Shown here piece after piece: positions 1 through 64,000 of a stretch of 64,000 nucleotides of DNA. A program made the translations under genes and the position numbers. The DNA is from Maritimibacter sp. HL-12. Lineage in GTDB: Bacteria > Pseudomonadota > Alphaproteobacteria > Rhodobacterales > Rhodobacteraceae. Position 1 is the stretch's first letter, and each line of letters starts with the position of its first letter. The notes under the pieces were generated by a model. It was not told the origin of the DNA, ran no database searches, and saw only the letters and a list, made by a program, of their open reading frames with translations. Location of the stretch: assembly GCF_900177545.1 (NCBI RefSeq), contig NZ_FXBQ01000001.1:3194163-3258162 (forward strand). The letters are read 5' to 3'.

Positions 1-656
1 GTGACCGGGGCGGGGATGATCTCCGGTTCCGGCTCGGGTTCGGGCGCCGCAACCACCACGTCGAGCGCCTGCGCCAGTTCGTCCGCGTTGCCCGCGGTGC
101 GGAACATGCCCCCGGTCTCCTCGGCCAGGCATTGCAGTTGCGCCAGGGCTTCCGGTTCGGCGACGTCGAAGCCGATCACGTGCGCGGTGAAGCCCACCCC
201 GGCGGTTTCAAGCTCGCGACCGACCGCGCAGGGGTCGAGATTGCAGGTTTCGATCCCGTCGGAGACGAGAATCACCGTTGCGCTCTCCTCGGTGTAGCGC
301 AGGGCTTCCGCCGCCTGAATCACCGCCGCTGAAAGGGGCGTCTTGCCCTTGGGATTGATCGCGTTGACCGCCTCGGCGATCGCCTCGCGGTCGGTGCCCG
401 GTTCGATCAGCAATTCGATATCCGCACAATCGCCCTTGCGCCGGTGGCCGTAGGACATCAGCCCCAGTTCCTGTTCGGCGGGAAGGGTGGCGAGCAGGTC
501 GGCCATCACCTCGCGGGCGATCACGATCTTGTTCACCCCGTCGATCTGGCCCCACATCGACCCGGAGCCGTCGAGCACGATGATGGTGCGTGGCGCGCCC
601 TGGGCGGTGGCAAGGCCGGGCAGGAGAAACAGGATAAGGGCCAGAAGACGCAGCAT
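1..656 (-). CDS. Secreted von Willebrand factor A (VWA) domain protein, 3' end beyond window
   Basis: Reading leftward from an ATG at 656, the frame is open to the window edge, giving at least 218 residues without a stop. The N-terminus is a clear signal peptide (MLRLLALILFLLPGLATA, then QG). It is followed at once by the VWA core: the MIDAS metal site DGSGSM lies at about residues 26-31, and a later ILVSDGIETC strand supplies the usual second Asp. The visible C-terminus turns into a Pro/Glu-rich linker (PEPEPEPE), typical of the spacer after a periplasmic VWA domain. VWA proteins bind protein partners through a divalent metal; the partner here is unknown. It is transcribed divergently from uvrA. 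The fold is secure and the role is not. Confidence 0.85.
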   Translation of the reverse strand, partial: MLRLLALILFLLPGLATAQGAPRTIIVLDGSGSMWGQIDGVNKIVIAREVMADLLATLPAEQELGLMSYGHRRKGDCADIELLIEPGTDREAIAEAVNAINPKGKTPLSAAVIQAAEALRYTEESATVILVSDGIETCNLDPCAVGRELETAGVGFTAHVIGFDVAEPEALAQLQCLAEETGGMFRTAGNADELAQALDVVVAAPEPEPEPEIIPAPV

Positions 657-763
657 GATCATCTCCGATTCGCTGAATACGGGTATCGTGCCACTCTAGC
701 GCGACGCGTGCTTTCGGATACCGATTGCTTCGATCGGCACGCCGTTGCCGGTCGGCCTCGCGT

Positions 764-778
764 GTTTACTTTTTGTTC
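764..778 (+). promoter_or_regulatory. Putative LexA (SOS) box of uvrA
   Basis: GTTT at 764-767 and GTTC at 775-778 are separated by seven bases. The LexA operator known for alphaproteobacteria is the direct repeat GTTC-N7-GTTC, so this site matches seven of eight fixed positions. It lies 64 bases before the uvrA start in the divergent intergenic region, where an SOS operator is expected. LexA control is inferred from sequence only. Confidence 0.6.
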
Positions 779-841
779 TCTTTTTCCGATTGGCGACGGC
801 CGGGCTTTGGCGTATCAAGGCCGGGTCAGACGAGGTGGGCC

Positions 842-3706
842 ATGGCCGAGCAGAAGTTCATCGAGGTGCGCGGCGCGCGCGAGCATAATCTCAAGAGCAT
901 CGACGTGGATATCCCGCGCGATGAACTGGTGGTGATCACCGGGCTTTCGGGCTCGGGCAAATCCTCGCTGGCCTTCGACACGATCTATGCCGAGGGCCAG
1001 CGCCGCTACGTCGAATCGCTCTCGGCCTATGCCCGGCAGTTTCTCGACATGATGCAGAAGCCGGACGTGGACCATATCTCCGGGTTGTCGCCTGCGATCT
1101 CCATCGAGCAACGCACCACCAGCAAGAACCCGCGTTCGACGGTGGGCACGGTGACGGAGATCTACGACTACCTGCGCCTCCTGTTCGCCCGCGCCGGCAC
1201 GCCCTATTCGCCCGCCACGGGGTTGCCGATCGAGGCGCAGCAGGTGCAGGACATGGTCGACCGGGTCATGGCCATGCCCGAAGGCACGCGCGCCTACCTG
1301 CTCGCGCCGATCATCCGCGACCGCAAGGGCGAATACCGCAAGGAATTTGCGGAACTCCGCAAGCAGGGCTTTCAGCGGGTGAAGGTGGATGGCGGGTTCT
1401 ACGAGCTCGAAGACCCGCCGAAGCTGGAGAAGAACTTCCGCCACGATATCGACGTGGTGGTGGACCGGATCGTGGTGCGCGAGGGGCTGGAGACGCGGCT
1501 GGCCGATTCCTTGCGCACCGCGCTCGACCTCGCCGACGGCATCGCGGTGCTGGAGACCGCGCCGAAGCCGGAGGACGGCGAACCCGAGCGCTTCACCTTC
1601 TCGGAGAAATTCGCCTGCCCGGTGAGCGGGTTCACCATCCCAGAGATCGAACCGCGATTGTTCTCGTTCAACGCGCCCTTCGGGGCCTGCCCGGCCTGCG
1701 ACGGGCTGGGGGTAGAGCTGTTCTTCGACGAGCGCCTCGTGGTGCCCGATATCACGCTCAACGTCTATGACGGCGCGCTCGCCCCCTGGCGCAAGGGCAA
1801 GTCGCCCTATTTCCGCCAGACCATCGAGGCCATCGCAAAGCACTACGAGTTTGACCGCGACACGCCGTGGAAAGACCTGCCCGCCCATGTGCAGCAGGTG
1901 TTTCTCTACGGCACCGGCGAGGAGGAGATACGCTTCCGCTTCGACGAGGGCGGGCGGGTCTACGAGGTCACCCGCCCCTTCGAGGGGGTGATTCCCAACA
2001 TGGAACGGCGCTACCGCGAGACCGATTCGAACTGGATCCGCGAGGAATTCGAGCGCTACCAGAACAACCGCTCCTGCGGCACCTGCGGCGGCTACCGGCT
2101 GCGCGAGGAGGCGCTGGCGGTGAAGATCGCCGGGTTGCACGTGGGCCAGGTGGTCGAGATGTCGATCCGCGAGGCCTTTGACTGGTGCGAGACGGTGCCC
2201 GCGCACCTCACGGCGCAGAAGAACGAGATCGCCCGCGCGATCCTGAAGGAAATCCGCGAGCGGCTCGGGTTTCTCAACAATGTCGGGCTGGAATACCTCA
2301 CCCTCAGCCGCAACGCGGGCACGCTCTCGGGTGGCGAGAGCCAGCGCATCCGGCTTGCCTCCCAGATCGGCTCGGGGCTGACCGGCGTGCTCTACGTGCT
2401 CGACGAGCCTTCGATCGGGCTGCACCAGCGCGACAACGGACGGCTGCTCGACACGCTGAAGAACCTGCGCGACCAGGGCAACACCGTGATCGTGGTGGAG
2501 CACGACGAAGAGGCGATCCGCGAGGCCGATTACGTCTTCGACATCGGCCCTGGCGCGGGGGTGCACGGCGGCCAGGTGGTGGCGCAGGGCACGCCCGAGG
2601 ACGTGGCCGCCAACCCCGCCTCGCTCACCGGGCAATACCTCACCGGCGCGCGCGAGATCGCCGTGCCCGCCAGCCGGCGGCCTGGCAACGGCAAGGCGGT
2701 GCGGGTGGAAAACGCCACCGGCAACAACCTGCAAGGGGTCTCGGTTGAGTTTCCGCTCGGGCAGTTTGTCTGCGTCACCGGCGTGTCGGGCGGCGGCAAG
2801 TCCACCCTCACCATCGAAACCCTGTTCAAGACCGCCTCGATGCGGCTGAACGGCGCGCGCCAGACGCCCGCGCCCTGCGATGCGGTGAAAGGGCTCGAAC
2901 ATCTCGACAAGGTGATCGACATCGACCAGCGCCCGATCGGCCGCACCCCGCGGTCCAACCCGGCCACCTATACCGGTGCCTTCACCCCGATCCGCGACTG
3001 GTTCGCCGGGCTGCCCGAGGCGCAGGCCCGCGGCTACAAGCCGGGGCGGTTCAGCTTCAACGTCAAGGGCGGGCGCTGCGAGGCCTGCCAGGGCGACGGC
3101 GTGATCAAGATCGAGATGCACTTCCTGCCCGATGTCTACGTCGAATGCGAAACCTGCAAGGGCGCGCGTTACAACCGCGAAACGCTGGAGGTGACCTTCA
3201 AGGGCAAATCCATCGCCGACGTGCTCGACATGACGGTGGAAGACGCGCAAACCTTCTTCAAGGCGGTGCCCTCGATCCGCGAGAAAATGGACGCGCTGAT
3301 GCGGGTGGGCCTGGGCTACATCAAGGTTGGCCAGCAGGCCACCACGCTCTCGGGCGGCGAGGCGCAGCGGGTGAAACTCTCAAAGGAACTTTCCAAACGC
3401 GCCACCGGGCGCACCCTCTACATCCTCGACGAACCCACCACGGGGCTGCATTTCGAGGATGTCAGGAAGCTTCTCGAAGTGCTGCACGAGCTGGTCGAGA
3501 CGGGCAACACCGTGGTGGTGATCGAGCACAATCTCGACGTGATCAAGACCGCCGACTGGATCATCGACATCGGCCCCGAGGGGGGTGACGGCGGCGGCAG
3601 GATCGTGGCCGAGGGCACGCCGGAAGACGTGGCGAGGGTGGCCGGGAGCCACACCGGGCATTACCTCGCCGAGATGCTGAAGCCGCGCCACAGGGCCGCC
3701 GAATGA
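842..3706 (+). CDS. uvrA: Excinuclease ABC subunit A
   Basis: UvrA is the damage-sensing ATPase of nucleotide excision repair; it loads UvrB at lesions. The 954-residue product has the family's usual length. It has two ABC ATPase modules: Walker [10 protein letters not shown] near the N-terminus and GVSGGGKST in the second half, each paired with an LSGGE signature ([13 protein letters not shown] and [13 protein letters not shown]) and a Walker B ILDEP/VLDEP. Zinc-binding CxxC pairs are present (CPACDG, CGTCGG, CEACQG, CETCKG). I start at the ATG at 842 (MAEQKF) because GAGGTG precedes it at a good distance. The frame is open further upstream to 725, but that stretch is not UvrA-like and overlaps the LexA-type box. 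The NUDIX gene overlaps its last four bases. Confidence 0.98.
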
Positions 3707-4128
3707 GCCCCGCCGCGCCGGTGCTGGGCGTGCTCGCGGTGGCGCTTCGGCCGGGCGCGGCGCTCCTCGTGCAGCGTGCCAACCCGCCCGATCAGGGCCT
3801 GTGGGGCTTTCCCGGCGGCAAGGTCGAGGCGGGCGAAACCGTGGTCGACGCGGCCTTGCGCGAACTTGCCGAGGAAACCGGGCTTCGCGCCTGCGCGGGG
3901 CCCCAGCTTGGCAGCAAGGAGATCCTTCACCACGCGCCCGACGGGCGGCTGCTCTACCACTTCTTTCTCGTCGCGGTTGCCTGTGAGGGGGCTGAAGGCG
4001 AGCCCCGTGCCGCCGACGATGCCGCAGATGCGCGCTGGGTGCCCGACGCCGAGATCAAGGCGGGCGCGCTGGCGTTGTCGGAAGGGGTTCCGGCGCTGCT
4101 CGCCGCCGCCCGGGCGCGTCTGGGCTGA
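3703..4128 (+). CDS. NUDIX hydrolase
   Basis: The 141-residue product has a perfect NUDIX box between residues 39 and 61 (GKVEAGE, seven residues, then RELAEETGL). This matches the consensus GX5EX7REUXEEXGU, which binds Mg2+ and hydrolyses nucleoside diphosphates linked to another moiety. The WGFPGG stretch just before the box is usual in ADP-ribose pyrophosphatase- and MutT-like members. The start ATG overlaps the uvrA stop (ATGA), so the two genes are translationally coupled. That association with repair makes a nucleotide-sanitising role attractive, but the substrate cannot be read from sequence. Confidence 0.9.
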
Positions 4129-4203
4129 TTTGCGAGCGGGCAGGCGGCAAACCGCATCGCGGCGGCCCTTGCCACGACCGCCGCGCGGACGCAAACTCCG
4201 GCT

Positions 4204-5106
4204 ATGAACAGACGACCGAAAATCGGCCTGGCCCTCGGATCGGGCGGCGCGCGCGGCTGGTGCCACATCGGCGTGCTGAAGGCGCTCGACGAGATCGGCA
4301 TCACCCCCGACGTGGTGGCGGGCACCTCGATGGGCGCGATCGTCGGCGCGGCCTGGGCCGGGCGGCGGCTGGAGGCGCTGGAGGACTGGGTGCGCGCGCT
4401 CACGCCCGGACGCTTCGTGTCGATGATGGACCTGCGGTTGCGGTCGGGCGGGCTGGTTGAGGCGCGCGAGATCGAAACCGTGCTCAAGGAATTGGGGGTG
4501 CCGGACCGGATCGAAGACATGGCCCACCCCTTCGCCGCCATCGCCACCGACATGGAGACCGGGCGCGAAATCTGGATCGACCACGGACCCACCTACAAGG
4601 CGGTGCGCGCCTCGGCGGGCATTCCCGGGGTGATGTGCCCGATCAATATCGACGACCGCTGGCTGCTTGACGGCGGGTTGGTGAACCCGGTGCCGGTATC
4701 GGCGGCGCGGGCACTGGGGGCGGAGGTGATCGTCGCGGTCAACCCCAACGGCAAGCCGCGCGGGCGTATCTGGCTGCCCCCCAAGCCGAAGCCGGGCGGA
4801 ACCTGGGTGGCCTCGGTGTTGCCCGACGCCTTGCACGAGGCACTCGGCATCGACCCCGAGGCGAGCGCCAAGGCGATCACTCCGAATTACTTCGACGTGC
4901 TCAGCGCCGCCATCGACGTGATGACCGAGACGATCCGGCGCGCACGGTTTGCCGGCGAGCCGCCGCACGTGCAGTTGAACGGCGAATTCACGGCCCTGAC
5001 CATGCTGGAGTTGCACCGTGGCCGCGAAGCGATCGCGCGCGGCGAGGAGATGGTGCGTGAAAAGGCCGATGAATTGCGCGCGGTCTGCCTGGGCGAATGG
5101 GCGTAG
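4204..5106 (+). CDS. Patatin-like phospholipase (RssA-type)
   Basis: The 300-residue protein has the bacterial patatin serine-Asp dyad architecture. It has an oxyanion glycine loop GSGGARG (residues 12-18), a nucleophile elbow GTSMG with Ser42, and the catalytic Asp in DGG at about residue 156. There is no signal peptide or transmembrane segment, so it is probably a cytosolic or peripheral membrane lipid acyl hydrolase. The length and the start (MNRRPKIGLALGSGG) fit the RssA/YchK group. It is separated from the NUDIX gene by 75 bases and followed by two hairpins. The physiological lipid is unknown. Confidence 0.88.
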   Translation: MNRRPKIGLALGSGGARGWCHIGVLKALDEIGITPDVVAGTSMGAIVGAAWAGRRLEALEDWVRALTPGRFVSMMDLRLRSGGLVEAREIETVLKELGVPDRIEDMAHPFAAIATDMETGREIWIDHGPTYKAVRASAGIPGVMCPINIDDRWLLDGGLVNPVPVSAARALGAEVIVAVNPNGKPRGRIWLPPKPKPGGTWVASVLPDALHEALGIDPEASAKAITPNYFDVLSAAIDVMTETIRRARFAGEPPHVQLNGEFTALTMLELHRGREAIARGEEMVREKADELRAVCLGEWA

Positions 5107-5150
5107 CGGCGACCGCGTTAAAGGGCGTCGGGCGCGGCCCGGCCGGCACG

Positions 5151-5178
5151 AAAACGGGCGCGCCAATCGCGCGCCCGT
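5151..5178 (-). terminator. Rho-independent terminator for the iron-binding protein gene
   Basis: A perfect nine-base stem (ACGGGCGCG / CGCGCCCGT, loop of seven) occupies 5154-5178. Four A residues at 5151-5154 become a short T run after the stem on the minus strand, which fits a terminator for the gene ending at 5238. It may also slow transcription from the patatin-like gene on the plus strand. Confidence 0.65.
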
Positions 5179-5193
5179 CTCGAAGGATCTGAC

Positions 5194-5217
5194 GGTCGGC
5201 CACCGCAGTGGCCAACC
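5194..5217. terminator. Second intergenic hairpin between convergent genes
   Basis: GGTCGGCCAC and GTGGCCAACC pair around a CGCA tetraloop with one mismatch, making a compact ten-base stem. There is no T run on either side. It lies between two convergent genes and may act together with the neighbouring terminator. Confidence 0.4.
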
Positions 5218-5237
5218 GCAACGCTGTAGCCCGCGCC

Positions 5238-6251
5238 TCAGCCGTCGAAATCGACGATCTGGATCAGCTTGAGCGCATCCGGGCGCAGACCGGCAATGTC
5301 CATCAGGTTCACGTCATCCGGCGTGAAGCTGCCCCAGCTTTCAACCAGCGCCGAGTTCGGCACGTCTTCCTTCACCGGGAATTCGTTGACGGCTTCGGCG
5401 TAGATCGCCTGGGCGGTGTCGGAGGCGAGGAATTCCATGAAGGCGAGCGCTTCGTCGCGGTTCGGCGCGGCCTTGGTCATCGCCATGCCGGAGACGTTCA
5501 TGTGGGTGCCGCCGTCCTCGAAGGTGGGGAACTCGATGCGCACGGAATCGGCCCATTCCTTCTGCTCTTCGTCCGCAAGCATCGCGCCCATGTAATAGGT
5601 GTTGCCGAGCGAGATGTCGCATTCGCCGGCCCAGATCGCCTTGACCTGGCCACGGTCGTTGCCCTGCGGCTTGCGCGCGAGGTTGGCCTTGACGCCTTCG
5701 AGCCAGGCGGTGGCACCTTCTTCGCCGTGGTGGTGCAGCACCGCCGCGGTCAGCGCGACGTTATAGGCATTGGTGCCCGAACGGATGCAGATCCGGCCCT
5801 TCCACTTCGGGTCGACGAGGTCTTCGTAGGTCGTCACCTCACCCTCGGCCACACGCTCCTTCGAGGCGTAGACGATGCGCGCGCGGGTGGTCAGCCCGAA
5901 CCACTCGTTGCCCGGATCGCGGAACTCGGACGGGATCTGCGCGCTCAGCACCTCGCTGTCCACCGGCTGGGTGACACCGGCGTCCACCAGTTCGGCAAGC
6001 CGCGAGATATCGACAGTCAGCACCACGTCGGCGGGAGAGCGGTCACCCTCGGCCTGAAGCCGCTCGACCATGCCCTTGTCGAGGAAGGCCACGTTGGTCG
6101 CGATACCGGTTTCCTCGGTGAAGGCGTCGAGCAGCGGCTGGATCAGTTCCTGCTGGCGGTAGGAATAGATGTTGACGTCGGCCGTTGCTGGCAGCGCGGT
6201 GAGCGCGGTGGCAAGGCCAAGTGCGGCGGTCAGGGAAAGTTTCAGGGTCAT
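5238..6251 (-). CDS. Periplasmic iron(III)-binding protein (FbpA/FutA-like)
   Basis: The 337-residue protein begins with a signal peptide (MTLKLSLTAALGLATALTALPATA) followed by DVNIYSYRQQELIQPLL. That is the start pattern of FbpA/FutA-type Fe3+-binding proteins, whose early tyrosine and later YY pair (here NTYYMGAML) provide iron ligands. I start at 6251 because GGAGG lies five bases upstream; an in-frame ATG at 6263 contains that Shine-Dalgarno sequence and is therefore unlikely. No permease or ATPase gene adjoins it, so this is an orphan binding protein in this window. The upstream region carries a good promoter and a TGA-N9-TCA palindrome (separate entries), consistent with iron regulation. 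Confidence 0.88.
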   Translation of the reverse strand: MTLKLSLTAALGLATALTALPATADVNIYSYRQQELIQPLLDAFTEETGIATNVAFLDKGMVERLQAEGDRSPADVVLTVDISRLAELVDAGVTQPVDSEVLSAQIPSEFRDPGNEWFGLTTRARIVYASKERVAEGEVTTYEDLVDPKWKGRICIRSGTNAYNVALTAAVLHHHGEEGATAWLEGVKANLARKPQGNDRGQVKAIWAGECDISLGNTYYMGAMLADEEQKEWADSVRIEFPTFEDGGTHMNVSGMAMTKAAPNRDEALAFMEFLASDTAQAIYAEAVNEFPVKEDVPNSALVESWGSFTPDDVNLMDIAGLRPDALKLIQIVDFDG

Positions 6252-6277
6252 GCGGTCCTCCATGCATCAATGCGCTG

Positions 6278-6306
6278 GAGATACCCGAGCGATTTTGTCG
6301 GGTCAA
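6278..6306 (-). promoter_or_regulatory. Sigma-70-type promoter of the iron-binding protein gene
   Basis: Read on the minus strand, TTGACC (6306-6301) and TATCTC (6283-6278) are separated by exactly 17 bases. The promoter lies 27 bases before the chosen start codon. It is a sequence match only. Confidence 0.55.
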
Positions 6307-6310
6307 TACC

Positions 6311-6325
6311 TGATAAAGTTAGTCA
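6311..6325 (-). promoter_or_regulatory. Putative iron-responsive operator (TGA-N9-TCA)
   Basis: TGA at 6311-6313 and TCA at 6323-6325 flank nine bases. The site sits inside a larger partial palindrome, CTGAnnAAnTTnnTCAG, at 6310-6326. TGA-N9-TCA is the spacing described for RirA and iron-Rhodo boxes of alphaproteobacteria. It lies just upstream of the -35 element of a periplasmic iron-binding protein gene, which strengthens the call. Which protein binds it is not shown by the sequence. Confidence 0.55.
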
Positions 6326-6326
6326 G

Positions 6327-7004
6327 CTATTCCGGGAGGTCAATCTCGACCCAGATCGGCAGGTGGTCGGAGGCCACCCGCGCCAGCTTCGTTTCCACCA
6401 CGCCGCCGTGCTTGAGCGCGATCTCCGGGCTGAGACCAACCCGGTCGAGCGCCGCCATCGGGCGCGAGGAATGAAACGACTTGCCCGGCGCGACGATCTC
6501 GAAATGATCCTGGAATTCCTCCATCCCGGCATGCGGCGACCATTCGTTGAAATCGCCGAGCACGGCGGTGGGCCGGTCGCAATGCTCCAGCGCCTGCCGG
6601 ATCTGGCGCAACTGGCCGTGGCGGTGGCGCCGCATCAGCCCGAGGTGGACCCCCACCACCCGCAGTTGCCCGCCGATCACCGCCGAGACCGCGCCGCGTG
6701 GCTCAAGCCCATGCAGGACGATGCGCTGCGGGTCGCTCACGTCGACATCCTTGCGCACGAGGATCGCGTTGCCGTGAAAACCGATCGACACGTCGGTGAT
6801 GGCCAGATCGACGGGGGCATAATCGGTGTGATCGGCGATGAGCTGGCGCGGCAGCGCCGTGGGCCGGGGCCCGAGCCGCTTGTCGGCTTCCTGCAGCACG
6901 ATCACGTCGGCCCCGATCTGGTTGACCACATCGAGGATACGCCCCGGATCGCGGCGGCGATCAAGGCCAACGGCCTTGCGTATGTTGTAGCTTGCGAGTT
7001 TCAT
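6327..7004 (-). CDS. Endonuclease/exonuclease/phosphatase (EEP) family protein
   Basis: The 225-residue protein has the EEP fold signatures in order: the N-terminal MKLASYNIRKAVG strand, the metal-binding Glu in VLQEAD, the Asp-Asn motif GDFNEW, and the C-terminal Asp-His motif SDHLPIWVEI. It lacks a signal peptide. Members of this superfamily include DNases, phosphodiesterases and sphingomyelinases, and the substrate cannot be assigned. Its stop codon adjoins the iron box of the downstream gene on the same strand. It is not a duplicate of exonuclease III at 9.5-10.3 kb: the two share only superfamily motifs. Confidence 0.85.
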   Translation of the reverse strand: MKLASYNIRKAVGLDRRRDPGRILDVVNQIGADVIVLQEADKRLGPRPTALPRQLIADHTDYAPVDLAITDVSIGFHGNAILVRKDVDVSDPQRIVLHGLEPRGAVSAVIGGQLRVVGVHLGLMRRHRHGQLRQIRQALEHCDRPTAVLGDFNEWSPHAGMEEFQDHFEIVAPGKSFHSSRPMAALDRVGLSPEIALKHGGVVETKLARVASDHLPIWVEIDLPE

Positions 7005-7058
7005 GCCTGCCTGATCTCAATATAGGGGCAGGCGCGCGCCACACAAAGCCTTCTGCGC

Positions 7059-8474
7059 TCAGGTGCCGCAGAAGGTCTGGCGCACCCGCTCGTCGGGGCG
7101 CGGCGGCTTGGCGTATTCGGCCGTGTCGGGCCCGTCATCGAAAGGATCGGCGAGCACCGCCATCAGCCGGTGGAACGGGGCGAAATCGCCCTGGGCGGCG
7201 GCCGTGATCATCTCTTCCACCCGGTGGTTGCGCGGGATGACGGCGGGGTTGGCGCTGCGCATCGTCGCGCTGGTATCGCCCGGTTCGCGGGCCAGCCGCG
7301 CCCGCCAGTCGGGGGCCCAGCTTTCCCACGCGCCCGGGTCGGTCACCAGCGCCGAAGCATCGCCGCTCGAAGCCAGCGCGCGGAAGGTGTTGGTGAAATC
7401 CGCACCGCTGGTCGACATCCGCTGCATCAACCCGACGATCAGCGCCTCGTCGCCCTCCTCGGCGCGGGTGAGACCGATCTTGGCGCGGAAGCGCGTGAGC
7501 CATGCCGCGCGGAAGACCGGGGCGAAGCCGTCGAGCGCATCCTGCGCGGCGGCAATGGCGGCGTCCTCGTCGGGGTCGATCAGCGGCAACAAGGCACTGG
7601 CGAGCTGGGCGAGGTTCCACATCGCGATATCGGGCTGGTTCTGGTAGGCGTAGCGCCCCATTCGGTCGATCGAGGAAAACACCGTGGCACCGTGGTAGGC
7701 ATCCATGAAGGCGCAGGGGCCGTAGTCGATGGTTTCGCCGGAAATCGCCATGTTGTCGGTGTTCATCACGCCGTGGATGAAGCCGACGCTCATCCACCCC
7801 GCGACGAGCCGCGCCTGCGCCTCGCTGACCGCTGTGAGCAGCCCGAGCGGGCCTTCTGCCTCGGGGTAGTGCCGGGCGATGGCGTGGTCGGTGAGGGCTG
7901 CCAGCCCCTCGGTATCGCGCCGCGCCGCCAGCGCCTGGAAGGTGCCGACGCGAATATGGCTTGCCGCCACCCGCGCCAGAACCGCGCCGGGCATCGGCCC
8001 TTCGCGGTAAACCTCTTCGCCGGTGGTGGCCGCCGCGAGCGCGCGGGTGGTGGGAATGCCAAGCGCGTGCATCGCCTCGGAGACGACGTATTCGCGCAAC
8101 ACCGGCCCGAGCCAGGCCCGCCCGTCGCCGCCACGCGAAAACGGCGTGCGGCCTGCGCCCTTGAGCTGGATGTCGCGCCGGTTGCCGGCGTTGTCGATGA
8201 CCTCGCCGAGCAGCACCGCGCGCCCGTCGCCAAGCTGCGGCACCCAGTTGCCGAACTGGTGGCCGGCGTAGAGCTGGGCGATCGGCTCGGCCCCCTCGGG
8301 CACCACGTTGCCGGCGATCACCTCGGCAGAAATGCTCTCGGGGGCGATGCCAAGCTCGCGCGCAAGCGACGCGTTCACCGCCACGAGGGCGGGGCTGGCC
8401 ACGGGAACAGGGGCTTGCCGGGCAAACAGCCGCTCGGGCAGCCGGGAATAGGAATTGTCGAATGTCGCGCGCAT
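7059..8474 (-). CDS. selO: Protein adenylyltransferase SelO (YdiU/UPF0061)
   Basis: The 471-residue protein matches SelO, a pseudokinase-fold enzyme that transfers AMP to Ser/Thr/Tyr of target proteins and links to redox stress. Typical stretches are visible: [11 protein letters not shown] near the N-terminus, [38 protein letters not shown], and the metal-binding [20 protein letters not shown]. It ends in FCGT, placing a cysteine third from the end, where bacterial SelO has Cys and the animal enzyme has selenocysteine. I start at 8474 (MRATFDNSY); the frame runs further upstream into the next gene but that part is not conserved-looking. No strong Shine-Dalgarno is visible. Confidence 0.95.
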
Positions 8475-8544
8475 GGGAGAAATATGGGGCGGGCGGAGCG
8501 GATGTCCAGCGCAGGCGCACGATTTCGCACGCGCCCTCAGCGCC

Positions 8545-9483
8545 TCAGGGCAGCCGCGCGAGCCGTTCGGTGAGCAGGGCGAAGAAGCCGTCGGCATCGA
8601 GATCGCCGATGAACATCGCGTTGGGGGCGCGGTCTGTCACGCCCCACCAGTCGGCCACGGTCATCCCCCGGGTGAGGTCGGAGCGGGTTTCGATCTCGAC
8701 GTTGATGTGACGCCCCGTGAACAACTCCGGCTTCAGCAGCCAGGCGATGGTGGTCGGGTCGTGCAGCGGGCCGCCCTCGGAGCCATACTTGGCGATGTCG
8801 AAGCGCTCGAAGAAATCCAGCATCTCGGCGGTGAAGCGCCCGGTGCGGGTGCCAAGGGTTGCAAAGGCGTCGAGCCGGGCGCGGGTGACCAGCGCCTTGT
8901 GCGTCACGTCGAGTGGCATCACCGTGAGCGGAACACCGGAGTGAAACACGATATCAGCGGCTTCCGGGTCAACGTAGATGTTGAACTCGGCCGCTGGCGT
9001 GATGTTGCCGACCTCGAAGTAGGCCCCGCCCATCAGCACGATTTCCGCGATGCGGGGCGCGATATCAGGCGCGCGCACGAGCGCGGTGGCGATGTTGGTG
9101 AGCGGGCCGATCGGGCAGAGCGTGACCGTGCCCGCAGGCTCGGCGCGCAGCGTGTCGATGATGAAGTCGACCGCGTGACCGGGTTGCAGCGGCATTGTGG
9201 GGTGCCAAAGCTCCGGCCCGTCGAGGCCGGTTTTTCCGTGGACGTGCTCGGCCGTCACCAGCGGGCGGCGCATCGGGGCGTCGCAGCCGGCAAACACCTT
9301 CACATCCGTCCGCCCCGCCAGTTCGCAGACGATCCGGGCGTTCTCGGCGGTGCGCGCCAGCGGCACGTTTCCGGCCACAGCGGTGAGGCCCAGAAGCTCG
9401 ATCTCGGGGCTGGCGAGGGCCAGCAGGATGGCCACGGCATCGTCCTGTCCCGGGTCGGTATCGATGATGATTTTTCGCGCCAT
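8545..9483 (-). CDS. Inosine-uridine preferring nucleoside hydrolase family protein
   Basis: The 312-residue protein opens with the calcium-binding aspartate cluster [12 protein letters not shown] (residues 5-16), the hallmark of nucleoside N-ribohydrolases, which cleave ribonucleosides to base plus ribose. [27 protein letters not shown] block in the middle supplies the usual active-site Asn/Glu/Asp residues. The family length is about 310-320, so it is complete. It starts nine bases after the exonuclease III stop on the same strand, suggesting co-transcription, and no separate Shine-Dalgarno is obvious. Base preference cannot be deduced. Confidence 0.92.
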
Positions 9484-9492
9484 GATATGAAT

Positions 9493-10293
9493 TTAAGCCG
9501 CGAGGTTCACCCAGATCGGGACATGGTCGGAGGGCTTTTCACGGGCGCGCACCTCCTTGTCGATCCGGCAATCTTCGAGCAGGTCGGCGCATTGCGGCGA
9601 GAGCAGGAAATGATCGATGCGGATACCGTCGTTGCGGGCCCATGCCCCGCGCTGGAAATCCCAGTAGGTGTAGAGCTCCGGTGCGTAGGTGCGGGCGCGC
9701 AGGGCGTCGGTGAGGCCGAGATTGACGAGGCGGCGGAAGGCCTCGCGGGTCTCGGGCAGGAACAGCGCGTCGTCCTTCCAGGCCTCCGGGCGGGCGGCGT
9801 CGACGGCTTGCGGGATGACGTTGAAATCGCCCGCCATCAGGAAGCATTCTTCTTGTGAAAGCAGATGCTTGGCGCGCGTAGTCAATCTTTCCATCCAGCG
9901 CAGCTTGTAGTCGTATTTCGGCCCCGGCGCAGGGTTGCCGTTGGGCAGGTAGAGGCCGCAGATCCGCACCGCCCTGTCGCCCACCACGGTGGCTTCGATG
10001 TAGCGCGCCTCCGCGTCGTCGATGCCGTCACGGCCCGCACCTTGCGCGTCTGGCAACCCGCGCCGCACGTCTTCGAGCGGCAGTTTCGAGATCAGGGCGA
10101 CGCCGTTGAAGCTCTTTTGTCCATGGGTTTCAACGTTGTAGCCGAGGTCTTCAAAGGGCTCGCGGGGAAAGCCCTCGTCCATCGTCTTGATTTCCTGAAG
10201 GATCGCCACGTCGGGCGTGGCCTCCTTCACCCAGTCGAGCACGGCGGGAAGACGGGCCTTGATGCCGTTGATGTTGAAACTGGCAATCTTCAT
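9493..10293 (-). CDS. xthA: Exodeoxyribonuclease III
   Basis: The 266-residue product is exonuclease III, the AP endonuclease/3'-phosphodiesterase of base excision repair. The order of motifs is canonical: MKIASFNINGIKARLPAVLDW, Glu in ILQEIKT, GDFNVIPQAVDA, and the terminal SDHVPIWVNL. I start at 10293 because GGGGAG lies upstream at a normal distance and MKIASFNINGIKAR is the family's own start. It is the first gene of a likely operon with the nucleoside hydrolase. Confidence 0.95.
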   Translation of the reverse strand: MKIASFNINGIKARLPAVLDWVKEATPDVAILQEIKTMDEGFPREPFEDLGYNVETHGQKSFNGVALISKLPLEDVRRGLPDAQGAGRDGIDDAEARYIEATVVGDRAVRICGLYLPNGNPAPGPKYDYKLRWMERLTTRAKHLLSQEECFLMAGDFNVIPQAVDAARPEAWKDDALFLPETREAFRRLVNLGLTDALRARTYAPELYTYWDFQRGAWARNDGIRIDHFLLSPQCADLLEDCRIDKEVRAREKPSDHVPIWVNLAA

Positions 10294-10459
10294 CGCGCGC
10301 TCCCCGGGGCTGGTTCGGCGCGAGATTAGCGGGCTTGCCACCGGGGCACAACGCATCGGCGATGGGGGGCCGGGCGCAAAGGGCTTGCCGCGTGGACATG
10401 CAATGATGCTATTATCTGAATACTCGCATTGATAAGCGAGCTACCCAAGGGAGGACTGA

Positions 10460-10810
10460 ATGGGACGTATCAAGACCTTGGCCGCGCTTGGCGCGGCTGC
10501 CGTAATGCTGTCGGCGGCGCCGGTTGCCGCCGGCACCACCGAATGGCTGCGCGAAGGCACACAGATCATCAATGTCACCGACGATGGCGGACGGTTGTTC
10601 TGCACACGCGCCTCGGACGGATTCGAGATGTGCCACGGCATGCTTCAGGAGAGCCCCGGGACCTGGAAGGGCCCGAAAATGAAGCACCCCGACATGCCGG
10701 GGTTCATGACCTTCGCCGGCACCGTGCTGATCGGCAGCGACAAGCTCAAGATCGAGGGTTGCGTGCTTGGCGGGGCGGTCTGCGACGCCGAGATCTGGAC
10801 CAAACAGTGA
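10460..10810 (+). CDS. Small exported DUF2147-like protein
   Basis: The 116-residue product has a signal peptide (MGRIKTLAALGAAAVMLSAAPVAA). The mature part ends with LKIEGCVLGGAVCDAEIWTK, which closely resembles the C-terminal Gly-Cys...Cys...W block of DUF2147 periplasmic proteins. Four cysteines in the mature protein could form two disulfides. The start is well supported by GGGAGG seven bases upstream. The leader contains a small inverted repeat, CTCGC/GCGAG at 10423-10440. It converges with the flavoprotein gene. Function is unknown and the DUF2147 link is by pattern only. Confidence 0.75.
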   Translation: MGRIKTLAALGAAAVMLSAAPVAAGTTEWLREGTQIINVTDDGGRLFCTRASDGFEMCHGMLQESPGTWKGPKMKHPDMPGFMTFAGTVLIGSDKLKIEGCVLGGAVCDAEIWTKQ

Positions 10811-10829
10811 TCGGTCCGCGCCGGGTGGC

Positions 10830-12002
10830 CTATGGCTGCCCGGCAATCGACGTGCCCGCCGCATGGGCCGAGGACCAGGCCCATTGGAAGTTGTAGCCGC
10901 CAAGCCAGCCGGTCACGTCGACCGCTTCACCGATGAAGTAGAGGCCGGGCAGGTGGCGCGATTCCATCGTCTGCGATGAAAGCCCCGCGGTGTCGATGCC
11001 GCCCAGCGTCACCTCCGCCGTGCGCCAGCCCTCGGAGCCGGTCGGGGTGAGCTGCCAGCCGTGCAGCGCGGCGGCGATCTCGGCAAGCCGCGCGTCGGGC
11101 TGATCGGCAAGGCGGGCGGCAAGGCCAAGCGCGGGGGCGAGGTGGTCGACCAGCCGGGCGGGCAGGGCAGCCGCAAGCACGCTGGCAAGCGCCCGCCGCC
11201 CGGCGCGCTGGCGCTCGCTGCGCAGGAGATCAAAAAGGTCGCGCCCCGGCGCGAGATCGAGCGTGATCGCCTCGCCCTCGCGCCAGTAGGACGACAACTG
11301 GAGCACCGCCGGGCCGGAGAGGCCGCGGTGGGTGAACAGGATTTGCTCGTTGAAACCGGTGCGGGCGTTGGAAACCCGCGCAGGCAGCGAAACGCCGGAG
11401 AGCGGTGCGAAGCGGTCGCCGAAAGTGAGCGGCACGAGGGCGGGGCGCGGCTCGACCAAGGCGTGGCCGAACTGGCGCGCCACGTCATAGGCAAAGCCGG
11501 TGGCGCCCATCTTCGGGATCGACTTGCCGCCGGTCGCGATCACCAGGTTCCTGGCCGTGAACGTGCCTGACTCGGTGGTCACCCGGAAGCGGCCATCCGC
11601 ATGGGCAAGGTCGCGCACCGGGGTGGCGAGGCACAGCTCGGCCCCGGCGGCGCGGGCCTCGGTGAGCAGCATCTCGACCACCTGCGTGGACTTGCCGTCG
11701 CAGAACAACTGGCCAAGGGTCTTTTCGTGCCAGGCGATGCCGTGGCGGGCGATGAGGTCGATGAAATCCCACTGGGTGTAGCGCGCCAGCGCCGATTTGG
11801 CGAAATGCGGGTTTTCCGAGAGGAAATTCGCCGCCGTCACGTCGAGGTTGGTGAAATTGCAGCGCCCGCCGCCGGAAATGCGCACCTTTTCGGCGGGTTT
11901 GGCGATATGATCAAGCACCAGCGTGCGCCCGCCGGTATGGGCCGCGCAGAACAGCCCGGCCGCGCCGGCACCGATGATGATGGTGTGATAGACCCCGCTC
12001 AT
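10830..12002 (-). CDS. HI0933-type FAD-dependent oxidoreductase
   Basis: The 390-residue protein has an N-terminal dinucleotide-binding motif (IIIGAGAAGLFCA) and the family-specific glycine block KVRISGGGRCNFTN. It finishes with a second FAD contact, GLYFIGEAVDVTGWLGGYN. This is the HI0933/YhiN family of flavoproteins, whose substrate is not established. I start at 12002 (MSGVYHTIIIGAG), since the FAD motif begins within a few residues, as in homologues. It is convergent with the preceding small exported protein. Confidence 0.9.
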   Translation of the reverse strand: MSGVYHTIIIGAGAAGLFCAAHTGGRTLVLDHIAKPAEKVRISGGGRCNFTNLDVTAANFLSENPHFAKSALARYTQWDFIDLIARHGIAWHEKTLGQLFCDGKSTQVVEMLLTEARAAGAELCLATPVRDLAHADGRFRVTTESGTFTARNLVIATGGKSIPKMGATGFAYDVARQFGHALVEPRPALVPLTFGDRFAPLSGVSLPARVSNARTGFNEQILFTHRGLSGPAVLQLSSYWREGEAITLDLAPGRDLFDLLRSERQRAGRRALASVLAAALPARLVDHLAPALGLAARLADQPDARLAEIAAALHGWQLTPTGSEGWRTAEVTLGGIDTAGLSSQTMESRHLPGLYFIGEAVDVTGWLGGYNFQWAWSSAHAAGTSIAGQP

Positions 12003-12144
12003 GGACCCGGGTTGAGCACGCAGCGCCGCCGGTGACAAGGCCGCCGCAGCGCCGTTGCGCAATTGCCGCCCGGGGGTGTGCCGTTACATGGCGATGCTAG
12101 ACAAGGCGCGCGGGAGGTCGTAACAGGCGGGCGCGAGGCGCTTC

Positions 12145-12156
12145 GTTAGCGCTAAC
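12145..12156. promoter_or_regulatory. Perfect palindromic operator upstream of zwf
   Basis: GTTAGCGCTAAC is a perfect twelve-base palindrome lying eight bases before the zwf Shine-Dalgarno (AAGGAG, 12165-12170). LacI-family regulators bind palindromes with a central CG of this kind. In Rhodobacter the LacI-family protein CceR, which senses 6-phosphogluconate, is known to control central sugar metabolism genes, so CceR is the natural candidate. No regulator gene is nearby to confirm this. Confidence 0.65.
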
Positions 12157-12177
12157 CCAATTCGAAGGAGCAGAACC

Positions 12178-13632
12178 ATGGTTTCGCGTGTCATCCCGGT
12201 GGAGGCCTTCGACCTAGTGATCTTCGGCGGCACCGGCGATCTCGCCCGGCGCAAGATCCTGCCCGGGCTGTTTCGCAGGTTCAAGGATGGCCAGATCCCC
12301 GATGAAGCTCGAATCATCGGCGCGGCGCGCTCCGACATGACGTCCGAGGATTACCGCGCACAGGTCTTTGATGCGCTGAACGAGTTCCTGCCGATCTCGA
12401 AGCGCGATCAGAAGGCGCTCGACGCCTTCCTCGCGCGGATCGACTATGTTGGCATCGACGCGACGGGCACCCATGGCTGGTCCGATCTGGCCAGGTTGAT
12501 GCGCCCGGGACTGGTGCAGGCGTTCTATTTCTCGGTCGCGCCGGCGCTGTTCGGCGACCTTGCCAAGCGGTTGCACAAGCACAAGATCGCCGGTCCGGAG
12601 GCGCGGATCGTGGTGGAGAAGCCTTTCGGCCACGATCTGACCTCGGCGCGCGACCTCAACGCCACGCTGGCGCGGCATTTCGACGAGCAGCAGATCTACC
12701 GGATCGACCATTATCTCGGCAAGGAGACGGTGCAGAACCTGATGGCGGTGCGCTTCGGCAACCTGTTGTTCGAGCCGCTGTGGCGCAACCAGTATATCGA
12801 CCATGTTCAGATCACCGTGGCCGAAACCGTGGGCGTGGGCGGGCGCGGGGCTTATTATGACAAGTCGGGCGCGATGCGCGACATGGTGCAGAACCACCTG
12901 ATGCAGCTTCTGTGCCTGATCGCGATGGAGCCGCCGGCGCGGTTCGACCCCGACGCGGTGCGCGACGAGAAGCTCAAGGTGATCCGCGCCCTCGAGCCGG
13001 TGGAGCCGGGCGAGGTGGTGCGCGGGCAATACAAGGCCGGGGCCGAGACGCTTTCCTACCGCGACGACGCCGAGAACCCCGCGAGCCGCACCGAGAGCTT
13101 CATCGCGATGAAGCTGCACGTGGCGAACTGGCGCTGGAACGGCACGCCGTTCTACCTGCGCACCGGCAAGCGGATGAAATCGCGGGTCTCCGAGATCGTG
13201 GTGCGCTTCAAGGAGCCGCCGCATTCGATCTTCGAGGAAGACACCGGCCAGAGCGCCAACGAGCTGACCATCCGGCTTCAACCAAACGAGGGGATGGACC
13301 TCACGGTCACGATCAAGGAACCCGGCCCGGGTGGCATGCGGCTGATCGACGTGCCGCTCGACATGACCTTCGCCGAGGCGCTCGGCGAGGAGGCGGCGGA
13401 TGTGCCCGACGCCTACGAGCGGCTGATCATGGATGTGATCCGCGGCAACCAGACCCTGTTCATGCGCGGCGACGAGGTTGAAGCGGCCTGGGCCTGGACC
13501 GATCCGGTGATCGCCGCCTGGGAGGCGCGCGAGGAAAAGCCGATGGGGTACGAACCCGGCTCGACGGGGCCGGAAGAGGCGCTTATCCTGATGCACAAGG
13601 ATGGCCGCCGCTGGAGGGAGATCGGATCATGA
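12178..13632 (+). CDS. zwf: Glucose-6-phosphate 1-dehydrogenase
   Basis: The 484-residue enzyme oxidises glucose 6-phosphate to 6-phosphogluconolactone with NAD(P)+. The N-terminal cofactor loop is IFGGTGDLARRKILPGL, and the active-site signature RIDHYLGKETVQNL is complete, including the catalytic His/Lys pair. The length is typical. A good AAGGAG precedes the ATG, and a palindromic operator sits just upstream. It overlaps pgl by four bases, making the first two reactions of the oxidative pentose phosphate/Entner-Doudoroff route translationally coupled. Confidence 0.98.
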   Translation: MVSRVIPVEAFDLVIFGGTGDLARRKILPGLFRRFKDGQIPDEARIIGAARSDMTSEDYRAQVFDALNEFLPISKRDQKALDAFLARIDYVGIDATGTHGWSDLARLMRPGLVQAFYFSVAPALFGDLAKRLHKHKIAGPEARIVVEKPFGHDLTSARDLNATLARHFDEQQIYRIDHYLGKETVQNLMAVRFGNLLFEPLWRNQYIDHVQITVAETVGVGGRGAYYDKSGAMRDMVQNHLMQLLCLIAMEPPARFDPDAVRDEKLKVIRALEPVEPGEVVRGQYKAGAETLSYRDDAENPASRTESFIAMKLHVANWRWNGTPFYLRTGKRMKSRVSEIVVRFKEPPHSIFEEDTGQSANELTIRLQPNEGMDLTVTIKEPGPGGMRLIDVPLDMTFAEALGEEAADVPDAYERLIMDVIRGNQTLFMRGDEVEAAWAWTDPVIAAWEAREEKPMGYEPGSTGPEEALILMHKDGRRWREIGS

Positions 13633-14306
13633 AACTCGTTGAATATTCCGACAAGGACATGCTGTGGCTCGCGTTGGCCGACACCATCGCGGGCGAGTTG
13701 AACGGGGTGCTCGTCACCGGCGAGCGGGCCTCTTTCGCGGTGCCGGGCGGCACCACGCCGGGGCCGCTGTTCGACCTGCTCTCGGTGATCTCGCTGGACT
13801 GGGCGCGCATCGACGTGTTGTTGACCGACGAACGCTGGGTGCCCGAGACCAGTCCGCGCTCGAACGCGCGGCTGTTGCGCGAGCGGCTGTTGATCGACAA
13901 GGCGGCGGCGGCGACCTTTCTGCCCTACTACACCGGCGGCGATGCACCCGATGTCGATCTCGCCGATGTGGCGGGCCGGGTCGAGGCGTTGGCGCCGCTT
14001 ACCGTGGTGTTGCTCGGCATGGGCGAAGACATGCACACCGCGAGCCTGTTTCCCGGTGCCGACAATCTCGAAAAGGCGCTGCGCCCGGGTGCGCCTGCGC
14101 TGGTGGCGATGAGCGCGCCGGAGGCGGGCGAGCCACGGGTGACGCTTTCGGCCGAGGTGATCAACGGTGCGATGAACAAGCACCTCGTCATTCTGGGGGC
14201 GGCCAAGCGCGCGGCGCTGGAACGGGCCGAGGCGCTGGGGGATCCGATGGAGGCCCCGGTATCCGCCGTGCTCGACGGGCTCACGGTGCATTGGGCGGAA
14301 AGCTGA
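13629..14306 (+). CDS. pgl: 6-phosphogluconolactonase
   Basis: The 225-residue protein belongs to the DevB/SOL-type lactonases, which hydrolyse 6-phosphogluconolactone. It shows the family's PGGTTPGPLF substrate loop near residue 38, LTDERWVPETSPRSNARLL in the centre, and LLGMGEDMHTASLFPGA. In the latter the usual G-x-D-G-H-T reads GEDMHT, a conservative variant in this clade. The ATG overlaps the zwf stop (ATGA). Confidence 0.95.
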   Translation: MKLVEYSDKDMLWLALADTIAGELNGVLVTGERASFAVPGGTTPGPLFDLLSVISLDWARIDVLLTDERWVPETSPRSNARLLRERLLIDKAAAATFLPYYTGGDAPDVDLADVAGRVEALAPLTVVLLGMGEDMHTASLFPGADNLEKALRPGAPALVAMSAPEAGEPRVTLSAEVINGAMNKHLVILGAAKRAALERAEALGDPMEAPVSAVLDGLTVHWAES

Positions 14307-14324
14307 CAGGCGGAGACACGCGAC

Positions 14325-15941
14325 ATGGTTTGGGCGGAACTCAAGGCGCACCGTGCGGCGCAGGGAGACCTGCGCATCGAGACGCTGTTCGAGGATGCGG
14401 CCCGCGCGGGTGAGTTCTCGGTGCGGGCCGATGGCCTTCTGTTCGACTATTCGAAAACCCTGATCGATGCGGAGGCGCGCGCGCTGCTCTTGAAGCTCGC
14501 CGACGAGGCGGGCGTGGCGGCGCGGCGCGGCGCGATGTTTGCGGGCGAGAAGATCAACGAGACCGAAGGCCGCGCGGTGCTGCATACCGCGCTGCGCCAC
14601 CCCGGGCCGGGGCCGGTGGAGGTGGATGGCGTCGACGTGTTGCCCGGCGTGCACGAAACCCTCGCGCGGATGGAGGATTTCGCCGAAGGTCTGCGCTCGG
14701 GCCGGGTGCGGCCGCCCGGCGGCGGGCGTTTCACCGACGTGGTCAACATCGGCATCGGCGGCTCCGATCTCGGGCCCGCGATGGCGACGCTGGCGCTGGC
14801 CCCCTACCACGACGGGCCGCGGGTGCATTATGTCTCCAACGTCGATGGCGCGCATATCCGCGACGTGCTCGACCGGATCGACCCCGCCTCGACGCTGGTG
14901 ATCGTCGCCTCCAAGACCTTCACCACGATCGAGACCATGACCAACGCCGCCACCGCCCGCGACTGGCTGTCGCGCAGCGTCGGCGCGGAGGCGGCAAGCC
15001 GGCATTTCGCGGCGCTCTCCTCGGCCACCGACAAGACCGCCAACTGGGGGATCGACCCGTCCCGGGTGTTCGGTTTCGAGGATTGGGTCGGCGGGCGCTA
15101 TTCGCTCTGGGGGCCGATCGGGCTCGGGCTGATGATCGCGGTGGGGCCGAAGTATTTTCGCGAGATGCTCGCGGGCGGCCACGCGATGGATGTGCATTTC
15201 CAGCGCGCCGAGGGGGCCGACAACATGCCGCTGATGCTCGCGCTCACCGGGATCTGGCACGCGCAGGTCTGCGGCCATGCCACCCGCGCGGTGCTGCCCT
15301 ATGAGCAGCGGCTGGCGCGGCTGCCGGCCTATCTCCAGCAACTCGAGATGGAATCGAACGGCAAGCGCGTGGCGATGGACGGCGCGGCGCTGGGCGTGGC
15401 CTCCGGCCCGGTGGTCTGGGGCGAGCCCGGCACCAACGGCCAGCACGCCTTCTACCAGCTCATCCACCAGGGCACCCAGGTGGTGCCTTGCGAGTTCATG
15501 GTCGGGGCCAAGGGCCACGAGCCGGACCTTGCCCATCAACACCGCCTGCTGGTGGCCAATTGCCTTGCGCAATCGGAGGCGCTGATGAAGGGGCGCGGGC
15601 TTGACGCGGCGCGCGCGCTGATGCTGGAGGCCGGGTTTTCCGGTGACGAGCTGGAACGCCAGGCCCGCCACCGGGTGTTTCCCGGCAACCGGCCTTCGAC
15701 CACGCTGGCCTATCCGAAGCTCACGCCCTTCGTGCTCGGCCAGATCATCGCGCTCTACGAGCACCGGGTGTTCGTCGAGGGGGTGATCTTCGGGATCAAT
15801 TCCTTCGATCAATGGGGCGTGGAGCTTGGCAAGGCGCTGGCCCGCGATCTGGAGCCGATCGTGGCCGGCGAGGTGAGCCCCGAGGGCAAGGACGGCTCGA
15901 CGGCGCAGCTCGTGGCCTACCTGCGTGCGGGGCAAGGCTGA
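14325..15941 (+). CDS. pgi: Glucose-6-phosphate isomerase
   Basis: The 538-residue enzyme interconverts glucose and fructose 6-phosphate. Both PGI signatures are present: [20 protein letters not shown] (central) and [18 protein letters not shown] near the C-terminus. The catalytic region [16 protein letters not shown] is intact. It starts 18 bases after pgl, so zwf-pgl-pgi form one operon. No edd or eda gene is present in the window, so whether flux goes to the Entner-Doudoroff or pentose route cannot be decided here. Confidence 0.97.
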
Positions 15942-15966
15942 ACGACCGGCCCCCCCCGGCGTCAAT

Positions 15967-15987
15967 CGCGCGGGCGGGCGCGTTTTT
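15967..15987 (+). terminator. Possible intrinsic terminator after pgi
   Basis: CGCGC (15967-15971) pairs with GCGCG (15978-15982) around a six-base loop and is followed by five T residues. The stem is short, so termination may be partial. Confidence 0.45.
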
Positions 15988-16147
15988 CGAGCCGGGCCGG
16001 TGCAGTGCCGCGTCCAAGGCACGACGCGCCGTGGACAGCATGCCCTGCGGGCCGGGGACCCGACCAAGGACGGGGTAACACGCCCGCCGCGTTGCGGGGC
16101 CTGTCGGGGCGAGTTTCAGCTTGAAGGACCGGCCCGGATCACGTAGT

Positions 16148-16161
16148 GCTCATTTTTGAGC
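16148..16161. promoter_or_regulatory. Inverted repeat in the leader of the EPS regulator
   Basis: GCTCA-TTTT-TGAGC is a perfect inverted repeat in the 317-base gap between pgi and the MarR-type regulator, 98 bases before that gene's start. It could be an autoregulatory operator. No other feature is visible in that gap apart from the hairpin after pgi. Confidence 0.35.
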
Positions 16162-16258
16162 GACTGTCGATGACCACGCGTTCCAGATCTCTGTCTATCC
16201 CTGCACGGGCCGCGATGGCAAGGCCCGGTGCGGTAGCCGTGGCGCAAGGGCGCGCGGC

Positions 16259-16636
16259 GTGACCCGGCGCGAGGCCGCACGCGAAGAGGCGCATTTCCAG
16301 GTGCTGCGCCTGCTCGGGGACAACCCCGAACTCAGCACCCGCGAGATCGCCGACGCGGTGGGGGTGTCGAACGGCTCAGCCTATTACCTGCTGAAGGCGC
16401 TCGCCGAGAAGGGATTCGTGAAATTCGAGCGGTTCATCTCGTCGAGCCACAAGGGGCGCTACGCCTACATCCTGACACCGAAGGGCCTGTCGGAGAAATC
16501 CCGCCTCACGGCGCGGTTCCTCGGCCGCAAGCTCAAGCAATACGAGGCGCTGCAGGAAGAGATCGCCGAGCTTCGGCGTGATCTGGAGGGGGCGGGGGAC
16601 GCAGGTGGCGTGGTGGCGGGGAAGTCGGGGGAGTGA
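16259..16636 (+). CDS. MarR-family EPS-associated transcriptional regulator
   Basis: The 125-residue protein is a single winged helix. A recognition region LSTREIADAVGVSNGSAYYLLKALAEKGFVKFERF at about residues 25-58 is followed by a wing (RYAYILTPKG) and a charged coiled tail (KLKQYEALQEEIAELRRDLE) likely used for dimerisation. This layout matches the small MarR-like regulators found next to exopolysaccharide clusters in proteobacteria. It starts with GTG. It is the first gene of the surface polysaccharide region, so it probably controls the genes that follow. The ligand is unknown. Confidence 0.8.
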   Translation: MTRREAAREEAHFQVLRLLGDNPELSTREIADAVGVSNGSAYYLLKALAEKGFVKFERFISSSHKGRYAYILTPKGLSEKSRLTARFLGRKLKQYEALQEEIAELRRDLEGAGDAGGVVAGKSGE

Positions 16637-16763
16637 AGCGGTGTGGTGTGTGTGTTGCGTTATCGGGCGTTTGGGGGGGATTGCATGCATATGGGAGAGG
16701 CGTCCGGCGGAGCATGTCATGGTGGTAATCGAAGCATGAATCCGGTGATGATCCCGATTGACC

Positions 16764-18122
16764 ATGTCGGGGACGTCCGAAAGCAAGGGCATGGCCTTGG
16801 CTGACGTGCCGGACAGCCGCACTTTGAGGAACCGCGTCTCTGCGCGCCTGTTCGGCGGTGCCTCTGGTGGGGTGTTCCGCGGGATGGCGACACTGGCCCT
16901 CGGGAGCGGCATCGGCCGGGTGATCGGGATTGCCGCTATCCCGATCCTGACGCGGCTCTACAGCCCTGAGGATTTCGGCGTCCTGGCCGTCTTCACTGCG
17001 CTGGTGGCAATCCTCGCGCCGCTGGTCACGCTGCGCTATGTGCTGGCACTGCCCTTGCCGCGCCATGACGGGGTGGCAATGAACCTGTTGGCGATCTCGG
17101 TCGGGCTGATGCTGGTGCTCTCGGCTGTGGTCGCGCTGGCGTTGTGGTTGGGGGGCGAGGCGCTGCTGGGCCTTGTCTCGATGCAGGTTCTGGCACCGTG
17201 GTGGTGGTTAATCGCGCTCGGCGTTCTGGGCACGGCGACCTATGAGATGCTGACGCTCTGGGCCACGCGTAAGCGCGCCTACAAGGTGATCGCGCAAACC
17301 AAAGTTACGCAGAGTGCTGCGGGTGCGGTGATCAAGATCGCGCTCGGTCTTGCTTCGCTCCAGCCGCTGGGGCTGCTGGTGGGGCAGGTGGTGGCACAGG
17401 CGGGCGGGATCGGAAGGTTGATGCGCGGGTTCCTGTCCGAGTTCCGGGCGTCTTGGCGTCATGTCAGCAGGTCGCGGATGAGGAAAGCCGCTAGGCGGCA
17501 CAGGGGATTTCCGATCTGGCGGGTGCCTTCGCAGTTTCTGATGGTTTTCTCAGTGCAGGCACCGATGTTGTTCATAGCTGCACTCTACGATCCGCAGACG
17601 ACGGGACAGTTCGGTTTGGCGGTTATGGCGCTCTCGGTGCCAATAAACCTGCTCGGACGCACCACCTCGCAAGCGTTTTTCGCCGAGGCGTCATTACTTG
17701 GAGCGCGACGCTCTAGCGAGATCAGGACGATGTTGAAATCGGTCATGTTTCGCCTGGGAGCCGTTTCGGTGCTCCCCGCTTTGGTCCTCCTCGTGTTCGG
17801 CGAGCCGCTTTTCGCGTTTTTGTTCGGAGGCGAATGGGTCCAGGCTGGCTTGTTCGCGCAAGCGCTCGCAATCTATCTCTTCTTCCAGTTTATCCAGGCC
17901 CCCGTGGCGCATGTTTTCAATATCTTTGATGGGCATCGGCAGTTGCTGTTTCTCAATGTTCAGCGGGTTGCATTGATTGCCGCCGTGTTCGGCATGTCAC
18001 ATGGTCTGTCCTGGACATCAGAATTCGCGGTATGGGCATATGCCCTGACGCTTTCGCTGCACTATGCCTTGAGCGCGGTCTATGCCTATCGCTTTATCCC
18101 AATCAGGTCTCGGGGAAGATAG
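16764..18122 (+). CDS. Wzx-type polysaccharide flippase (MATE/MVF-fold)
   Basis: The roughly 452-residue integral membrane protein has about 12-14 hydrophobic segments. The N-terminal pattern GSGIGRVIGIAAIPILTRLYSPEDFG is diagnostic of the polysaccharide-biosynthesis flippases that move undecaprenyl-linked repeat units across the inner membrane. Starts are ambiguous: TTG at 16758, ATG at 16764, or ATG at 16791; the last has an AAGGG just upstream. It ends one base before the MurA-like gene begins, so they are in one transcription unit. Base composition begins to fall in its second half. Confidence 0.88.
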   Translation: MSGTSESKGMALADVPDSRTLRNRVSARLFGGASGGVFRGMATLALGSGIGRVIGIAAIPILTRLYSPEDFGVLAVFTALVAILAPLVTLRYVLALPLPRHDGVAMNLLAISVGLMLVLSAVVALALWLGGEALLGLVSMQVLAPWWWLIALGVLGTATYEMLTLWATRKRAYKVIAQTKVTQSAAGAVIKIALGLASLQPLGLLVGQVVAQAGGIGRLMRGFLSEFRASWRHVSRSRMRKAARRHRGFPIWRVPSQFLMVFSVQAPMLFIAALYDPQTTGQFGLAVMALSVPINLLGRTTSQAFFAEASLLGARRSSEIRTMLKSVMFRLGAVSVLPALVLLVFGEPLFAFLFGGEWVQAGLFAQALAIYLFFQFIQAPVAHVFNIFDGHRQLLFLNVQRVALIAAVFGMSHGLSWTSEFAVWAYALTLSLHYALSAVYAYRFIPIRSRGR

Positions 18123-19391
18123 ATGGAACTCATCACAAACGGCAGGAGCAGCCTAAATGGCAGCGTAACGGTTAGCGGAGCTAAAAACTCGGCGACAAGA
18201 GTATTGGCCGCTGCACTGCTGAGCGAAGAAAGCGTCACGCTGAGGAATTTTCCACTCGAATTGGAAGACGTAAAGTCAAAAATGGCTTTCATCAGGGCAA
18301 TGGGTGCGCTTCTGATCATTGATCCCGAAAACGAAGAACTTCGCATCGATGGCCGTGATCTTGGTTTTGACCAGATTACCGATTTTGAGCTCCCTATCCG
18401 AACCACCTATCTGCTCGCAGGTGGTGCCTTGGCGCGCCACGGTCATGCGCGCGTACCCTACCCGGGGGGGTGCAAAATCGGTAGCCGTGGCTATGATTTG
18501 CACATCATGGTATGGGAATCCTTGGGCTGCAAAGTCGAGGAGAAGCCGAATTATATAGAGATAGCAGGGTACCTGCGCGGTGGCGAGATTGACTTTCCTA
18601 TCTCGACCGTTGGAGGAACTGAAAACGCACTGATTTGTGCAGCCGTAGCTCAAGGTAGCACCAATATTCGCAATGCTTATGTAACTCCTGAAGTTCAGGA
18701 TCTGATCAGTTTTCTCATAGAGATGGGCGCGCGCATCAAGCTGGAAGGCAGTAGTCACATTCATGTTGAGGGCGCAGCGGGGTTGCTAGGCAGCGCAACG
18801 TTCTCAATCATGCCGGACCGAATTGAAGCGCTGACTTGGATTGTGCTTGGCGCAGTGAATGGCGGGCGGATTCTAATTCGGAACGTGCCGTTTGATACCA
18901 TGCAAGTCCCGCTTATCCATTTACGAGATGCAGGTTTGGACTTTTTTGCAAACAGCGATACAGTGCTGGTTGGCCCGGATTGTATAGGCCCTCATGGATT
19001 GCAGCCTTTCGAACTTGCAACAGGAACACATCCCGGCGTGATTTCTGATATGCAGTCCTTTTTTGTTTTTTTGGCGTTGTTCGCCAACGGTCGATCTATT
19101 GTTCATGATTATCGCTACCCTGAACGGATCGCCTACGTACGGGAACTCGCAAATTTTGCTCCGGGGGCAGTTGACGCGGAACCTTCACGGATAACGGTTC
19201 GAGGTCCAGTGAAGCTTACCGGTTCGAAAACCAGATCGACTGACCTCAGGGGTAGCATGGCCCAAATCATGGCGGCGCTTTGTGCTGAAGGCTCCAGCCG
19301 AGTTGAAGGTGTCGAAATGGCATTGCGCGGATACAACCGACTACCAGAAAAACTGCGCTCGCTTGGGGCGGATGTGAAATGGACCAGCTGA
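18123..19391 (+). CDS. MurA-like UDP-N-acetylglucosamine 1-carboxyvinyltransferase in polysaccharide cluster
   Basis: The 422-residue protein is a full-length EPSP synthase-fold enzyme of the MurA family, which adds enolpyruvate from PEP to the 3-OH of UDP-GlcNAc. Family catalytic residues are retained: Lys21-Asn22 in SGAKNSA, Cys117 in PGGCKIG (the fosfomycin-target cysteine), Asp in ISDMQS, and the C-terminal Arg in RGYNRLPEKL. One deviation is SRGYDLH where MurA usually has ARPVDLH. Its GC content is visibly lower than that of the housekeeping genes to the left. It sits between a flippase and a MurB-like gene and overlaps the latter by 13 bases. It is probably a dedicated paralogue for the glycan rather than the cell-wall enzyme; that is inference from context. 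Confidence 0.88.
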   Translation: MELITNGRSSLNGSVTVSGAKNSATRVLAAALLSEESVTLRNFPLELEDVKSKMAFIRAMGALLIIDPENEELRIDGRDLGFDQITDFELPIRTTYLLAGGALARHGHARVPYPGGCKIGSRGYDLHIMVWESLGCKVEEKPNYIEIAGYLRGGEIDFPISTVGGTENALICAAVAQGSTNIRNAYVTPEVQDLISFLIEMGARIKLEGSSHIHVEGAAGLLGSATFSIMPDRIEALTWIVLGAVNGGRILIRNVPFDTMQVPLIHLRDAGLDFFANSDTVLVGPDCIGPHGLQPFELATGTHPGVISDMQSFFVFLALFANGRSIVHDYRYPERIAYVRELANFAPGAVDAEPSRITVRGPVKLTGSKTRSTDLRGSMAQIMAALCAEGSSRVEGVEMALRGYNRLPEKLRSLGADVKWTS

Positions 19392-20356
19392 ACGAGGCCG
19401 CTATCGCCGAGCTAACCGCGCTTTGCCCCGGTGGCGTTGCGCGTGATGTGGACCTTTCCGCAATCAGCCGATGGCGGATCGGCGGGCGCGCTGATCTGGT
19501 GCTGCGTCCGTCATCGACTGCGGAAGTTTCGGCATTGATGCGTTGGTTTTCGGCACAAGGCATCCGACCCGTCGTGATCGGCCTGACCAGCAACCTGCTC
19601 TTTGACGATGCCGGGCTGCGTGCCCCCTGCATCCAGATCGGGGAACGCATGGCGCATGTTAACATCAAAGGTCAGCAGGCATGGGCCCAAGCCGGGGCCT
19701 GGGTCCCGGGGTTTGCACGCAAGCTCATGCAGGCCTGGCTCAGTGGTGCCGAGCATATTTGCGGCATTCCCGGCACCTTGGGGGGGTTGATCTGCATGAA
19801 TGGCGGCAGCCAGCGAAAGGGTATCGGTAGCAGTATTGTGGAGGTAGAGAGCGTGGACGCTACGGGCAAGGTCCGCAACCGGCCAGCGCAGGACTGCGCT
19901 TTCGGCTATCGCCAATCGGTGTTCCAGACGAATGGCGAGATCATCACCGCCGCCAGCCTGCGTTTTTCGTCCCGCCCGCGCGCGGAAATTCGATCCGAGA
20001 TGCGTACGATCCTCGCCGAGAGGCGCCGCAAGTTCCCGCGCAAGGAGCCCAATTGCGGGTCAGTCTTCAAATCAAACCCTGCAATGTATGCCGAGATCGG
20101 CCCGCCGGGCGCTGCGATCGAACGTTTGGGTTTCAAAGGGGCACGCGAAGGTGGCGCACTCGTTTCACCACAGCACGCGAACTTCATCGTAAACACGGGC
20201 AGAGCCACGGCTACCGAAGTACTGACGTTGATCGCCCGTATCGGCAGTGCAGTCGAGGCGGCGACAGGTTACCGTATGGCGGCCGAGGCGTGCTTCGTAC
20301 AGGCCGACGGCACCATCCAGCCCGCTGACACCGTCTTGAATGAGATCACCATATGA
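19379..20356 (+). CDS. MurB-like UDP-N-acetylenolpyruvoylglucosamine reductase in polysaccharide cluster
   Basis: The 325-residue flavoprotein matches MurB, which reduces enolpyruvyl-UDP-GlcNAc to UDP-N-acetylmuramic acid with NADPH. The FAD domain has WRIGGRADLVLRPSS and GLTSNLLFDDAG. The middle has GIPGTLGGLICMNGG and the Tyr-Arg pair GYRQSVF. The proton-donating Ser228 lies in NCGSVFKSNP, and the late Glu303 is in AAEACFV. The order LGFKGAREGGALVSPQHANFIVN fits type II MurB. It overlaps the MurA-like gene by 13 bases and the next glycosyltransferase by four, showing tight coupling. The two enzymes together imply UDP-MurNAc production within a surface polysaccharide operon. Confidence 0.88.
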   Translation: MDQLNEAAIAELTALCPGGVARDVDLSAISRWRIGGRADLVLRPSSTAEVSALMRWFSAQGIRPVVIGLTSNLLFDDAGLRAPCIQIGERMAHVNIKGQQAWAQAGAWVPGFARKLMQAWLSGAEHICGIPGTLGGLICMNGGSQRKGIGSSIVEVESVDATGKVRNRPAQDCAFGYRQSVFQTNGEIITAASLRFSSRPRAEIRSEMRTILAERRRKFPRKEPNCGSVFKSNPAMYAEIGPPGAAIERLGFKGAREGGALVSPQHANFIVNTGRATATEVLTLIARIGSAVEAATGYRMAAEACFVQADGTIQPADTVLNEITI

Positions 20357-21180
20357 CCGAAGCGCCGCCCAAGGTCTCTGTTGTCTGCGCCTGGTATAAC
20401 CGCGCCGACTTCATCCGCGACACGATCGACAGCCTGCTCGCACAGGATTATCCCAATTTCGACATTACCGTCGTCAATGACGGCAGCCCCGACCCACGTG
20501 TGCGCGAGATACTCGACAGCTATGACGACCCCCGCCTGCGTGTAATTCATCAGGACAACACAGGTTTCACGCGCGCCATCCGTCGCGCGATCGATGAGAG
20601 TGATGGAGAATACATAGCGATACAAGGGGCCGGGGATTTGTCGTTGCCGCGGCGGTTGTCCGCGCAGGTTGAAGCGATCACAATAGATAATAGATTCTCA
20701 ATTGTAGGATGTTGGTATTCAGACCAAAGCGAAAACAGTGAATCCGAAGTGCTACGGCGTCCCGAAGCATCTTGCGAGAGACAAATGGCCTATTTCATGT
20801 TCTCGCAAGGTGAGCTGATGTATCGTAGGAAAACGTATGATAGTGTTGGGGGCTATCGAACATTATTCACCGTCGGCCAAGGAGCTGATTTATGGATGCG
20901 GATGCTTAGGACAACAACCTCATACGTCCTGGAAGACAAACTGTATATCCGGCGTTTGTTCGCAGATGGCGTTTCCAATAATTCCAGAAAACTACGTCTA
21001 CGGAATGAACTAACCAAATTAAGAATAGCTAGTGAAATATACTATAGAAGAACAAATATTGATCCAATTGACGAATATGGGCAGTACGCACCATTATTTC
21101 TATTTAAGGCGACATATTCTGTAAGAGTGTTCCTTGGATTGGAGGTGCTCCGCAATTTTTTCAGGTTCCCAAGAAAATGA
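20353..21180 (+). CDS. GT2-family glycosyltransferase
   Basis: The 275-residue protein has a GT-A fold start (KVSVVCAWYNRADFIRDTIDSLL) and VVNDGS nucleotide loop. The usual metal-binding DxD region reads IQGAGDLSLPRRL, so only one acidic residue remains; a subset of GT2 enzymes has this GxGD form. It transfers a sugar from a nucleotide donor during repeat-unit assembly; donor and linkage are unknown. The ATG overlaps the MurB-like stop (ATGA). Base composition drops sharply to AT-rich about 300 bases into this gene (near 20640), suggesting a recombination junction within it. Confidence 0.85.
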   Translation: MTEAPPKVSVVCAWYNRADFIRDTIDSLLAQDYPNFDITVVNDGSPDPRVREILDSYDDPRLRVIHQDNTGFTRAIRRAIDESDGEYIAIQGAGDLSLPRRLSAQVEAITIDNRFSIVGCWYSDQSENSESEVLRRPEASCERQMAYFMFSQGELMYRRKTYDSVGGYRTLFTVGQGADLWMRMLRTTTSYVLEDKLYIRRLFADGVSNNSRKLRLRNELTKLRIASEIYYRRTNIDPIDEYGQYAPLFLFKATYSVRVFLGLEVLRNFFRFPRK

Positions 21181-22067
21181 CTTTCAGCGTTGTAATTCCC
21201 GTTCACAATAAAGAAGCATACATTGCAAGATCAATTGAATCCGTGCTTGCGCAGGAGTTTCAGGATTTCGAAATTCTAGTCGTCGAAGATGCTTCTACAG
21301 ATGCAAGCGCAAGAATCATAGAGTCATTGGTGGATGATCGTATAACTATCATTAAAAGATTCAGACCCGGTCCAGGAGGATACCTTGCAAGAAATGAAGG
21401 AGCAGACAAAGCAATTGGAGATTGGATCGTATTTCTGGATGCAGATGATGAGTGGGATCGAAATCATCTCTCAACGTTAGACGAGTTAATCAGTAAGTAT
21501 CCTAAAGCTGACTTTTTAGCAACAGGATATCGCGTTTGTGATGGGCGTCGGGTCAAGGAGGTTCACGTTCCTTATGAATGCTCTTTTTCTCCTTGCAAGG
21601 CGCTAAAGAGAATCCTCCATGTAGACTATATACATACCAACTCTACTTGTATACGTCGGTCTCTGTATAAGCGCGTAGAAGGCTTCAATACAAAGATGGG
21701 GTGGAAGCGTGGTGGCGATACTGAGTTTTGGCTTAGACTTATCTCATCTGCGAGGGAAACAGCGTTCTCCGACAAAGTTACTACTACGTGGAAATATGAC
21801 CGGAGCGAAATTACAAGAGCGAATATACCTCATGACCTTCAACATCCTGTTATTACGCACCTAAATTCACACAGTTTATCCGGATTTATTCATTGCCAAG
21901 GAGTTTTAAAATCATACGTTTTCAAAAAGTGGTTAACATGGGAAGTGCTTAGAAGCAAGGGGTTCGTGAGGATTCTATGGATTGCTATATTGGTTCCGAC
22001 GCATCCCATCGTGTCCGTGCGTTTTTTTGTAGATGCCATTGTAAGAGGCCTTAGCCGAATTTGGTAA
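21177..22067 (+). CDS. GT2-family glycosyltransferase
   Basis: The 296-residue protein has a canonical GT2 layout: FSVVIPVHNKEAYIARSIESVL, VVEDASTD, and the metal-binding FLDADDEWDRNHL. It also has a downstream acceptor-side GWKRGGDTEFWLRL motif, where the ED/GD pair supplies the catalytic base region. The gene is AT-rich relative to the genome. It overlaps the previous glycosyltransferase by four bases. Its stop is followed directly by decayed transposase sequence, so insertion may have happened just behind it. Confidence 0.88.
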   Translation: MTFSVVIPVHNKEAYIARSIESVLAQEFQDFEILVVEDASTDASARIIESLVDDRITIIKRFRPGPGGYLARNEGADKAIGDWIVFLDADDEWDRNHLSTLDELISKYPKADFLATGYRVCDGRRVKEVHVPYECSFSPCKALKRILHVDYIHTNSTCIRRSLYKRVEGFNTKMGWKRGGDTEFWLRLISSARETAFSDKVTTTWKYDRSEITRANIPHDLQHPVITHLNSHSLSGFIHCQGVLKSYVFKKWLTWEVLRSKGFVRILWIAILVPTHPIVSVRFFVDAIVRGLSRIW

Positions 22068-22109
22068 AACGAATCTTTTTATAGGAAGTGGACCACCTTG
22101 TATGGGGCG

Positions 22110-22715
22110 TTCTAGCGCCATGGATCGCCGCACTTGATGTTCAGATGAGCCGGGGTTAAGATCGAAGGCGGAGACGAGTGACTCACCCGCCAGCACATTG
22201 GCCTCAATAGGGGCTGGTGCAAATGAAGCTCAGCATCACCGAAGAACCGCTGGAGATACGCGCCGTCGAGTTTACTGGTCGCCATATCCGTGTCGCCCCG
22301 CTGGTTCCCGGTTTCTCTGTCGGATCGCAGATGACAAGGAGACAGGAAACGGTGCGGGAGACGGTGCTTAAGAGCCTAGAATCTACCATGATGCCCTCGG
22401 GCATCGCTGCGCTTATGCTTACAATCCGTCCCCACAGGAACGAGTAGCCCCGGACGACACTCATGGCCGGAGCGAAGGATCAAAACTTGGCCTTGAAGAA
22501 ACCAAAAAAACCCGAAAAGCCCTCTGGAAACCATGAAGTGAGTATTCCCGCCAAGACTGGGAATATACTAAGAAGCTTGATGTGAAACTGCAGAGCCTAC
22601 GGTTCATGGCTTGGTACTACTCCCACCAGGTTCCAGACTTCCGAGTTCGGACGGCCGTGTTGAAACGCTACACGCGTGCCGGGAGTTTTATCACAGTAAT
22701 CGCGAGATTGGTCTG
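22110..22715 (+). pseudogene. Decayed IS5-family transposase
   Basis: Three reading frames together recover the second half of an IS5-type DDE transposase. Around 22120-22215 one frame reads AGVKIEGGDE, stop, LTRQHIGLNRG, which parallels the usual STGIKVEGEGEWNARKHGG. From 22223 another frame reads MKLSITEEPLEIRAVEFTG, like the family's KVHIGIDEETLEIRAVEV. A third frame, about 22515-22710, gives ALWK...SEYSRQDWEYTKKLD and VRTAVLKRYT, like LWRRWSGYHRRSRVETKMH and VRVAVLNRYT. Multiple stops and frameshifts mean no active protein. No terminal inverted repeats were recognised. Limits are approximate. Confidence 0.7.
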
Positions 22716-22864
22716 TCCTTGGGAAAGGGAAACCCGGCAATCATCCCTTCGTTTACCAAAGCCAATTCTCTATGCTAAGTGTTCACTTGTGAAAGGAAAA
22801 ATTGTGCGTTTGTGTGAAATACAATGCCTATAGAGATTGCTATCATTTGGGGAATTCAGTTGGG

Positions 22865-23947
22865 ATGAAGTGCGTACTTCATTTTTGCGTGGAAGAGTCA
22901 AACCGCGCTACAGATTTCGGTGGTGGTGTGGGTGGCTATACAACATACACCAATAGATTGATTGCAGCGCAAGACAGTTTCCTAAAAAGTGGCTTTGAGA
23001 TGCATTTTTCTCGAGTGACTCCCCCACTCAAATTGAAGCCAAAACTTCTTGTGGATTTGTTTAAGTTACTTTTTGATGCAGGTCGAGCTCTGTATTCCAT
23101 GTTTAGATATCGTCCAGACGTGATCCACATACATGGAATGTACTGGCGATCAACATATCGCGAAGTAATTTTTTTGGTTTTGGGGCGCATATTTTCTGCA
23201 AACGTCTTCTACGAAGCGCGAGGCGGGTCATTCTCCGAGTGTATTCAGCATCGAAGTTTGCAAGGGCATCTCGCACGGTTCTTGCTTAGAAGTGCTCAAG
23301 TCGTGTCGATCCAGGGGGAAAAGGAGATTGGTTCTCTGGCAGGTATTGCGGGTAGATCTATCTTGTACATGCCCAATGTAATTAGCCCACAACTTGAACG
23401 GATGCGATTTGAGAACAAGAAGTTTAGCGAGCGTGACGTTGACTTTTGTTTCCTTGGCTATGTGTCGCGAGCAAAGAATATTGAGCTATTCTTCAACATT
23501 GCAGAGCTGAATCCAGACAAAAAATTCACTTGCATAGGGTTCGTGGAGAGGGGCTTGTTGGATGCGGTTAGTCTACCCAAGAATGTGAGTTTGCTCGGTA
23601 GATTGGATAAAGTCGATGCATTTCGAGTGCTTCAAAACACAAAGTTCTTCCTTTTTCCAAGTAAAATGAGAAGCGAGGGTCAACCAAACGCAATTCTTGA
23701 GGCGATCTGGGCTGGGTGCGTTCCTATTGCATTCAATCACGGCTTCATCGCTGATCTTATTCAAGATGAAACGTTGATGCTTGATCCAAATGTGGAGGAT
23801 CTGACAGCCTTGAACAATCAAGTCATGAAGCTGTACAGAATGAAAGACAAGACCAATAGATCACATCGTTCGGAGTTGATAAGTTTCACGCGGTCGCACG
23901 CCGAAGTTGAAAGATTGATTGAGGTCTACCGTCACTTAGTTAAGTAA
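22865..23947 (+). CDS. GT4-family glycosyltransferase (GT-B fold)
   Basis: The roughly 360-residue protein has the N-terminal glycine loop GGGVGGYTTYTNRLI and a typical VIHIHGMYWRS strand. The C-terminal donor domain has the E-x7-E signature in SEGQPNAILEAIWAGCVPIAF, which binds the nucleotide sugar. These features place it in retaining GT4 enzymes used in O-antigen/EPS synthesis. The frame is open upstream to 22802, but the ATG at 22865 (MKCVLHF) puts the glycine loop at the normal distance from the start. It follows the transposase remnant, is AT-rich, and probably depends on its own promoter or on read-through. Confidence 0.85.
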   Translation: MKCVLHFCVEESNRATDFGGGVGGYTTYTNRLIAAQDSFLKSGFEMHFSRVTPPLKLKPKLLVDLFKLLFDAGRALYSMFRYRPDVIHIHGMYWRSTYREVIFLVLGRIFSANVFYEARGGSFSECIQHRSLQGHLARFLLRSAQVVSIQGEKEIGSLAGIAGRSILYMPNVISPQLERMRFENKKFSERDVDFCFLGYVSRAKNIELFFNIAELNPDKKFTCIGFVERGLLDAVSLPKNVSLLGRLDKVDAFRVLQNTKFFLFPSKMRSEGQPNAILEAIWAGCVPIAFNHGFIADLIQDETLMLDPNVEDLTALNNQVMKLYRMKDKTNRSHRSELISFTRSHAEVERLIEVYRHLVK

Positions 23948-24259
23948 ACGGCGAAGATGGGCTATACCAGGTGCTTGAATCGAAATCGTGAGATGCGCAT
24001 ATACCGAGTTGTGGTGACAGTTGGTGTTCTATGGTGAGGCCTAAGTTGATCGATTTCGTGAGATAGGTTTTGAGAGCCTATAGCTGTACAATGAGGGTTT
24101 TTGGGATGTCTTTTCGCTTTGACACCTGGAAAGGCGTCACCGGAGCGAGTGGTGCCGTTTATTCTGCGAAGGCGATTTCATGACTGCTCCGCACATTTGG
24201 GATAAATAAGTAGAAAAGAAAATGTTTAAAGGGATGTTCTTAAGGTTAGGACTGAATGA
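23948..24259. other. AT-rich intergenic stretch with an imperfect direct repeat
   Basis: No gene is supported here; the longest plus-strand frame is about 30 codons. It holds two copies of a 16-base element, TCGAAATCGTGAGATG at 23980-23995 and TCGATTTCGTGAGATA at 24050-24065, exactly 70 bases apart. It presumably contains the promoter or leader for the polymerase gene. Confidence 0.5.
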
Positions 24260-25492
24260 ATGACTGACAACTGCGGTTCGCTCGGTGGTCGCCACTCGAA
24301 GTCTGTACCGGCTTCCTCGATTCCATTTGGCTTCTTTTTACTTGCACTGTTGTTCAACCCGTGGAATTCAGCCCTGATGTCAAGCTTTCGCGCAAATGAT
24401 CTTTTTTTGCTTGCGAGTCTTTTGACAATCATTCCTCTTAAACGGGTTTCTGGTGTATTTCTGTTGCTTTGGTACATTTGGATGGTGATTCTTCTGGTTT
24501 CGCTAACACGGTCGTCGCTGGTTTCGTACCCGCACGATTTGTCTCGATTAGCTTTCTTTTACAAGTATAGCTTAATATTTTTTGTTCCATTGGTTTTTTT
24601 GGCGCTTGTGGATCGAGTTTCCCGTCTTCGTTTAGTCGAGGTATTTGTGTTTGTCACCTTTGTATTCTTGATTGCTTGGGCATACTTTTATCCAATCGCC
24701 ATCAATCGCGGTGTGCTAATTGGCGTCTCGAGGGCTAGTTTCCCAGGCCCAGCAAGTTTTGAGATCTCCGACGCCCACCTATACAGCAACTACCTTGCGG
24801 TTAGTCTCTTATACTATATGATTTACTATCAAAAGATTAGGCGGCACAGCGCATTCCTGACATTTGCGGTAGTGTTGAGCGCGCTCGGTGCGCTAGTTTT
24901 GACTGGCAGCAGGAACGGGTTTGTTGTGCTCGGACTTGGCGGTGTTGTTTGGTTTTTGTTTGTTGGTTCGTTTCGATCGCGGGTTTCAAAAGGGGTGGCT
25001 TTTCGAGTGTTGGCGTTGGTTGTTGTTTCGGCAATGCTGTCGATTGCTTTTTGGGAACAGATTTCCGATTTTCTTGGCGGCGCCGCTGCGCGTGCTTTCA
25101 ATTTTTCGTTTGGTAGTGATGCGAGCGCCCAGAATCGTCTGGTTTTGCTCGGTGTCGCTGTGGACGACATGATTCATTCGTCAGTTTTGTTCGGTGCCAG
25201 TTTAATTGGCGCGTCTGTACTTTGGTATGACAGTGGCTTTGGAATCTTGCTCGCTCACTCGGGTTTCGCGGGTGTTATCTATATTGTTTTTTTGTTGTTA
25301 TTGTTTTTCTTGCTTTATTTCCCGCTTAGACTACGAATTGAGTACAGGACGAGTTTGGTTTTGTTTATTGTTTATGCGTTTTCAAATATGATTACAGAGT
25401 TTGCATTGGTGACCCGAAGTGTTCTGCCGAGTATTGTCTGCATCATGATCCCACTTGTTTCGGCTAATCTGCGTAAGAAGGTTGTCAAATAG
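24260..25492 (+). CDS. Wzy-like O-antigen polymerase/ligase family membrane protein
   Basis: The 410-residue protein is strongly hydrophobic with about ten to twelve membrane segments and a large periplasmic loop in the second half. The stretch VLTGSRNGFVVLGLGG matches the TGSR.G motif that marks the Wzy/WaaL superfamily. Such proteins either polymerise lipid-linked repeat units or ligate them; with a Wzx-type flippase in the same cluster, polymerase is the better guess. The gene is strongly AT-rich. Two ATGs four bases apart precede it, and I take the one that opens the frame (MTDNCGS). Confidence 0.8.
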   Translation: MTDNCGSLGGRHSKSVPASSIPFGFFLLALLFNPWNSALMSSFRANDLFLLASLLTIIPLKRVSGVFLLLWYIWMVILLVSLTRSSLVSYPHDLSRLAFFYKYSLIFFVPLVFLALVDRVSRLRLVEVFVFVTFVFLIAWAYFYPIAINRGVLIGVSRASFPGPASFEISDAHLYSNYLAVSLLYYMIYYQKIRRHSAFLTFAVVLSALGALVLTGSRNGFVVLGLGGVVWFLFVGSFRSRVSKGVAFRVLALVVVSAMLSIAFWEQISDFLGGAAARAFNFSFGSDASAQNRLVLLGVAVDDMIHSSVLFGASLIGASVLWYDSGFGILLAHSGFAGVIYIVFLLLLFFLLYFPLRLRIEYRTSLVLFIVYAFSNMITEFALVTRSVLPSIVCIMIPLVSANLRKKVVK

Positions 25493-25611
25493 ACCGGTTC
25501 TGTTTGTGACGCGTCGCAAGCGATCACGCGAGACTGTGGCAACTTTGACTTCCTGTTTTTCACAAGTCCTCAGCCCGAACGTGATTCGAGCCAGTTCCTT
25601 GTTCTGCATGA

Positions 25612-26397
25612 ACCCCTTCTATAGGTTTCCAAACCAAAATAGTTTTCGTCTTCATTGCCGCCTACAACTCGCAGACGACGATCGGCGATTCCGTTGAGTT
25701 CTTCCCCTCTCAGGACCGCCTTGACATGGAGTTAATTGTCATTGACGGTGCGTCTGAGGACGGCACTTGCGCGATTGTCGAGGGGTTCAACAGTCCCACT
25801 ATTAGATTTTGCAGCCAATCCGACCAAGGCATCTACGACGCTCAAAACAAAGGCATGGCGTTGGTCGACGGGGAGATGACCGGCCTTTCGCATACCGATG
25901 ACCTGTTTGCACGGCAGAGCGTTCTAGCTCAGGTGGCGAAGGCGTTTGGATCAGGCAATATCGATGGTGTCTACGGCGACCTGGAGTATGTCGCCCGCGA
26001 CTGTCCCGGCCGTGCGAGCCTCGATTGGCGTGTAGGGGCTTGCAGTCCGAAGCCGCTGCGCAAGGATTGGATGCCACCGCACCCTTTGCTGTTTCTGCGC
26101 CGCGACGTGTTTGAGAAGCACGGGAGCTATGAGATCGGTTTTCGCGTTGCGACCGATTTTGAGGCAATCCGGCGGTGGTTGACCAAGGGGAAGCTTCGAT
26201 TGGCATATAGTCCTGTAGTCCTGTTTCGAATTCGGGTTGGGGACGAGAGCTACCGGTCTCTAGGTTGGGTTATCTGCAAAAGCCGCGAAGTTTTACGCGC
26301 TTTCCGCCGGTATAGCATTGGAGGGCGCGGGTTTTGTTGGCCAAGAACCTCAGCAAGCTATGTCAATTCACAAGTCGGGAAAGTGCCCAGAATATGA
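25612..26397 (+). CDS. GT2-family glycosyltransferase (WcaE-like), start codon unresolved
   Basis: The frame gives a complete GT2 N-terminus, KIVFVFIAAYNSQTTIGDSV from 25636, then ELIVIDGASEDGT, SDQGIYDAQNKG and the HTDD metal region. Yet between the upstream stop at 25609-25611 and this domain there is no ATG, GTG or TTG. The first ATG in frame (25726) would cut off the first beta strand. An ATG at 25608 is in the neighbouring frame, so a one-base indel near 25620-25635 would explain the problem. The gene may be frameshifted, use a non-standard start, or reflect a sequencing error. The downstream two thirds looks intact, and base composition recovers toward the genome mean within it. Confidence 0.7.
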   Translation, partial: TPSIGFQTKIVFVFIAAYNSQTTIGDSVEFFPSQDRLDMELIVIDGASEDGTCAIVEGFNSPTIRFCSQSDQGIYDAQNKGMALVDGEMTGLSHTDDLFARQSVLAQVAKAFGSGNIDGVYGDLEYVARDCPGRASLDWRVGACSPKPLRKDWMPPHPLLFLRRDVFEKHGSYEIGFRVATDFEAIRRWLTKGKLRLAYSPVVLFRIRVGDESYRSLGWVICKSREVLRAFRRYSIGGRGFCWPRTSASYVNSQVGKVPRI

Positions 26398-26412
26398 AGG
26401 ATATCTAACCTC

Positions 26413-27534
26413 ATGACGAAACGTGCGCTCATCACGGGTATCACAGGCCAAGACGGCAGCTATCTGGCTGAGTTTCTCCTCGAGAAAGGCTACGAAGTCC
26501 ACGGCATCAAACGACGGGCGTCGTCGCTCAACACTCAGCGGATCGACCACATCTACGAGGACCCGCATGAGCCGAACCCCAAGCTCAAACTGCATTACGG
26601 TGATCTTACGGATACCTCCAACCTCACCCGCGTCATCTCGGAGATTCAACCTGATGAGGTCTACAACCTTGGGGCGCAGAGCCATGTGGCGGTGAGTTTC
26701 GAGAGCCCGGAGTATACGGCGGATGTCGATGGGATCGGCACGCTGCGGTTGCTTGAGGCGATCCGGTTCCTCGGGCTCCAGGAGAAAACGCGCTTCTACC
26801 AGGCGTCGACCTCTGAACTGTTCGGCCTCGTGCAGGAAACCCCCCAGCGCGAGACCACGCCGTTTCACCCGCGCTCGCCCTATGCCGTCGCCAAGCTCTA
26901 TTCCTACTGGATCACGGTGAACTACCGCGAGGCTTACGGGATGTATGCCTGCAACGGGATCCTGTTCAATCACGAGAGCCCGCGCCGGGGCGAGACCTTT
27001 GTGACCCGCAAGATCACCCGGGGGCTTGCCAATATCGCGCAAGGTCTCGAGGATTGCCTCTACATGGGCAACATCGACGCGAAGCGCGATTGGGGCCACG
27101 CAAAGGACTACGTCCGCATGCAGTGGATGATGCTTCAGCAGAACGAGGCGGAGGATTTCGTGATCGCGACGGGGGTGCAATACTCGGTGCGCGAATTCAT
27201 CGACTGGTCGGCAAGGGAGCTGGGGATCCGCTTGCGGTTTGAGGGCGAGGGAGTCGACGAGATCGGGATCGTCGAGGCGGTCGAGGGCGAGAACGCGCCC
27301 GAGGTGAAGCCCGGTGACGTGATCCTGCGGATTGACCCGCGATATTTCCGCCCCGCCGAAGTCGAAACCCTGCTTGGTGATCCCTCCAAGGCTAAGCAGA
27401 AGCTTGGCTGGGAGCCGGAGATCACCACGCGCGAGATGTGCGCAGAGATGGTGGCCGAAGATCTGAAGTCCGCCAAGCGCCACGCCTTGCTGAAAGCGCA
27501 TGGGTTGGAACTTCCGGTCTCGTTTGAGAACTGA
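26413..27534 (+). CDS. gmd: GDP-mannose 4,6-dehydratase
   Basis: The 373-residue enzyme converts GDP-mannose to GDP-4-keto-6-deoxymannose, the first step to GDP-L-fucose and related sugars. It has the SDR cofactor loop [20 protein letters not shown]. The catalytic Tyr-Lys lies in [12 protein letters not shown], and the family block [19 protein letters not shown] is present. Its high GC matches the chromosome, unlike the glycosyltransferases before it. It is followed ten bases later by fcl, so the two enzymes are co-expressed. Confidence 0.97.
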
Positions 27535-27544
27535 GGGTGACGCG

Positions 27545-28504
27545 ATGAAAACCTACGTTGCAGGCCACCGCGGCATGGTGGGTGGGGCGATCCTTCGCAA
27601 GCTCGAAGCGCGCGGGATCGAAACCGTCACCCGCACCCATGCGGAGTTGGACCTCACCAGCCAGGCCGAGGTGCGCGATTTCATGAAATCCGAAAAGCCC
27701 GGCCGGGTGATCCTCGCCGCCGCCAAGGTGGGCGGGATCATGGCCAACAACACCTATCCGGCTGCGTTCATCTATGAAAACCTGATGATCGAGGCCAACG
27801 TGATCCACCAGGCCTTCGAGGCCGGGGTGCATAGCCTGTTGTTCCTGGGCTCGTCCTGCATCTATCCCAAGATGGCCGCGCAGCCGATGCGCGAAGACGC
27901 GCTTCTGACTGGCACGCTTGAGCCCACCAACGAGCCCTATGCCATTGCCAAGATCGCCGGGATCAAGCTTTGCGAGAGCTACAACCGGCAATACGGCACG
28001 GATTACCGCTCTGTCATGCCCACCAATCTCTACGGGCCGGGTGACAACTTTCATCCTCAGAACAGCCACGTTTTGCCCGCGCTGATCCGGCGGTTTCACG
28101 AAGCGGCGCGTGGTGGCGTTGATGAGGTTGTGGTCTGGGGCACCGGCACGCCGATGCGCGAGTTCCTTCATGTCGACGACATGGCCGAAGCCTCGCTCTT
28201 CGTCGCGGATCTCGCGCCCGAGATCTACGAACGCGAGACCGAGCCGATGCTGAGCCACATCAACGTCGGCACCGGCAGCGACGTGACAATCCGCGAGCTC
28301 GCCGAAACGGTGGCCCGGGTCACCGGCTTTGACGGCAAGATCACCTTCGACGCCAGCAAGCCCGATGGAACGCCGCGCAAGCTTCTGGACGTGAGCCGGC
28401 TCGCGCGGCTTGGCTGGACGGCGCGGATCGCGCTCGAAGACGGTATCCGCGAGACCTATGACTGGTTTCTTGAACAACGCGATGACGGCCTCAGGATGGC
28501 CTGA
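27545..28504 (+). CDS. fcl: GDP-L-fucose synthase
   Basis: The 319-residue SDR epimerase-reductase makes GDP-L-fucose from GDP-4-keto-6-deoxymannose. Its cofactor loop is [12 protein letters not shown]. The SSCIYPKMA segment holds the catalytic Ser/Cys region, and [16 protein letters not shown] holds the Tyr-Lys pair. The ATG at 27545 follows directly on gmd; an in-frame upstream start overlaps the gmd end and is not conserved-looking. Together with gmd, manC and manB this completes the route from mannose 6-phosphate to GDP-L-fucose. Confidence 0.97.
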
Positions 28505-28550
28505 TATCGCGTAGAGGTTGAATGACCGAGTACAGGAAGGAAGTTTCTCG

Positions 28551-29972
28551 ATGATCACGCCCGTCCTTCTCAGCGGCGGCTCCGGCACCCGGCTCTGGCC
28601 GCTGTCGCGCAAGTCCTACCCCAAGCAATTCGTGCCTCTGGTCGGTGACGAGACGCTGTTCCAGGCTTCGGCGCGGCGGCTCTCGGGGGCGGGGTTCGCG
28701 GTGCCGCTGGTGCTCACCAATGCCGATTTCCGCTTCATCGTGACCGAGCAGCTTGGCGCGATCGGGATTGATCCGGGCGCTGTGCTGATCGAACCCGAGG
28801 GGCGCAACACCGCGCCCGCCGTGCTCGCCGCCGCGCTCTGGCTCGAGCAGGCCGACCCGGACGGGCTGATGCTGGTGGCGCCGTCGGATCACGTGGTGCC
28901 CGATGCGGCAGCCTTCCGCGCGGCGGTGGAGATCGGCCGCGCGGCGGCGGAGGCGGGCAAGCTGGTGACCTTCGGGATCACCCCCGACCGCGCAGAGACC
29001 GGCTATGGCTACCTCGAGCTTGGCGAGCGCCTCGATCCGGGCGCGCCGCGGCTGATGGACCTTGTGCGGTTCGTCGAAAAACCCGACGCCGCAAGCGCCG
29101 CCGAGATGGTCGCCACCGGGCGGCACTTGTGGAACGCAGGCATCTTTCTGTTCTCGGTCCGGGCAATCATCGACGCGTTCAAGGCCCATGCGCCGGAGCT
29201 TGTGGGGCCGGTGGGCGATGCGGTTGCGAAGGGCCGGGCCGATCTGGGCTTCCACCGGCTCGATCCGGCGGCCTGGGCCACGGTCGAGGATATCTCGATC
29301 GACTACGCGGTGATGGAGCGGGCGGGCAACCTCGCGGTGGTGCCCTTCGCCGCCGGGTGGTCCGATCTCGGCGGCTGGGATGCGGTCTGGCGTGAAAGCG
29401 GGCCGAACGGCGATGGCGTGGCCACAGCAGGCAACGCCACGGCGATCGACTGCCACAACACGCTCCTGCGCTCGGAGGATGAAAATCTCGAAGTCGTCGG
29501 CCTCGGGCTTGAGGGCATCATCGCCGTGGCGATGCCCGATGCGGTGCTCATCGCCCACAAGGACCGCGCGCAAGAGGTCAAGGCAGCGGTGACGGCGCTC
29601 AAAGCCAAGAACGCGCGCCAGGCGGAATCCTTCCCGCGCGATCACCGGCCCTGGGGCTGGTTCGAAAGCCTGGTGATCGGCGAGAGGTTCCAGGTCAAGC
29701 GTATCGTCGTGCATCCCGGCGCGGCGCTGAGCCTGCAATCGCACCACCACCGCGCCGAGCATTGGATCGTGGTGCATGGCACCGCCAAGGTGACCATCGA
29801 GGACCGCGTCGATCTCGTGAGCGAGAACCAGTCGATCTACATCCCGCTCGGGCAAAAGCACCGGCTGGAGAACCCCGGCAAGCTGCCGATGGTGCTGATC
29901 GAGGTTCAGACCGGGTCGTATCTCGGCGAAGACGACATCATCCGCTACGAGGACGTCTATGCCCGTGACTGA
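28551..29972 (+). CDS. manC: Mannose-1-phosphate guanylyltransferase / mannose-6-phosphate isomerase
   Basis: The 473-residue bifunctional enzyme has an N-terminal nucleotidyltransferase domain: SGGSGTRLWPLSRKSYPKQF holds the GTP-binding pyrophosphorylase loop, and FVEKPD follows. The C-terminal cupin isomerase domain (RPWGWFESL, then SLQSHHHRAEHWIVV) carries the metal histidines. It supplies GDP-mannose to gmd. A strong AGGAAGG precedes the ATG at 28551. It overlaps manB by 14 bases. Confidence 0.97.
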   Translation: MITPVLLSGGSGTRLWPLSRKSYPKQFVPLVGDETLFQASARRLSGAGFAVPLVLTNADFRFIVTEQLGAIGIDPGAVLIEPEGRNTAPAVLAAALWLEQADPDGLMLVAPSDHVVPDAAAFRAAVEIGRAAAEAGKLVTFGITPDRAETGYGYLELGERLDPGAPRLMDLVRFVEKPDAASAAEMVATGRHLWNAGIFLFSVRAIIDAFKAHAPELVGPVGDAVAKGRADLGFHRLDPAAWATVEDISIDYAVMERAGNLAVVPFAAGWSDLGGWDAVWRESGPNGDGVATAGNATAIDCHNTLLRSEDENLEVVGLGLEGIIAVAMPDAVLIAHKDRAQEVKAAVTALKAKNARQAESFPRDHRPWGWFESLVIGERFQVKRIVVHPGAALSLQSHHHRAEHWIVVHGTAKVTIEDRVDLVSENQSIYIPLGQKHRLENPGKLPMVLIEVQTGSYLGEDDIIRYEDVYARD

Positions 29973-31329
29973 TCTGACCTGCTTCAAGGCCTACGATATC
30001 CGCGGGCGTCTTGGCGAGAACCTCGACGAAGACATCGCCCGGCGGATCGGGGCGGGGTTCGCCAAGGCGCTCGGCGCGCGTAAAGTGGTGCTCGGGCGCG
30101 ATATCCGGGCCTCGTCGGAGGCGCTTTCGGCCGCCGTGGCCGAGGGGCTCACGGGGCAGGGGGTGGAGGTGCTCGATCTGGGCCTGTCGGGCACCGAGGA
30201 GATGTATTTCGCAACCACGCATTTCGGCGCGGATGGCGGCATCTGCGTGACCGCCTCGCACAACCCGATGGATTACAACGGGATGAAGATGGTGAAGGCG
30301 GGATCGGCCCCGCTCGATCCGGCCACGGAACTGGCGCGGGTCAAGGCGATGGCCGAGGCCGACCTTGCGCCGGTCGCCACGCGCGGTGAGGGTCTGCCCG
30401 CCGAGGGCGCGCGCGCAGCTTACATCGCCCGCGTGCTCTCTTTTGTCGATATCGCGGCGCTGAAACCGCTGAAGCTGCTCGTCAATGCCGGCAACGGCGC
30501 TGCGGGGCCGACCTTCGATGCGATCCTTGAGGCGCTGGTCGCGCAGGGCGCGCCGCTCGAAGTGGAGCGCCTGCACCACGATCCCGACCCGAGTTTTCCG
30601 AACGGCATCCCGAACCCGCTGCTCGATGAGAACCAGCCCGTCACCGGCGCGGCTGTCCGCGCCCAAGGCGCCGATCTCGGCATTGCCTGGGACGGCGATT
30701 TCGACCGCTGCTTCCTGTTCGACGCCGAGGGCCGCTTCATCCCCGGAGAATACGTGGTCGGGCTGCTCGCCGAGGCCTTCCTCGTCAAGGAACCGGGGGC
30801 AAAGATCGTCCACGACCCCCGCGTGGTCTGGAACACGCAAGACATCGTCGCCCGCCTCGGCGGCGAGGCAGTGCAATCACGCACCGGCCACGCCTTCGTC
30901 AAACAGGTGATGCGCGAGACGCGCGCGGTCTACGGCGGCGAAATGTCGGCGCATCACTATTTCCGCGACTTCATGGCCTGCGATTCAGGGATGATCCCCT
31001 GGCTGCTGGTGATCGAACTCATGAGCCGACGCGGCCAGCCGCTCGCCGCCCTCGTCGATGACCGCCGCGCCGCCTTTCCCTCGTCGGGCGAGATCAACTT
31101 CCGGGTGGATGACGTGGCCGATGTGATTGCCCGCATCGAGGCGACCTATGCCCCCGACGCCACGACCCGCGACGACACCGACGGGCTTTCGCTTGCCTTC
31201 GACACCTGGCGCTTCAACCTGCGCGCCTCGAACACCGAGCCGCTGCTCCGGCTGAACGTGGAGGCGCGGGGAGATGCGGACCTGCTCGCAGCCCGTGTGG
31301 AGGAATTGCGCGCGCTGATCGAGACGTGA
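29959..31329 (+). CDS. manB: Phosphomannomutase
   Basis: The 456-residue alpha-D-phosphohexomutase converts mannose 6-phosphate to mannose 1-phosphate. The phosphoserine loop is TASHNPMDYNG and the Mg2+ loop is DGDFDRC. The sugar-specificity loop is GGEMSAHHYF, with Glu and Ser as in phosphomannomutase/phosphoglucomutase. The C-terminal phosphate-binding loop RASNTEPLLRLN is present. It is the last gene of the polysaccharide cluster and is followed by a small GATCAT/ATGATC repeat but no clear terminator. Confidence 0.97.
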   Translation: MPVTDLTCFKAYDIRGRLGENLDEDIARRIGAGFAKALGARKVVLGRDIRASSEALSAAVAEGLTGQGVEVLDLGLSGTEEMYFATTHFGADGGICVTASHNPMDYNGMKMVKAGSAPLDPATELARVKAMAEADLAPVATRGEGLPAEGARAAYIARVLSFVDIAALKPLKLLVNAGNGAAGPTFDAILEALVAQGAPLEVERLHHDPDPSFPNGIPNPLLDENQPVTGAAVRAQGADLGIAWDGDFDRCFLFDAEGRFIPGEYVVGLLAEAFLVKEPGAKIVHDPRVVWNTQDIVARLGGEAVQSRTGHAFVKQVMRETRAVYGGEMSAHHYFRDFMACDSGMIPWLLVIELMSRRGQPLAALVDDRRAAFPSSGEINFRVDDVADVIARIEATYAPDATTRDDTDGLSLAFDTWRFNLRASNTEPLLRLNVEARGDADLLAARVEELRALIET

Positions 31330-31424
31330 TTGCTGGGCGGGTTGTGTAGGGGCGGTGGAAGGCCGATCATAGGCGATGATCGTCAATCATTTGGACCATC
31401 CCCCGTCATGCACCGTGACGACGC

Positions 31425-31515
31425 CCCTTAAGCCCACATATTATGTTCCGCCCGCTCAAGATAACACGCCAGCACATTCACGGATTTCCAGCCGCCCGCG
31501 CGCATGAGCGCGATC
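31425..31515. repeat. Direct repeat, copy 1 (integrase 3' end)
   Basis: This is the left copy of a direct repeat whose right copy is at 38919-39009, displaced by 7494 bases. Similarity spans the last codons, the stop codon and a few bases beyond (cccc.ta.gccca). It marks the left limit of the proposed island. Confidence 0.7.
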
Positions 31516-31520
31516 AGTTT
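31428..31520 (-). pseudogene. Stranded C-terminal end of a tyrosine recombinase
   Basis: On the minus strand this segment encodes MRAGGWKSVNVLACYLERAE and then HNMWA plus a stop. This is nearly identical to the last residues of the complete integrase at 38.9-39.8 kb, including the final active-site region (GGW...Y). Upstream of this match the frame no longer resembles an integrase, so only the 3' end is present. At DNA level 31441-31507 and 38935-39001 differ at about nine of 67 positions. It is either an integration scar or the relic of a related element. Confidence 0.8.
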
Positions 31521-31782
31521 CCAGCGGTGCGATTTGCGGTGCGGGGTCAGCGCAAGCGTGCCCCAAGAGGTCTGGCGGGTCGGGTCGACCTCTGATCCGC
31601 AGGACGAATGTCGATGGCCTTCCCGCAAGTCGGCGCGGGAAGTGGTCGTTTCCGCGTGGATGGTTTCCGGTATTGAGGCGGTCGGCACGACGGACCTTGC
31701 CCCCCGGGTTGGGCATCCCCAGCGCCAGATCGCGGGAAACCCTGCCGGCCCATCCACGAGACCTGGCCCGGCGCGCGCCGCC

Positions 31783-32184
31783 TCAGGGGTAGTATTTCAG
31801 GGGATCGTGGAACCGCATCAGGTGACTTTCCACCCAGCTGAACGGGTCGTAAACCACCTCCGGTCCGGCCGCCGGGGCCAGAACCGGTCCCGAGGATGGG
31901 CTTGGCGCGCCGAGGTTGGGCGACGCGGGATTGGCCGCGGGCGCGGATGGGCTGCCGGAGGGGGCAAATTCCCCGGGCAGCGGGCCTTCGGGAGCGGCAT
32001 CGGGCAGGAGCACCTGGGCCAGTCGAATGCCCACCCCCGGCCGGGTCGCAAGGGAAGCCTGCGCCGCGGCGGAAGCCGAGAGCGCCAGCCCCCGGGAACC
32101 GAATGCCGGGATTTCGCCGGGCCCGGCCCATGCCGCGCTGGCCAAGAGGCAGGCCATCGCTGTTGCCATCATTGCGAACCGCAT
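31783..32184 (-). CDS. Small exported protein of unknown function
   Basis: The 133-residue product starts MRFAMMATAMACLLASAAWA, a clear signal peptide, followed by a Pro/Ala/Ser-rich low-complexity middle and a short conserved-looking tail (PFSWVESHLMRFHDPLKYYP). It contains no cysteine in the mature part. I choose the ATG at 32184, which overlaps the stop of the preceding gene as TGATG; GAGGAGG lies just upstream. It is the last gene of the four-gene exported-protein operon. I do not recognise the family. Confidence 0.65.
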   Translation of the reverse strand: MRFAMMATAMACLLASAAWAGPGEIPAFGSRGLALSASAAAQASLATRPGVGIRLAQVLLPDAAPEGPLPGEFAPSGSPSAPAANPASPNLGAPSPSSGPVLAPAAGPEVVYDPFSWVESHLMRFHDPLKYYP

Positions 32185-32873
32185 CACTCGCCCTCCTCGT
32201 TGTCAAAACCGCCTTGCATCTGCTCCAGAAGATCCCTGATCGCGGGGTCCGCGACCGGGTCGAGGCCTTGTGGCGCGGCGGTCTGCGCCGGTGGCCCGGA
32301 GGGCGCGCCATTGAGCGCCTCCGCCCCCGGACCCGTGGCGGTCAGGATCCCGTCGGCCCCGAAGAGCCCCGCGAAAGGGGACTGCTCTGCGGGCAGAACC
32401 GAGAACGCGGTGATCAGCATGGCCCCGTCCCCGGTGCGGATCACCAGAAGCCGCGCGCTGATCGGCATGGCGGGGGCCTCGCCAAGCCCGATCATGCCGA
32501 AAAGGTCTTCGCCCGCGATATGGAACCGCCCGGCGGTGAGGTCGAAGGGGGTATCCTCGCGGACCTCGCTGAGCATCTCGTCGCGCAGGGCCCGCGCCGC
32601 GGAGTCGCGCAGCGCCGCGGGGTCGGGCCAGGGGTCGCCGTCTAGGGTCGATACGGTCACCGCGATCAGGCCCGACTGCGGAGACGGCGGCTGCCATTGC
32701 TCGGCGCGCAGGTGCCAGACCTCGATCGCGGCGTCATGGTGCTGTTCGACTTTCCAGCCCCGCGCTGGAGGGTTGAGAGAAATCCCGCTCCCCCCGAGAT
32801 CAAGCGCCATCGCCTCAAGCGGTGCCAGTGCGACCCCGATCAGGATGGCCACGGCATTTGTCGTCCAGTGCAT
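32184..32873 (-). CDS. Exported protein of unknown function, possibly DcrB/PsbP-like
   Basis: The 229-residue product has a signal peptide (MHWTTNAVAILIGVALAPLEAMA). The mature part runs LNPPARGWKVE, then LIAVTVSTLDGDPWPDPAALRDSAARAL, then ARLLVIRTGDGAMLITAFSVLP. That order of strands and helix is reminiscent of DcrB/PsbP-type domains, which is only a resemblance. GAGGAGG lies eight bases before the ATG. It starts 12 bases after the giant gene's stop and overlaps the next gene, so it belongs to the same operon. Its role is unknown. Confidence 0.65.
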   Translation of the reverse strand: MHWTTNAVAILIGVALAPLEAMALDLGGSGISLNPPARGWKVEQHHDAAIEVWHLRAEQWQPPSPQSGLIAVTVSTLDGDPWPDPAALRDSAARALRDEMLSEVREDTPFDLTAGRFHIAGEDLFGMIGLGEAPAMPISARLLVIRTGDGAMLITAFSVLPAEQSPFAGLFGADGILTATGPGAEALNGAPSGPPAQTAAPQGLDPVADPAIRDLLEQMQGGFDNEEGE

Positions 32874-32885
32874 TTGCGCCTCCTC

Positions 32886-35800
32886 TTACCGCGTCGCCTG
32901 CCATGTGCCGCGATGGCGATCAGACCCGTTGCCGACATCCCAGCCGCCGCGGGCACCGGCCTCTGCGACCATCCCCCATATCTGCCCCTCGATCGGCCAG
33001 TCCATGTAGGGATCGGTGATCGTGCCCCGGATCGGCACCCGGAACTCGGGGCCCGTGGCAGGGCCGGAAAAACCGAGGTCTACCCGGTCGCCATCCCATA
33101 TCCCGCGCACCGTCCCCACCACCTCGCCACCCCGCATCGTGAAGGATATCGCGATACCGGCGTTGCCGTCGATCGTGCCGGCATAGACCCCCTCGAACGA
33201 TTGCGCTGCCGGTGGTGCAGGCGGTGCGGTCGTCGCCCCGAGATCCCGCACCGGCTGCAGTTCAACCCAGACGATCCCGCGTTGACCTGTCTCGGCATTG
33301 GTGGCCCAGGTTTCGGGGCTGCTGTCGATAACCGTGTAGCGCCCTGCCGGGATAACGATGTCGGGGTGAACGGCCCAGACCGCGTTGGGCACACCGCCCT
33401 GGCCGGGTCGCCCTTCGGCGGCCCAGCGGCCCTGCATTTCCCCGCGTTCGTTGACAAGCCCGATGGTGCCGGGCGTGGCACCCTGCCCGAAGTTCCAGTG
33501 ATAGGTCATCAGCGATGTCAGCAGGCTTGGCCCGTCAACCTGGATGCGCGAGGGCCGGGTGGGGCCGTTCTGAACCGCGGCGATGCTGTCGATGGCGACC
33601 TTTTCGGGCGCGCCGTGAGGTTGCCAGGCCGGGGCCGGGCGTGCCTCGGGGGGCGGTCCTTGCGGCGATGCGACCGGCGGCGGTGCGGCCTGTTCGGCGG
33701 CGGCCCGGCGGGCCGCTTCGGCCTGTGCCTCGACGCTGCGGATCGTCGCCTCCACTTCCGCAATCAGCGCCGAGGTTGCGGCGTCGGGGCAGATTGACTG
33801 CGCCTCTTGCAGGCTGTGGAGCGCCTCGGCGTTCTGCCCCGCCTTCTGCGCAACCTGTGCCGATGCCAATGCCCGGGCAACCTGCGCATGGCGCGCGCCG
33901 CCCGGGCTGCAATCTGCCCGGGCTTGCGCGGCAACGCTATCGAGCGTGGGTGTCGCTGGGGCGACAGGGACGGTCGCGCGCTCGTCCGGCGGCGGCGCAA
34001 CCGGGGCGAGACGCGCGCGCAACGCTGCAAGCTGCTCGGCGCGTCCTGGATCGGGGCAAAGCGCCAGTGAGGCTTCGAGATCGTTCAAACCCTCGCCGAC
34101 GGCCCCGGCCGCCACCTTGCCAAGCCCGGCGTGCCAGACCTCGGCGGCGCGGTCGATATCCGGCCCGCCCGGATCGCACCGCGCCGGATCTTTTGCGGGC
34201 GCTGGTGCCTCGGGCCGACCGCCTTCGGGTGCCGCCGCTGCGAGCCGGTTCCGCAGCATCTCGACCTGGTTGGCGCGCGCGTCGTCCGGGCACAGGGCGA
34301 GCGCGCGCGCAAGTTCGTCCAGCCCGGCCGTGGTGCGGCCCGCCGCGACCAGATCGAGCCCGGATTGCCAGAAGCCCGCCGCCTGCTGTGCAGATCGCGT
34401 GCCGGGGGCGCAACCGGACGGTGTGTCTTGTGCCGGAGGGGCAACGGATGCCGGGGCAGGAGGTGCCCCGGTGGCCCGGCCCGCGTCTGTCGACGGCCCC
34501 GACGGCAGAGGCGTTGACGGGGGCGACACCCCAGCCGGCGCGGCGGGGGTGGGCTCCGCAGGGTCATCGGCCGCCACCTGCGGCGGTGGTGCGGCTTCGT
34601 CCACGGGTGGTGCCATTGCGAGGGCCTGGGCCGCGACGGCAAGGTTGATCGAGCCGCGTCCGAGTTCGCGCCCGTCGCGGTCGCGCGCGACCACCTCGGC
34701 AGTGATCGTGCCCGGCTCGGACCGGGTAACCGTCGGGCTCTGAACCGCGGCGTTGAAGATGGTGGTGCCGGGGTTCACGCTCCAGTCCCAGCGCGGGGCT
34801 TCGGGGGCTTCGCCGGTGAAGGAAGCCGAAAGGGTGATCTGCTGGCCGGTCAGCCAGCGCCCATCGGGCGCATCGACCAGACCGCCCGCCGCGGCATCCC
34901 AGACCTTGAGGCGCGGCCCGAGAGCCTTCGCGGTAATCTCGAGCGTGCCCGCGGAAAAATTGTAACTCGCCGTGATCGTGCCGATGTCGTCGCCCCAATA
35001 GGCGGTGCGCAGATCTGCGTCGAAATCGATCACCTCGTCGGCACCGCCGCTGAAACGGATCGTCGCCCCGGTGCCGTCGAGTTCGAGGCGATTGGAGGAG
35101 GAGGGCGCGCGCCATGTCACGCTGAACAGGTCTTCGTCGAGCGAAGGGCTGGTGAGGATACGCGCGGTGATCTCCTGCCCCGGCATCGCGCCGCGCACGG
35201 GATCGAACTGCAACGACAGCGAGGGCAGGCCAACGTCCACCTCCTCCTGCCGCCCCTCGGCGATGGTCTCGCCGTCGCGCAGGATCTGCGCCCAGACCAG
35301 CGCCCGGCCGGGGCGCTCGAAGCGCGCCACCGTGCGCCCGTCGGTCGAACTTGGCGGATCGAAGCGCACGCCCTCGCTGCCGTGCCAGATGAAGGTGAGC
35401 GGTGCGGGCGCGCCGACGCTGCCGCCGATGTCTTCCTCGGTCGGGCTGGCGATGGTGACACGCGCCGGGGCGTTGCCCGCCTCGGTCTTGCCGGGCAAGG
35501 CGGCAGCACCGCCCGGCTCGGTCCATTGGGCGAGAATGGCGATCCGGTCGCCGAGCCAGACCTGTCCGCCCAGGCCGGTGAGCGGCACCTGTGTGCCCAT
35601 CCCGGGGGCAGCCTCGTCGGAAGCCGATGTCGCCATGCCGTCGCTGTCTGGCGTGTCCGGCCCGGTTTCCCCGCCACCTGCGCGGTCTGGTTGCGGATCG
35701 GGATCCGCGAGCGGGACAGTTTCGGTCGGCGCGCTGCCGACCGCGACATCGGGATCGGGGGTGAGGGTTTCGACGTCTTCGGCCGCATCGCCGGCTTCTT

Positions 35801-37712
35801 CGGCAGGAGGGGCCTCGGGCAAGGGCGGGATCTCCACCGGCGCGCGGGGCGGGCGTGGCTCGCCTGCGATGATCCGCGTGATCGCGTCGGCTACGGCTTG
35901 TGCAGCGGCCCTTGCCATGTCCTCGGCCCGCTCTTCGGCCTCCCGGGCGGCGCGCGCGCTGGCCTCGGCCCGGTCGCGGGCCTCCCGCGCGGCCTGTTGC
36001 GCCTCGGCAATCGCGCGTCTGCGCGCCGCGTCCTCCGCCTCGGCGGCGCGTCGGGCCGCTTGCGCCGCCGCCTCGTCGTCCGGTTCGGGCTCAAGGCCGA
36101 TCTTGGCGTAGGCGCGATCCGGCGAGAGGGGCAGGTGCAGGGTTTTCGGCAAAAACCCCTCGGCGGTGATCTCGATGGCAAGCGGAGCACCGAGATCGGC
36201 GAGGGCGCTGAGGCGGAAAATCCGGGCGGCAAGCGGAAAGACATATGTGCCATCGCGGCCATCAACGAGACGGGTTCCGTTCACCACGATCACCGGGTTG
36301 CGCGGTGCGGCGGGCTGCGACCAGTCGGACGAGACGAGATCGAGCCGGATCACGCCATAATCGCCGTATCGCGCGACGAGGTCCTGCATCAATCGGCTCA
36401 TCGCCGGATCGAACAGGCACAGCCCGAGAACCTCGTCCGCATCTGTCAGACCCGGCCAAAGCCGGGTGCCGCCCCGCGTCTCGATCGGTTCCAGCCGCGG
36501 CACAACGCCGAGGGCGACCAGCGTTTCGGCAAAGCGGGGCGACGAGAGCAGGCTTGCTGCCTTCCGGCACGGGGCTTCGGCCACGATCCGGCGCGCATGG
36601 GTGGTGACGATGGCGCGCGACATGAAGGTGTCGGGATTGGCCCTCGCCCGGTTGCCGGGGTGCCCCGATGCCGCCAGCGCCCGATAGCCGCGCATGAGCG
36701 TGGCCATGTCGGCGGCGGAGAGATAGGCCGAAGCGCCATCGGCATCGCGCCAGATGAAGGTTTCTCCGTGGCTGTAATGCTCCCAGACTTTCAGCGGGCG
36801 GAGATCGGCTTCGGCGCCGTAATCGGTCATATAAAGGGCGCATTCGCCGCCGGTGATGTGGTGGTCGAGCGCCTTGAGTTCCTCGACGAGATAGCCGAGC
36901 TGGCCGCAGAGCGATCCCGCGCGCGCCTCCTTGACCTTGGCATCGAGCCGTTCCAGCGCACCGGCAAACGCCATCGCCGCCTCGGAATAGAAGCCGATGA
37001 AGTCGCCAAGGCCGGGGATTTCTCCGGTGATGTCCTGCATGTAGGTCAGCACCGCGCCCACCGACTTGAGCCGCCCGATGGGACCGTCGGCGGCATTGTT
37101 GTTCGGATCGAACAGCGCCACGAATTCGATCATCCGTCCGGCATCGCCGAGATAGGCCTCGCCCTTCTCGAACAGCGCCTCGGCCTGCGCGAGCGTCTTC
37201 GCCGCCGCGCTGTCGCGAAAGGCCCGCTCGTAGATCGAGAGGTTGTACATGAAGCCGTAGCGATTGGCGAAATCGTCGGGATCGCGGATCAGGTCGAGCA
37301 TCCGCGCCGGGTCGGGCAGCAGGATCTCCTTGCCGGTCACCGCCTCGATCTTCTTGAGCGCGGCGAGCGCGTCGTCGCCGAGCATCTGGGCCACCATCTC
37401 GTCGCGGGCGACGGTCATGCCGCTGGCCACGAGGCCTTCGATCCGCTTGATGCTCGCATCCTGCTGCGCGCGGCGCACTGCGTTTCGCCATTCCACGACG
37501 GCCGCCTGCGCTTCCTTCACGGGTCCGTATACCTTGTCGAACGCGGCCTTGGTTTCGTCGAACGCGGCCTTAACCTCCTTGTAGCCCTGCTCGTAGACCT
37601 TCTGTTCGGCGTCATTGGCGGCGAGCGACGGGGTGAGGGACAAAAGGGCGATGAGCAGCGCGCCGAACAGGCGGCGGAGGGTGGCTTGGGCAACAGGCGG
37701 GCAGGGTCGCAT
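32886..37712 (-). CDS. Giant exported multidomain protein (1608 residues) with coiled coil, Ig-like region and Cys-paired repeats
   Basis: A signal peptide (residues 1-31) is followed by a charged helical region and an unfamiliar domain to about residue 540. An Ala/Arg/Glu coiled coil follows (543-615), then an acidic Pro-rich linker (617-710). Beta-rich Ig/PKD-like segments with WDWSVNPGT occupy about 711-1030, and a Pro-rich linker follows. Three TPR-like repeats have cysteine pairs at 1101/1141, 1179/1219 and 1268/1308. Next is a YHWNFGQGATPGTIGL domain (about 1390-1485). The C-terminal beta domain (1505-1608) has Gly/Trp repeats (FEGVYAGTIDG, GWDVG, RGTWQATR). The start at 37712 gives the signal peptide; an upstream extension does not. 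There is no enzyme motif I recognise. It is most likely a periplasmic or surface scaffold. Confidence 0.8.
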   Translation of the reverse strand: MRPCPPVAQATLRRLFGALLIALLSLTPSLAANDAEQKVYEQGYKEVKAAFDETKAAFDKVYGPVKEAQAAVVEWRNAVRRAQQDASIKRIEGLVASGMTVARDEMVAQMLGDDALAALKKIEAVTGKEILLPDPARMLDLIRDPDDFANRYGFMYNLSIYERAFRDSAAAKTLAQAEALFEKGEAYLGDAGRMIEFVALFDPNNNAADGPIGRLKSVGAVLTYMQDITGEIPGLGDFIGFYSEAAMAFAGALERLDAKVKEARAGSLCGQLGYLVEELKALDHHITGGECALYMTDYGAEADLRPLKVWEHYSHGETFIWRDADGASAYLSAADMATLMRGYRALAASGHPGNRARANPDTFMSRAIVTTHARRIVAEAPCRKAASLLSSPRFAETLVALGVVPRLEPIETRGGTRLWPGLTDADEVLGLCLFDPAMSRLMQDLVARYGDYGVIRLDLVSSDWSQPAAPRNPVIVVNGTRLVDGRDGTYVFPLAARIFRLSALADLGAPLAIEITAEGFLPKTLHLPLSPDRAYAKIGLEPEPDDEAAAQAARRAAEAEDAARRRAIAEAQQAAREARDRAEASARAAREAEERAEDMARAAAQAVADAITRIIAGEPRPPRAPVEIPPLPEAPPAEEAGDAAEDVETLTPDPDVAVGSAPTETVPLADPDPQPDRAGGGETGPDTPDSDGMATSASDEAAPGMGTQVPLTGLGGQVWLGDRIAILAQWTEPGGAAALPGKTEAGNAPARVTIASPTEEDIGGSVGAPAPLTFIWHGSEGVRFDPPSSTDGRTVARFERPGRALVWAQILRDGETIAEGRQEEVDVGLPSLSLQFDPVRGAMPGQEITARILTSPSLDEDLFSVTWRAPSSSNRLELDGTGATIRFSGGADEVIDFDADLRTAYWGDDIGTITASYNFSAGTLEITAKALGPRLKVWDAAAGGLVDAPDGRWLTGQQITLSASFTGEAPEAPRWDWSVNPGTTIFNAAVQSPTVTRSEPGTITAEVVARDRDGRELGRGSINLAVAAQALAMAPPVDEAAPPPQVAADDPAEPTPAAPAGVSPPSTPLPSGPSTDAGRATGAPPAPASVAPPAQDTPSGCAPGTRSAQQAAGFWQSGLDLVAAGRTTAGLDELARALALCPDDARANQVEMLRNRLAAAAPEGGRPEAPAPAKDPARCDPGGPDIDRAAEVWHAGLGKVAAGAVGEGLNDLEASLALCPDPGRAEQLAALRARLAPVAPPPDERATVPVAPATPTLDSVAAQARADCSPGGARHAQVARALASAQVAQKAGQNAEALHSLQEAQSICPDAATSALIAEVEATIRSVEAQAEAARRAAAEQAAPPPVASPQGPPPEARPAPAWQPHGAPEKVAIDSIAAVQNGPTRPSRIQVDGPSLLTSLMTYHWNFGQGATPGTIGLVNERGEMQGRWAAEGRPGQGGVPNAVWAVHPDIVIPAGRYTVIDSSPETWATNAETGQRGIVWVELQPVRDLGATTAPPAPPAAQSFEGVYAGTIDGNAGIAISFTMRGGEVVGTVRGIWDGDRVDLGFSGPATGPEFRVPIRGTITDPYMDWPIEGQIWGMVAEAGARGGWDVGNGSDRHRGTWQATR

Positions 37713-37725
37713 CGGGGCCTCCAGG

Positions 37726-38613
37726 TCAGCGCATGGGCAGATCCATAAACTCGAAAGAAACATCCGGGCGGCCGCGCCCCAGCACATCGACCAAAGCACC
37801 ATAGCCCGGGTCGATCAGGCTCAGATCCCATTGCCCGTTGGCGTCGAACAGCCGCACCAACAGCGGCGAGATGTAGCTGTTGCTGGCGGCGACGCGCGGG
37901 TCGTGGGGAAGCTCCACGCCGAATACCGGCCATGTGTCGTCCCGGCACAGGGCGACGAAGCGGAGCAGGGCACCATTCGCGGCCAGCACCGCGCGGGTCG
38001 GGTGATGCCAGCGGTCGAGGTCGAGCAGGCGGCAATCGCCCGCGCCATGGCGCGCGTTCATAAGGTCGAGCCATTCCGCCCCGGCCGGTTGCGTGGCTGC
38101 CACCACGGGCGCGGCCGGTGTTGCGGCAATCGCCGACGAGGCGGTGCCGGACACGGCCGGCACTCCGGCGACCACCAGTTCGGCCCCGAGCCGCTGGAAC
38201 AGGGCCTGATGCTCGGCCAGTTCCGCGCCCAATTCGAGGTTGCCGATGAGCTGGAACAGAAAAACCCGTCCCTCTGCGTCGCGGGGCTCGAAGATGTATT
38301 CGAGGAAACGCTCGCTGGCGAACTCGCTGTGTCTGAAGAGCGCGTCCTGTCCGGCGATGGTCAGGGGGCCGTGGGCCACGATATCGTCGTAGCCGAGCAG
38401 GGGTTCGTCGGGAAACCACAGCCGCGCCCAGAGCGCATAGCGCCCGTCCGGGCTCGCGAGGTCGATCTCGTCGTCGCGCCGCAGCGTCACCGCCCAGCTT
38501 TCGGGCGCACCAAAGGCGTAATCACCAAGGTTGTAGCTGCGCCATTGCTCGGCGGCCACGAGCGTTGGCCACCCGATCAGGATCGCGAGCGCGCCTGCGA
38601 GCATCCGTCCCAT
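37726..38613 (-). CDS. Exported protein of unknown function
   Basis: The 295-residue product has a signal peptide (MGRMLAGALAILIGWPTLVAA). It begins its mature part with YNLGDYAFGAPESWAVTLRRDDEIDLASPDGRYALWARL, a layout similar to the smaller exported protein at 32184-32873 (P..W.V, then a strand with the substrate side). The second half has LNARHGAGDC and FVALCRDDTWPVFG, giving two cysteines likely bridged. A strong GGAGG precedes the ATG. It is the first gene of the four-gene operon, with 13 bases between it and the giant gene. I do not recognise the family. Confidence 0.7.
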   Translation of the reverse strand: MGRMLAGALAILIGWPTLVAAEQWRSYNLGDYAFGAPESWAVTLRRDDEIDLASPDGRYALWARLWFPDEPLLGYDDIVAHGPLTIAGQDALFRHSEFASERFLEYIFEPRDAEGRVFLFQLIGNLELGAELAEHQALFQRLGAELVVAGVPAVSGTASSAIAATPAAPVVAATQPAGAEWLDLMNARHGAGDCRLLDLDRWHHPTRAVLAANGALLRFVALCRDDTWPVFGVELPHDPRVAASNSYISPLLVRLFDANGQWDLSLIDPGYGALVDVLGRGRPDVSFEFMDLPMR

Positions 38614-38918
38614 GTCATCCTCCCTCGACAGGCTCCGTCTGCCCGGGTGTCTGCGAACGATTCGACGGCTACCGACCGCCGGAGGAGACAAGCGAAGACG
38701 CAGCTGATCTTCTTTTACGGCCTTGCGCGGTGCCCGCCTTGCGATGCGTCAAGTCCGGCGAAAAAAATCGCTGTCCCAGACCTGGGCACCGGTCAATCTT
38801 GCGGGTTTTGGCGCAGGAACGGGCCCCAAGGGCCTGGTCGAGGTGACGGGCTGGGGTTGCTCCGCCCGATTTGGTCGGCGCGATCGGGGCGTCTCCGTCA
38901 ACGGAAACACAGATCTCC
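38614..38918. other. Intergenic gap between the exported-protein operon and the integrase
   Basis: I find no supported gene in these 305 bases. It contains small hairpins (GGCCC/GGGCC near 38820, and GCGA-A6-TCGC near 38758) and should hold the promoter of the leftward exported-protein operon. No convincing -35/-10 pair was found. Confidence 0.4.
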
Positions 38919-39009
38919 CCCCTACGCCCAGACGTTATGTTCCGCCCGCTCAAGGTAGCGTGCCAGCACATTCACTGACTTCCACCCACCTGCGCGCATG
39001 ATCGCGGCG
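38919..39009. repeat. Direct repeat, copy 2 (integrase 3' end)
   Basis: This is the right copy of the repeat described at 31425-31515. It is the 3' end of the complete integrase gene and so is the likely parent form. Confidence 0.7.
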
Positions 39010-39827
39010 GTGTCGAAACCCTTCTTCAGGAGATCCTGCGCGGCGCCGACGCGCAGGGAATGGCCGCTGAACTCCCCGACGACCGAGGGATCGAGCCCCG
39101 CGCGTGTCGCGGCGGTCTTGATCAGGCGTTTGACCGTGGTGGTGCTGAGAGCGCGGTCGATCGGGTGGCCCTGGTAGATCGGGCAGAACAGCGGTGCGAT
39201 GTCGGCCCCGCGCCAGTCGAGCCAATCCGCGATGCGGGCGGCGGTGGTGCGCGAGGTGAAGGCGAGGCGGCCCTCACCGAAGGGGTCGGCCTTCGAGCGG
39301 CGCACGATCACCTGCAGGGTGCCATCGGTGCGGAACTCGATATCGTCGGTCTTGAGTGCCACCAGTTCGGAGCGGCGCGAGAGCAGCTCGTAGCCGAGCG
39401 AGAGCATCGCCTTGTTGCGCAGCCCCCAAGCCGTGTCGGGCTCGCCCGCGATGAAGGCGTCGAGAAAATCGCGGGTGAGGCCCTTGGCCTGTTTCGGGCG
39501 GGTCGGCCTGGCGCGCCGGACGCGTCGGAGCGACAGGTTGATGTCCTCGTCATGGGTTGGGTCGGGCAGGCGCATGAGCCGGTGGGCCTTGCGGATCGCA
39601 TAGAGGCGGCGTCGCACGGTCGACGCCGCCTTTTCTGCGCCTTGAGCTTCGAGGAAGGCGCAGACGGTATCGACATCGGCGGGGAAGGGCGGCCGTCCTT
39701 CACCGGCGCACCAGTCGACAAAGGCCTGCACGTCGGCGTAGTATGATTTCATCGTCGAAGGGGCGTAGGCGCCTTCGAGACGAGCGAACTGAGAGCGCCA
39801 ATCTGGGGTGATGCAACAATGCTTCAT
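38922..39827 (-). CDS. Tyrosine recombinase/integrase
   Basis: The 301-residue protein has an N-terminal SAM-like core-binding domain (YAPSTMKSYYADVQAFVDWC...) and a C-terminal catalytic domain. The active-site Arg lies in LLSRRSELVAL, the His-x-x-Arg in SGHSLRVGAAQ, the late Trp/His position in RAGGWKS, and the nucleophile Tyr in ARYLERAEHN. All the usual residues are therefore visible and the enzyme is probably active. The start codon lies only 20 bases from that of the divergent XRE regulator; no Shine-Dalgarno is evident. A truncated homologue of its last 30 residues is at 31.4 kb. Confidence 0.93.
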   Translation of the reverse strand: MKHCCITPDWRSQFARLEGAYAPSTMKSYYADVQAFVDWCAGEGRPPFPADVDTVCAFLEAQGAEKAASTVRRRLYAIRKAHRLMRLPDPTHDEDINLSLRRVRRARPTRPKQAKGLTRDFLDAFIAGEPDTAWGLRNKAMLSLGYELLSRRSELVALKTDDIEFRTDGTLQVIVRRSKADPFGEGRLAFTSRTTAARIADWLDWRGADIAPLFCPIYQGHPIDRALSTTTVKRLIKTAATRAGLDPSVVGEFSGHSLRVGAAQDLLKKGFDTAAIMRAGGWKSVNVLARYLERAEHNVWA

Positions 39828-39847
39828 GTGTCACAAAATATGCCACT

Positions 39848-40111
39848 ATGAGTCAGATTGCAACGGGCTCTCAGTTGCGAGCTGCGCGAAATGCCTTGGG
39901 TTGGTCACTTCATGAGCTTTCCCAGAGGTCCGGAGTGTCGGTTCGAACCTTGATCCGTTACGAAGATGTGGATGACGTTCCGGCAAGTCGGGGCGGAAAT
40001 ATGGGGTTGGTCGTCTCCACACTAGAATCCGCCGGCATCGAGTTCATCGGCACGCCCGACGATGCCCCCGGTATCCGCATCCACCGCACCGGACCCGACC
40101 GCGCGGACTGA
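39848..40111 (+). CDS. XRE-family helix-turn-helix regulator
   Basis: The 87-residue protein is a single HTH domain: SQLRAARNALGWSLHELSQRSGVSVRTLIRYED covers the five-helix Cro/C1 fold at residues 8-40, and the rest is a short tail. It is divergent from the integrase with only 20 bases between the two start codons. It therefore probably represses its own and the integrase promoter, as phage-type regulators do. There is no Shine-Dalgarno upstream, so its mRNA may be leaderless. Confidence 0.85.
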   Translation: MSQIATGSQLRAARNALGWSLHELSQRSGVSVRTLIRYEDVDDVPASRGGNMGLVVSTLESAGIEFIGTPDDAPGIRIHRTGPDRAD

Positions 40112-40273
40112 CCCGCCGTCGTCGCCCGGTCGCCCCCCCGCGGGTGCCCCGGCCACCGTGTCCGCCGCCCCCGGGGGAAAACCGGTTGATCCATCGCCGA
40201 GATCGGGCCAGTCTTCCGGCATGCGGACCCCCAACTGGGACATATCGCTCGAGACGCCGCGGTGGTGTGGCAC

Positions 40274-40849
40274 ATGACCCGATCCCCCTTGATGACACGG
40301 TCAAGTCAAACCCTCGGCGCGGCGCTTTTGTGCGCCTTGATCGCAGACCCCTTGAACGCCCAGGCCGCCGGTCCTCTGCCCTGCGACCAGGTCTCCCTCG
40401 AGGTCGTCCCCAGATCCGCGCACTGGGCGGGCTTCTCCGGCTTCGAAATCAAGTCGAACGGGCTCGAGGTTTCCTGCGGGTTCCACCTCCCGCTGTCGGA
40501 TCAATTCACCCTGGTCACCGGGTTCAGCGCGATGTCGTTCGTCAACAGCTTCGACGTGCAAAGCTACGCCGTCGGCACCTCGGCGGAGGTGCAATACCGT
40601 CCTGATGCGTTGGACAATTTCGGCCTCTACGCCGGCCTCGATGGCGGGGTCGTCCTCGGTTACGACGGGTTTTTCCCCGAAGACCGCATGGTCGGCCCCT
40701 TCACGTTCGCCGGGAACCTGAAGGGGGGCGTCCTGTTCGACATCCCGCAAACGAACATGACCCTGTTCGGGGGCGTGCGCGCCGTGCCCCCGGTGTTCGG
40801 CCATCGGGGGATCATCGCGCCCGGCCTCGGCGTGACCTACCGGTTCTGA
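40274..40849 (+). CDS. Small outer-membrane beta-barrel protein
   Basis: The product is about 191 residues, with an N-terminal signal (QTLGAALLCALIADPLNAQA). The mature domain has alternating polar/hydrophobic strands and a C-terminal Tyr-Arg-Phe, the aromatic end typical of outer-membrane barrels. Two cysteines (LPCDQVS and EVSCGF) may bridge. Starts at 40262 (GTG), 40274 (ATG) and 40292 (ATG) are all possible; I took the middle one. It resembles small OmpA/OprF-like eight-strand barrels in general layout, and I assign no specific function. Confidence 0.6.
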   Translation: MTRSPLMTRSSQTLGAALLCALIADPLNAQAAGPLPCDQVSLEVVPRSAHWAGFSGFEIKSNGLEVSCGFHLPLSDQFTLVTGFSAMSFVNSFDVQSYAVGTSAEVQYRPDALDNFGLYAGLDGGVVLGYDGFFPEDRMVGPFTFAGNLKGGVLFDIPQTNMTLFGGVRAVPPVFGHRGIIAPGLGVTYRF

Positions 40850-41070
40850 TCCGCCCGAACAGCCGCGCGCCCGGCGCTTGCCCGATTCATCCCAGACTCG
40901 GAACCGCGACTCTCCCACCGCGAAGCCTGCTCGCCTCGGGTCTGGGCGCGCGCCTCGGTCGTATTGGCGAGCGTTCGGCAATGCAGGATCCGACGAAGCC
41001 GCACACGCGGTGCCGGCATCGGCGCTTCGAAGCGACGCATCTGGCTGCTAGTTTTTATCCTATCTCAACC

Positions 41071-41098
41071 GGGCCCAGTCTGAACATCAACTGGGCCC
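41071..41098. terminator. Nine-base-stem hairpin
   Basis: GGGCCCAGT (41071-41079) and ACTGGGCCC (41090-41098) form a perfect stem around a ten-base loop and are followed by ATTTAAAAAT. It may terminate transcription from the outer-membrane protein gene, but the following bases are only mixed A/T. Confidence 0.45.
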
Positions 41099-41158
41099 AT
41101 TTAAAAATAATTAAAACAATGGTTTAGCTCGTTTCCGGGGTGGTTTGTCGGCGCGATT

Positions 41159-41176
41159 GGTGATAGATTGATCACC
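41159..41176. promoter_or_regulatory. Palindrome GGTGAT-N6-ATCACC before the two-gene unit
   Basis: A perfect 6-6-6 inverted repeat ends 25 bases before the start codon at 41202 and ahead of its GGGAG ribosome site. It is a candidate operator; the XRE regulator nearby is one possible binder. Confidence 0.4.
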
Positions 41177-41201
41177 ATTAAGTAAATCAAGGGAGACAAT
41201 C

Positions 41202-41828
41202 ATGACGCAGACCACCCCCACCCGAACCAGGCCCGAGATCGACGACATGGTACCGGGGCTCAAGCTGCAGGCCGGAGATAACCACGCAACCCTTGAGGCC
41301 CTGCGTGATCTGCTTCTCGAGGAGCTGGATACGCAGACGGCCTATGAGGAGCTCGTGGCCGGCAACCTCGTGGCGCTCGAACTCGATGTGAACCGGTTGC
41401 GCAGAATGGTCGACCGTCTTGTCGTCGAGGCGATGTTCGCCGTCGCACACGACAAGCTCACCGCCCGGCTCGGGCTGGACTACGACAGCTCCGGTGCGCC
41501 CGTATCGCCTGAAGGCGGCGACGTATTCGCGCAGATCGACGCCGTGACTGACCGGATTGCGGTGATGAAGCGCCGGGTCTGGCAGGCAGAGCCTGACATC
41601 GTGGCGATGATCGAAACGGTGTTGCTGGAAGAGGGCCTCGATCCGGTGCTGATCCAGGCCTTGGCGCGGAGCAGGAACGCCGTGATTATCGATCCCTACG
41701 AGATGCGTCTCGTGGCGAGCGAGCAGCGTCGGCGCCGGCTGATGGAGGACTACCGGCGCTTGCAGGCGGCGCGCCCCGAGGAGGTCGAGGATGAGGAGGA
41801 TTTCGATGACTACGATTTCGGGGTCTGA
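41202..41828 (+). CDS. Uncharacterised protein with acidic C-terminal tail
   Basis: The 208-residue protein is predicted mostly helical, rich in Leu, Glu and Arg (LEALRDLLLEELDTQTAYEEL, VNRLRRMVDRLVVEAM), and ends in a strongly acidic tail (EEVEDEEDFDDYDF). It has no signal peptide or membrane segment. GGGAG lies upstream of the ATG. The tail codons overlap the start of the next gene by 23 bases, so the two are translated together. The acidic tail of this protein and the very basic N-terminus of its partner suggest they could bind one another. I do not recognise a domain. Confidence 0.7.
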   Translation: MTQTTPTRTRPEIDDMVPGLKLQAGDNHATLEALRDLLLEELDTQTAYEELVAGNLVALELDVNRLRRMVDRLVVEAMFAVAHDKLTARLGLDYDSSGAPVSPEGGDVFAQIDAVTDRIAVMKRRVWQAEPDIVAMIETVLLEEGLDPVLIQALARSRNAVIIDPYEMRLVASEQRRRRLMEDYRRLQAARPEEVEDEEDFDDYDFGV

Positions 41829-42387
41829 GCGCAAGGCGCACGCGAACCGGGTGAACGCGCAGAAGAGCACCGGCCCGCGCACGGCCCAAGGCAAGGCCCG
41901 GTCGCGGCAGAACGCCCGCAAACACGGGCTGACCACGCCGCCGGACGCGGTCGAGGTGGCCCGCGTGGTGCGGTTGCTGATGGAGGATTTGCCGAGCGGG
42001 ATGCCGCCGTCGGAGCGCGCGGCGCGCCGCGAGACCGCCTGGGCGCTGGCGCAAGCCGAGGTCCAGGTGGCCCGGGTCGGCCATCACATCGCCCGGGTGA
42101 TCGACCGGCTCGATGATCGCGCCCGCCGCCCGCCGCGGCCCGAGACAGTGTTGCGGGATCTGGAGCGCACGGCATCGCTCGTGCCCGTTCTGTTCGAGCC
42201 CAAAGCGCACCGGTTCATCAGGAAGATCCTGGCAGTTTATACCCGGGACTACGGCGATCTCGCGGGTGAGTTGCGGCGTCTGGATCGCTACCTGCGCGAG
42301 GCGGAGGCGCGGCGGCGCAAGGCCTTGCGGCGCTGGCTTGATACCTGCGAGGCACAAAATCCCGAAACGAAGCCAGTTTCAACCTGA
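41806..42387 (+). CDS. Uncharacterised basic protein with STGPRT..GKARS motif
   Basis: The 193-residue protein opens with a basic block, ANRVNAQKSTGPRTAQGKAR and then SRQNARKHGL. This is a signature I know from many uncharacterised alphaproteobacterial proteins, often in accessory DNA. The rest is helical and Arg-rich, with no signal peptide. The ATG at 41806 has GAGGA seven bases upstream; an in-frame ATG at 41791 is less well placed. It overlaps the preceding acidic-tailed protein gene. The function is unknown; nucleic-acid or partner-protein binding is plausible from the charge alone. Confidence 0.7.
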   Translation: MTTISGSERKAHANRVNAQKSTGPRTAQGKARSRQNARKHGLTTPPDAVEVARVVRLLMEDLPSGMPPSERAARRETAWALAQAEVQVARVGHHIARVIDRLDDRARRPPRPETVLRDLERTASLVPVLFEPKAHRFIRKILAVYTRDYGDLAGELRRLDRYLREAEARRRKALRRWLDTCEAQNPETKPVST

Positions 42388-42441
42388 GCGGGAAATATTC
42401 GGGAAATGCCCGATAACGCCTGCCGCCTGACCTTGCCCGGC

Positions 42442-42846
42442 TCAGGCCCGGCGCCACTCCAGCTTGATGGCGCAGTCGAGCGTGTTGCTCACGGTGCAGA
42501 TTTCCTTGGCTTGCGCCACCATCCGCCGGGCCTCGGCGGCGTCGTCGGCCAGATCGCCGCAGATCACGCAGTCGATCGATTGCAACCGCCCGGGGCTGTC
42601 GATCGCCTTCTCTCCGCCCGCCGAGACGTGGAACGCGGGCAGGGTGACGCCCTCGCGTTTCGCCACCATCCGGAGCGATATCAGGAGGCACTGGCTGACC
42701 GCGGCCAGAAGGGTGAGCACCGGCTTGTCGTTCGGTGGATGACTGTGCCGCTCGCCGGCCTCGCTGGTGGCGAATGTGGTGCCCCCCGCGCCATCGTCGA
42801 ACACGAAGACGGGGGCGAAACGCTTCGGCTTGAAGCTGGGAGCCAT
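42442..42846 (-). CDS. OsmC-family protein
   Basis: The 134-residue protein fits the OsmC/Ohr/YhfA fold. The first conserved Cys is in LTLLAAVSQCLLISLRMVAKREG and the second in CTVSNTL, the paired thiols that reduce organic peroxides in the active branches. HPPNDKP precedes the first helix as usual. Its start is 12 bases downstream of the TRAP large permease stop on the same strand, so it is the last gene of that operon. Whether it reduces peroxides or handles a persulfide product of the class V enzyme is not determined. Confidence 0.85.
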   Translation of the reverse strand: MAPSFKPKRFAPVFVFDDGAGGTTFATSEAGERHSHPPNDKPVLTLLAAVSQCLLISLRMVAKREGVTLPAFHVSAGGEKAIDSPGRLQSIDCVICGDLADDAAEARRMVAQAKEICTVSNTLDCAIKLEWRRA

Positions 42847-42858
42847 GGGGATGCCTCG

Positions 42859-44148
42859 TCAGAACAGAAGGTTGGGGAGGAACAGCGCGATGATCGGGAA
42901 GGCGGTGAGCACGACCACGGCGAACAGGTGGATCATCCAGTAGGGCACCGTGGCCTTGGCGACCCGGCCGAGGCTGATCTCGTTGTTGGTCAGGCTGGAG
43001 AGCACCGAGAGGTTGAGCCCGACAGGTGGCGTCACCTGGCCGATCTCGATCACGATGGTGATCAGCACGCCGATCCAGATCGGATCGAAGCCCAGGCCGG
43101 TGAGCAGCGGAAAGACAACCGGTAGCGTCATGATCATCAGCGACAGCCCGTCGAAGAAACAGCCGAGGATCAGGTAGACCAGCACCACGATCAACAGGAT
43201 GCTGTAGCGGTCGAACCCGCTTTCGGCGACCAGGTTGAGGATCTGCTGCGGCACGCCGAGAATGCTCACCGACTGGGCAAGGATGGTGGCACCGAGCACC
43301 ACGAAGCCGATGGCAGCGAACAGAAGCGTGGAATGGAAGATCGCGTCGAGCAGCTTGCGAAAGGTCAGATCGCCCCAGATCGACGAGATGATCGCGGCCA
43401 GCAGCACGCCGATCCCGGCGGCTTCGGTGGGCGTGGCGATGCCGCCGATGATGCTGCCGATCACCGCCAGAACCAGCACCAGCAGGGGCCAGACCTGGCC
43501 GAAACCGCGGATGATCGCAAGGAGCGGCAGAGCGCGCGCGTCATGCGGGGCGAGGTGCGGATTGCGCAGGGATCGCACGAAGATATAGGCCATGAACATC
43601 GCCCCGATCATCAGCCCGGGCAGGATGCCGGCCACGAAAAGCCGCCCGATCGAGGTCTCAGTAAGTGCGCCGAAGATCAGGAACGACAGGCTGGGCGGGA
43701 TCAGCAGCCCCAGCGTGCCGCCGCCGGCGAGGCTGCCCACGATCATGTTCTTGTCGTAGCCGCGGCGTGTCATCTCCGGGTAGGCGACAGAACCCACCGC
43801 GGCAGCGGTCGACAGGCTCGACCCGCTGACCGCGCCGAACAGGGTGCAGACTGCGATATTGGTGTGCAGAAGCCCGCCGGGCACCCGGCGAAACACCGGC
43901 GCGAAGGCGGTATAGGCCCGGCTGCTCACGCCGCTGCGCAGGAGGATTTCGCCCAGGAGGATGAACAAGGGCACCGCGCTGAGGGTGAAGGAATTGAACA
44001 CGCTCCAGATCGCGTCGACCGCAAGCGAGGTCGCGCCGTTGGAATAGACGTGCAGGAGGGCAAGGCCGGTCAGCCCGAGCGCCGCGCCGAGCGCCACCCC
44101 GGTCGAGGCGCTCACCACCATGATCCCGATCAGGTTTGCCCAGAACAT
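42859..44148 (-). CDS. TRAP transporter large permease (DctM)
   Basis: The 429-residue membrane protein has about 12 hydrophobic segments. It shows the DctM patterns PLFILLGEILLRSGVSSRAY near the N-terminus, GAVSGSSLSTAAAVGSVAYPEM in the middle, and TPPVGLNLSVLS late. It forms the sodium-coupled translocation channel of a tripartite ATP-independent periplasmic transporter. Its start lies three bases from the small permease's end. The substrate is set by the DctP protein, and is not readable here. Confidence 0.95.
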   Translation of the reverse strand: MFWANLIGIMVVSASTGVALGAALGLTGLALLHVYSNGATSLAVDAIWSVFNSFTLSAVPLFILLGEILLRSGVSSRAYTAFAPVFRRVPGGLLHTNIAVCTLFGAVSGSSLSTAAAVGSVAYPEMTRRGYDKNMIVGSLAGGGTLGLLIPPSLSFLIFGALTETSIGRLFVAGILPGLMIGAMFMAYIFVRSLRNPHLAPHDARALPLLAIIRGFGQVWPLLVLVLAVIGSIIGGIATPTEAAGIGVLLAAIISSIWGDLTFRKLLDAIFHSTLLFAAIGFVVLGATILAQSVSILGVPQQILNLVAESGFDRYSILLIVVLVYLILGCFFDGLSLMIMTLPVVFPLLTGLGFDPIWIGVLITIVIEIGQVTPPVGLNLSVLSSLTNNEISLGRVAKATVPYWMIHLFAVVVLTAFPIIALFLPNLLF

Positions 44149-44151
44149 GTT

Positions 44152-44697
44152 TCAGCCGTCCTTCTTTACCGGCGCGATGGGCGTCAGATCTTCAAGACTG
44201 CCATGGCGTTCGGCGTCGAGCAGGCCGAGGAGACGGGCGAGATAGATCACAAATGTCAGCCCGACCGAAAGCGGCAGGACCGCCATCCAGGGATAGAGCA
44301 GGAGCCGCGCGGTCTCGGTTTTCAGCCCGCGCTTCCAGGCGAACTCGAACCACGGGATGCTCTCGAACAGGATCCAGCCGAAGAAGGTCACCCCCACCAG
44401 CATCGCCGCGATGCGCAGCGCGGTGTCGAAGCGGTCCTTCAGGGCATCGGCGACGATCGACACCCGCACGTGCTGCGAGCGCAGCGTGACCAGCGGCAGG
44501 CCGAGAAACAACACCGCACTCAGCATCAGCCCGACGACATCCTCGGTGATGTGCAAGGGCGTATTGAAGAAACGCCGCATGACCACGCCGGTGACGATGA
44601 TCGCGACGATCCCGACCATCGCGAGCGACGCGAGCACGGCCATCGCAAGGGCCAGGCCTTCCAGCCCTTGCGCGAGGTATCTGCGGACCGACCGCAT
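44152..44697 (-). CDS. TRAP transporter small permease (DctQ)
   Basis: The 181-residue protein has four hydrophobic segments, as DctQ proteins do. It has the conserved GVVMRRFFNTPLHITEDVVGLMLSAVLFLGLP stretch between helices one and two, and SQHVRVSIVAD following. It associates with DctM in the inner membrane. It lies nine bases downstream of the periplasmic protein gene and directly upstream of dctM on the same strand. Confidence 0.93.
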   Translation of the reverse strand: MRSVRRYLAQGLEGLALAMAVLASLAMVGIVAIIVTGVVMRRFFNTPLHITEDVVGLMLSAVLFLGLPLVTLRSQHVRVSIVADALKDRFDTALRIAAMLVGVTFFGWILFESIPWFEFAWKRGLKTETARLLLYPWMAVLPLSVGLTFVIYLARLLGLLDAERHGSLEDLTPIAPVKKDG

Positions 44698-44706
44698 CGG
44701 CGCGGA

Positions 44707-45720
44707 TCAGCGCCCGAGTGCAGTCAGAACACGCTCGCGATACTCCATCGCGTTGCCGCCGGCTTCCTCGGCCAGCATCGCCCAGGTTTCCGACACCGCG
44801 TCGAGGAACAGCGCGCGGTCGGACTCGGGGAAGTCTTCGCCCCAGGTCACGCCCATCTCGGAGAGCTTTTCACGGGCTTCGAGTTCGAGCTCGAGATCCT
44901 TGTCATACTGGTTGGTGCGCGCCCAGAGCGCGTCGGCGGCGGTGACGATGGCATCGCGGATCTCGGGATCGGTCGCCTCCCACTTGTCGGTGGCAACGCC
45001 GAGCGAATAGGGCGCGGAGGCCATCGGGTAGAGGAAGGAGGCGTAGCTCGTCACCTCCTGCAGCGAGATCGTGTGGGCGTAGAGCGCCGGGTAGAGCGCG
45101 CAATCGACCACGCCGGTCTTGAGCGCGACGTAGGTTTCTTCCTGCGGAATGATCTGCGCGGACACGCCGAGGTTGGTGAAGGTCTCGACCTGCTCGCGCG
45201 CCCAGACCCGCAGCTTGATGCCCTCGAGGTCCGCAAGCGTGTTCACCGGCTCGTCGGCGCAGAACACCGAGACCGACAGCGTCGGGATCGCGACGAATCC
45301 CACCGTTGTCACGCCCCAGTCATTGTATTCCTCGGTGTAGATCTCCTGCGCCACCGGCAGAACCGCCTTGAGTTCCTCGACCGTGCTGATCGCGCCCTGC
45401 ACGAAGACCGAGCTCAGCGCCGGCGCGTCGCGGCCGAGGTAGTTCGACCACATCAGGCTCATCTCCACCGCGCCGCGCGGCAGAACGCGCAACAGATCGG
45501 TGTTCTTGATGCCGAGCGAGCCGCCGGGGTAGTGGGTGAGGGTGAAATCCTTGTCGGCCAGCGCCGCGTTCACATCGTCGGTGAATTGTTGGATCTGCGC
45601 CGATTCCGGTCGGGTTTCGGGCAGGAAGTTGTTCAGGCGCCAGTCTTCGGCGGTGGCGGCGGGTGCCACGAGGCCGGTCAGCGCGGCGCCGAGGGCTGCG
45701 GTTTTCAGGGTTGGTTTCAT
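44707..45720 (-). CDS. TRAP transporter periplasmic substrate-binding protein (DctP)
   Basis: The 337-residue protein has a signal peptide (MKPTLKTAALGAALTGLVAPAATA). Its mature part begins EDWRLNNFLPETRPESAQIQQFTDDVNA, typical of the DctP/TAXI-unlike SBP family. The substrate-clamping Arg is most likely in the LEGIKLRVWAREQ block, and VVDCALYPALYAHTISLQEV provides the opposite lobe. The substrates of DctP proteins are usually organic acids, and context here hints at a sulfur or amino acid compound. The operon order is PLP enzyme, dctP, dctQ, dctM, osmC. Confidence 0.93.
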   Translation of the reverse strand: MKPTLKTAALGAALTGLVAPAATAEDWRLNNFLPETRPESAQIQQFTDDVNAALADKDFTLTHYPGGSLGIKNTDLLRVLPRGAVEMSLMWSNYLGRDAPALSSVFVQGAISTVEELKAVLPVAQEIYTEEYNDWGVTTVGFVAIPTLSVSVFCADEPVNTLADLEGIKLRVWAREQVETFTNLGVSAQIIPQEETYVALKTGVVDCALYPALYAHTISLQEVTSYASFLYPMASAPYSLGVATDKWEATDPEIRDAIVTAADALWARTNQYDKDLELELEAREKLSEMGVTWGEDFPESDRALFLDAVSETWAMLAEEAGGNAMEYRERVLTALGR

Positions 45721-45773
45721 GGTGTCTCTCCTGTTGGTCGGGCGTTTTGCCCTGTTCTTGTCGAGATGGCGGA

Positions 45774-47216
45774 TCAGGTCGCGCCCGCAATCTCCCGGTT
45801 CATCACGTGGTCCGGTGTCTCCGCGCCCCAGGCCCGGGCAAGGCTTGAGACGGACTCAAGAATCTCGCGCACCGTATTGTCTGTCATCAGAACACTGAAG
45901 TTCAATCGCACGAAACCGGGTTTTTCCTCGTCGTGCCCGTCGAGGATGCGCGCGCGCAGGGCGGCGGAGCGGTCCGGGTCGATCGCGAGAAGGTGGTGGG
46001 CGTAGGGTCCGGCGCAGGCACAGCCGCCGCGTGCCTGGACGCCGTAGGTCTGCGAGAGCGCGCGGGTGAAATCGGCCGGGTCGATCCCGAGATCGGCGCG
46101 CGGCACGAAGGAAAAGATCGGCAGCCGGTCGCGGTGCTCTGGGGCCAGCAGGCCGACGTGGGGGTCGTTGCTCCAGGCCGCGAAGGCGCGCGCCGCCATT
46201 TCGCGGTTGCGCGCCGTGATCGCGTCCTGGCCGATGACGTCCTTCACGATCATCACAAGGGCGGCGCGGATATCGCCAAGGATGTTCGGCGTGCCGCCCT
46301 CTTCGCGGTGTTCGAGATCGCCGAGGTAGTCGTGGCGGGTATCGTTGACGAAGGCGACGGTGCCACCGCCGCTGCGGTAGGGGCGGCGGCTGTGCACCGC
46401 GTCGCGGCGCAGGATCAGCACACCGCTGGCCCCCGGCCCGCCGATGAACTTGTGCGCGGAAAACACGATTGCGTCGATCTCGCTGCCCTCTGGCGACATC
46501 GTCATCGGCAGGTAGGGTGCCCCGGCGGCGTAGTCCCAGACCATTGTTGCGCCGTGGCGTTTCACCAGCGCGGTGGTCGCGGGCACGTCGGCGAGAATGC
46601 CGGTGACGTTGGAGGCGGCGCTCATCGCGACGATCAGCCGGGCCGTGCCCGCGGCTTGCGCGAGCCGGGCCTCCAGCACCGCGAGGTCTGGCCCGCCCTC
46701 GGCGGCCTCCGGGATGGTCTCGACCTCGGCACCGCTCTCGCGCCACGGCAGGATGTTGGAATGATGTTCGTAAGGGCCGGTGAACACCCGCACCGGCTCG
46801 CCCCGCGCGATGGCCTCGGTCACCCCGAGGAGGTGGACAAGCTGGTTCAGCCCGGCGGTTGCGCCACTGCCCGAAAAGATCACCGCATGATCCTCGGCGC
46901 GCGCGCCGCAAGCCCGCGCAATGGTGGCGCGCGCCGCTTCCCGCAATCCGGTGGTGAACGATCCGCAGAACGAGCTTTCGGTATGGCTGTTGGCGTAGAA
47001 CGGCAGAACCTCGTCGAGCATGAAGCTCTCGATCTGCTTCAGCGCGCGCCCCGAAGCGACGTAGTCGGCGTAGATCAACTTGCGCGGCCCCGAGGTGGTG
47101 TCGATCCGCGCGTCATGGCCGACGAGCCCGGCGCGCAGGGCCGCGATCGGGTCGGGTTCCGCGCGCAGGGTGGCTTCGAACCTCTCAAGGGGCGTGGCTG
47201 AAGAGTGTTCAGGCAT
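45774..47216 (-). CDS. Class V aminotransferase / cysteine desulfurase-like PLP enzyme
   Basis: The 480-residue protein has the aminotransferase class V fold. The PLP Lys lies in VFSAHKFIGGPGASGVLILRR, the phosphate-binding FSGSGATAGLNQLVHLL sits early, and the mobile loop GGCACAGPYAHHLLAID has the paired cysteines of a desulfurase/selenocysteine lyase-like subgroup. It is first in the operon with the TRAP transporter and osmC. I start at 47216 (MPEHSSATP), as upstream codons in the same frame overlap the divergent promoter region. Release of sulfur or selenium from an imported amino acid is a reasonable but unproved role. Confidence 0.85.
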   Translation of the reverse strand: MPEHSSATPLERFEATLRAEPDPIAALRAGLVGHDARIDTTSGPRKLIYADYVASGRALKQIESFMLDEVLPFYANSHTESSFCGSFTTGLREAARATIARACGARAEDHAVIFSGSGATAGLNQLVHLLGVTEAIARGEPVRVFTGPYEHHSNILPWRESGAEVETIPEAAEGGPDLAVLEARLAQAAGTARLIVAMSAASNVTGILADVPATTALVKRHGATMVWDYAAGAPYLPMTMSPEGSEIDAIVFSAHKFIGGPGASGVLILRRDAVHSRRPYRSGGGTVAFVNDTRHDYLGDLEHREEGGTPNILGDIRAALVMIVKDVIGQDAITARNREMAARAFAAWSNDPHVGLLAPEHRDRLPIFSFVPRADLGIDPADFTRALSQTYGVQARGGCACAGPYAHHLLAIDPDRSAALRARILDGHDEEKPGFVRLNFSVLMTDNTVREILESVSSLARAWGAETPDHVMNREIAGAT

Positions 47217-47384
47217 CGTGCCGTCCGTTTTCCGTTTTCTGGTTTGCCTTGTCGAGATAGCACGGAGATTGCGGGAAAAACTCACAGAAATTCTTGATGA
47301 ATGGCAATATGTTGTGATTAATGAACGAAGAAAATCCTAGTTCATCTATCAAACCCAAACATGCAACCAACCGGAGGGCTGAAC

Positions 47385-47852
47385 TTGAGCGTGGACAGGA
47401 TCGACCGCAAGATCATGAGCGAACTGCACAACGACGCCTCGCTCGCGCAGCGCGAACTGGCCGACCGGATCGGGCTGTCGCAAAACGCACTGTGGCGGCG
47501 GCTCAAGCGGCTGGAGGCCGACGGGCTGATCCTTGGCAGCAAGGCGCAGGTCAACCTTGCCGCGATGGGCTATGATCTGACCGTGTTCGTGATGGTGCAG
47601 ACCCGCAACCATTCGATGGAATGGGCGAAGGTGTTTCGCGACCACGTCGCGGGCATCCCCGAGGTGGTCGAGATGCACCGCATCGGCGGGGAATGGGATT
47701 ACATGCTGAAGATCGTCACCAAGGGCATGGCCGGCTACGACAAGGTCTATCAGCGCCTGACCACGGGGGCGGAACTGGAACGCGTGACCGGGTATTTCTC
47801 GATGGAAACCATGCTTGAGAACCGGCTGCCGAACCTGCTCGACATCGGCTGA
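47385..47852 (+). CDS. Lrp/AsnC-family transcriptional regulator
   Basis: The protein of about 155 residues has an N-terminal HTH (DASLAQRELADRIGLSQNALWRRLKRLEADGLI) and a C-terminal RAM ligand-binding domain (TVFVMVQTRN...GEWDYMLKIV). I take TTG at 47385 because GGAGGG sits six bases before it. An ATG at 47361 is in frame but has no ribosome site. It is divergent from the class V PLP enzyme operon, whose 168-base shared promoter region is AT-rich, so it probably controls that operon and responds to an amino acid. Confidence 0.9.
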   Translation: MSVDRIDRKIMSELHNDASLAQRELADRIGLSQNALWRRLKRLEADGLILGSKAQVNLAAMGYDLTVFVMVQTRNHSMEWAKVFRDHVAGIPEVVEMHRIGGEWDYMLKIVTKGMAGYDKVYQRLTTGAELERVTGYFSMETMLENRLPNLLDIG

Positions 47853-48044
47853 GGCAGCACTCGGACAGAATCGCCAAGTGATCCGCCGGCATCTGGTGCC
47901 CTGACGCAGGCCAGGTGTCGTGTCGGCACGAAGGGCTTGATCGAAAGGGAAAGGCGGGCGATCCTGCCAACTGGAGGCGGACCGCTCGCGGATGATGTCC
48001 GGGCTCGCCAATCATGGCCAGGGCAGACTCTCCGGAGGGGTAAC

Positions 48045-49220
48045 TTGGACGACACCTCAGACGCCACCTGGGCAACTGCCTCGCCGGATCTTCGCCCGCG
48101 CCCCGATAGCGAGGTGGGCTGGTGGTTCCTGCAGGGCAGGGTGGCTCTCCCCGACAAAAGTTCCGTTCATGTGATGGTCGCGTTCTTCCAGGTCCACGCG
48201 CAGGATGGCAGGGATCGCGCCGACATGCTCCTGTTGCACGCCTTGCCCTCGCGGCCGGGCGCGCCGCCCCTTGTCGTCAGTCGGGTGACGCCCGGACTGG
48301 CCCGCATGCACGAGACTATCGCCCATCGCCTCGCGGGTCACGTTCTGCCCGGTCCCCTGGCGCGGCTCATCGTGCGTCGGCACACGGTGGTGATGTCGCA
48401 AAGGGCGCGGCTCGACGGGGTCGAGACCTTCGATGACCACGCCGAGGTTGCGCCGATAGGGCTCGATATCCGCTGGCGCGATTTCGCGCTGGCCGATGCG
48501 CCCGACGGCAGCCTGACGCTGACGATGCCCGTTGACACCGAGGGCACCCGCCTCACCTTGAGCTTGCGCCCCGAACGCCCGTGGATGGAAGATCACGGGC
48601 ACCGACTCGATCCGAGGAACCAGCCTGACTATGCCTACCTGTGCTGCCCGCGCCTGTCGGCCACGGGCAGCCTCGGCGATCAGCCGGCGCAGGGAACGCT
48701 CTGGATGGACCGGCAATGGGGCGGTTTCGAGAACTGGTTCTTCCTGCGCAGACGCCGCCAGGTCCGACTGGTCGGCTGGCATTGGACGGGGCTGTCGCTC
48801 GACAACGGGCACGACTTCCTGACCTGGCGGCGGATGGTGGTTGGTGATCGCCGTCAGAATGACTGCTATGTCGTCCGCTTCGATGATGACGGTGTCGCGA
48901 TGATCGAGGGGCAACTCGAGCCCTTGCCCGCGCCCCCCTGGATCAGCCCGCGCAGCGGCATCGGTTACCCGCTCAGGCATCGGCTGGTGCTGCCCGAGCT
49001 GGCGGGCGAGATCGAGATAAGGCCGGTGATCGACGACCAGGAAATCCCGGTCTTCGGCGTGCCGTCGATCTGGGAAGGAGCGGTGACCGCGCGCGGCCGC
49101 CTCGAAGGGCAAGAGGTGACCGGGCACGGTCGGCTGGAACTCTATGGCCACGGCTACGCGACCTCGTTCGGCGATTATCTGCGCCAGCAAATGCGCCACC
49201 GGCTGCGTCGCCGCGGCTGA
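48045..49220 (+). CDS. CrtC/AttH-like lipocalin-fold protein
   Basis: The roughly 391-residue protein resembles the AttH/CrtC family, with two lipocalin-like beta domains. Typical pieces are VGWWFLQGRVAL near the start, TLWMDRQWGGFENWFFL in the middle (the W.D.QWG motif), and GHGRLELYGHGYATSFG near the end. CrtC is a carotenoid 1,2-hydratase; AttH-type proteins have other or unknown roles, and no carotenoid genes are nearby, so hydratase activity is not assumed. I start at a TTG at 48045, where GGAGGGG precedes by four bases; the frame is open to a TTG at 47937 without that site. Confidence 0.7.
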   Translation: MDDTSDATWATASPDLRPRPDSEVGWWFLQGRVALPDKSSVHVMVAFFQVHAQDGRDRADMLLLHALPSRPGAPPLVVSRVTPGLARMHETIAHRLAGHVLPGPLARLIVRRHTVVMSQRARLDGVETFDDHAEVAPIGLDIRWRDFALADAPDGSLTLTMPVDTEGTRLTLSLRPERPWMEDHGHRLDPRNQPDYAYLCCPRLSATGSLGDQPAQGTLWMDRQWGGFENWFFLRRRRQVRLVGWHWTGLSLDNGHDFLTWRRMVVGDRRQNDCYVVRFDDDGVAMIEGQLEPLPAPPWISPRSGIGYPLRHRLVLPELAGEIEIRPVIDDQEIPVFGVPSIWEGAVTARGRLEGQEVTGHGRLELYGHGYATSFGDYLRQQMRHRLRRRG

Positions 49221-49404
49221 CGCGCCCTTGCGGGAAGAACGGACCAGCGCCGTGCCGGCAAAGGAGTGGCCCGGCGAGCGCGTTTGCGACCGGGCCTGTT
49301 GCGAACGACCTGCAACATGGAATTCCGGGAACCGCGCATCGCCCACGTGTTTCGTCGCGCACCGGGAACCGCCGACCGGGACATCGGCTGGGGCGGCGCT
49401 CGGG

Positions 49405-50397
49405 TTATGAGCCCACCGGTTCCGTCAGCAGGTAGCAGGCGGCCGCGCCGGTGGCGGTCGGGGTTTGCGCGGGCGGGTCGCCCCTGCAGATGTCCATCAC
49501 GTGCGGGCAGCGCGGGTGGAAGGTGCAGCCCGACGGCGGGTTGATCGGGTTCGGGATCTCCCCCGTCACCGGCGTGCGGCGGCGGCCCGACAGGGCCAGA
49601 TCGGGCACCGCGTCGAGCAGCATCCTCGTGTAGGGGTGCTGCGGATCGGTGAACAGCCGCTTGCTGTCGGCCACCTCCACGATCCGGCCGAGATAAAGCA
49701 CGCCGATCCGGTTGGCCATGTGGCGCACGACGCTCAGATCGTGGCTGATCAACAGGTAGGTGAGGCCGAACTCGTCCTGAAGATCGCGCATCAGGTTGAG
49801 GATCTGCGCCTGCACCGAGACATCGAGCGCCGAGGTCGGCTCGTCGCAGACGATGAATTCCGGTTTCGACGACAGCGCCCGGGCGATGGCGATGCGCTGG
49901 CGTTGGCCGCCGGAAAACTCGTGCGGGAACTTGCCCGCGTCGGTGGCCGAAAGCCCGACAACCTCGAGCAGCCGGGCCACTTCGCGGTGCACGTCGGCAC
50001 CGCTGGCAAGCCCGAAGGTGCGGATCGGTTCGGCGATGATCTCGCCGACCCGCCAGCGTGGGTTGAGGCTGGCGAAGGGGTCTTGAAAAATCATCTGGAA
50101 GCGCCGGCGCAGGTTGCGCATCGCGGTCCCGGATTCAAAGCTCATCGGCTGGCCGTCGAAGGCGATGGTGCCGCGGCTGGGCTTGAGCAGGCCCACGATC
50201 AGCTTGGCGATGGTCGACTTGCCGGAGCCGGACTCGCCCACCAGCGCGAAGGTTTCGCCCCGTTCGATGCCGAAGGTCACGTTATCGACGGCGGTCAGGA
50301 ACTGCTTGTGATCGCGCTCCAGCACCCGGTTGAGCCAGGGCTTCGAGACGTCGAAGGTGCGCGTGAGCCCTTCCACCTGCAAGACGGTGTCAACCAT
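49405..50397 (-). CDS. Oligopeptide/dipeptide ABC transporter ATP-binding protein (OppF/DppF-type)
   Basis: The 330-residue ATPase has Walker A GESGSGKST, signature FSGGQRQRIAIARAL, and Walker B FIVCDEPTSALD. The C-terminal oligopeptide-transporter extension has the cysteine motif CTFHPRCPHVMDICRGDPP, which is associated with an iron-sulfur cluster in Opp/Dpp ATPases. It overlaps the other ATPase gene by eight bases. It is the last gene of a five-gene uptake operon on the minus strand. Confidence 0.93.
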   Translation of the reverse strand: MVDTVLQVEGLTRTFDVSKPWLNRVLERDHKQFLTAVDNVTFGIERGETFALVGESGSGKSTIAKLIVGLLKPSRGTIAFDGQPMSFESGTAMRNLRRRFQMIFQDPFASLNPRWRVGEIIAEPIRTFGLASGADVHREVARLLEVVGLSATDAGKFPHEFSGGQRQRIAIARALSSKPEFIVCDEPTSALDVSVQAQILNLMRDLQDEFGLTYLLISHDLSVVRHMANRIGVLYLGRIVEVADSKRLFTDPQHPYTRMLLDAVPDLALSGRRRTPVTGEIPNPINPPSGCTFHPRCPHVMDICRGDPPAQTPTATGAAACYLLTEPVGS

Positions 50398-51385
50398 GGT
50401 GCACCTCCTCCCTGACGGCCTCGTAGAGCCAGCAGGCCACCTCGCGCTTGCTGCCGCGGGCGATCAGGACCGGCCGGTCATGCCGGCACCGGTCCATGAC
50501 ATGCGGGCAGCGCGGGTTGAAGGGGCAACCTTTTGGAATGGCGTCGAGCCGCGGCATCGAGCCGGGGATCTGGACGAGGCGGGTATCGGTCTGGGTCAAT
50601 GTCGGGATCGAGCCCATCAGCCCTTGGGTGTAGGGATGCTCGGCGGCCTGGATCACGTCGCGCACCGGGCCGATCTCGGCGAGCCGCCCGGCATAAAGCA
50701 CCGCGACGCGGTCGGCGGTTTCGGCGATCACCCCCATGTCGTGGGTGATCAGCATCACCGAGGCACCGCGCTCGGCGCAGATTTCCTTCAGAACGTCGAT
50801 GATCTGGGCCTGCACCGACACGTCGAGCGCGGTGGTCGGCTCGTCGGCGATCACCAGGTCCGGCTCGGCGGCGAGCGCCAGCGCGATCACCACCCGTTGC
50901 CGCATGCCGCCGGAAAAGTGGTGCGGGTAGTCGTCGATCCGCCGCCGCGCGGCAGGGATGCCGACGCGGTCGAGCAGGGCGATGGCGCGTTCGCGCGCCA
51001 CGCGCTCGGTGCAGGAAATATGGGTGCGGATCGTTTCGATCAGCTGCTCGGCCACGGTATAGAGCGGGTTGAGGCTGGTGAGCGGGTCCTGGAACACCAT
51101 GCCGATCCGTTTGCCGCGGATGCGGCGCATCGGCTCGGCGGCGAGATTGTCGATCCGCTCGCCGCGCAGCAGGATTTCACCCCCGGCGATGCGCCCCGGC
51201 GGCTCCAAGAGGCCGATGATCGCGGCCCCGGTCAGCGATTTGCCGGCACCGGATTCGCCCACCATGCCGAGCACCTCGCCCTCGGCGATGTCGAAGGAGA
51301 CATCGTCGATGGCCCGCAGGGTGCCGCGCCGGCTGGGAAACTCCACCACGAGGTTGCGAACGGAGAGAAGCGGTATTTCGGCCAT
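50390..51385 (-). CDS. Oligopeptide/dipeptide ABC transporter ATP-binding protein (OppD/DppD-type)
   Basis: The 331-residue ATPase carries Walker A GESGAGKS, signature HFSGGMRQRVVIALALA, Walker B LVIADEPTTALD and the C-terminal Cys extension CPFNPRCPHVMDRCR. The ATG at 51385 (MAEIPLLS) overlaps the preceding permease stop as TGATG. A much longer open frame continues upstream in the same phase, but it only shadows the permease gene. It is paired with OppF to power import. Confidence 0.93.
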   Translation of the reverse strand: MAEIPLLSVRNLVVEFPSRRGTLRAIDDVSFDIAEGEVLGMVGESGAGKSLTGAAIIGLLEPPGRIAGGEILLRGERIDNLAAEPMRRIRGKRIGMVFQDPLTSLNPLYTVAEQLIETIRTHISCTERVARERAIALLDRVGIPAARRRIDDYPHHFSGGMRQRVVIALALAAEPDLVIADEPTTALDVSVQAQIIDVLKEICAERGASVMLITHDMGVIAETADRVAVLYAGRLAEIGPVRDVIQAAEHPYTQGLMGSIPTLTQTDTRLVQIPGSMPRLDAIPKGCPFNPRCPHVMDRCRHDRPVLIARGSKREVACWLYEAVREEVHHG

Positions 51386-52341
51386 CAGCGAAGCCTCGGG
51401 TTCAGTGCGTCGCGCAGCCAGTCGCCCAGCAGGTTGACCGAGAGCGCCAGCGCCAGCAGCGTGATCGAGGGGAACAGCAGGATCCACCATTCGCCGGAGA
51501 ACAGGAAGCCCTGGCCGATCCGGATCAGGGTGCCGAGGCTTGGCTGGGTCGGCGGCACGCCGACGCCGAGGAAGCTCAGAGTGGCCTCGGCGATGATCGC
51601 CAGCGCCAGCCCGATGGTGGCGATCACCAGCACCGGCCCGAGCACGTTGGGCAGGATGTGGCGCAGCACGATCTTGGCCGGATGCGCGCCGATCACCTTG
51701 GCGGCCTGCACGTATTCCTTGTTTTTCTCGACCATCGTGGCACCGCGCACGACGCGGGCATATTGCACCCAGTCGGACAGGCCGATTGCTACGATCAGCA
51801 CCCAGATCGCCATTTCCTCGCGGTAGGCGGGCGGGATGAAGCCGCGCGCGATGCCGAAGATCAGCAGCGCCAGCAGGATCGAGGGGAAGGTAAGCTGCAC
51901 GTCGGCGAAGCGCATCAGCAGCCCGTCGACCCAGCCGCCGCGGTAGCCCGCCACCAGCCCCGCGGCGATGCCGAGCACCATGGCGAGGATCACCGCGGCA
52001 AAGCCGACGAACAGCGAGATCCGCGCACCATAGAGGATGGTGGAAAACACGTCGCGGCCCTGGTTGTCGGTGCCGAGCCAATAGACGTTGCCGGTAAAGG
52101 CATTCGGCTCCATCGGCGGGGTGAACCCGTCCATCAGGTTGAGCGTTGCGGGATTGAACGGATCGTGAGGCGCGATCAACGGGGCAAAGATCGCGGCAAG
52201 GATGATCAGCACCGAAACCGCGCCGGCCACGATCGCGACCGGTGAATGCCGGAACGACCAGGCGATATCGCTGTCCCACGCGCGGGCGAGGCGTCCGGGG
52301 GTCTTGCCCCGCTCGGTCTGGCTCTGCTCGGTCTGGCTCAT
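51385..52341 (-). CDS. Oligopeptide/dipeptide ABC transporter permease (OppC/DppC-type)
   Basis: The 318-residue inner-membrane protein has an N-terminal cytoplasmic segment, about six membrane spans, and the periplasmic-side GTDNQGRDVFSTILYGARISL block characteristic of OppC/DppC. The ATPase contact loop is EYVQAAKVIGAHPAKIVLRHILPN (EAA-type). It starts 10 bases after the other permease gene. Confidence 0.94.
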   Translation of the reverse strand: MSQTEQSQTERGKTPGRLARAWDSDIAWSFRHSPVAIVAGAVSVLIILAAIFAPLIAPHDPFNPATLNLMDGFTPPMEPNAFTGNVYWLGTDNQGRDVFSTILYGARISLFVGFAAVILAMVLGIAAGLVAGYRGGWVDGLLMRFADVQLTFPSILLALLIFGIARGFIPPAYREEMAIWVLIVAIGLSDWVQYARVVRGATMVEKNKEYVQAAKVIGAHPAKIVLRHILPNVLGPVLVIATIGLALAIIAEATLSFLGVGVPPTQPSLGTLIRIGQGFLFSGEWWILLFPSITLLALALSVNLLGDWLRDALNPRLR

Positions 52342-52351
52342 GACGGTTCCC

Positions 52352-53338
52352 CTAGTGCCCGGCGCCGGCGCGATCCACCCGCAAGCGGGGATCGACCACG
52401 TAATACAGAAGATCGACGATCAGGTTGATCACCACGAAGACCAGCGCGATCAGCATCAGGTAGGCCGCCATCACCGGCACGTCGACGAAGCGCACCGAGT
52501 TGATGAACAGAGCCCCGACGCCAGGCCACTGGAACACGGTTTCGGTGATGATCGCGAAGGCGATGATCGAGCCCAGTTGCAGACCGGTGATGGTGATCAC
52601 CGGCACCAGCGTGTTTTTCAGCGCATGGCCGAAGTGCACCGCGCGGTTGGTCAACCCGCGTGCCCGGGCGAACTTGATGTAGTCGGTGCGCAGCACCTCA
52701 AGCATCTCGGCGCGCACGAGGCGCATGATCAGGGTCATCTGGTAGAGCCCGAGGGTGATCGCCGGCAGGATCAGCGAGGCCCGGCCGCTCTCGGTCAGCA
52801 GTCCGGTGCGCCACCAGCCCCCGAGATCGACCACGTCGCCCCGCCCGAACGACGGCAGCCACTGGAACTCGACGGCGAAGACCCAGATCAGCAGCACGCC
52901 GATCAGGAAGGTCGGCAGCGAGACGCCGATCAGCGAGATCGTCATGATCGAGCTCGACAGCCAGCCACCGCGGCGCAGCGCGGTGTAGACGCCGAAACCG
53001 ACGCCGAAGATGAAGGCGAAGAATCCCGACACCAGCGCCAGTTCCAGCGTGGCGGGCAGGCGCGACAGGATCAACTCCATCACCGGCTGTTGCAGCCGGT
53101 AGGAAATGCCGAAATCGCCCACCACGGCGCGGCTGACGAAGGTGAAGAACTGGACGATGAAAGGATCGTTCAGCCCCAGCATCTCGCGCAACTCCTGCCG
53201 TTCGGCGAGCGTGGTTTCCTGCCCGACCATCGAGGCGATCGGGTCGCCCACGAAGCGAAACAGCGCAAAGGCCACGAGCGCGACCGTGAGCATGACGAGG
53301 ATGGACTGCAACAGCCGTCGGATGATGAAGGCAGTCAT
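52352..53338 (-). CDS. Oligopeptide/dipeptide ABC transporter permease (OppB/DppB-type)
   Basis: The 328-residue permease starts MTAFIIRRLLQSILVMLTV with the family's first helix. It has a FGISYRLQQPVMELILSRLPATLEL segment and the EAA loop DYIKFARARGLTNRAVHFGHALKN. It pairs with the OppC-type protein. The gene lies behind the strong terminator that follows the binding-protein gene, so it probably is expressed at a lower level. Confidence 0.94.
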   Translation of the reverse strand: MTAFIIRRLLQSILVMLTVALVAFALFRFVGDPIASMVGQETTLAERQELREMLGLNDPFIVQFFTFVSRAVVGDFGISYRLQQPVMELILSRLPATLELALVSGFFAFIFGVGFGVYTALRRGGWLSSSIMTISLIGVSLPTFLIGVLLIWVFAVEFQWLPSFGRGDVVDLGGWWRTGLLTESGRASLILPAITLGLYQMTLIMRLVRAEMLEVLRTDYIKFARARGLTNRAVHFGHALKNTLVPVITITGLQLGSIIAFAIITETVFQWPGVGALFINSVRFVDVPVMAAYLMLIALVFVVINLIVDLLYYVVDPRLRVDRAGAGH

Positions 53339-53377
53339 GGCGGATCCCCGGTTGCGGCGGTGGGTGTCATTCCCACC

Positions 53378-53414
53378 AAAAAAAACGTCCGCGTGGGCTA
53401 TGCCACGCGGACGT
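53378..53414 (-). terminator. Strong rho-independent terminator after the solute-binding protein gene
   Basis: Read on the minus strand, ACGTCCGCGTGG and CCACGCGGACGT form a perfect 12-base stem with a six-base loop, followed by eight T residues. It sits 17 bases past the binding-protein stop and inside the transporter operon. That implies partial termination and higher expression of the binding protein than of the membrane parts. Confidence 0.9.
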
Positions 53415-53430
53415 CATGGTCAAGTGCGCA

Positions 53431-55026
53431 TCACTCGAAGGTGACGGTGGTCATCCGGGGCTGGTTCTCCGGGTGAACGTCGAGGGTGATGTCGTCGCGC
53501 ATCGCGTAGGCGAGCACCTGGTTGTGCACGTTCAGGAAGACGCGGTCTTCCATCACCTGCTCCCAGATCTCGGCGATCACCGCGTTGCGCGCCTCGAGGT
53601 CGGTCATCGTGGCGAGCGACTCGATCTTGGCGTCAAGCTCCTCGTTGGCGTAGCGCGAGCCGTTGAAGGCACCGTAGGAGCCGCCGCGGCTGTGCACGAG
53701 GAAATCGAACACATATTGGCTGTCGAAGGTCGGAACCCCCCAGCCCAGCATGTAGAAATCGGTTTCCCAGTTCTCGATCAGCGGGAAGTGCAGCGAACGG
53801 GTCTGCGCCACCAGTTCGACGTCGATGTTGATCCGCGAAAGCATGCCGACCAGCGCCTGGCAGATCGCCTCGTCGTTCAGGTAACGGTCGTTCGGGCAGT
53901 TCAGCGTGACCGAGAAGCCTTCAGGATAGCCGGCCTCGGCGACCAGTTCCGCGGCGCGTTCCACGTCCGGGGTCGGGAAGGCGTGCATCTCTTCGGTCCA
54001 GCCGTTCACGAAGGGCGGCAAAGGGGCCGCCGAGGGCTGCGATTCGCCGCGCATCACGACCTGGCGGATCGCCTCGCGGTCGATCGCCATTGCCATGGCT
54101 TCGCGCACTTCGGGCTTGGCGAAGGGATTGTCCTCGGCGTTGGAGGAGTCCAGCGTCTCCGAGGTCATGTCGTAGGAGAAGAAGATGTTGCGGTTTTCCG
54201 GACCGCGCACAACCTTGACGCCGTCGGTCTGTTCAAGCCGCGCGATGTCCTGCACCGGCACGTCCTGCACGATGTCGACCTCGCCCGAAAGCAGCGCGGC
54301 CACGCGGGTCGCGGCTTCGGAGATCGGGGTATAGATGATCTCGGTCACTTCCGGCGCATCGTCCCAGTGATCTTCGAATACCTCGAGCACGGTGCGCACT
54401 TCCGGGTCGCGCTCGACGAGCTTGTAGGGGCCGGTGCCATTGGTGTTGCGCACCGAATAGGCTTCCTCGCCGGCGGCGAAGTTCGGCGAGGTCTCGACGT
54501 CGTTGGCCTCGGCCCAGGCCTTCGACATGATGAAGGTGTTGGTGAGGTTCTGCACATAGAGCGGGGCCGGGCCCGACATGCGCACATGCACAGTGGTGTC
54601 GTCGACCGCCGTCACTTCCTCGACGGCGGCGTGCAGCGCGGCCATGCCCGACGGCGGGGTGCGGGCGCGGTCGAGCGAGAACACCACGTCTTCGGCGGTC
54701 ATATCGGTGCCGTCGTGGAATTTCACGCCTTCGCGGATCTTGAACACCCAGACGCTGTCGTCGTCCTCGCTGATGCCCCATTCGGTGGCGAGGCGCGGCA
54801 CCAGCGTGCCGTCGTCGGCGCGGCCCACGAGGGTTTCGTAGATATGGTGGTTAAGGGTGTGAGTCGGCCCCTCGTTCTGGCTGTGCGGGTCCATCGTCAG
54901 CGCATCGCCGACGCGCGCCCAGCGCAGGGTTTCGGCACTCGCCGCGCCGGTCAGCGCCAGCGATACCGCCGCCGCGCCAAGCATGAGCCGGCTGCGCGAG
55001 GTCTTGAGGATATGATGCATGGACAT
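53431..55026 (-). CDS. Oligopeptide/dipeptide ABC transporter periplasmic substrate-binding protein (family 5)
   Basis: The 531-residue protein has a signal peptide (after MSMHHILKTSRSRLMLGAAAVSLALTGAASA). It has SBP_bac_5 features: LRWARVGDALTMDPHSQNEG, the WVFKIREGVKFHDGTDMTAEDVVFSLDRA block, and APLPPFVNGW. I start at 55026, where GGGAGA lies six bases before ATG. Family-5 proteins bind peptides, nickel, glutathione and other solutes, so the substrate is open. A CCGGCTC/GAGCCGG near-palindrome at 55057-55071 lies upstream. Confidence 0.93.
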   Translation of the reverse strand: MSMHHILKTSRSRLMLGAAAVSLALTGAASAETLRWARVGDALTMDPHSQNEGPTHTLNHHIYETLVGRADDGTLVPRLATEWGISEDDDSVWVFKIREGVKFHDGTDMTAEDVVFSLDRARTPPSGMAALHAAVEEVTAVDDTTVHVRMSGPAPLYVQNLTNTFIMSKAWAEANDVETSPNFAAGEEAYSVRNTNGTGPYKLVERDPEVRTVLEVFEDHWDDAPEVTEIIYTPISEAATRVAALLSGEVDIVQDVPVQDIARLEQTDGVKVVRGPENRNIFFSYDMTSETLDSSNAEDNPFAKPEVREAMAMAIDREAIRQVVMRGESQPSAAPLPPFVNGWTEEMHAFPTPDVERAAELVAEAGYPEGFSVTLNCPNDRYLNDEAICQALVGMLSRINIDVELVAQTRSLHFPLIENWETDFYMLGWGVPTFDSQYVFDFLVHSRGGSYGAFNGSRYANEELDAKIESLATMTDLEARNAVIAEIWEQVMEDRVFLNVHNQVLAYAMRDDITLDVHPENQPRMTTVTFE

Positions 55027-55161
55027 CTCTGTCTCCCTGTTTCGGTTTCTTTTTCCCCGGCTCAGAGCCGGATGGAGCATGGCAAGAGGTTCAAGATAAC
55101 TGATCAAGGAGTCAATTCCTTTTCCGACGTTCCGTGACGGGAGCATCGCTGCAACGCGGCC

Positions 55162-56142
55162 TCATCCCGCCGGCAGGCCGCCATATGTGCGTTCGCCAAG
55201 CGGGTGCCGGGCGATCAGCGCATGGAAACGGTCGAGCAGCGCGGCCTCGGCCGCGGCGCGCTTGCGGCGCGGGTTGGACAGCAGGAAGATGTCGATCGCC
55301 GGCAACCGGGTGAGCGGCGGCAACTGGCGCAGGAGACCGAGTTTCACGTCGCGTTCGGCGACGTGAACGGGCAGGCCCCCCACGCCGATATTCGCGATGA
55401 TCATGCGGCGGATCTCGGGCAGGTTGGCCGAAACCCCGCGCAGCCCCGGGGCCAGCCGCGCCCGCTCGCGCAGCCGGGTGACGGCATCGAGCGGGCCGCC
55501 GTCAAGCTCGGTCTGGAATGCCACCGAAGCCTCGCCGCGCAGGTCGGCCATGGCGATCTCGGGCTTGCCGAACAGCCGGTGTCGCGGGCCGCAATAGAGC
55601 GCGAAATACTCGCGGTAGAGCACCCGGGCGTCGAGCGACTTGGGAACCGCGCCAAGCAGGCAGATGCCGAGGCTGGCGCGGTTCTGCTCGATCCGCGCGA
55701 CCACCTCGGTGCTCTCCGCCACCACGACCGAAAAAGTGACCTTGGGGTTTTCCCGGGCAAAGGTTTCGAGCACGCTGTCGACATGCGGGCTGACCACGTG
55801 GCTCGCCGAGACGATGCTGATATGGCCGGTCAGTTCCTCGCCGCCCGCCTGCAGGAGCGACGGGATCTGCGCCACCGATCCAAAGATCGTGGAACACTCC
55901 GAATAGAGCGCCCGGCCCGCGCGGGTGACGCGGAACTGGTTCGGCTTGCGCTCGACGAGACGCTGGCCGACGCTGTCTTCCAGCCGTTTGAGCGCGCTGG
56001 AAATCGTCGGCTGTTTCAACCCCAGAAAATTGGCCGCGCGGGTCACGCCGCCTTGCTCCACCACCACCATGAAGGTGCGCAGGAGGTTCCAGTCGAGAGT
56101 CCAGGGGAAGCGTTGTTCGTAGGGCCGGAGCATAGATTTCAT
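55162..56142 (-). CDS. LysR-family transcriptional regulator
   Basis: The 326-residue protein has the LysR N-terminal HTH: DWNLLRTFMVVVEQGGVTRAANFLGLKQPTISSALKRLEDSVGQRLVER at about residues 17-65. A two-lobe effector domain follows (HISIVSASHVVSPHVDSVLETF...). I start at the ATG at 56142; a TTG one codon upstream and an ATG three codons downstream are also possible. It lies between the Opp-type operon (same strand) and the divergent amino-acid operon, and could control either. The intergenic region has a CATCAATGATG dyad at 56140-56150. Confidence 0.92.
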   Translation of the reverse strand: MKSMLRPYEQRFPWTLDWNLLRTFMVVVEQGGVTRAANFLGLKQPTISSALKRLEDSVGQRLVERKPNQFRVTRAGRALYSECSTIFGSVAQIPSLLQAGGEELTGHISIVSASHVVSPHVDSVLETFARENPKVTFSVVVAESTEVVARIEQNRASLGICLLGAVPKSLDARVLYREYFALYCGPRHRLFGKPEIAMADLRGEASVAFQTELDGGPLDAVTRLRERARLAPGLRGVSANLPEIRRMIIANIGVGGLPVHVAERDVKLGLLRQLPPLTRLPAIDIFLLSNPRRKRAAAEAALLDRFHALIARHPLGERTYGGLPAG

Positions 56143-56280
56143 CAATGATGTAAATTTTCATTATCTATTTGCATGATGATGGCGGCCATGCAAGCGTCTG
56201 ACGCAGGGCGCGTACCGCTCGATCGTCGCGACAGGTGCGGGCCGAACCAATAACCAACGCGACCGACATGGGAGATATAT

Positions 56281-57060
56281 ATGACTACGCGTAGGACACT
56301 TGTGAAATCGGTGGCCGCGGCGGGGATCGCCGCGATGGGCCTTGGCTTTGCCTCCGTGGCCGTGGCCGAGGAACTCGACACCATCAAGGAAAAGGGCGTG
56401 ATGCGGATCGCCATGAGCGGCGCCTACCCGCCGTTCAACTTCGTCAACGACCAGAACGAGGTGGTTGGCTTCGACGCCTCGATCGGCACCGAGATCGTCG
56501 AGCGCATGGGCCTCGAGGTGGAGATCATCACCACCAACTGGGACGGCATCATCGGCGGGCTGCTCGCCAACAAGTACGATGCCATCGTCGGCTCGATGAC
56601 GATCACCGAGGAACGTGACGAGGTGGTGGATTTCGTCGGCCCCTACTACACCACCAAGCGCGCCATCTTCACCAACCCCGGCAGCGAATTCACCTCGATC
56701 GACCAGCTCGATGAGGCCGATATCGGTGTGACGCTCGGTGAAACCCACGAGGAATGGGCGCGTGATCGGGGCTGGACCGTGCGCACCTACAAGGGCCTGC
56801 CGGAACTCCTGCTCGAGCTCGAGAACGGCCGCGTCGATGCGATCGTCAACGATTCGATCGCCGCGATTCTCGCGATGGGCGAGAAGGGCCAGGAGTTCGA
56901 GACCATCGAGTTCGAAACCGAGGAATTCGGTGCCGGGATCGCGATCCGCGAAGGCAACCCGGAGCTCGCCGCCGCGATGCAGGCCGCGCTCGACGAGATG
57001 ATGGAAGACGGCACCTATACCGAGATCGCCATGGAATGGGTCGGCGCCGATATACGCTGA
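56281..57060 (+). CDS. Polar amino-acid ABC transporter periplasmic substrate-binding protein
   Basis: The 259-residue family-3 binding protein has a signal peptide (MTTRRTLVKSVAAAGIAAMGLGFASVAVA), then VMRIAMSGAYPPFNFVNDQN, a hallmark of this family. The ligand-clamping Arg/Asp are expected in EERDEVVDFVGPYY. It is first in the rightward operon. A strong hairpin follows it before the creatininase gene. Amine- or amino-acid-like substrates are expected. Confidence 0.93.
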   Translation: MTTRRTLVKSVAAAGIAAMGLGFASVAVAEELDTIKEKGVMRIAMSGAYPPFNFVNDQNEVVGFDASIGTEIVERMGLEVEIITTNWDGIIGGLLANKYDAIVGSMTITEERDEVVDFVGPYYTTKRAIFTNPGSEFTSIDQLDEADIGVTLGETHEEWARDRGWTVRTYKGLPELLLELENGRVDAIVNDSIAAILAMGEKGQEFETIEFETEEFGAGIAIREGNPELAAAMQAALDEMMEDGTYTEIAMEWVGADIR

Positions 57061-57074
57061 CCTGCTCTCTCTCT

Positions 57075-57099
57075 GGCCCGCCGGTTGCCCCGGCGGGCC
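57075..57099 (+). terminator. Strong hairpin between binding-protein gene and rest of operon
   Basis: GGCCCGCCGG and CCGGCGGGCC form a perfect ten-base stem around TTGCC. No T run follows (AATTCTCC). It is more likely an mRNA-stabilising or attenuating element that raises the level of the binding protein than a full terminator. Confidence 0.6.
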
Positions 57100-57122
57100 A
57101 ATTCTCCTGACATGGCAAGAAC

Positions 57123-57914
57123 ATGACCCCTCAGTACGGAAAACTGACCTGGGAACAGGTGCGCGATGCCGACAAGGATCGCGTGGTGATTCTCAACGTC
57201 TCGGCAACCGAGGACCACGGCCCCCACATGCCGCTCGACACCGATACGGTGCTCGGCATGGCGGTCGCCAATGGCGTGGCCGAGATGGCCCCCGACGAGG
57301 TCTTCGTGATGCCGCCGATCGCCTACGGCTTCAACGAGCACCACAAGGACTTTCCGGGCGTGATCTGGATTCAGCCCGAAACCCTGATCGCCTTCGTTTG
57401 CGACGTGACGAAGTCGCTCGCCCACCACGGCTTCCGGCGTATTCTCCTGCTCAATTCGCACGGATCGAACCATCCGGTGCTCGATCTCGCCGCGCGCAAG
57501 ACGGTGATCGAGACCGAGATCATCTGCGTCTCGGCGTCCTACTGGAACCTCTGCGCCGACCGGATCAACGAACACCGCAAATCCGAGATCGGCGGGATCG
57601 CCCATGCCGGTGAATTCGAGGCGGCGATGTATGCCCACCTCGAACCCGAGCACGTCAATCTCGACAAGGCGGCGAACCAGAACCTGCATGATCCGAACAG
57701 CCGGTTTTTCAACCTCGACCTGGCGCGCGGCGGCGGCAAGGCGATGCTGATGCGCTGGTGGTCGGCGGTCTCGCCAGACGGCACCATGGGCGACCCGACG
57801 GTCGCCGACCCGGAAACCGGCAAGCAATTCCTGCGCGCCGCGATCGAGGAAACCACCGCGCTGGTGCGCGAAATCCGGGCGTTGCCGATCTTGCAGCGCA
57901 AGGATCACCACTAG
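57123..57914 (+). CDS. Creatininase-family amidohydrolase
   Basis: The 263-residue protein matches the creatininase family of metal-dependent cyclic amide hydrolases. The N-terminal ATEDHGPHMPLDTDT block carries the Glu, His and Asp ligands. LLNSHGSNHPVLDLAAR replaces the more usual NGHGGN, and the late HAGEFEAAMYAHL provides the third set. Family members open creatinine or other lactams, or cleave formamide-type pterins; the substrate is unknown here. Its place between transporter genes implies action on the imported compound. Confidence 0.9.
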   Translation: MTPQYGKLTWEQVRDADKDRVVILNVSATEDHGPHMPLDTDTVLGMAVANGVAEMAPDEVFVMPPIAYGFNEHHKDFPGVIWIQPETLIAFVCDVTKSLAHHGFRRILLLNSHGSNHPVLDLAARKTVIETEIICVSASYWNLCADRINEHRKSEIGGIAHAGEFEAAMYAHLEPEHVNLDKAANQNLHDPNSRFFNLDLARGGGKAMLMRWWSAVSPDGTMGDPTVADPETGKQFLRAAIEETTALVREIRALPILQRKDHH

Positions 57915-57926
57915 GGAGGCGCGGCG

Positions 57927-58574
57927 ATGGATATCGACCTGATGATGCGGGTCTACCCCTTCTTTCTGACGGCGGCCTGGGTGACGGTGCAGCTTTCGGT
58001 CTATACCGCGCTGCTCGGCCTTGCCTGCGGCGCGCTCGGGGCCTCGATGCGGCTCTCGCGCCATGCCCTGCTGCGCTTCATCGGTGCTGCCTACGTCAGC
58101 GTCTTTCGCGGCACGCCGGCACTGATCCAGCTTTTCATCCTCTATTTCGGCGGGCCGCAGATCGGCATCCAGCTCACCGCCTTCGAGGCCGGCGTGATCG
58201 GGCTCGGCGTCAACATCGGTGCCTACATGACCGAGACGATCCGCGGCTCGATCATCGCCATCGACAAGGGCCAGCGCGAGGCCGCCCGCACGCTCGGGAT
58301 GAGCGGCTGGCAAACGATGCGCAAGGTGATCCTGCCGCAATCCGCGCGGCTGATGATCCGCCCGCTCGGCGTCAACATCAACGCGCTGATCAAGGGCACT
58401 GCGCTGGTGGCGGCGATCTCGGTGGTGGAACTGACCTATACCGCCCAGCGCTACATCGGCTCGACCTACAAGCCCTTCGAGATGTTCATGCTTTCGGGCG
58501 TGCTCTACATGGTCATCATCTACGGCACCGGCCAGGCCATCAAGTGGCTCGACCGCAAGGCGCGCATCGTATGA
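57927..58574 (+). CDS. Amino-acid ABC transporter permease (HisM/GlnP-type)
   Basis: The 215-residue permease has about five membrane helices and the ATPase-contact loop EAARTLGMSGWQTMRKVILPQSARL. The early YVSVFRGTPALIQLFILYFGGP is the usual HisMQ-family pattern. It starts 12 bases after the creatininase gene. Confidence 0.95.
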   Translation: MDIDLMMRVYPFFLTAAWVTVQLSVYTALLGLACGALGASMRLSRHALLRFIGAAYVSVFRGTPALIQLFILYFGGPQIGIQLTAFEAGVIGLGVNIGAYMTETIRGSIIAIDKGQREAARTLGMSGWQTMRKVILPQSARLMIRPLGVNINALIKGTALVAAISVVELTYTAQRYIGSTYKPFEMFMLSGVLYMVIIYGTGQAIKWLDRKARIV

Positions 58575-58601
58575 GCCGCGCGCGTCACAAGGGAGGCCGC
58601 C

Positions 58602-59258
58602 ATGGGTCTTGATTTCACCGTTGTCCCCGGCTACCTCGATTTCATCCTGCTCGGGGTGCTCTGGACCATCGCCATCACCATCGGCGCAGCACTTCTGAGC
58701 TTTTTCATCGGGATTTTCTTCGCGGTCATCGCGCTTTACGGCCCGTGGTTCATCCGGCTGCCGTTTCGCGCCTTCGAATGGCTGTTCATGGGAACGCCAC
58801 TGCTGCTGCAACTCTTCCTGATCTATTTCGGCCTCGTCCAGATCGGTATCGACCTGCCCGCCTTCGTGGCCGGTGTGATCGGGTTGGGGCTGCATTTCGC
58901 GGTCTACAATTCCGAACTGATCCAGACCGCGATCATCGCCGTCGACCGCGGCCAGATGGAGGCCGCGCGCACCCTCGGACTGTCGCGCGGGCAGGCGCTG
59001 CGCAAGGTGGTGGTGCCGCAGGCGGTGCGCGACGTGATCCCGCCGATCGGCAACAACATGATCGCGCTCCTGAAGGACTCGGCCCTGGTTTCGGTGATCG
59101 GGGTGTCGGAACTGACGCTTTCGGCGCAGCGCGCCATCGGCAACACCTACCGGCCGTTCGAGTTCTACGTCGTTGCCGCCGCATTCTACTACCTCATCAA
59201 CCTCGGCATGGAATGGGTGCTGCGCCGGATCGAGCGCCGCATCCAGGCCGCCCGCTGA
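58602..59258 (+). CDS. Amino-acid ABC transporter permease (HisQ/GlnP-type)
   Basis: The 218-residue permease has the same five-helix plan as its partner, the EWLFMGTPLLLQLFLIYFGLV pattern, and the contact loop EAARTLGLSRGQALRKVVVPQAVRD. The two permeases form a heterodimer with the ATPase downstream. Confidence 0.95.
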   Translation: MGLDFTVVPGYLDFILLGVLWTIAITIGAALLSFFIGIFFAVIALYGPWFIRLPFRAFEWLFMGTPLLLQLFLIYFGLVQIGIDLPAFVAGVIGLGLHFAVYNSELIQTAIIAVDRGQMEAARTLGLSRGQALRKVVVPQAVRDVIPPIGNNMIALLKDSALVSVIGVSELTLSAQRAIGNTYRPFEFYVVAAAFYYLINLGMEWVLRRIERRIQAAR

Positions 59259-59276
59259 GCGAAGGGAACCCCAGCC

Positions 59277-60050
59277 ATGACCGACCAGAAACCCTTCCTC
59301 GATATCCGCAACGCCCAGAAAAGCTACGGCGATCTCGAGGTGCTCAAAGATATCAGCCTGCAGGTGCAGCGCGGCCAGATCGTCGCCATCATCGGCCCTT
59401 CCGGCTCGGGCAAGTCCACCCTCCTGCGCGCGATCAACGATCTCGATCCGCTCACCGGCGGCGAGGTCTGGCTCGAAGACATGCAGATCAACAAGAAGCT
59501 GCCGCACCGGCAGTATGAAAAGCATATCAACCAGGTGCGCCAGAACATCGGCATGGTGTTTCAGCACTTCAACCTGTTCCCGCACCTCTCGGTGCGCGGC
59601 AACGTCACGCTGGCCCCGAAGATGCTCAAAGGCATTTCCGACGACGAGGCCAACGCCCTTGCCGAGGAACAGCTCGAAAAGGTCGGCCTGCTCGACCGGA
59701 TCGACTACTACCCCTCCCGGCTTTCCGGCGGCCAGAAGCAGCGCGTGGCGATCGCCCGCGCGCTGGCGATGAAACCCAAGGTCATGCTGTTCGACGAGGC
59801 CACGTCGGCGCTCGACCCGGAACTGGTCGAGGAGGTCAACCTGGTGATGAAAAAGCTCGCCGAGGAGCACATGACGATGGTCATCGTCACCCACGAGATG
59901 GGCTTTGCCGAGGCGGTCTGCGACCGGGTGCTGTTCATGGATCAGGGCGTGGTGGTGGAGGAGGGACCGCCTTCCAAGATCTTCCGCAACCCCGACAACG
60001 AACGCACCCAGAACTTCCTGCGAAAACACCTCGCCAACGCCAACAGGTAA
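59277..60050 (+). CDS. Amino-acid ABC transporter ATP-binding protein (GlnQ-type)
   Basis: The 257-residue ATPase has Walker [10 protein letters not shown], signature [19 protein letters not shown], Walker [15 protein letters not shown] and the H-loop VTHEMGFA. These are the standard motifs for polar amino-acid importers. It starts 18 bases after the second permease. Confidence 0.97.
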
Positions 60051-60056
60051 TCCCCG

Positions 60057-61391
60057 ATGTCGAACCTCTTCTACCAGTCGCGCCAGCCGCGGCCATTTCT
60101 GGACCGTGGCGAAGGCATCTATCTCTACGACGTGGACGGCAAGCGCTACATCGACGGCTCGTCGGGCGCGATGGTCTCCAACATCGGCCATTCCAACCCG
60201 CGCGTGCTCGCGGCGATGCAGGCGCAGATGGCGCGCGCCACCTTCGGCTACCGGCTGCATTTCCGCACCGAACCCTCCGAGGCGCTGGCGACGAAAACCG
60301 CCTCGCTGATGCCCGAGGGGCTCGACCGGGTGTTCTTCGTCTCCGGCGGTTCGGAAGCGGTGGAAAGTGCGATCAAGCTCGCCCGGCAATATGCGCTCAC
60401 GCAAGGGCAAGGCAGCCGCTGGAAGGTGATCTCGCGCTTCCCCTCCTACCACGGCTGCACGCTGGGCGCGCTCGCGCTCACCGGCTACGACCCGCTCGCG
60501 CGGCCGTTCGATCCGATGATGCGCGACATGCCCAAGATCGCGGCCCCCACAACCTATCTCGACCGCGACAACCTCACCGAGGCGGAGCGCGGGCTGAAAT
60601 ATGCCGAGCTTCTGCGTGACGAGATCCTCGCGCAAGGGCCCGACAGCGTGCTCGCCTTCATCATGGAGCCGGTCGGCGGCGCCTCCACCGGCGCGCTGGT
60701 GGCCCCCGACAGCTATTACGGGCGTATCCGCGAAATCTGCGATGAGTTCGGCATCCTCCTGATCTACGACGAGGTGATGACGGGGGCAGGGCGCACCGGC
60801 AAATTCCTTGCCGCCGAGCACTGGGGGATTACCCCCGATATCGTCGCGCTCTCCAAGGGCTTCGCCGCCGGCTACGCGCCGCTCGGCGCGATGGTGGCGC
60901 GGGGCGACATCGTCGAGGCGGTGCTCGACGCGGGCGGCTTCCTGCACGGCTTCACCTATGCCGGCAACCCGCTCGCCTGCGCCGCCGGGCTGGCGGTGAT
61001 CGACGAGATCGAGCGCGCCGGGCTGGTGGAGAACGCCGCGCGGATGGGCGCAGTGCTCAAGGCCCGGCTCGAAGGGCTGATGGTGCGCTATCCCTTCATC
61101 GGCGACGTGCGCGGGCTGGGGCTGCTGCTCGCCTTCGAGATGGTCTCCGACCGCGAGACGATGGAGCCGCTGCCGCCGTCTCTGAACGCCCATTCCCGAC
61201 TGGTCGATCTCGCCTATGAGCGCGGGCTGATCATCTACTCGCGCCGCACCCGCGGCGGCATCACGGGCGACCATTTCATGATCGCACCCCCGCTGATCAT
61301 CACCGAGGCACAGATCGACGAGATGATGGCGCTCCTGACCGACGCGCTCGACGCCTTCGCGCTGGAAGCCGGGCTGGCGGTAGCGGCGTGA
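60057..61391 (+). CDS. Class III (omega) aminotransferase
   Basis: The 444-residue PLP enzyme has the N-terminal GIYLYDVDGKRYIDGSSG block. It has FVSGGSEAVESAIKLARQY, the Asp in LIYDEVMTGAGRTG that contacts the pyridine nitrogen, and the PLP-Lys in ALSKGFAAGYAPLGA. The family transfers omega-amino groups, such as those of beta-alanine, GABA, taurine or ornithine side chains. It likely removes an amino group from the imported compound. It starts six bases after the ATPase gene. Confidence 0.95.
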   Translation: MSNLFYQSRQPRPFLDRGEGIYLYDVDGKRYIDGSSGAMVSNIGHSNPRVLAAMQAQMARATFGYRLHFRTEPSEALATKTASLMPEGLDRVFFVSGGSEAVESAIKLARQYALTQGQGSRWKVISRFPSYHGCTLGALALTGYDPLARPFDPMMRDMPKIAAPTTYLDRDNLTEAERGLKYAELLRDEILAQGPDSVLAFIMEPVGGASTGALVAPDSYYGRIREICDEFGILLIYDEVMTGAGRTGKFLAAEHWGITPDIVALSKGFAAGYAPLGAMVARGDIVEAVLDAGGFLHGFTYAGNPLACAAGLAVIDEIERAGLVENAARMGAVLKARLEGLMVRYPFIGDVRGLGLLLAFEMVSDRETMEPLPPSLNAHSRLVDLAYERGLIIYSRRTRGGITGDHFMIAPPLIITEAQIDEMMALLTDALDAFALEAGLAVAA

Positions 61392-61879
61392 CGGGGCACA
61401 CCGATATCCGGCCCGCGCGGCCCGACGACGCACCCGCGATCGCTGAAATGCTGGTACGCATGGGCGAGGATCTGAACGATCCGCCCTCGGCCACCGAGGC
61501 CACGATCCGGGCGGATGGTTTCGGCCCCGCTGCACGGTTCTCCACCCTCATCGCGGAAGCGGATGGCCGCCCGGTCGGCTTCACGCTCTATTTTCCGCAT
61601 TACTCCACCACGCGCGGCGGCCCGGGTGTCTACCTTCAGGACATCTGGACCGCGCCCGAACAGCGCGGGCAGGGGCTTGGCGCGGCGCTTCTGGCCGCCG
61701 TCGCCGCCCGCGCGGCGCGCGACTGGGGCGCGGGCTATCTCGCGCTCAGCGTCCACGGCCACAATGCCGATGCCGAACGGCTCTACAGCCGCCTCGGCTT
61801 CACCCCCGACCGGGGCCTGCGCCCGATGGCGCTGACCGGCGAAGGCTTCTCCGCGCTGGCCGGGGAGGGCGTGGCATGA
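61388..61879 (+). CDS. GNAT-family N-acetyltransferase
   Basis: The 163-residue protein has the acetyl-CoA loop DIWTAPEQRGQGLGAALL (motif A) and LSVHGHNADAERLYSRLGF, the typical GNAT C-terminus. It begins with a GTG that overlaps the aminotransferase stop (GTGA) and ends overlapping the CoA-transferase subunit A gene (ATGA). Such tight coupling suggests that it acts on an intermediate of the same pathway, probably acetylating an amine. Confidence 0.92.
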   Translation: MTGHTDIRPARPDDAPAIAEMLVRMGEDLNDPPSATEATIRADGFGPAARFSTLIAEADGRPVGFTLYFPHYSTTRGGPGVYLQDIWTAPEQRGQGLGAALLAAVAARAARDWGAGYLALSVHGHNADAERLYSRLGFTPDRGLRPMALTGEGFSALAGEGVA

Positions 61880-62568
61880 GGCTGCCCGACAAGACCTGCA
61901 CCATCGAAGACGCCATTGCCCGGATTCCCGAGGGGGCCACGGTGATGGTGGGCGGCTTCGGCGTGCCGGGCACGCCCTTCACCCTGATCCGCGAGCTGGT
62001 CCGGCAGGGCCAGCGCAACCTCACCCTCATCAAGAACGATGCCAACGAGCGTGGCATGGGGATCGACCACCTGATCGCCAATGGCCAGGTCGCGCGACTG
62101 ATCACCACCCATATCGGCCTCAACCCCCGCGCCATCGAGATGCTGAACGCCGGTCACCTCGCGGTGGAATTCAACGCGCAAGGCATCCTTGCCGAGCGGG
62201 TGCGGGCCGGGGGCGCGGGGCTCAAGGCCATCGTCACCGATATCGGGCTTGCAACCGAACTGGCCGATGGCAAGCCGCGGATCGAGATCGCCGGCAAACC
62301 GGCGCTCGTCGAAACCGCGTTGCGCGCCGACGTGGCGCTGATCCACGCCCACCGGGCCGACGTGTTCGGCAACCTCGATTACGTCGCCACCGCGCGCAAT
62401 TTCAACCCGCTCATGGCGATGGCCGCCGACATGGTGATCGCCGAGGCCGAGGCGGTGATGCCGCTGGGCGATCTCGCCGCCGACGAGGTGCACACGCCGG
62501 GCCCCTTCGTCGATCACGTCGTCGGCCTCACCGAGATCAGCGAGGAATACGCCGTTGTCCGACGCTAG
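61876..62568 (+). CDS. 3-oxoacid-type CoA-transferase subunit A
   Basis: The 230-residue protein has the CoA-transferase family I signature GATVMVGGFGVPGTPFTLIREL at about residues 19-40, plus GMGIDHLIANGQV and AVEFNAQGILAERVRAGGAGL. It forms a heteromer with subunit B encoded next. It activates a carboxylic acid to its CoA thioester by exchange with another acyl-CoA. The substrate is probably the deaminated product of the pathway. Confidence 0.93.
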   Translation: MRLPDKTCTIEDAIARIPEGATVMVGGFGVPGTPFTLIRELVRQGQRNLTLIKNDANERGMGIDHLIANGQVARLITTHIGLNPRAIEMLNAGHLAVEFNAQGILAERVRAGGAGLKAIVTDIGLATELADGKPRIEIAGKPALVETALRADVALIHAHRADVFGNLDYVATARNFNPLMAMAADMVIAEAEAVMPLGDLAADEVHTPGPFVDHVVGLTEISEEYAVVRR

Positions 62569-63208
62569 AAACAGGATGGTCGCCCGCGCCGCGCGCGAGA
62601 TCGCGCCGGGCATGGTGGTGAACCTCGGGATCGGCTTGCCGACCAAGGTGGTGGACCATCTTTCCGCCGATTTCCCGGTCTGCCTGCACACCGAGAACGG
62701 GCTCTCCGGAATCGGCCCGACGCTGCCGCCCGAGGCCGCCAACCGCAACCTGATCGACGCCGGCGGGGCTTACGTCTCCACCGTGCCCGGCTCGGCCTTC
62801 TTCGACAGCGCGGTGAGTTTTGCCCTTGTGCGCTCGGGGCGGCTCGATCTGACCATGCTGGGCGCTTTCGAGGTGGCCGAAACCGGCGATCTCGCCAACT
62901 GGAAGATCCCCGGCAAGTTTTCCCCCGGCGCGGGCGGCGGGATCGAACTGGCGCAGAAGGCGCGCCGCGTGGTGGTGCTCACCACCCATACCGACCGCGC
63001 GGGCAACCCCAAGCTCAAATCCGCCTGCGCGCTGCCGATCACCGCGCGCGCCTGCGTCAACCGGGTGTTCACCGATCTTGCGGTGATCGACATCACGCCT
63101 GCGGGATTTACCTTGCGTGAACTGGCCGTAGGCGTGAGCCTTGCGGAAGTGACCGAGGCCACCGGCGCGGCGCTTTTGCTGCCCGGGGGCGAAATTCCCA
63201 CCTTCTGA
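62555..63208 (+). CDS. 3-oxoacid-type CoA-transferase subunit B
   Basis: The 217-residue protein has GMVVNLGIGLPTKV and HTENGLSGIGP, in which the Glu of the (S/T)ENG motif is the catalytic residue that forms the glutamyl-CoA intermediate. It begins with a TTG overlapping subunit A by 14 bases; an ATG at 62576 is the alternative start. Together with subunit A it gives a complete enzyme. Confidence 0.93.
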   Translation: MSDARNRMVARAAREIAPGMVVNLGIGLPTKVVDHLSADFPVCLHTENGLSGIGPTLPPEAANRNLIDAGGAYVSTVPGSAFFDSAVSFALVRSGRLDLTMLGAFEVAETGDLANWKIPGKFSPGAGGGIELAQKARRVVVLTTHTDRAGNPKLKSACALPITARACVNRVFTDLAVIDITPAGFTLRELAVGVSLAEVTEATGAALLLPGGEIPTF

Positions 63209-63218
63209 GGAGGCGCGC

Positions 63219-64000
63219 ATGGACGCAGAGACCGCAACCCGCATCCTGAACGCCGTCGACGCCCGCTTCGACGCGCAGGTGGCCTTCCTCGCCGAACTCA
63301 CCCGCTTTCCCTCGACGCGCGGCAATGAACAGGGCGCGCAGGAATTCATGGCCGCCGAGATGGCATCGCGGGGCTACTCCGTGGATCGCTGGCAAATCGA
63401 CGTGGACGAGATCCGCGCCCTGCCGGGCTTCTCGCCGGTGCTTGGCCCCTACGAGGATGCGGTCAACGTGGTCGGCACGCGGGTTGGCACCAGCGGCAAG
63501 GGCCGCTCGCTGATCCTCAACGGCCATATCGACGTGGTGCCCGAAGGCCCGCACGAGATGTGGGACAGCCCGCCCTACGCGCCGCGGGTGGACGATGGCT
63601 GGATGTATGGCCGCGGCGCGGGCGACATGAAGGCAGGACTGGCCTCCAACCTCTTCGCGCTCGACGCGCTCGCCGCTTGCGGCCTCGCCCCGGCGGCGGA
63701 TGTCTTCGTGCAATCGGTCGTCGAGGAAGAATGCACCGGCAACGGCGCGCTGGCCTGCCTCGCGCGCGGTTACAAGGCCGAGGCGGCGCTGATCCCCGAA
63801 CCCTTCGCCGAAAGCCTCGTGACCGCCCAGGTCGGGGTTCTGTGGTTTCAGGTTCACCTCAAGGGCCTGCCCACGCATGTGGCCTATGCCGGGACAGGGG
63901 CCAACGCCATCGAGGCGGCGATCCCGCTGATCGCCGCGCTGCACGGGCTGGAAGACCGCTGGAACGGCGAGGAGCACCGCCACCCCGAGTTTGCCCACCA
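63219..64000 (+). CDS. M20-family peptidase/deacylase (ArgE/DapE-type), 3' end beyond window
   Basis: About 260 residues are visible. The zinc-site residues are in place: His in LNGHIDVVPEG, bridging Asp in YGRGAGDMKAGL, and the catalytic Glu plus zinc Glu in VVEEECTGNGAL. A strong GAGG precedes the ATG at 63219. M20 enzymes remove N-acyl groups from amino acids or hydrolyse dipeptides. It is the last visible gene of the operon and could act on an N-acylated intermediate, possibly the product of the GNAT enzyme or the imported compound itself. Confidence 0.92.
   Translation, partial: MDAETATRILNAVDARFDAQVAFLAELTRFPSTRGNEQGAQEFMAAEMASRGYSVDRWQIDVDEIRALPGFSPVLGPYEDAVNVVGTRVGTSGKGRSLILNGHIDVVPEGPHEMWDSPPYAPRVDDGWMYGRGAGDMKAGLASNLFALDALAACGLAPAADVFVQSVVEEECTGNGALACLARGYKAEAALIPEPFAESLVTAQVGVLWFQVHLKGLPTHVAYAGTGANAIEAAIPLIAALHGLEDRWNGEEHRHPEFAH

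Follow-up and report, generated by a model that had tools for sequence, protein, structure and literature searches.

The locus considered here raises the question of why two genes of peptidoglycan-precursor type lie within a surface polysaccharide cluster of Maritimibacter sp. HL-12, and which product they would make there. In the window, i.e., the whole analyzed stretch of 64,000 nucleotides, two intact ORFs of the + strand encode a MurA-like protein (MurA2, 18123-19391, 422 aa) and a MurB-like protein (MurB2, 19379-20356, 325 aa), and the two frames overlap by 13 bases. The Pfam analysis assigned MurA2 to EPSP_synthase (193 bits) and MurB2 to MurB_C (88 bits) and FAD_binding_4 (62 bits).

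The polysaccharide cluster and the housekeeping copies

The first-pass annotation of the locus had placed such an overlapping pair between a Wzx flippase and glycosyltransferases, and this arrangement was found, with a Wzx-like gene (16758-18122) upstream and GT2 genes starting at 20353 and 21177 downstream. The ATG of murA2 directly follows the stop codon of the Wzx-like gene, GT2a overlaps murB2 by 4 bases, and GT2b overlaps GT2a by 4 bases. Since the wzx, murA, murB, GT2a and GT2b genes abut or overlap, they are read as one operon. The features of the cluster are as follows (L008 denotes a related locus in another genome):

16259..16636, + strand: EPS-associated MarR-type regulator, probable cluster start (TIGR04176 MarR_EPS, 126.6 bits, cut-off 88)
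16758..18122, + strand: Wzx-like flippase (Pfam Polysacc_synt_3, 56.7 bits; 62% identity with the L008 gene)
18123..19391, + strand: accessory MurA (enolpyruvyl transferase), sub-clade 1 (Pfam, structure match, tree, residues)
19379..20356, + strand: accessory MurB (FAD-dependent enolpyruvyl reductase), flavour 1 (Pfam, structure match, tree, residues)
20353..21180, + strand: GT2a glycosyltransferase, candidate transferase of the lactylated sugar (Pfam Glycos_transf_2, 88.6 bits)
21177..22067, + strand: GT2b glycosyltransferase (Glycos_transf_2, 114 bits)
22802..23947, + strand: group 1 glycosyltransferase, GT4 type (Glycos_transf_1, 47.6 bits)
24260..25492, + strand: Wzy-like polymerase, weak match (Wzy_C 28.9 bits, below the cut-off of 31.7; TIGR04370 21.4 bits, below the cut-off of 40)
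25612..26397, + strand: GT2c glycosyltransferase, stop-to-stop open frame from 25612 (Glycos_transf_2, 33.8 bits)
26413..27534, + strand: gmd, GDP-mannose 4,6-dehydratase (GDP_Man_Dehyd, 516.8 bits)
27500..28504, + strand: fcl-like GDP-fucose synthase (Epimerase, 213 bits; exact function inferred from its place after gmd)
28518..29972, + strand: manC, GDP-mannose pyrophosphorylase/phosphomannose isomerase (TIGR01479, 578.6 bits, above the cut-off)
29959..31329, + strand: manB, phosphomannomutase (NF011943, best match, 606 bits, below the cut-off of 801)

A homologue of the MarR-type regulator also sits ahead of the L008 cluster. The start of GT2c is doubtful, its first ATG/GTG/TTG (25726) being already inside the conserved N-terminus, and the same cluster includes 734 bases in which no convincing gene was recognized. 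With a flippase, a polymerase (weak match), glycosyltransferases and sugar-nucleotide genes, the cluster is of the Wzx/Wzy type. It contains no initiating transferase of the PF02397 type, the sole PF02397 match of the genome being located at C2:2974581, approximately 240 kb from the pair; no UDP-sugar-modifying gene was recognized in the window's own cluster.

A search of the HL-12 genome (2 contigs, 99.91% complete) identified a single further copy of each gene, murA at C2:995616-996857 (33% identity, 553.1 bits on TIGR01072) and murB at C2:2867519-2868346 (31% identity), the latter grouped with murC, ddl, ftsA and ftsZ. A third TIGR01072 match, presumably aroA, scores 27 bits. The first-pass annotation had supposed that the cell-wall copies lie elsewhere and had proposed a genome search for a second murA and murB as a check; both exist outside the cluster, so the pair does not represent the housekeeping genes, and its accessory status is well supported. 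Among the NCBIfam models, MurA2 scores 350.9 bits on TIGR01072, below the murA equivalog cut-off of 392.7, and 368 bits (cut-off 297) on the subfamily model PRK09369 (UDP-GlcNAc 1-carboxyvinyltransferase), while MurB2 scores 153.4 bits on the equivalog TIGR00179 (UDP-MurNAc dehydrogenase), above the cut-off of 144.5, and 250.6 bits on PRK13905, below the cut-off of 259.

Between 17 and 28 kb the GC content drops from approximately 0.66 to values of 0.41-0.62 (murA2 0.519 and murB2 0.62, versus 0.643 for the window), and we take this low-GC region for a specificity block that was imported and is bordered by native DNA. In comparison with the L008 genes, pN was 0.148 and pS 0.80 for murA2, with dS saturated, and dN/dS was 0.126 for murB2; the selection comparison of two Alteromonas loci gave 0.011 and 0.036. 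Both genes are under purifying selection and have been kept. A non-functional relic, left from the decay of an imported cluster, would agree with the island composition, the 734-base stretch and the doubtful GT2c start; however, both murA2 and murB2 frames are intact, and the above pN, pS and dN/dS values make this explanation scarcely credible.

Distribution and phylogeny of the pair

A contig scan of genomes, for which the window's own protein served as the query (which biases the sample), yielded 20 loci whose MurA is 53-80% identical to MurA2, and only two of them (L008 and L009) exceeded 61%. The clade occurs sporadically in Alphaproteobacteria, Gammaproteobacteria, Bacteroidota, Verrucomicrobiota and Actinomycetota, including two Alteromonas strains (L013 and L025). 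A MurB homologue is located at most 2.5 kb downstream of murA in 19/20 of the scanned loci, the exception being L014; the L027 genes are in pieces. In the full set of 30 accessory loci (the window, L008-L027, L068, L069, L073-L077, L112 and L115; L005-L007 were replaced by longer stretches), a MurB homologue is close by in 28, with L014 and L076 as exceptions.

Polysaccharide gene families (glycosyltransferase, flippase, Wzc- or Wza-like) were found within 10 kb of murA in all 20 scanned loci, as judged by similarity clusters with one representative of each scanned with Pfam; L026 is counted solely on a Poly_export-type cluster and L027 on a GT2 hit. Where looked for, polysaccharide genes accompany the clade across its distribution, and the tie of the pair to surface polysaccharide, proposed at first from the HL-12 locus, is well supported. 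Another murA above the equivalog cut-off was present in 20 of the 21 genomes concerned (HL-12 and the genomes that carry the 20 loci), the second copy of Pelagicoccus being below the cut-off, and at least two MurB genes were present in all 21 except the genome of L014 (G400).

The MurA2 clade is rare. In searches that begin with a loose filter and then score no more than a few candidates per genome, and may therefore miss copies, it was detected in 4/394 genomes of the window's family, HL-12 included (E <= 1e-70), in 2/394 genomes of the Alteromonas order, the centre included (E <= 1e-80), and in 1/295 genomes of the Dyadobacter class, namely, the centre itself (E <= 1e-80). In the window's class, matches (E <= 1e-70) were found in 3/385 genomes, one of which (G1244) carries a protein that its loop and its place in the tree assign to the housekeeping type.

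Among the plasmid records (16 of the 121 matched at E <= 1e-20 were examined), plasmid pOT1-6 of Haematobacter massiliensis carries overlapping murA-murB genes within a polysaccharide cluster, a Qingshengfaniella alkalisoli plasmid shows the order murA-murB-GT2, and a plasmid of Agrobacterium sp. MA01 shows the order murB-murA; a Rhizobium sp. CC1099 plasmid also carries a MurA of the clade. In 15 kb of the Qingshengfaniella plasmid, the sole other polysaccharide gene best matches the acetyltransferase EpsC, below the cut-off. Plasmid matches from Legionella, Sphingomonas and Qipengyuania, as well as the genome match G1244, grouped with the housekeeping type and were rejected. Phage matches showed at most 36% identity among those listed (10 of 41).

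In a MurA tree of 50 rows, the accessory proteins formed one clade of 27 (100/99), which splits into 21 rows including the window (sub-clade 1) and 6 rows comprising Qingshengfaniella, Rhizobium, Agrobacterium and three more loci. Because long rows disturbed this tree, it was rebuilt: five long or very divergent rows were removed, the long row L124 was retained, and Firmicutes and other controls were added. The rebuilt tree separated 29 accessory MurAs from 28 others with a split of 98/93 that was present in 200/200 bootstrap trees, and the Listeria, Priestia and Enterococcus MurAs fell with the 28 non-accessory proteins. The MurA of Microbacterium (Actinomycetota) groups with that of the Haematobacter plasmid (100/99), i.e., gene and species histories disagree. 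The MurB partners form two clades: a main clade of 18 (100/100) that includes the window, and a clade of 7, all from Bacteroidota (100/99). The main MurB clade partners both MurA sub-clades, and the Bacteroidota locus L019 carries a main-type MurB. The fragmented L027 was left out of the trees, as were housekeeping MurBs of L051, L062 and L064 (without a tblastn hit), G404 and G413. Horizontal movement of the murA2-murB2 pair is well supported.

Active-site residues and the predicted product

The catalytic residues named in the first-pass annotation are in place, namely, K21, N22 and C117 of MurA2 (own numbering) and Ser228 and Glu303 of MurB2. Residue counts were made for 27 clade and 23 housekeeping-type MurAs, and then for 2 more clade and 10 control MurAs. 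In E. coli numbering, 27/27 clade members retain Lys22, Asn23, Arg91, Cys115, Arg120, Asp305, Asp369, Arg371 and Arg397; R120, D123 and H125 are likewise kept in 27/27. Residues 121 and 161, which presumably lie on the UDP side, differ in most clade members, and residue 121 also varies among housekeeping MurAs.

The acceptor loop is different. Position 327, which we take to contact UDP-GlcNAc (UniProt P0A749, E. coli MurA), is Arg in 29/29 clade members versus 0/33 other MurAs (V, I or M), and Glu188 is lost in 29/29 (S, T or R) versus kept in 32/33; in the ten control MurAs, residue 327 is always V or I, and Glu188 is present in nine. MurA2 itself has R at 327 and T at 188, and its acceptor pocket is not of the housekeeping type. 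Pro at 329 was dropped as a mark of the clade, as a Listeria MurA has Pro329 too.

In the accessory MurBs, Ser228 and Glu303 are kept in 27/27 (15/16 and 16/16, respectively, in housekeeping MurBs). MurBs of the main flavour have Arg146 in 20/20, where 16/16 housekeeping MurBs have Gly, and Gln145 replaces Tyr in 17/20; those of the Bacteroidota flavour have Arg233 in 7/7, where 16/16 housekeeping MurBs have Asn. In an alignment with the 16 housekeeping MurBs, MurB2 also shows Pro243 for Ala and a one-residue insertion at 231. We take the changed positions to correspond to the substrate-side Tyr125-Gly126 motif and Asn233 of E. coli MurB. The new positive charge in MurA2 and MurB2, gained separately in each MurB flavour, would be consistent with a substrate that bears an additional negative group. 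Alternatively, with UDP-side residues mostly as in MurA, Arg327 could adjust how GlcNAc is bound or how feedback acts, the sugar itself being unchanged.

We infer the catalysis, the acceptor, the role of GT2a and the incorporation of the sugar into the polymer as follows. MurA2 would transfer the enolpyruvyl group from PEP to a UDP-sugar at its 3-OH, and MurB2 would reduce it to a lactyl (1-carboxyethyl) ether. GT2a, as the candidate transferase, would add the lactylated, negatively charged sugar to a repeat unit that would also use GDP-mannose and GDP-fucose and would be flipped by Wzx and polymerized by Wzy. A UDP-linked lactyl ether is the predicted product because the catalytic residues are kept, and, judged from the sequences, the assignment of the pair to a UDP-activated lactyl-ether sugar for exopolysaccharide appears well supported. 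With about even odds, the pair is a horizontally acquired MurA/MurB-type system dedicated to exopolysaccharide that uses a UDP-sugar other than plain UDP-GlcNAc, and such a sugar is the likelier acceptor.

Ordinary UDP-MurNAc, with MurNAc itself as a residue of the secreted polysaccharide, is a real possibility that falls short of being probable. The retention of all catalytic residues, the above-cut-off NCBIfam names (PRK09369 and TIGR00179) and the known occurrence of MurNAc in surface glycans (available text of PMC4515632) speak for it. However, the acceptor loop and Glu188 are changed in every clade member examined, MurA2 lies below the murA equivalog cut-off, and UDP-MurNAc is already supplied by the housekeeping pair, so that a second pair would serve only to raise its amount. 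With Arg327 and the new MurB Arg, plain UDP-MurNAc becomes only one candidate, and a lactylated non-GlcNAc sugar, for example, 3-O-lactyl-glucuronic acid, is at least as likely. Of the two products first suggested, the lactyl-ether sugar therefore stands as the safer reading, while UDP-MurNAc is reduced to one candidate by Arg327 (29/29 versus 0/33), the loss of Glu188 and the MurB changes.

Another explanation is a back-up pair for peptidoglycan, comparable to the two MurAs of Firmicutes, or a copy for fosfomycin tolerance. The sequence family and the kept catalytic residues are compatible with it, but the clade is linked to polysaccharide genes over several phyla, and the MurAs of Listeria, Priestia and Enterococcus, with V or I at 327, fall outside it in the tree. 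The fosfomycin-reactive Cys115 is kept in 27/27 clade members, so MurA2 is not a Cys-to-Asp resistant form. This explanation is accordingly very unlikely, and MurA2 as a second fosfomycin target, as suggested at first, is plausible.

Under the preferred reading of a dedicated exopolysaccharide pair, GT2a would be the best candidate transferase for the lactylated sugar: a homologue scoring more than 90 bits was found in 17 of the 26 other accessory loci searched and was absent in 9, some of which are short stretches; the remaining GT2s of these loci reach 44 to 59 bits when compared with GT2a. A more specific proposal, which we regard as rather unlikely, is that the product of the clade is UDP-3-O-lactyl-uronic acid, with UDP-GlcA or UDP-GalA as the acceptor and the sugar carboxylate bound by the Arg new in MurA2 and by the one that each MurB flavour gained on its own; the clade would then be the missing route to the diacidic lactyl-uronic acids found in marine polysaccharides, spread as a movable murA-murB-glycosyltransferase module. 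UDP-glucose dehydrogenase was tried as a discriminator and rejected, since a homologue of the L008 dehydrogenase occurs in 24/24 genomes (E <= 1e-15; substrate type sorted for part of them) and does not separate the hypotheses; UDP-GlcA is possibly available in all 24. The HL-12 dehydrogenase nearest to the UDP-glucose type matches PRK15057 with 537 bits (cut-off 757, scored from 337 aa). The dehydrogenases checked in L008, L068 and L074 are all (3/3) nearest to the UDP-glucose type, and those checked near murA in Bacteroidota (L015, L021 and L022) are all (3/3) nearest to the UDP-GlcNAc type TviB.

Comparison with known systems

The structure nearest to MurA2 by sequence is 1uae (E 1.7e-71), presumably E. 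coli MurA. MurA2 is homologous to it over the whole length and keeps nine catalytic and active-site residues; unlike E. coli MurA, to which it is 36% identical, it has Arg for V/I/M at 327 and T for Glu188 and is encoded in a polysaccharide cluster. For MurB2, the nearest structure is 4pyt (E 4.8e-35). Like 4pyt and 1hsk (the latter presumably S. aureus MurB), it has the FAD-binding and MurB_C domains and the catalytic Ser and Glu; unlike housekeeping MurBs, it has Arg146 for Gly, Pro243 for Ala and the insertion at 231. The presence of an extra MurA beside the main one resembles the Listeria MurA pair, but MurA2 is on another branch of the tree than the Firmicutes MurAs (Listeria, Priestia and Enterococcus; 500-base flanks fetched), which have V or I at 327. 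A MurA relative that uses another acceptor, UMP, is NikO (4fqd) of nikkomycin synthesis, according to the accessible part of PMC6801904; it matches MurA2 with 111 bits only.

Because it can be recognized by its sequence signature, the MurA/MurB clade would offer direct genetic access to lactyl-ether polysaccharides and a prediction of the strains that make such polymers. The pair would be a case of peptidoglycan enzymes turned to the synthesis of secreted glycans, and genes labelled "murA" or "murB" within a polysaccharide cluster are not to be taken as cell-wall genes. The accessible portions of PMC4515632, PMC2901825, PMC5852497, PMC12786566, PMC6801904 and PMC11766843 name no genes for a polysaccharide lactyl group; a murA/murB pair tied to a polysaccharide cluster was not found in the portions of the open-access literature covered, which is weak evidence of absence, and biochemical or glycan data on a clade member did not turn up there either.

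As for the polymers themselves, the available text of PMC4515632 reports MurNAc in the LOS of Psychrobacter arcticus, cites it for the O-antigens of Yersinia ruckeri and Proteus penneri, and lists in its references a Vibrio vulnificus capsule with MurNAc. Lactic ethers of rhamnose and mannose are described for Rhodococcus capsules (PMC12786566, in part) and only pyruvate acetals for a Cobetia capsule (PMC11766843, in part). Alteromonas HYD657 and strain 1644 make polymers with 3-O-(1-carboxyethyl)-D-GlcA, and that of HYD657 also contains fucose and mannose (PMC2901825, available sections); its lactate is likewise described in PMC5852497 (available sections). This Alteromonas chemistry is that expected if the acceptor of MurA2 is UDP-GlcA, and the clade is seen in other Alteromonas strains.

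Polysaccharide genes inside and outside the window

Two stretches of the polysaccharide gene cluster in the window deserve separate mention:
22068-22801: 734 bases without a convincing gene
25612-26397, forward strand: the glycosyltransferase gene GT2c, located after the Wzy-like gene

The first ATG of GT2c lies at 25726, but the conserved N-terminus has already begun before this position in the same reading frame. Going back from 25726 to the nearest stop codon of this frame, inspection revealed no ATG, GTG or TTG codon. The reading frame is consistent with either an unusual start or a damaged 5' end of the gene.

In addition, a second polysaccharide region of the same genome was located outside the window (contig C2, 2955149-2975105). 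It contains the sole PF02397 initiating transferase gene of the genome, together with a Poly_export (Wza-type) gene and a gene encoding UDP-ManNAc dehydrogenase. The initiating enzyme for the window's cluster may be borrowed from this region.

Accessory pairs in other genomes

In one Rhodospirillales MAG (G395), pairs from both accessory sub-clades (L009 and L075) are present on separate contigs. At L014 and L076, a MurB homologue was not found beside the accessory MurA within the fetched stretch; the L014 genome contains only one MurB. In the Halomonas sulfidaeris record (L027, 10001-12196), the accessory murA and murB are divided among several frames. Sequencing errors are possible in this record, since the other murA of the genome is likewise broken into two pieces.

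A MurA relative on a Streptomyces plasmid

The MurA relative encoded by a plasmid of Streptomyces sp. NBC_00161 (L124, 3980-5260) has Ser at position 188 (E. coli MurA numbering). According to the annotation, genes for a metallophosphoesterase, two dCTP deaminases and a glycosyltransferase are located downstream. This protein is perhaps a nucleoside natural-product enzyme that uses another acceptor.
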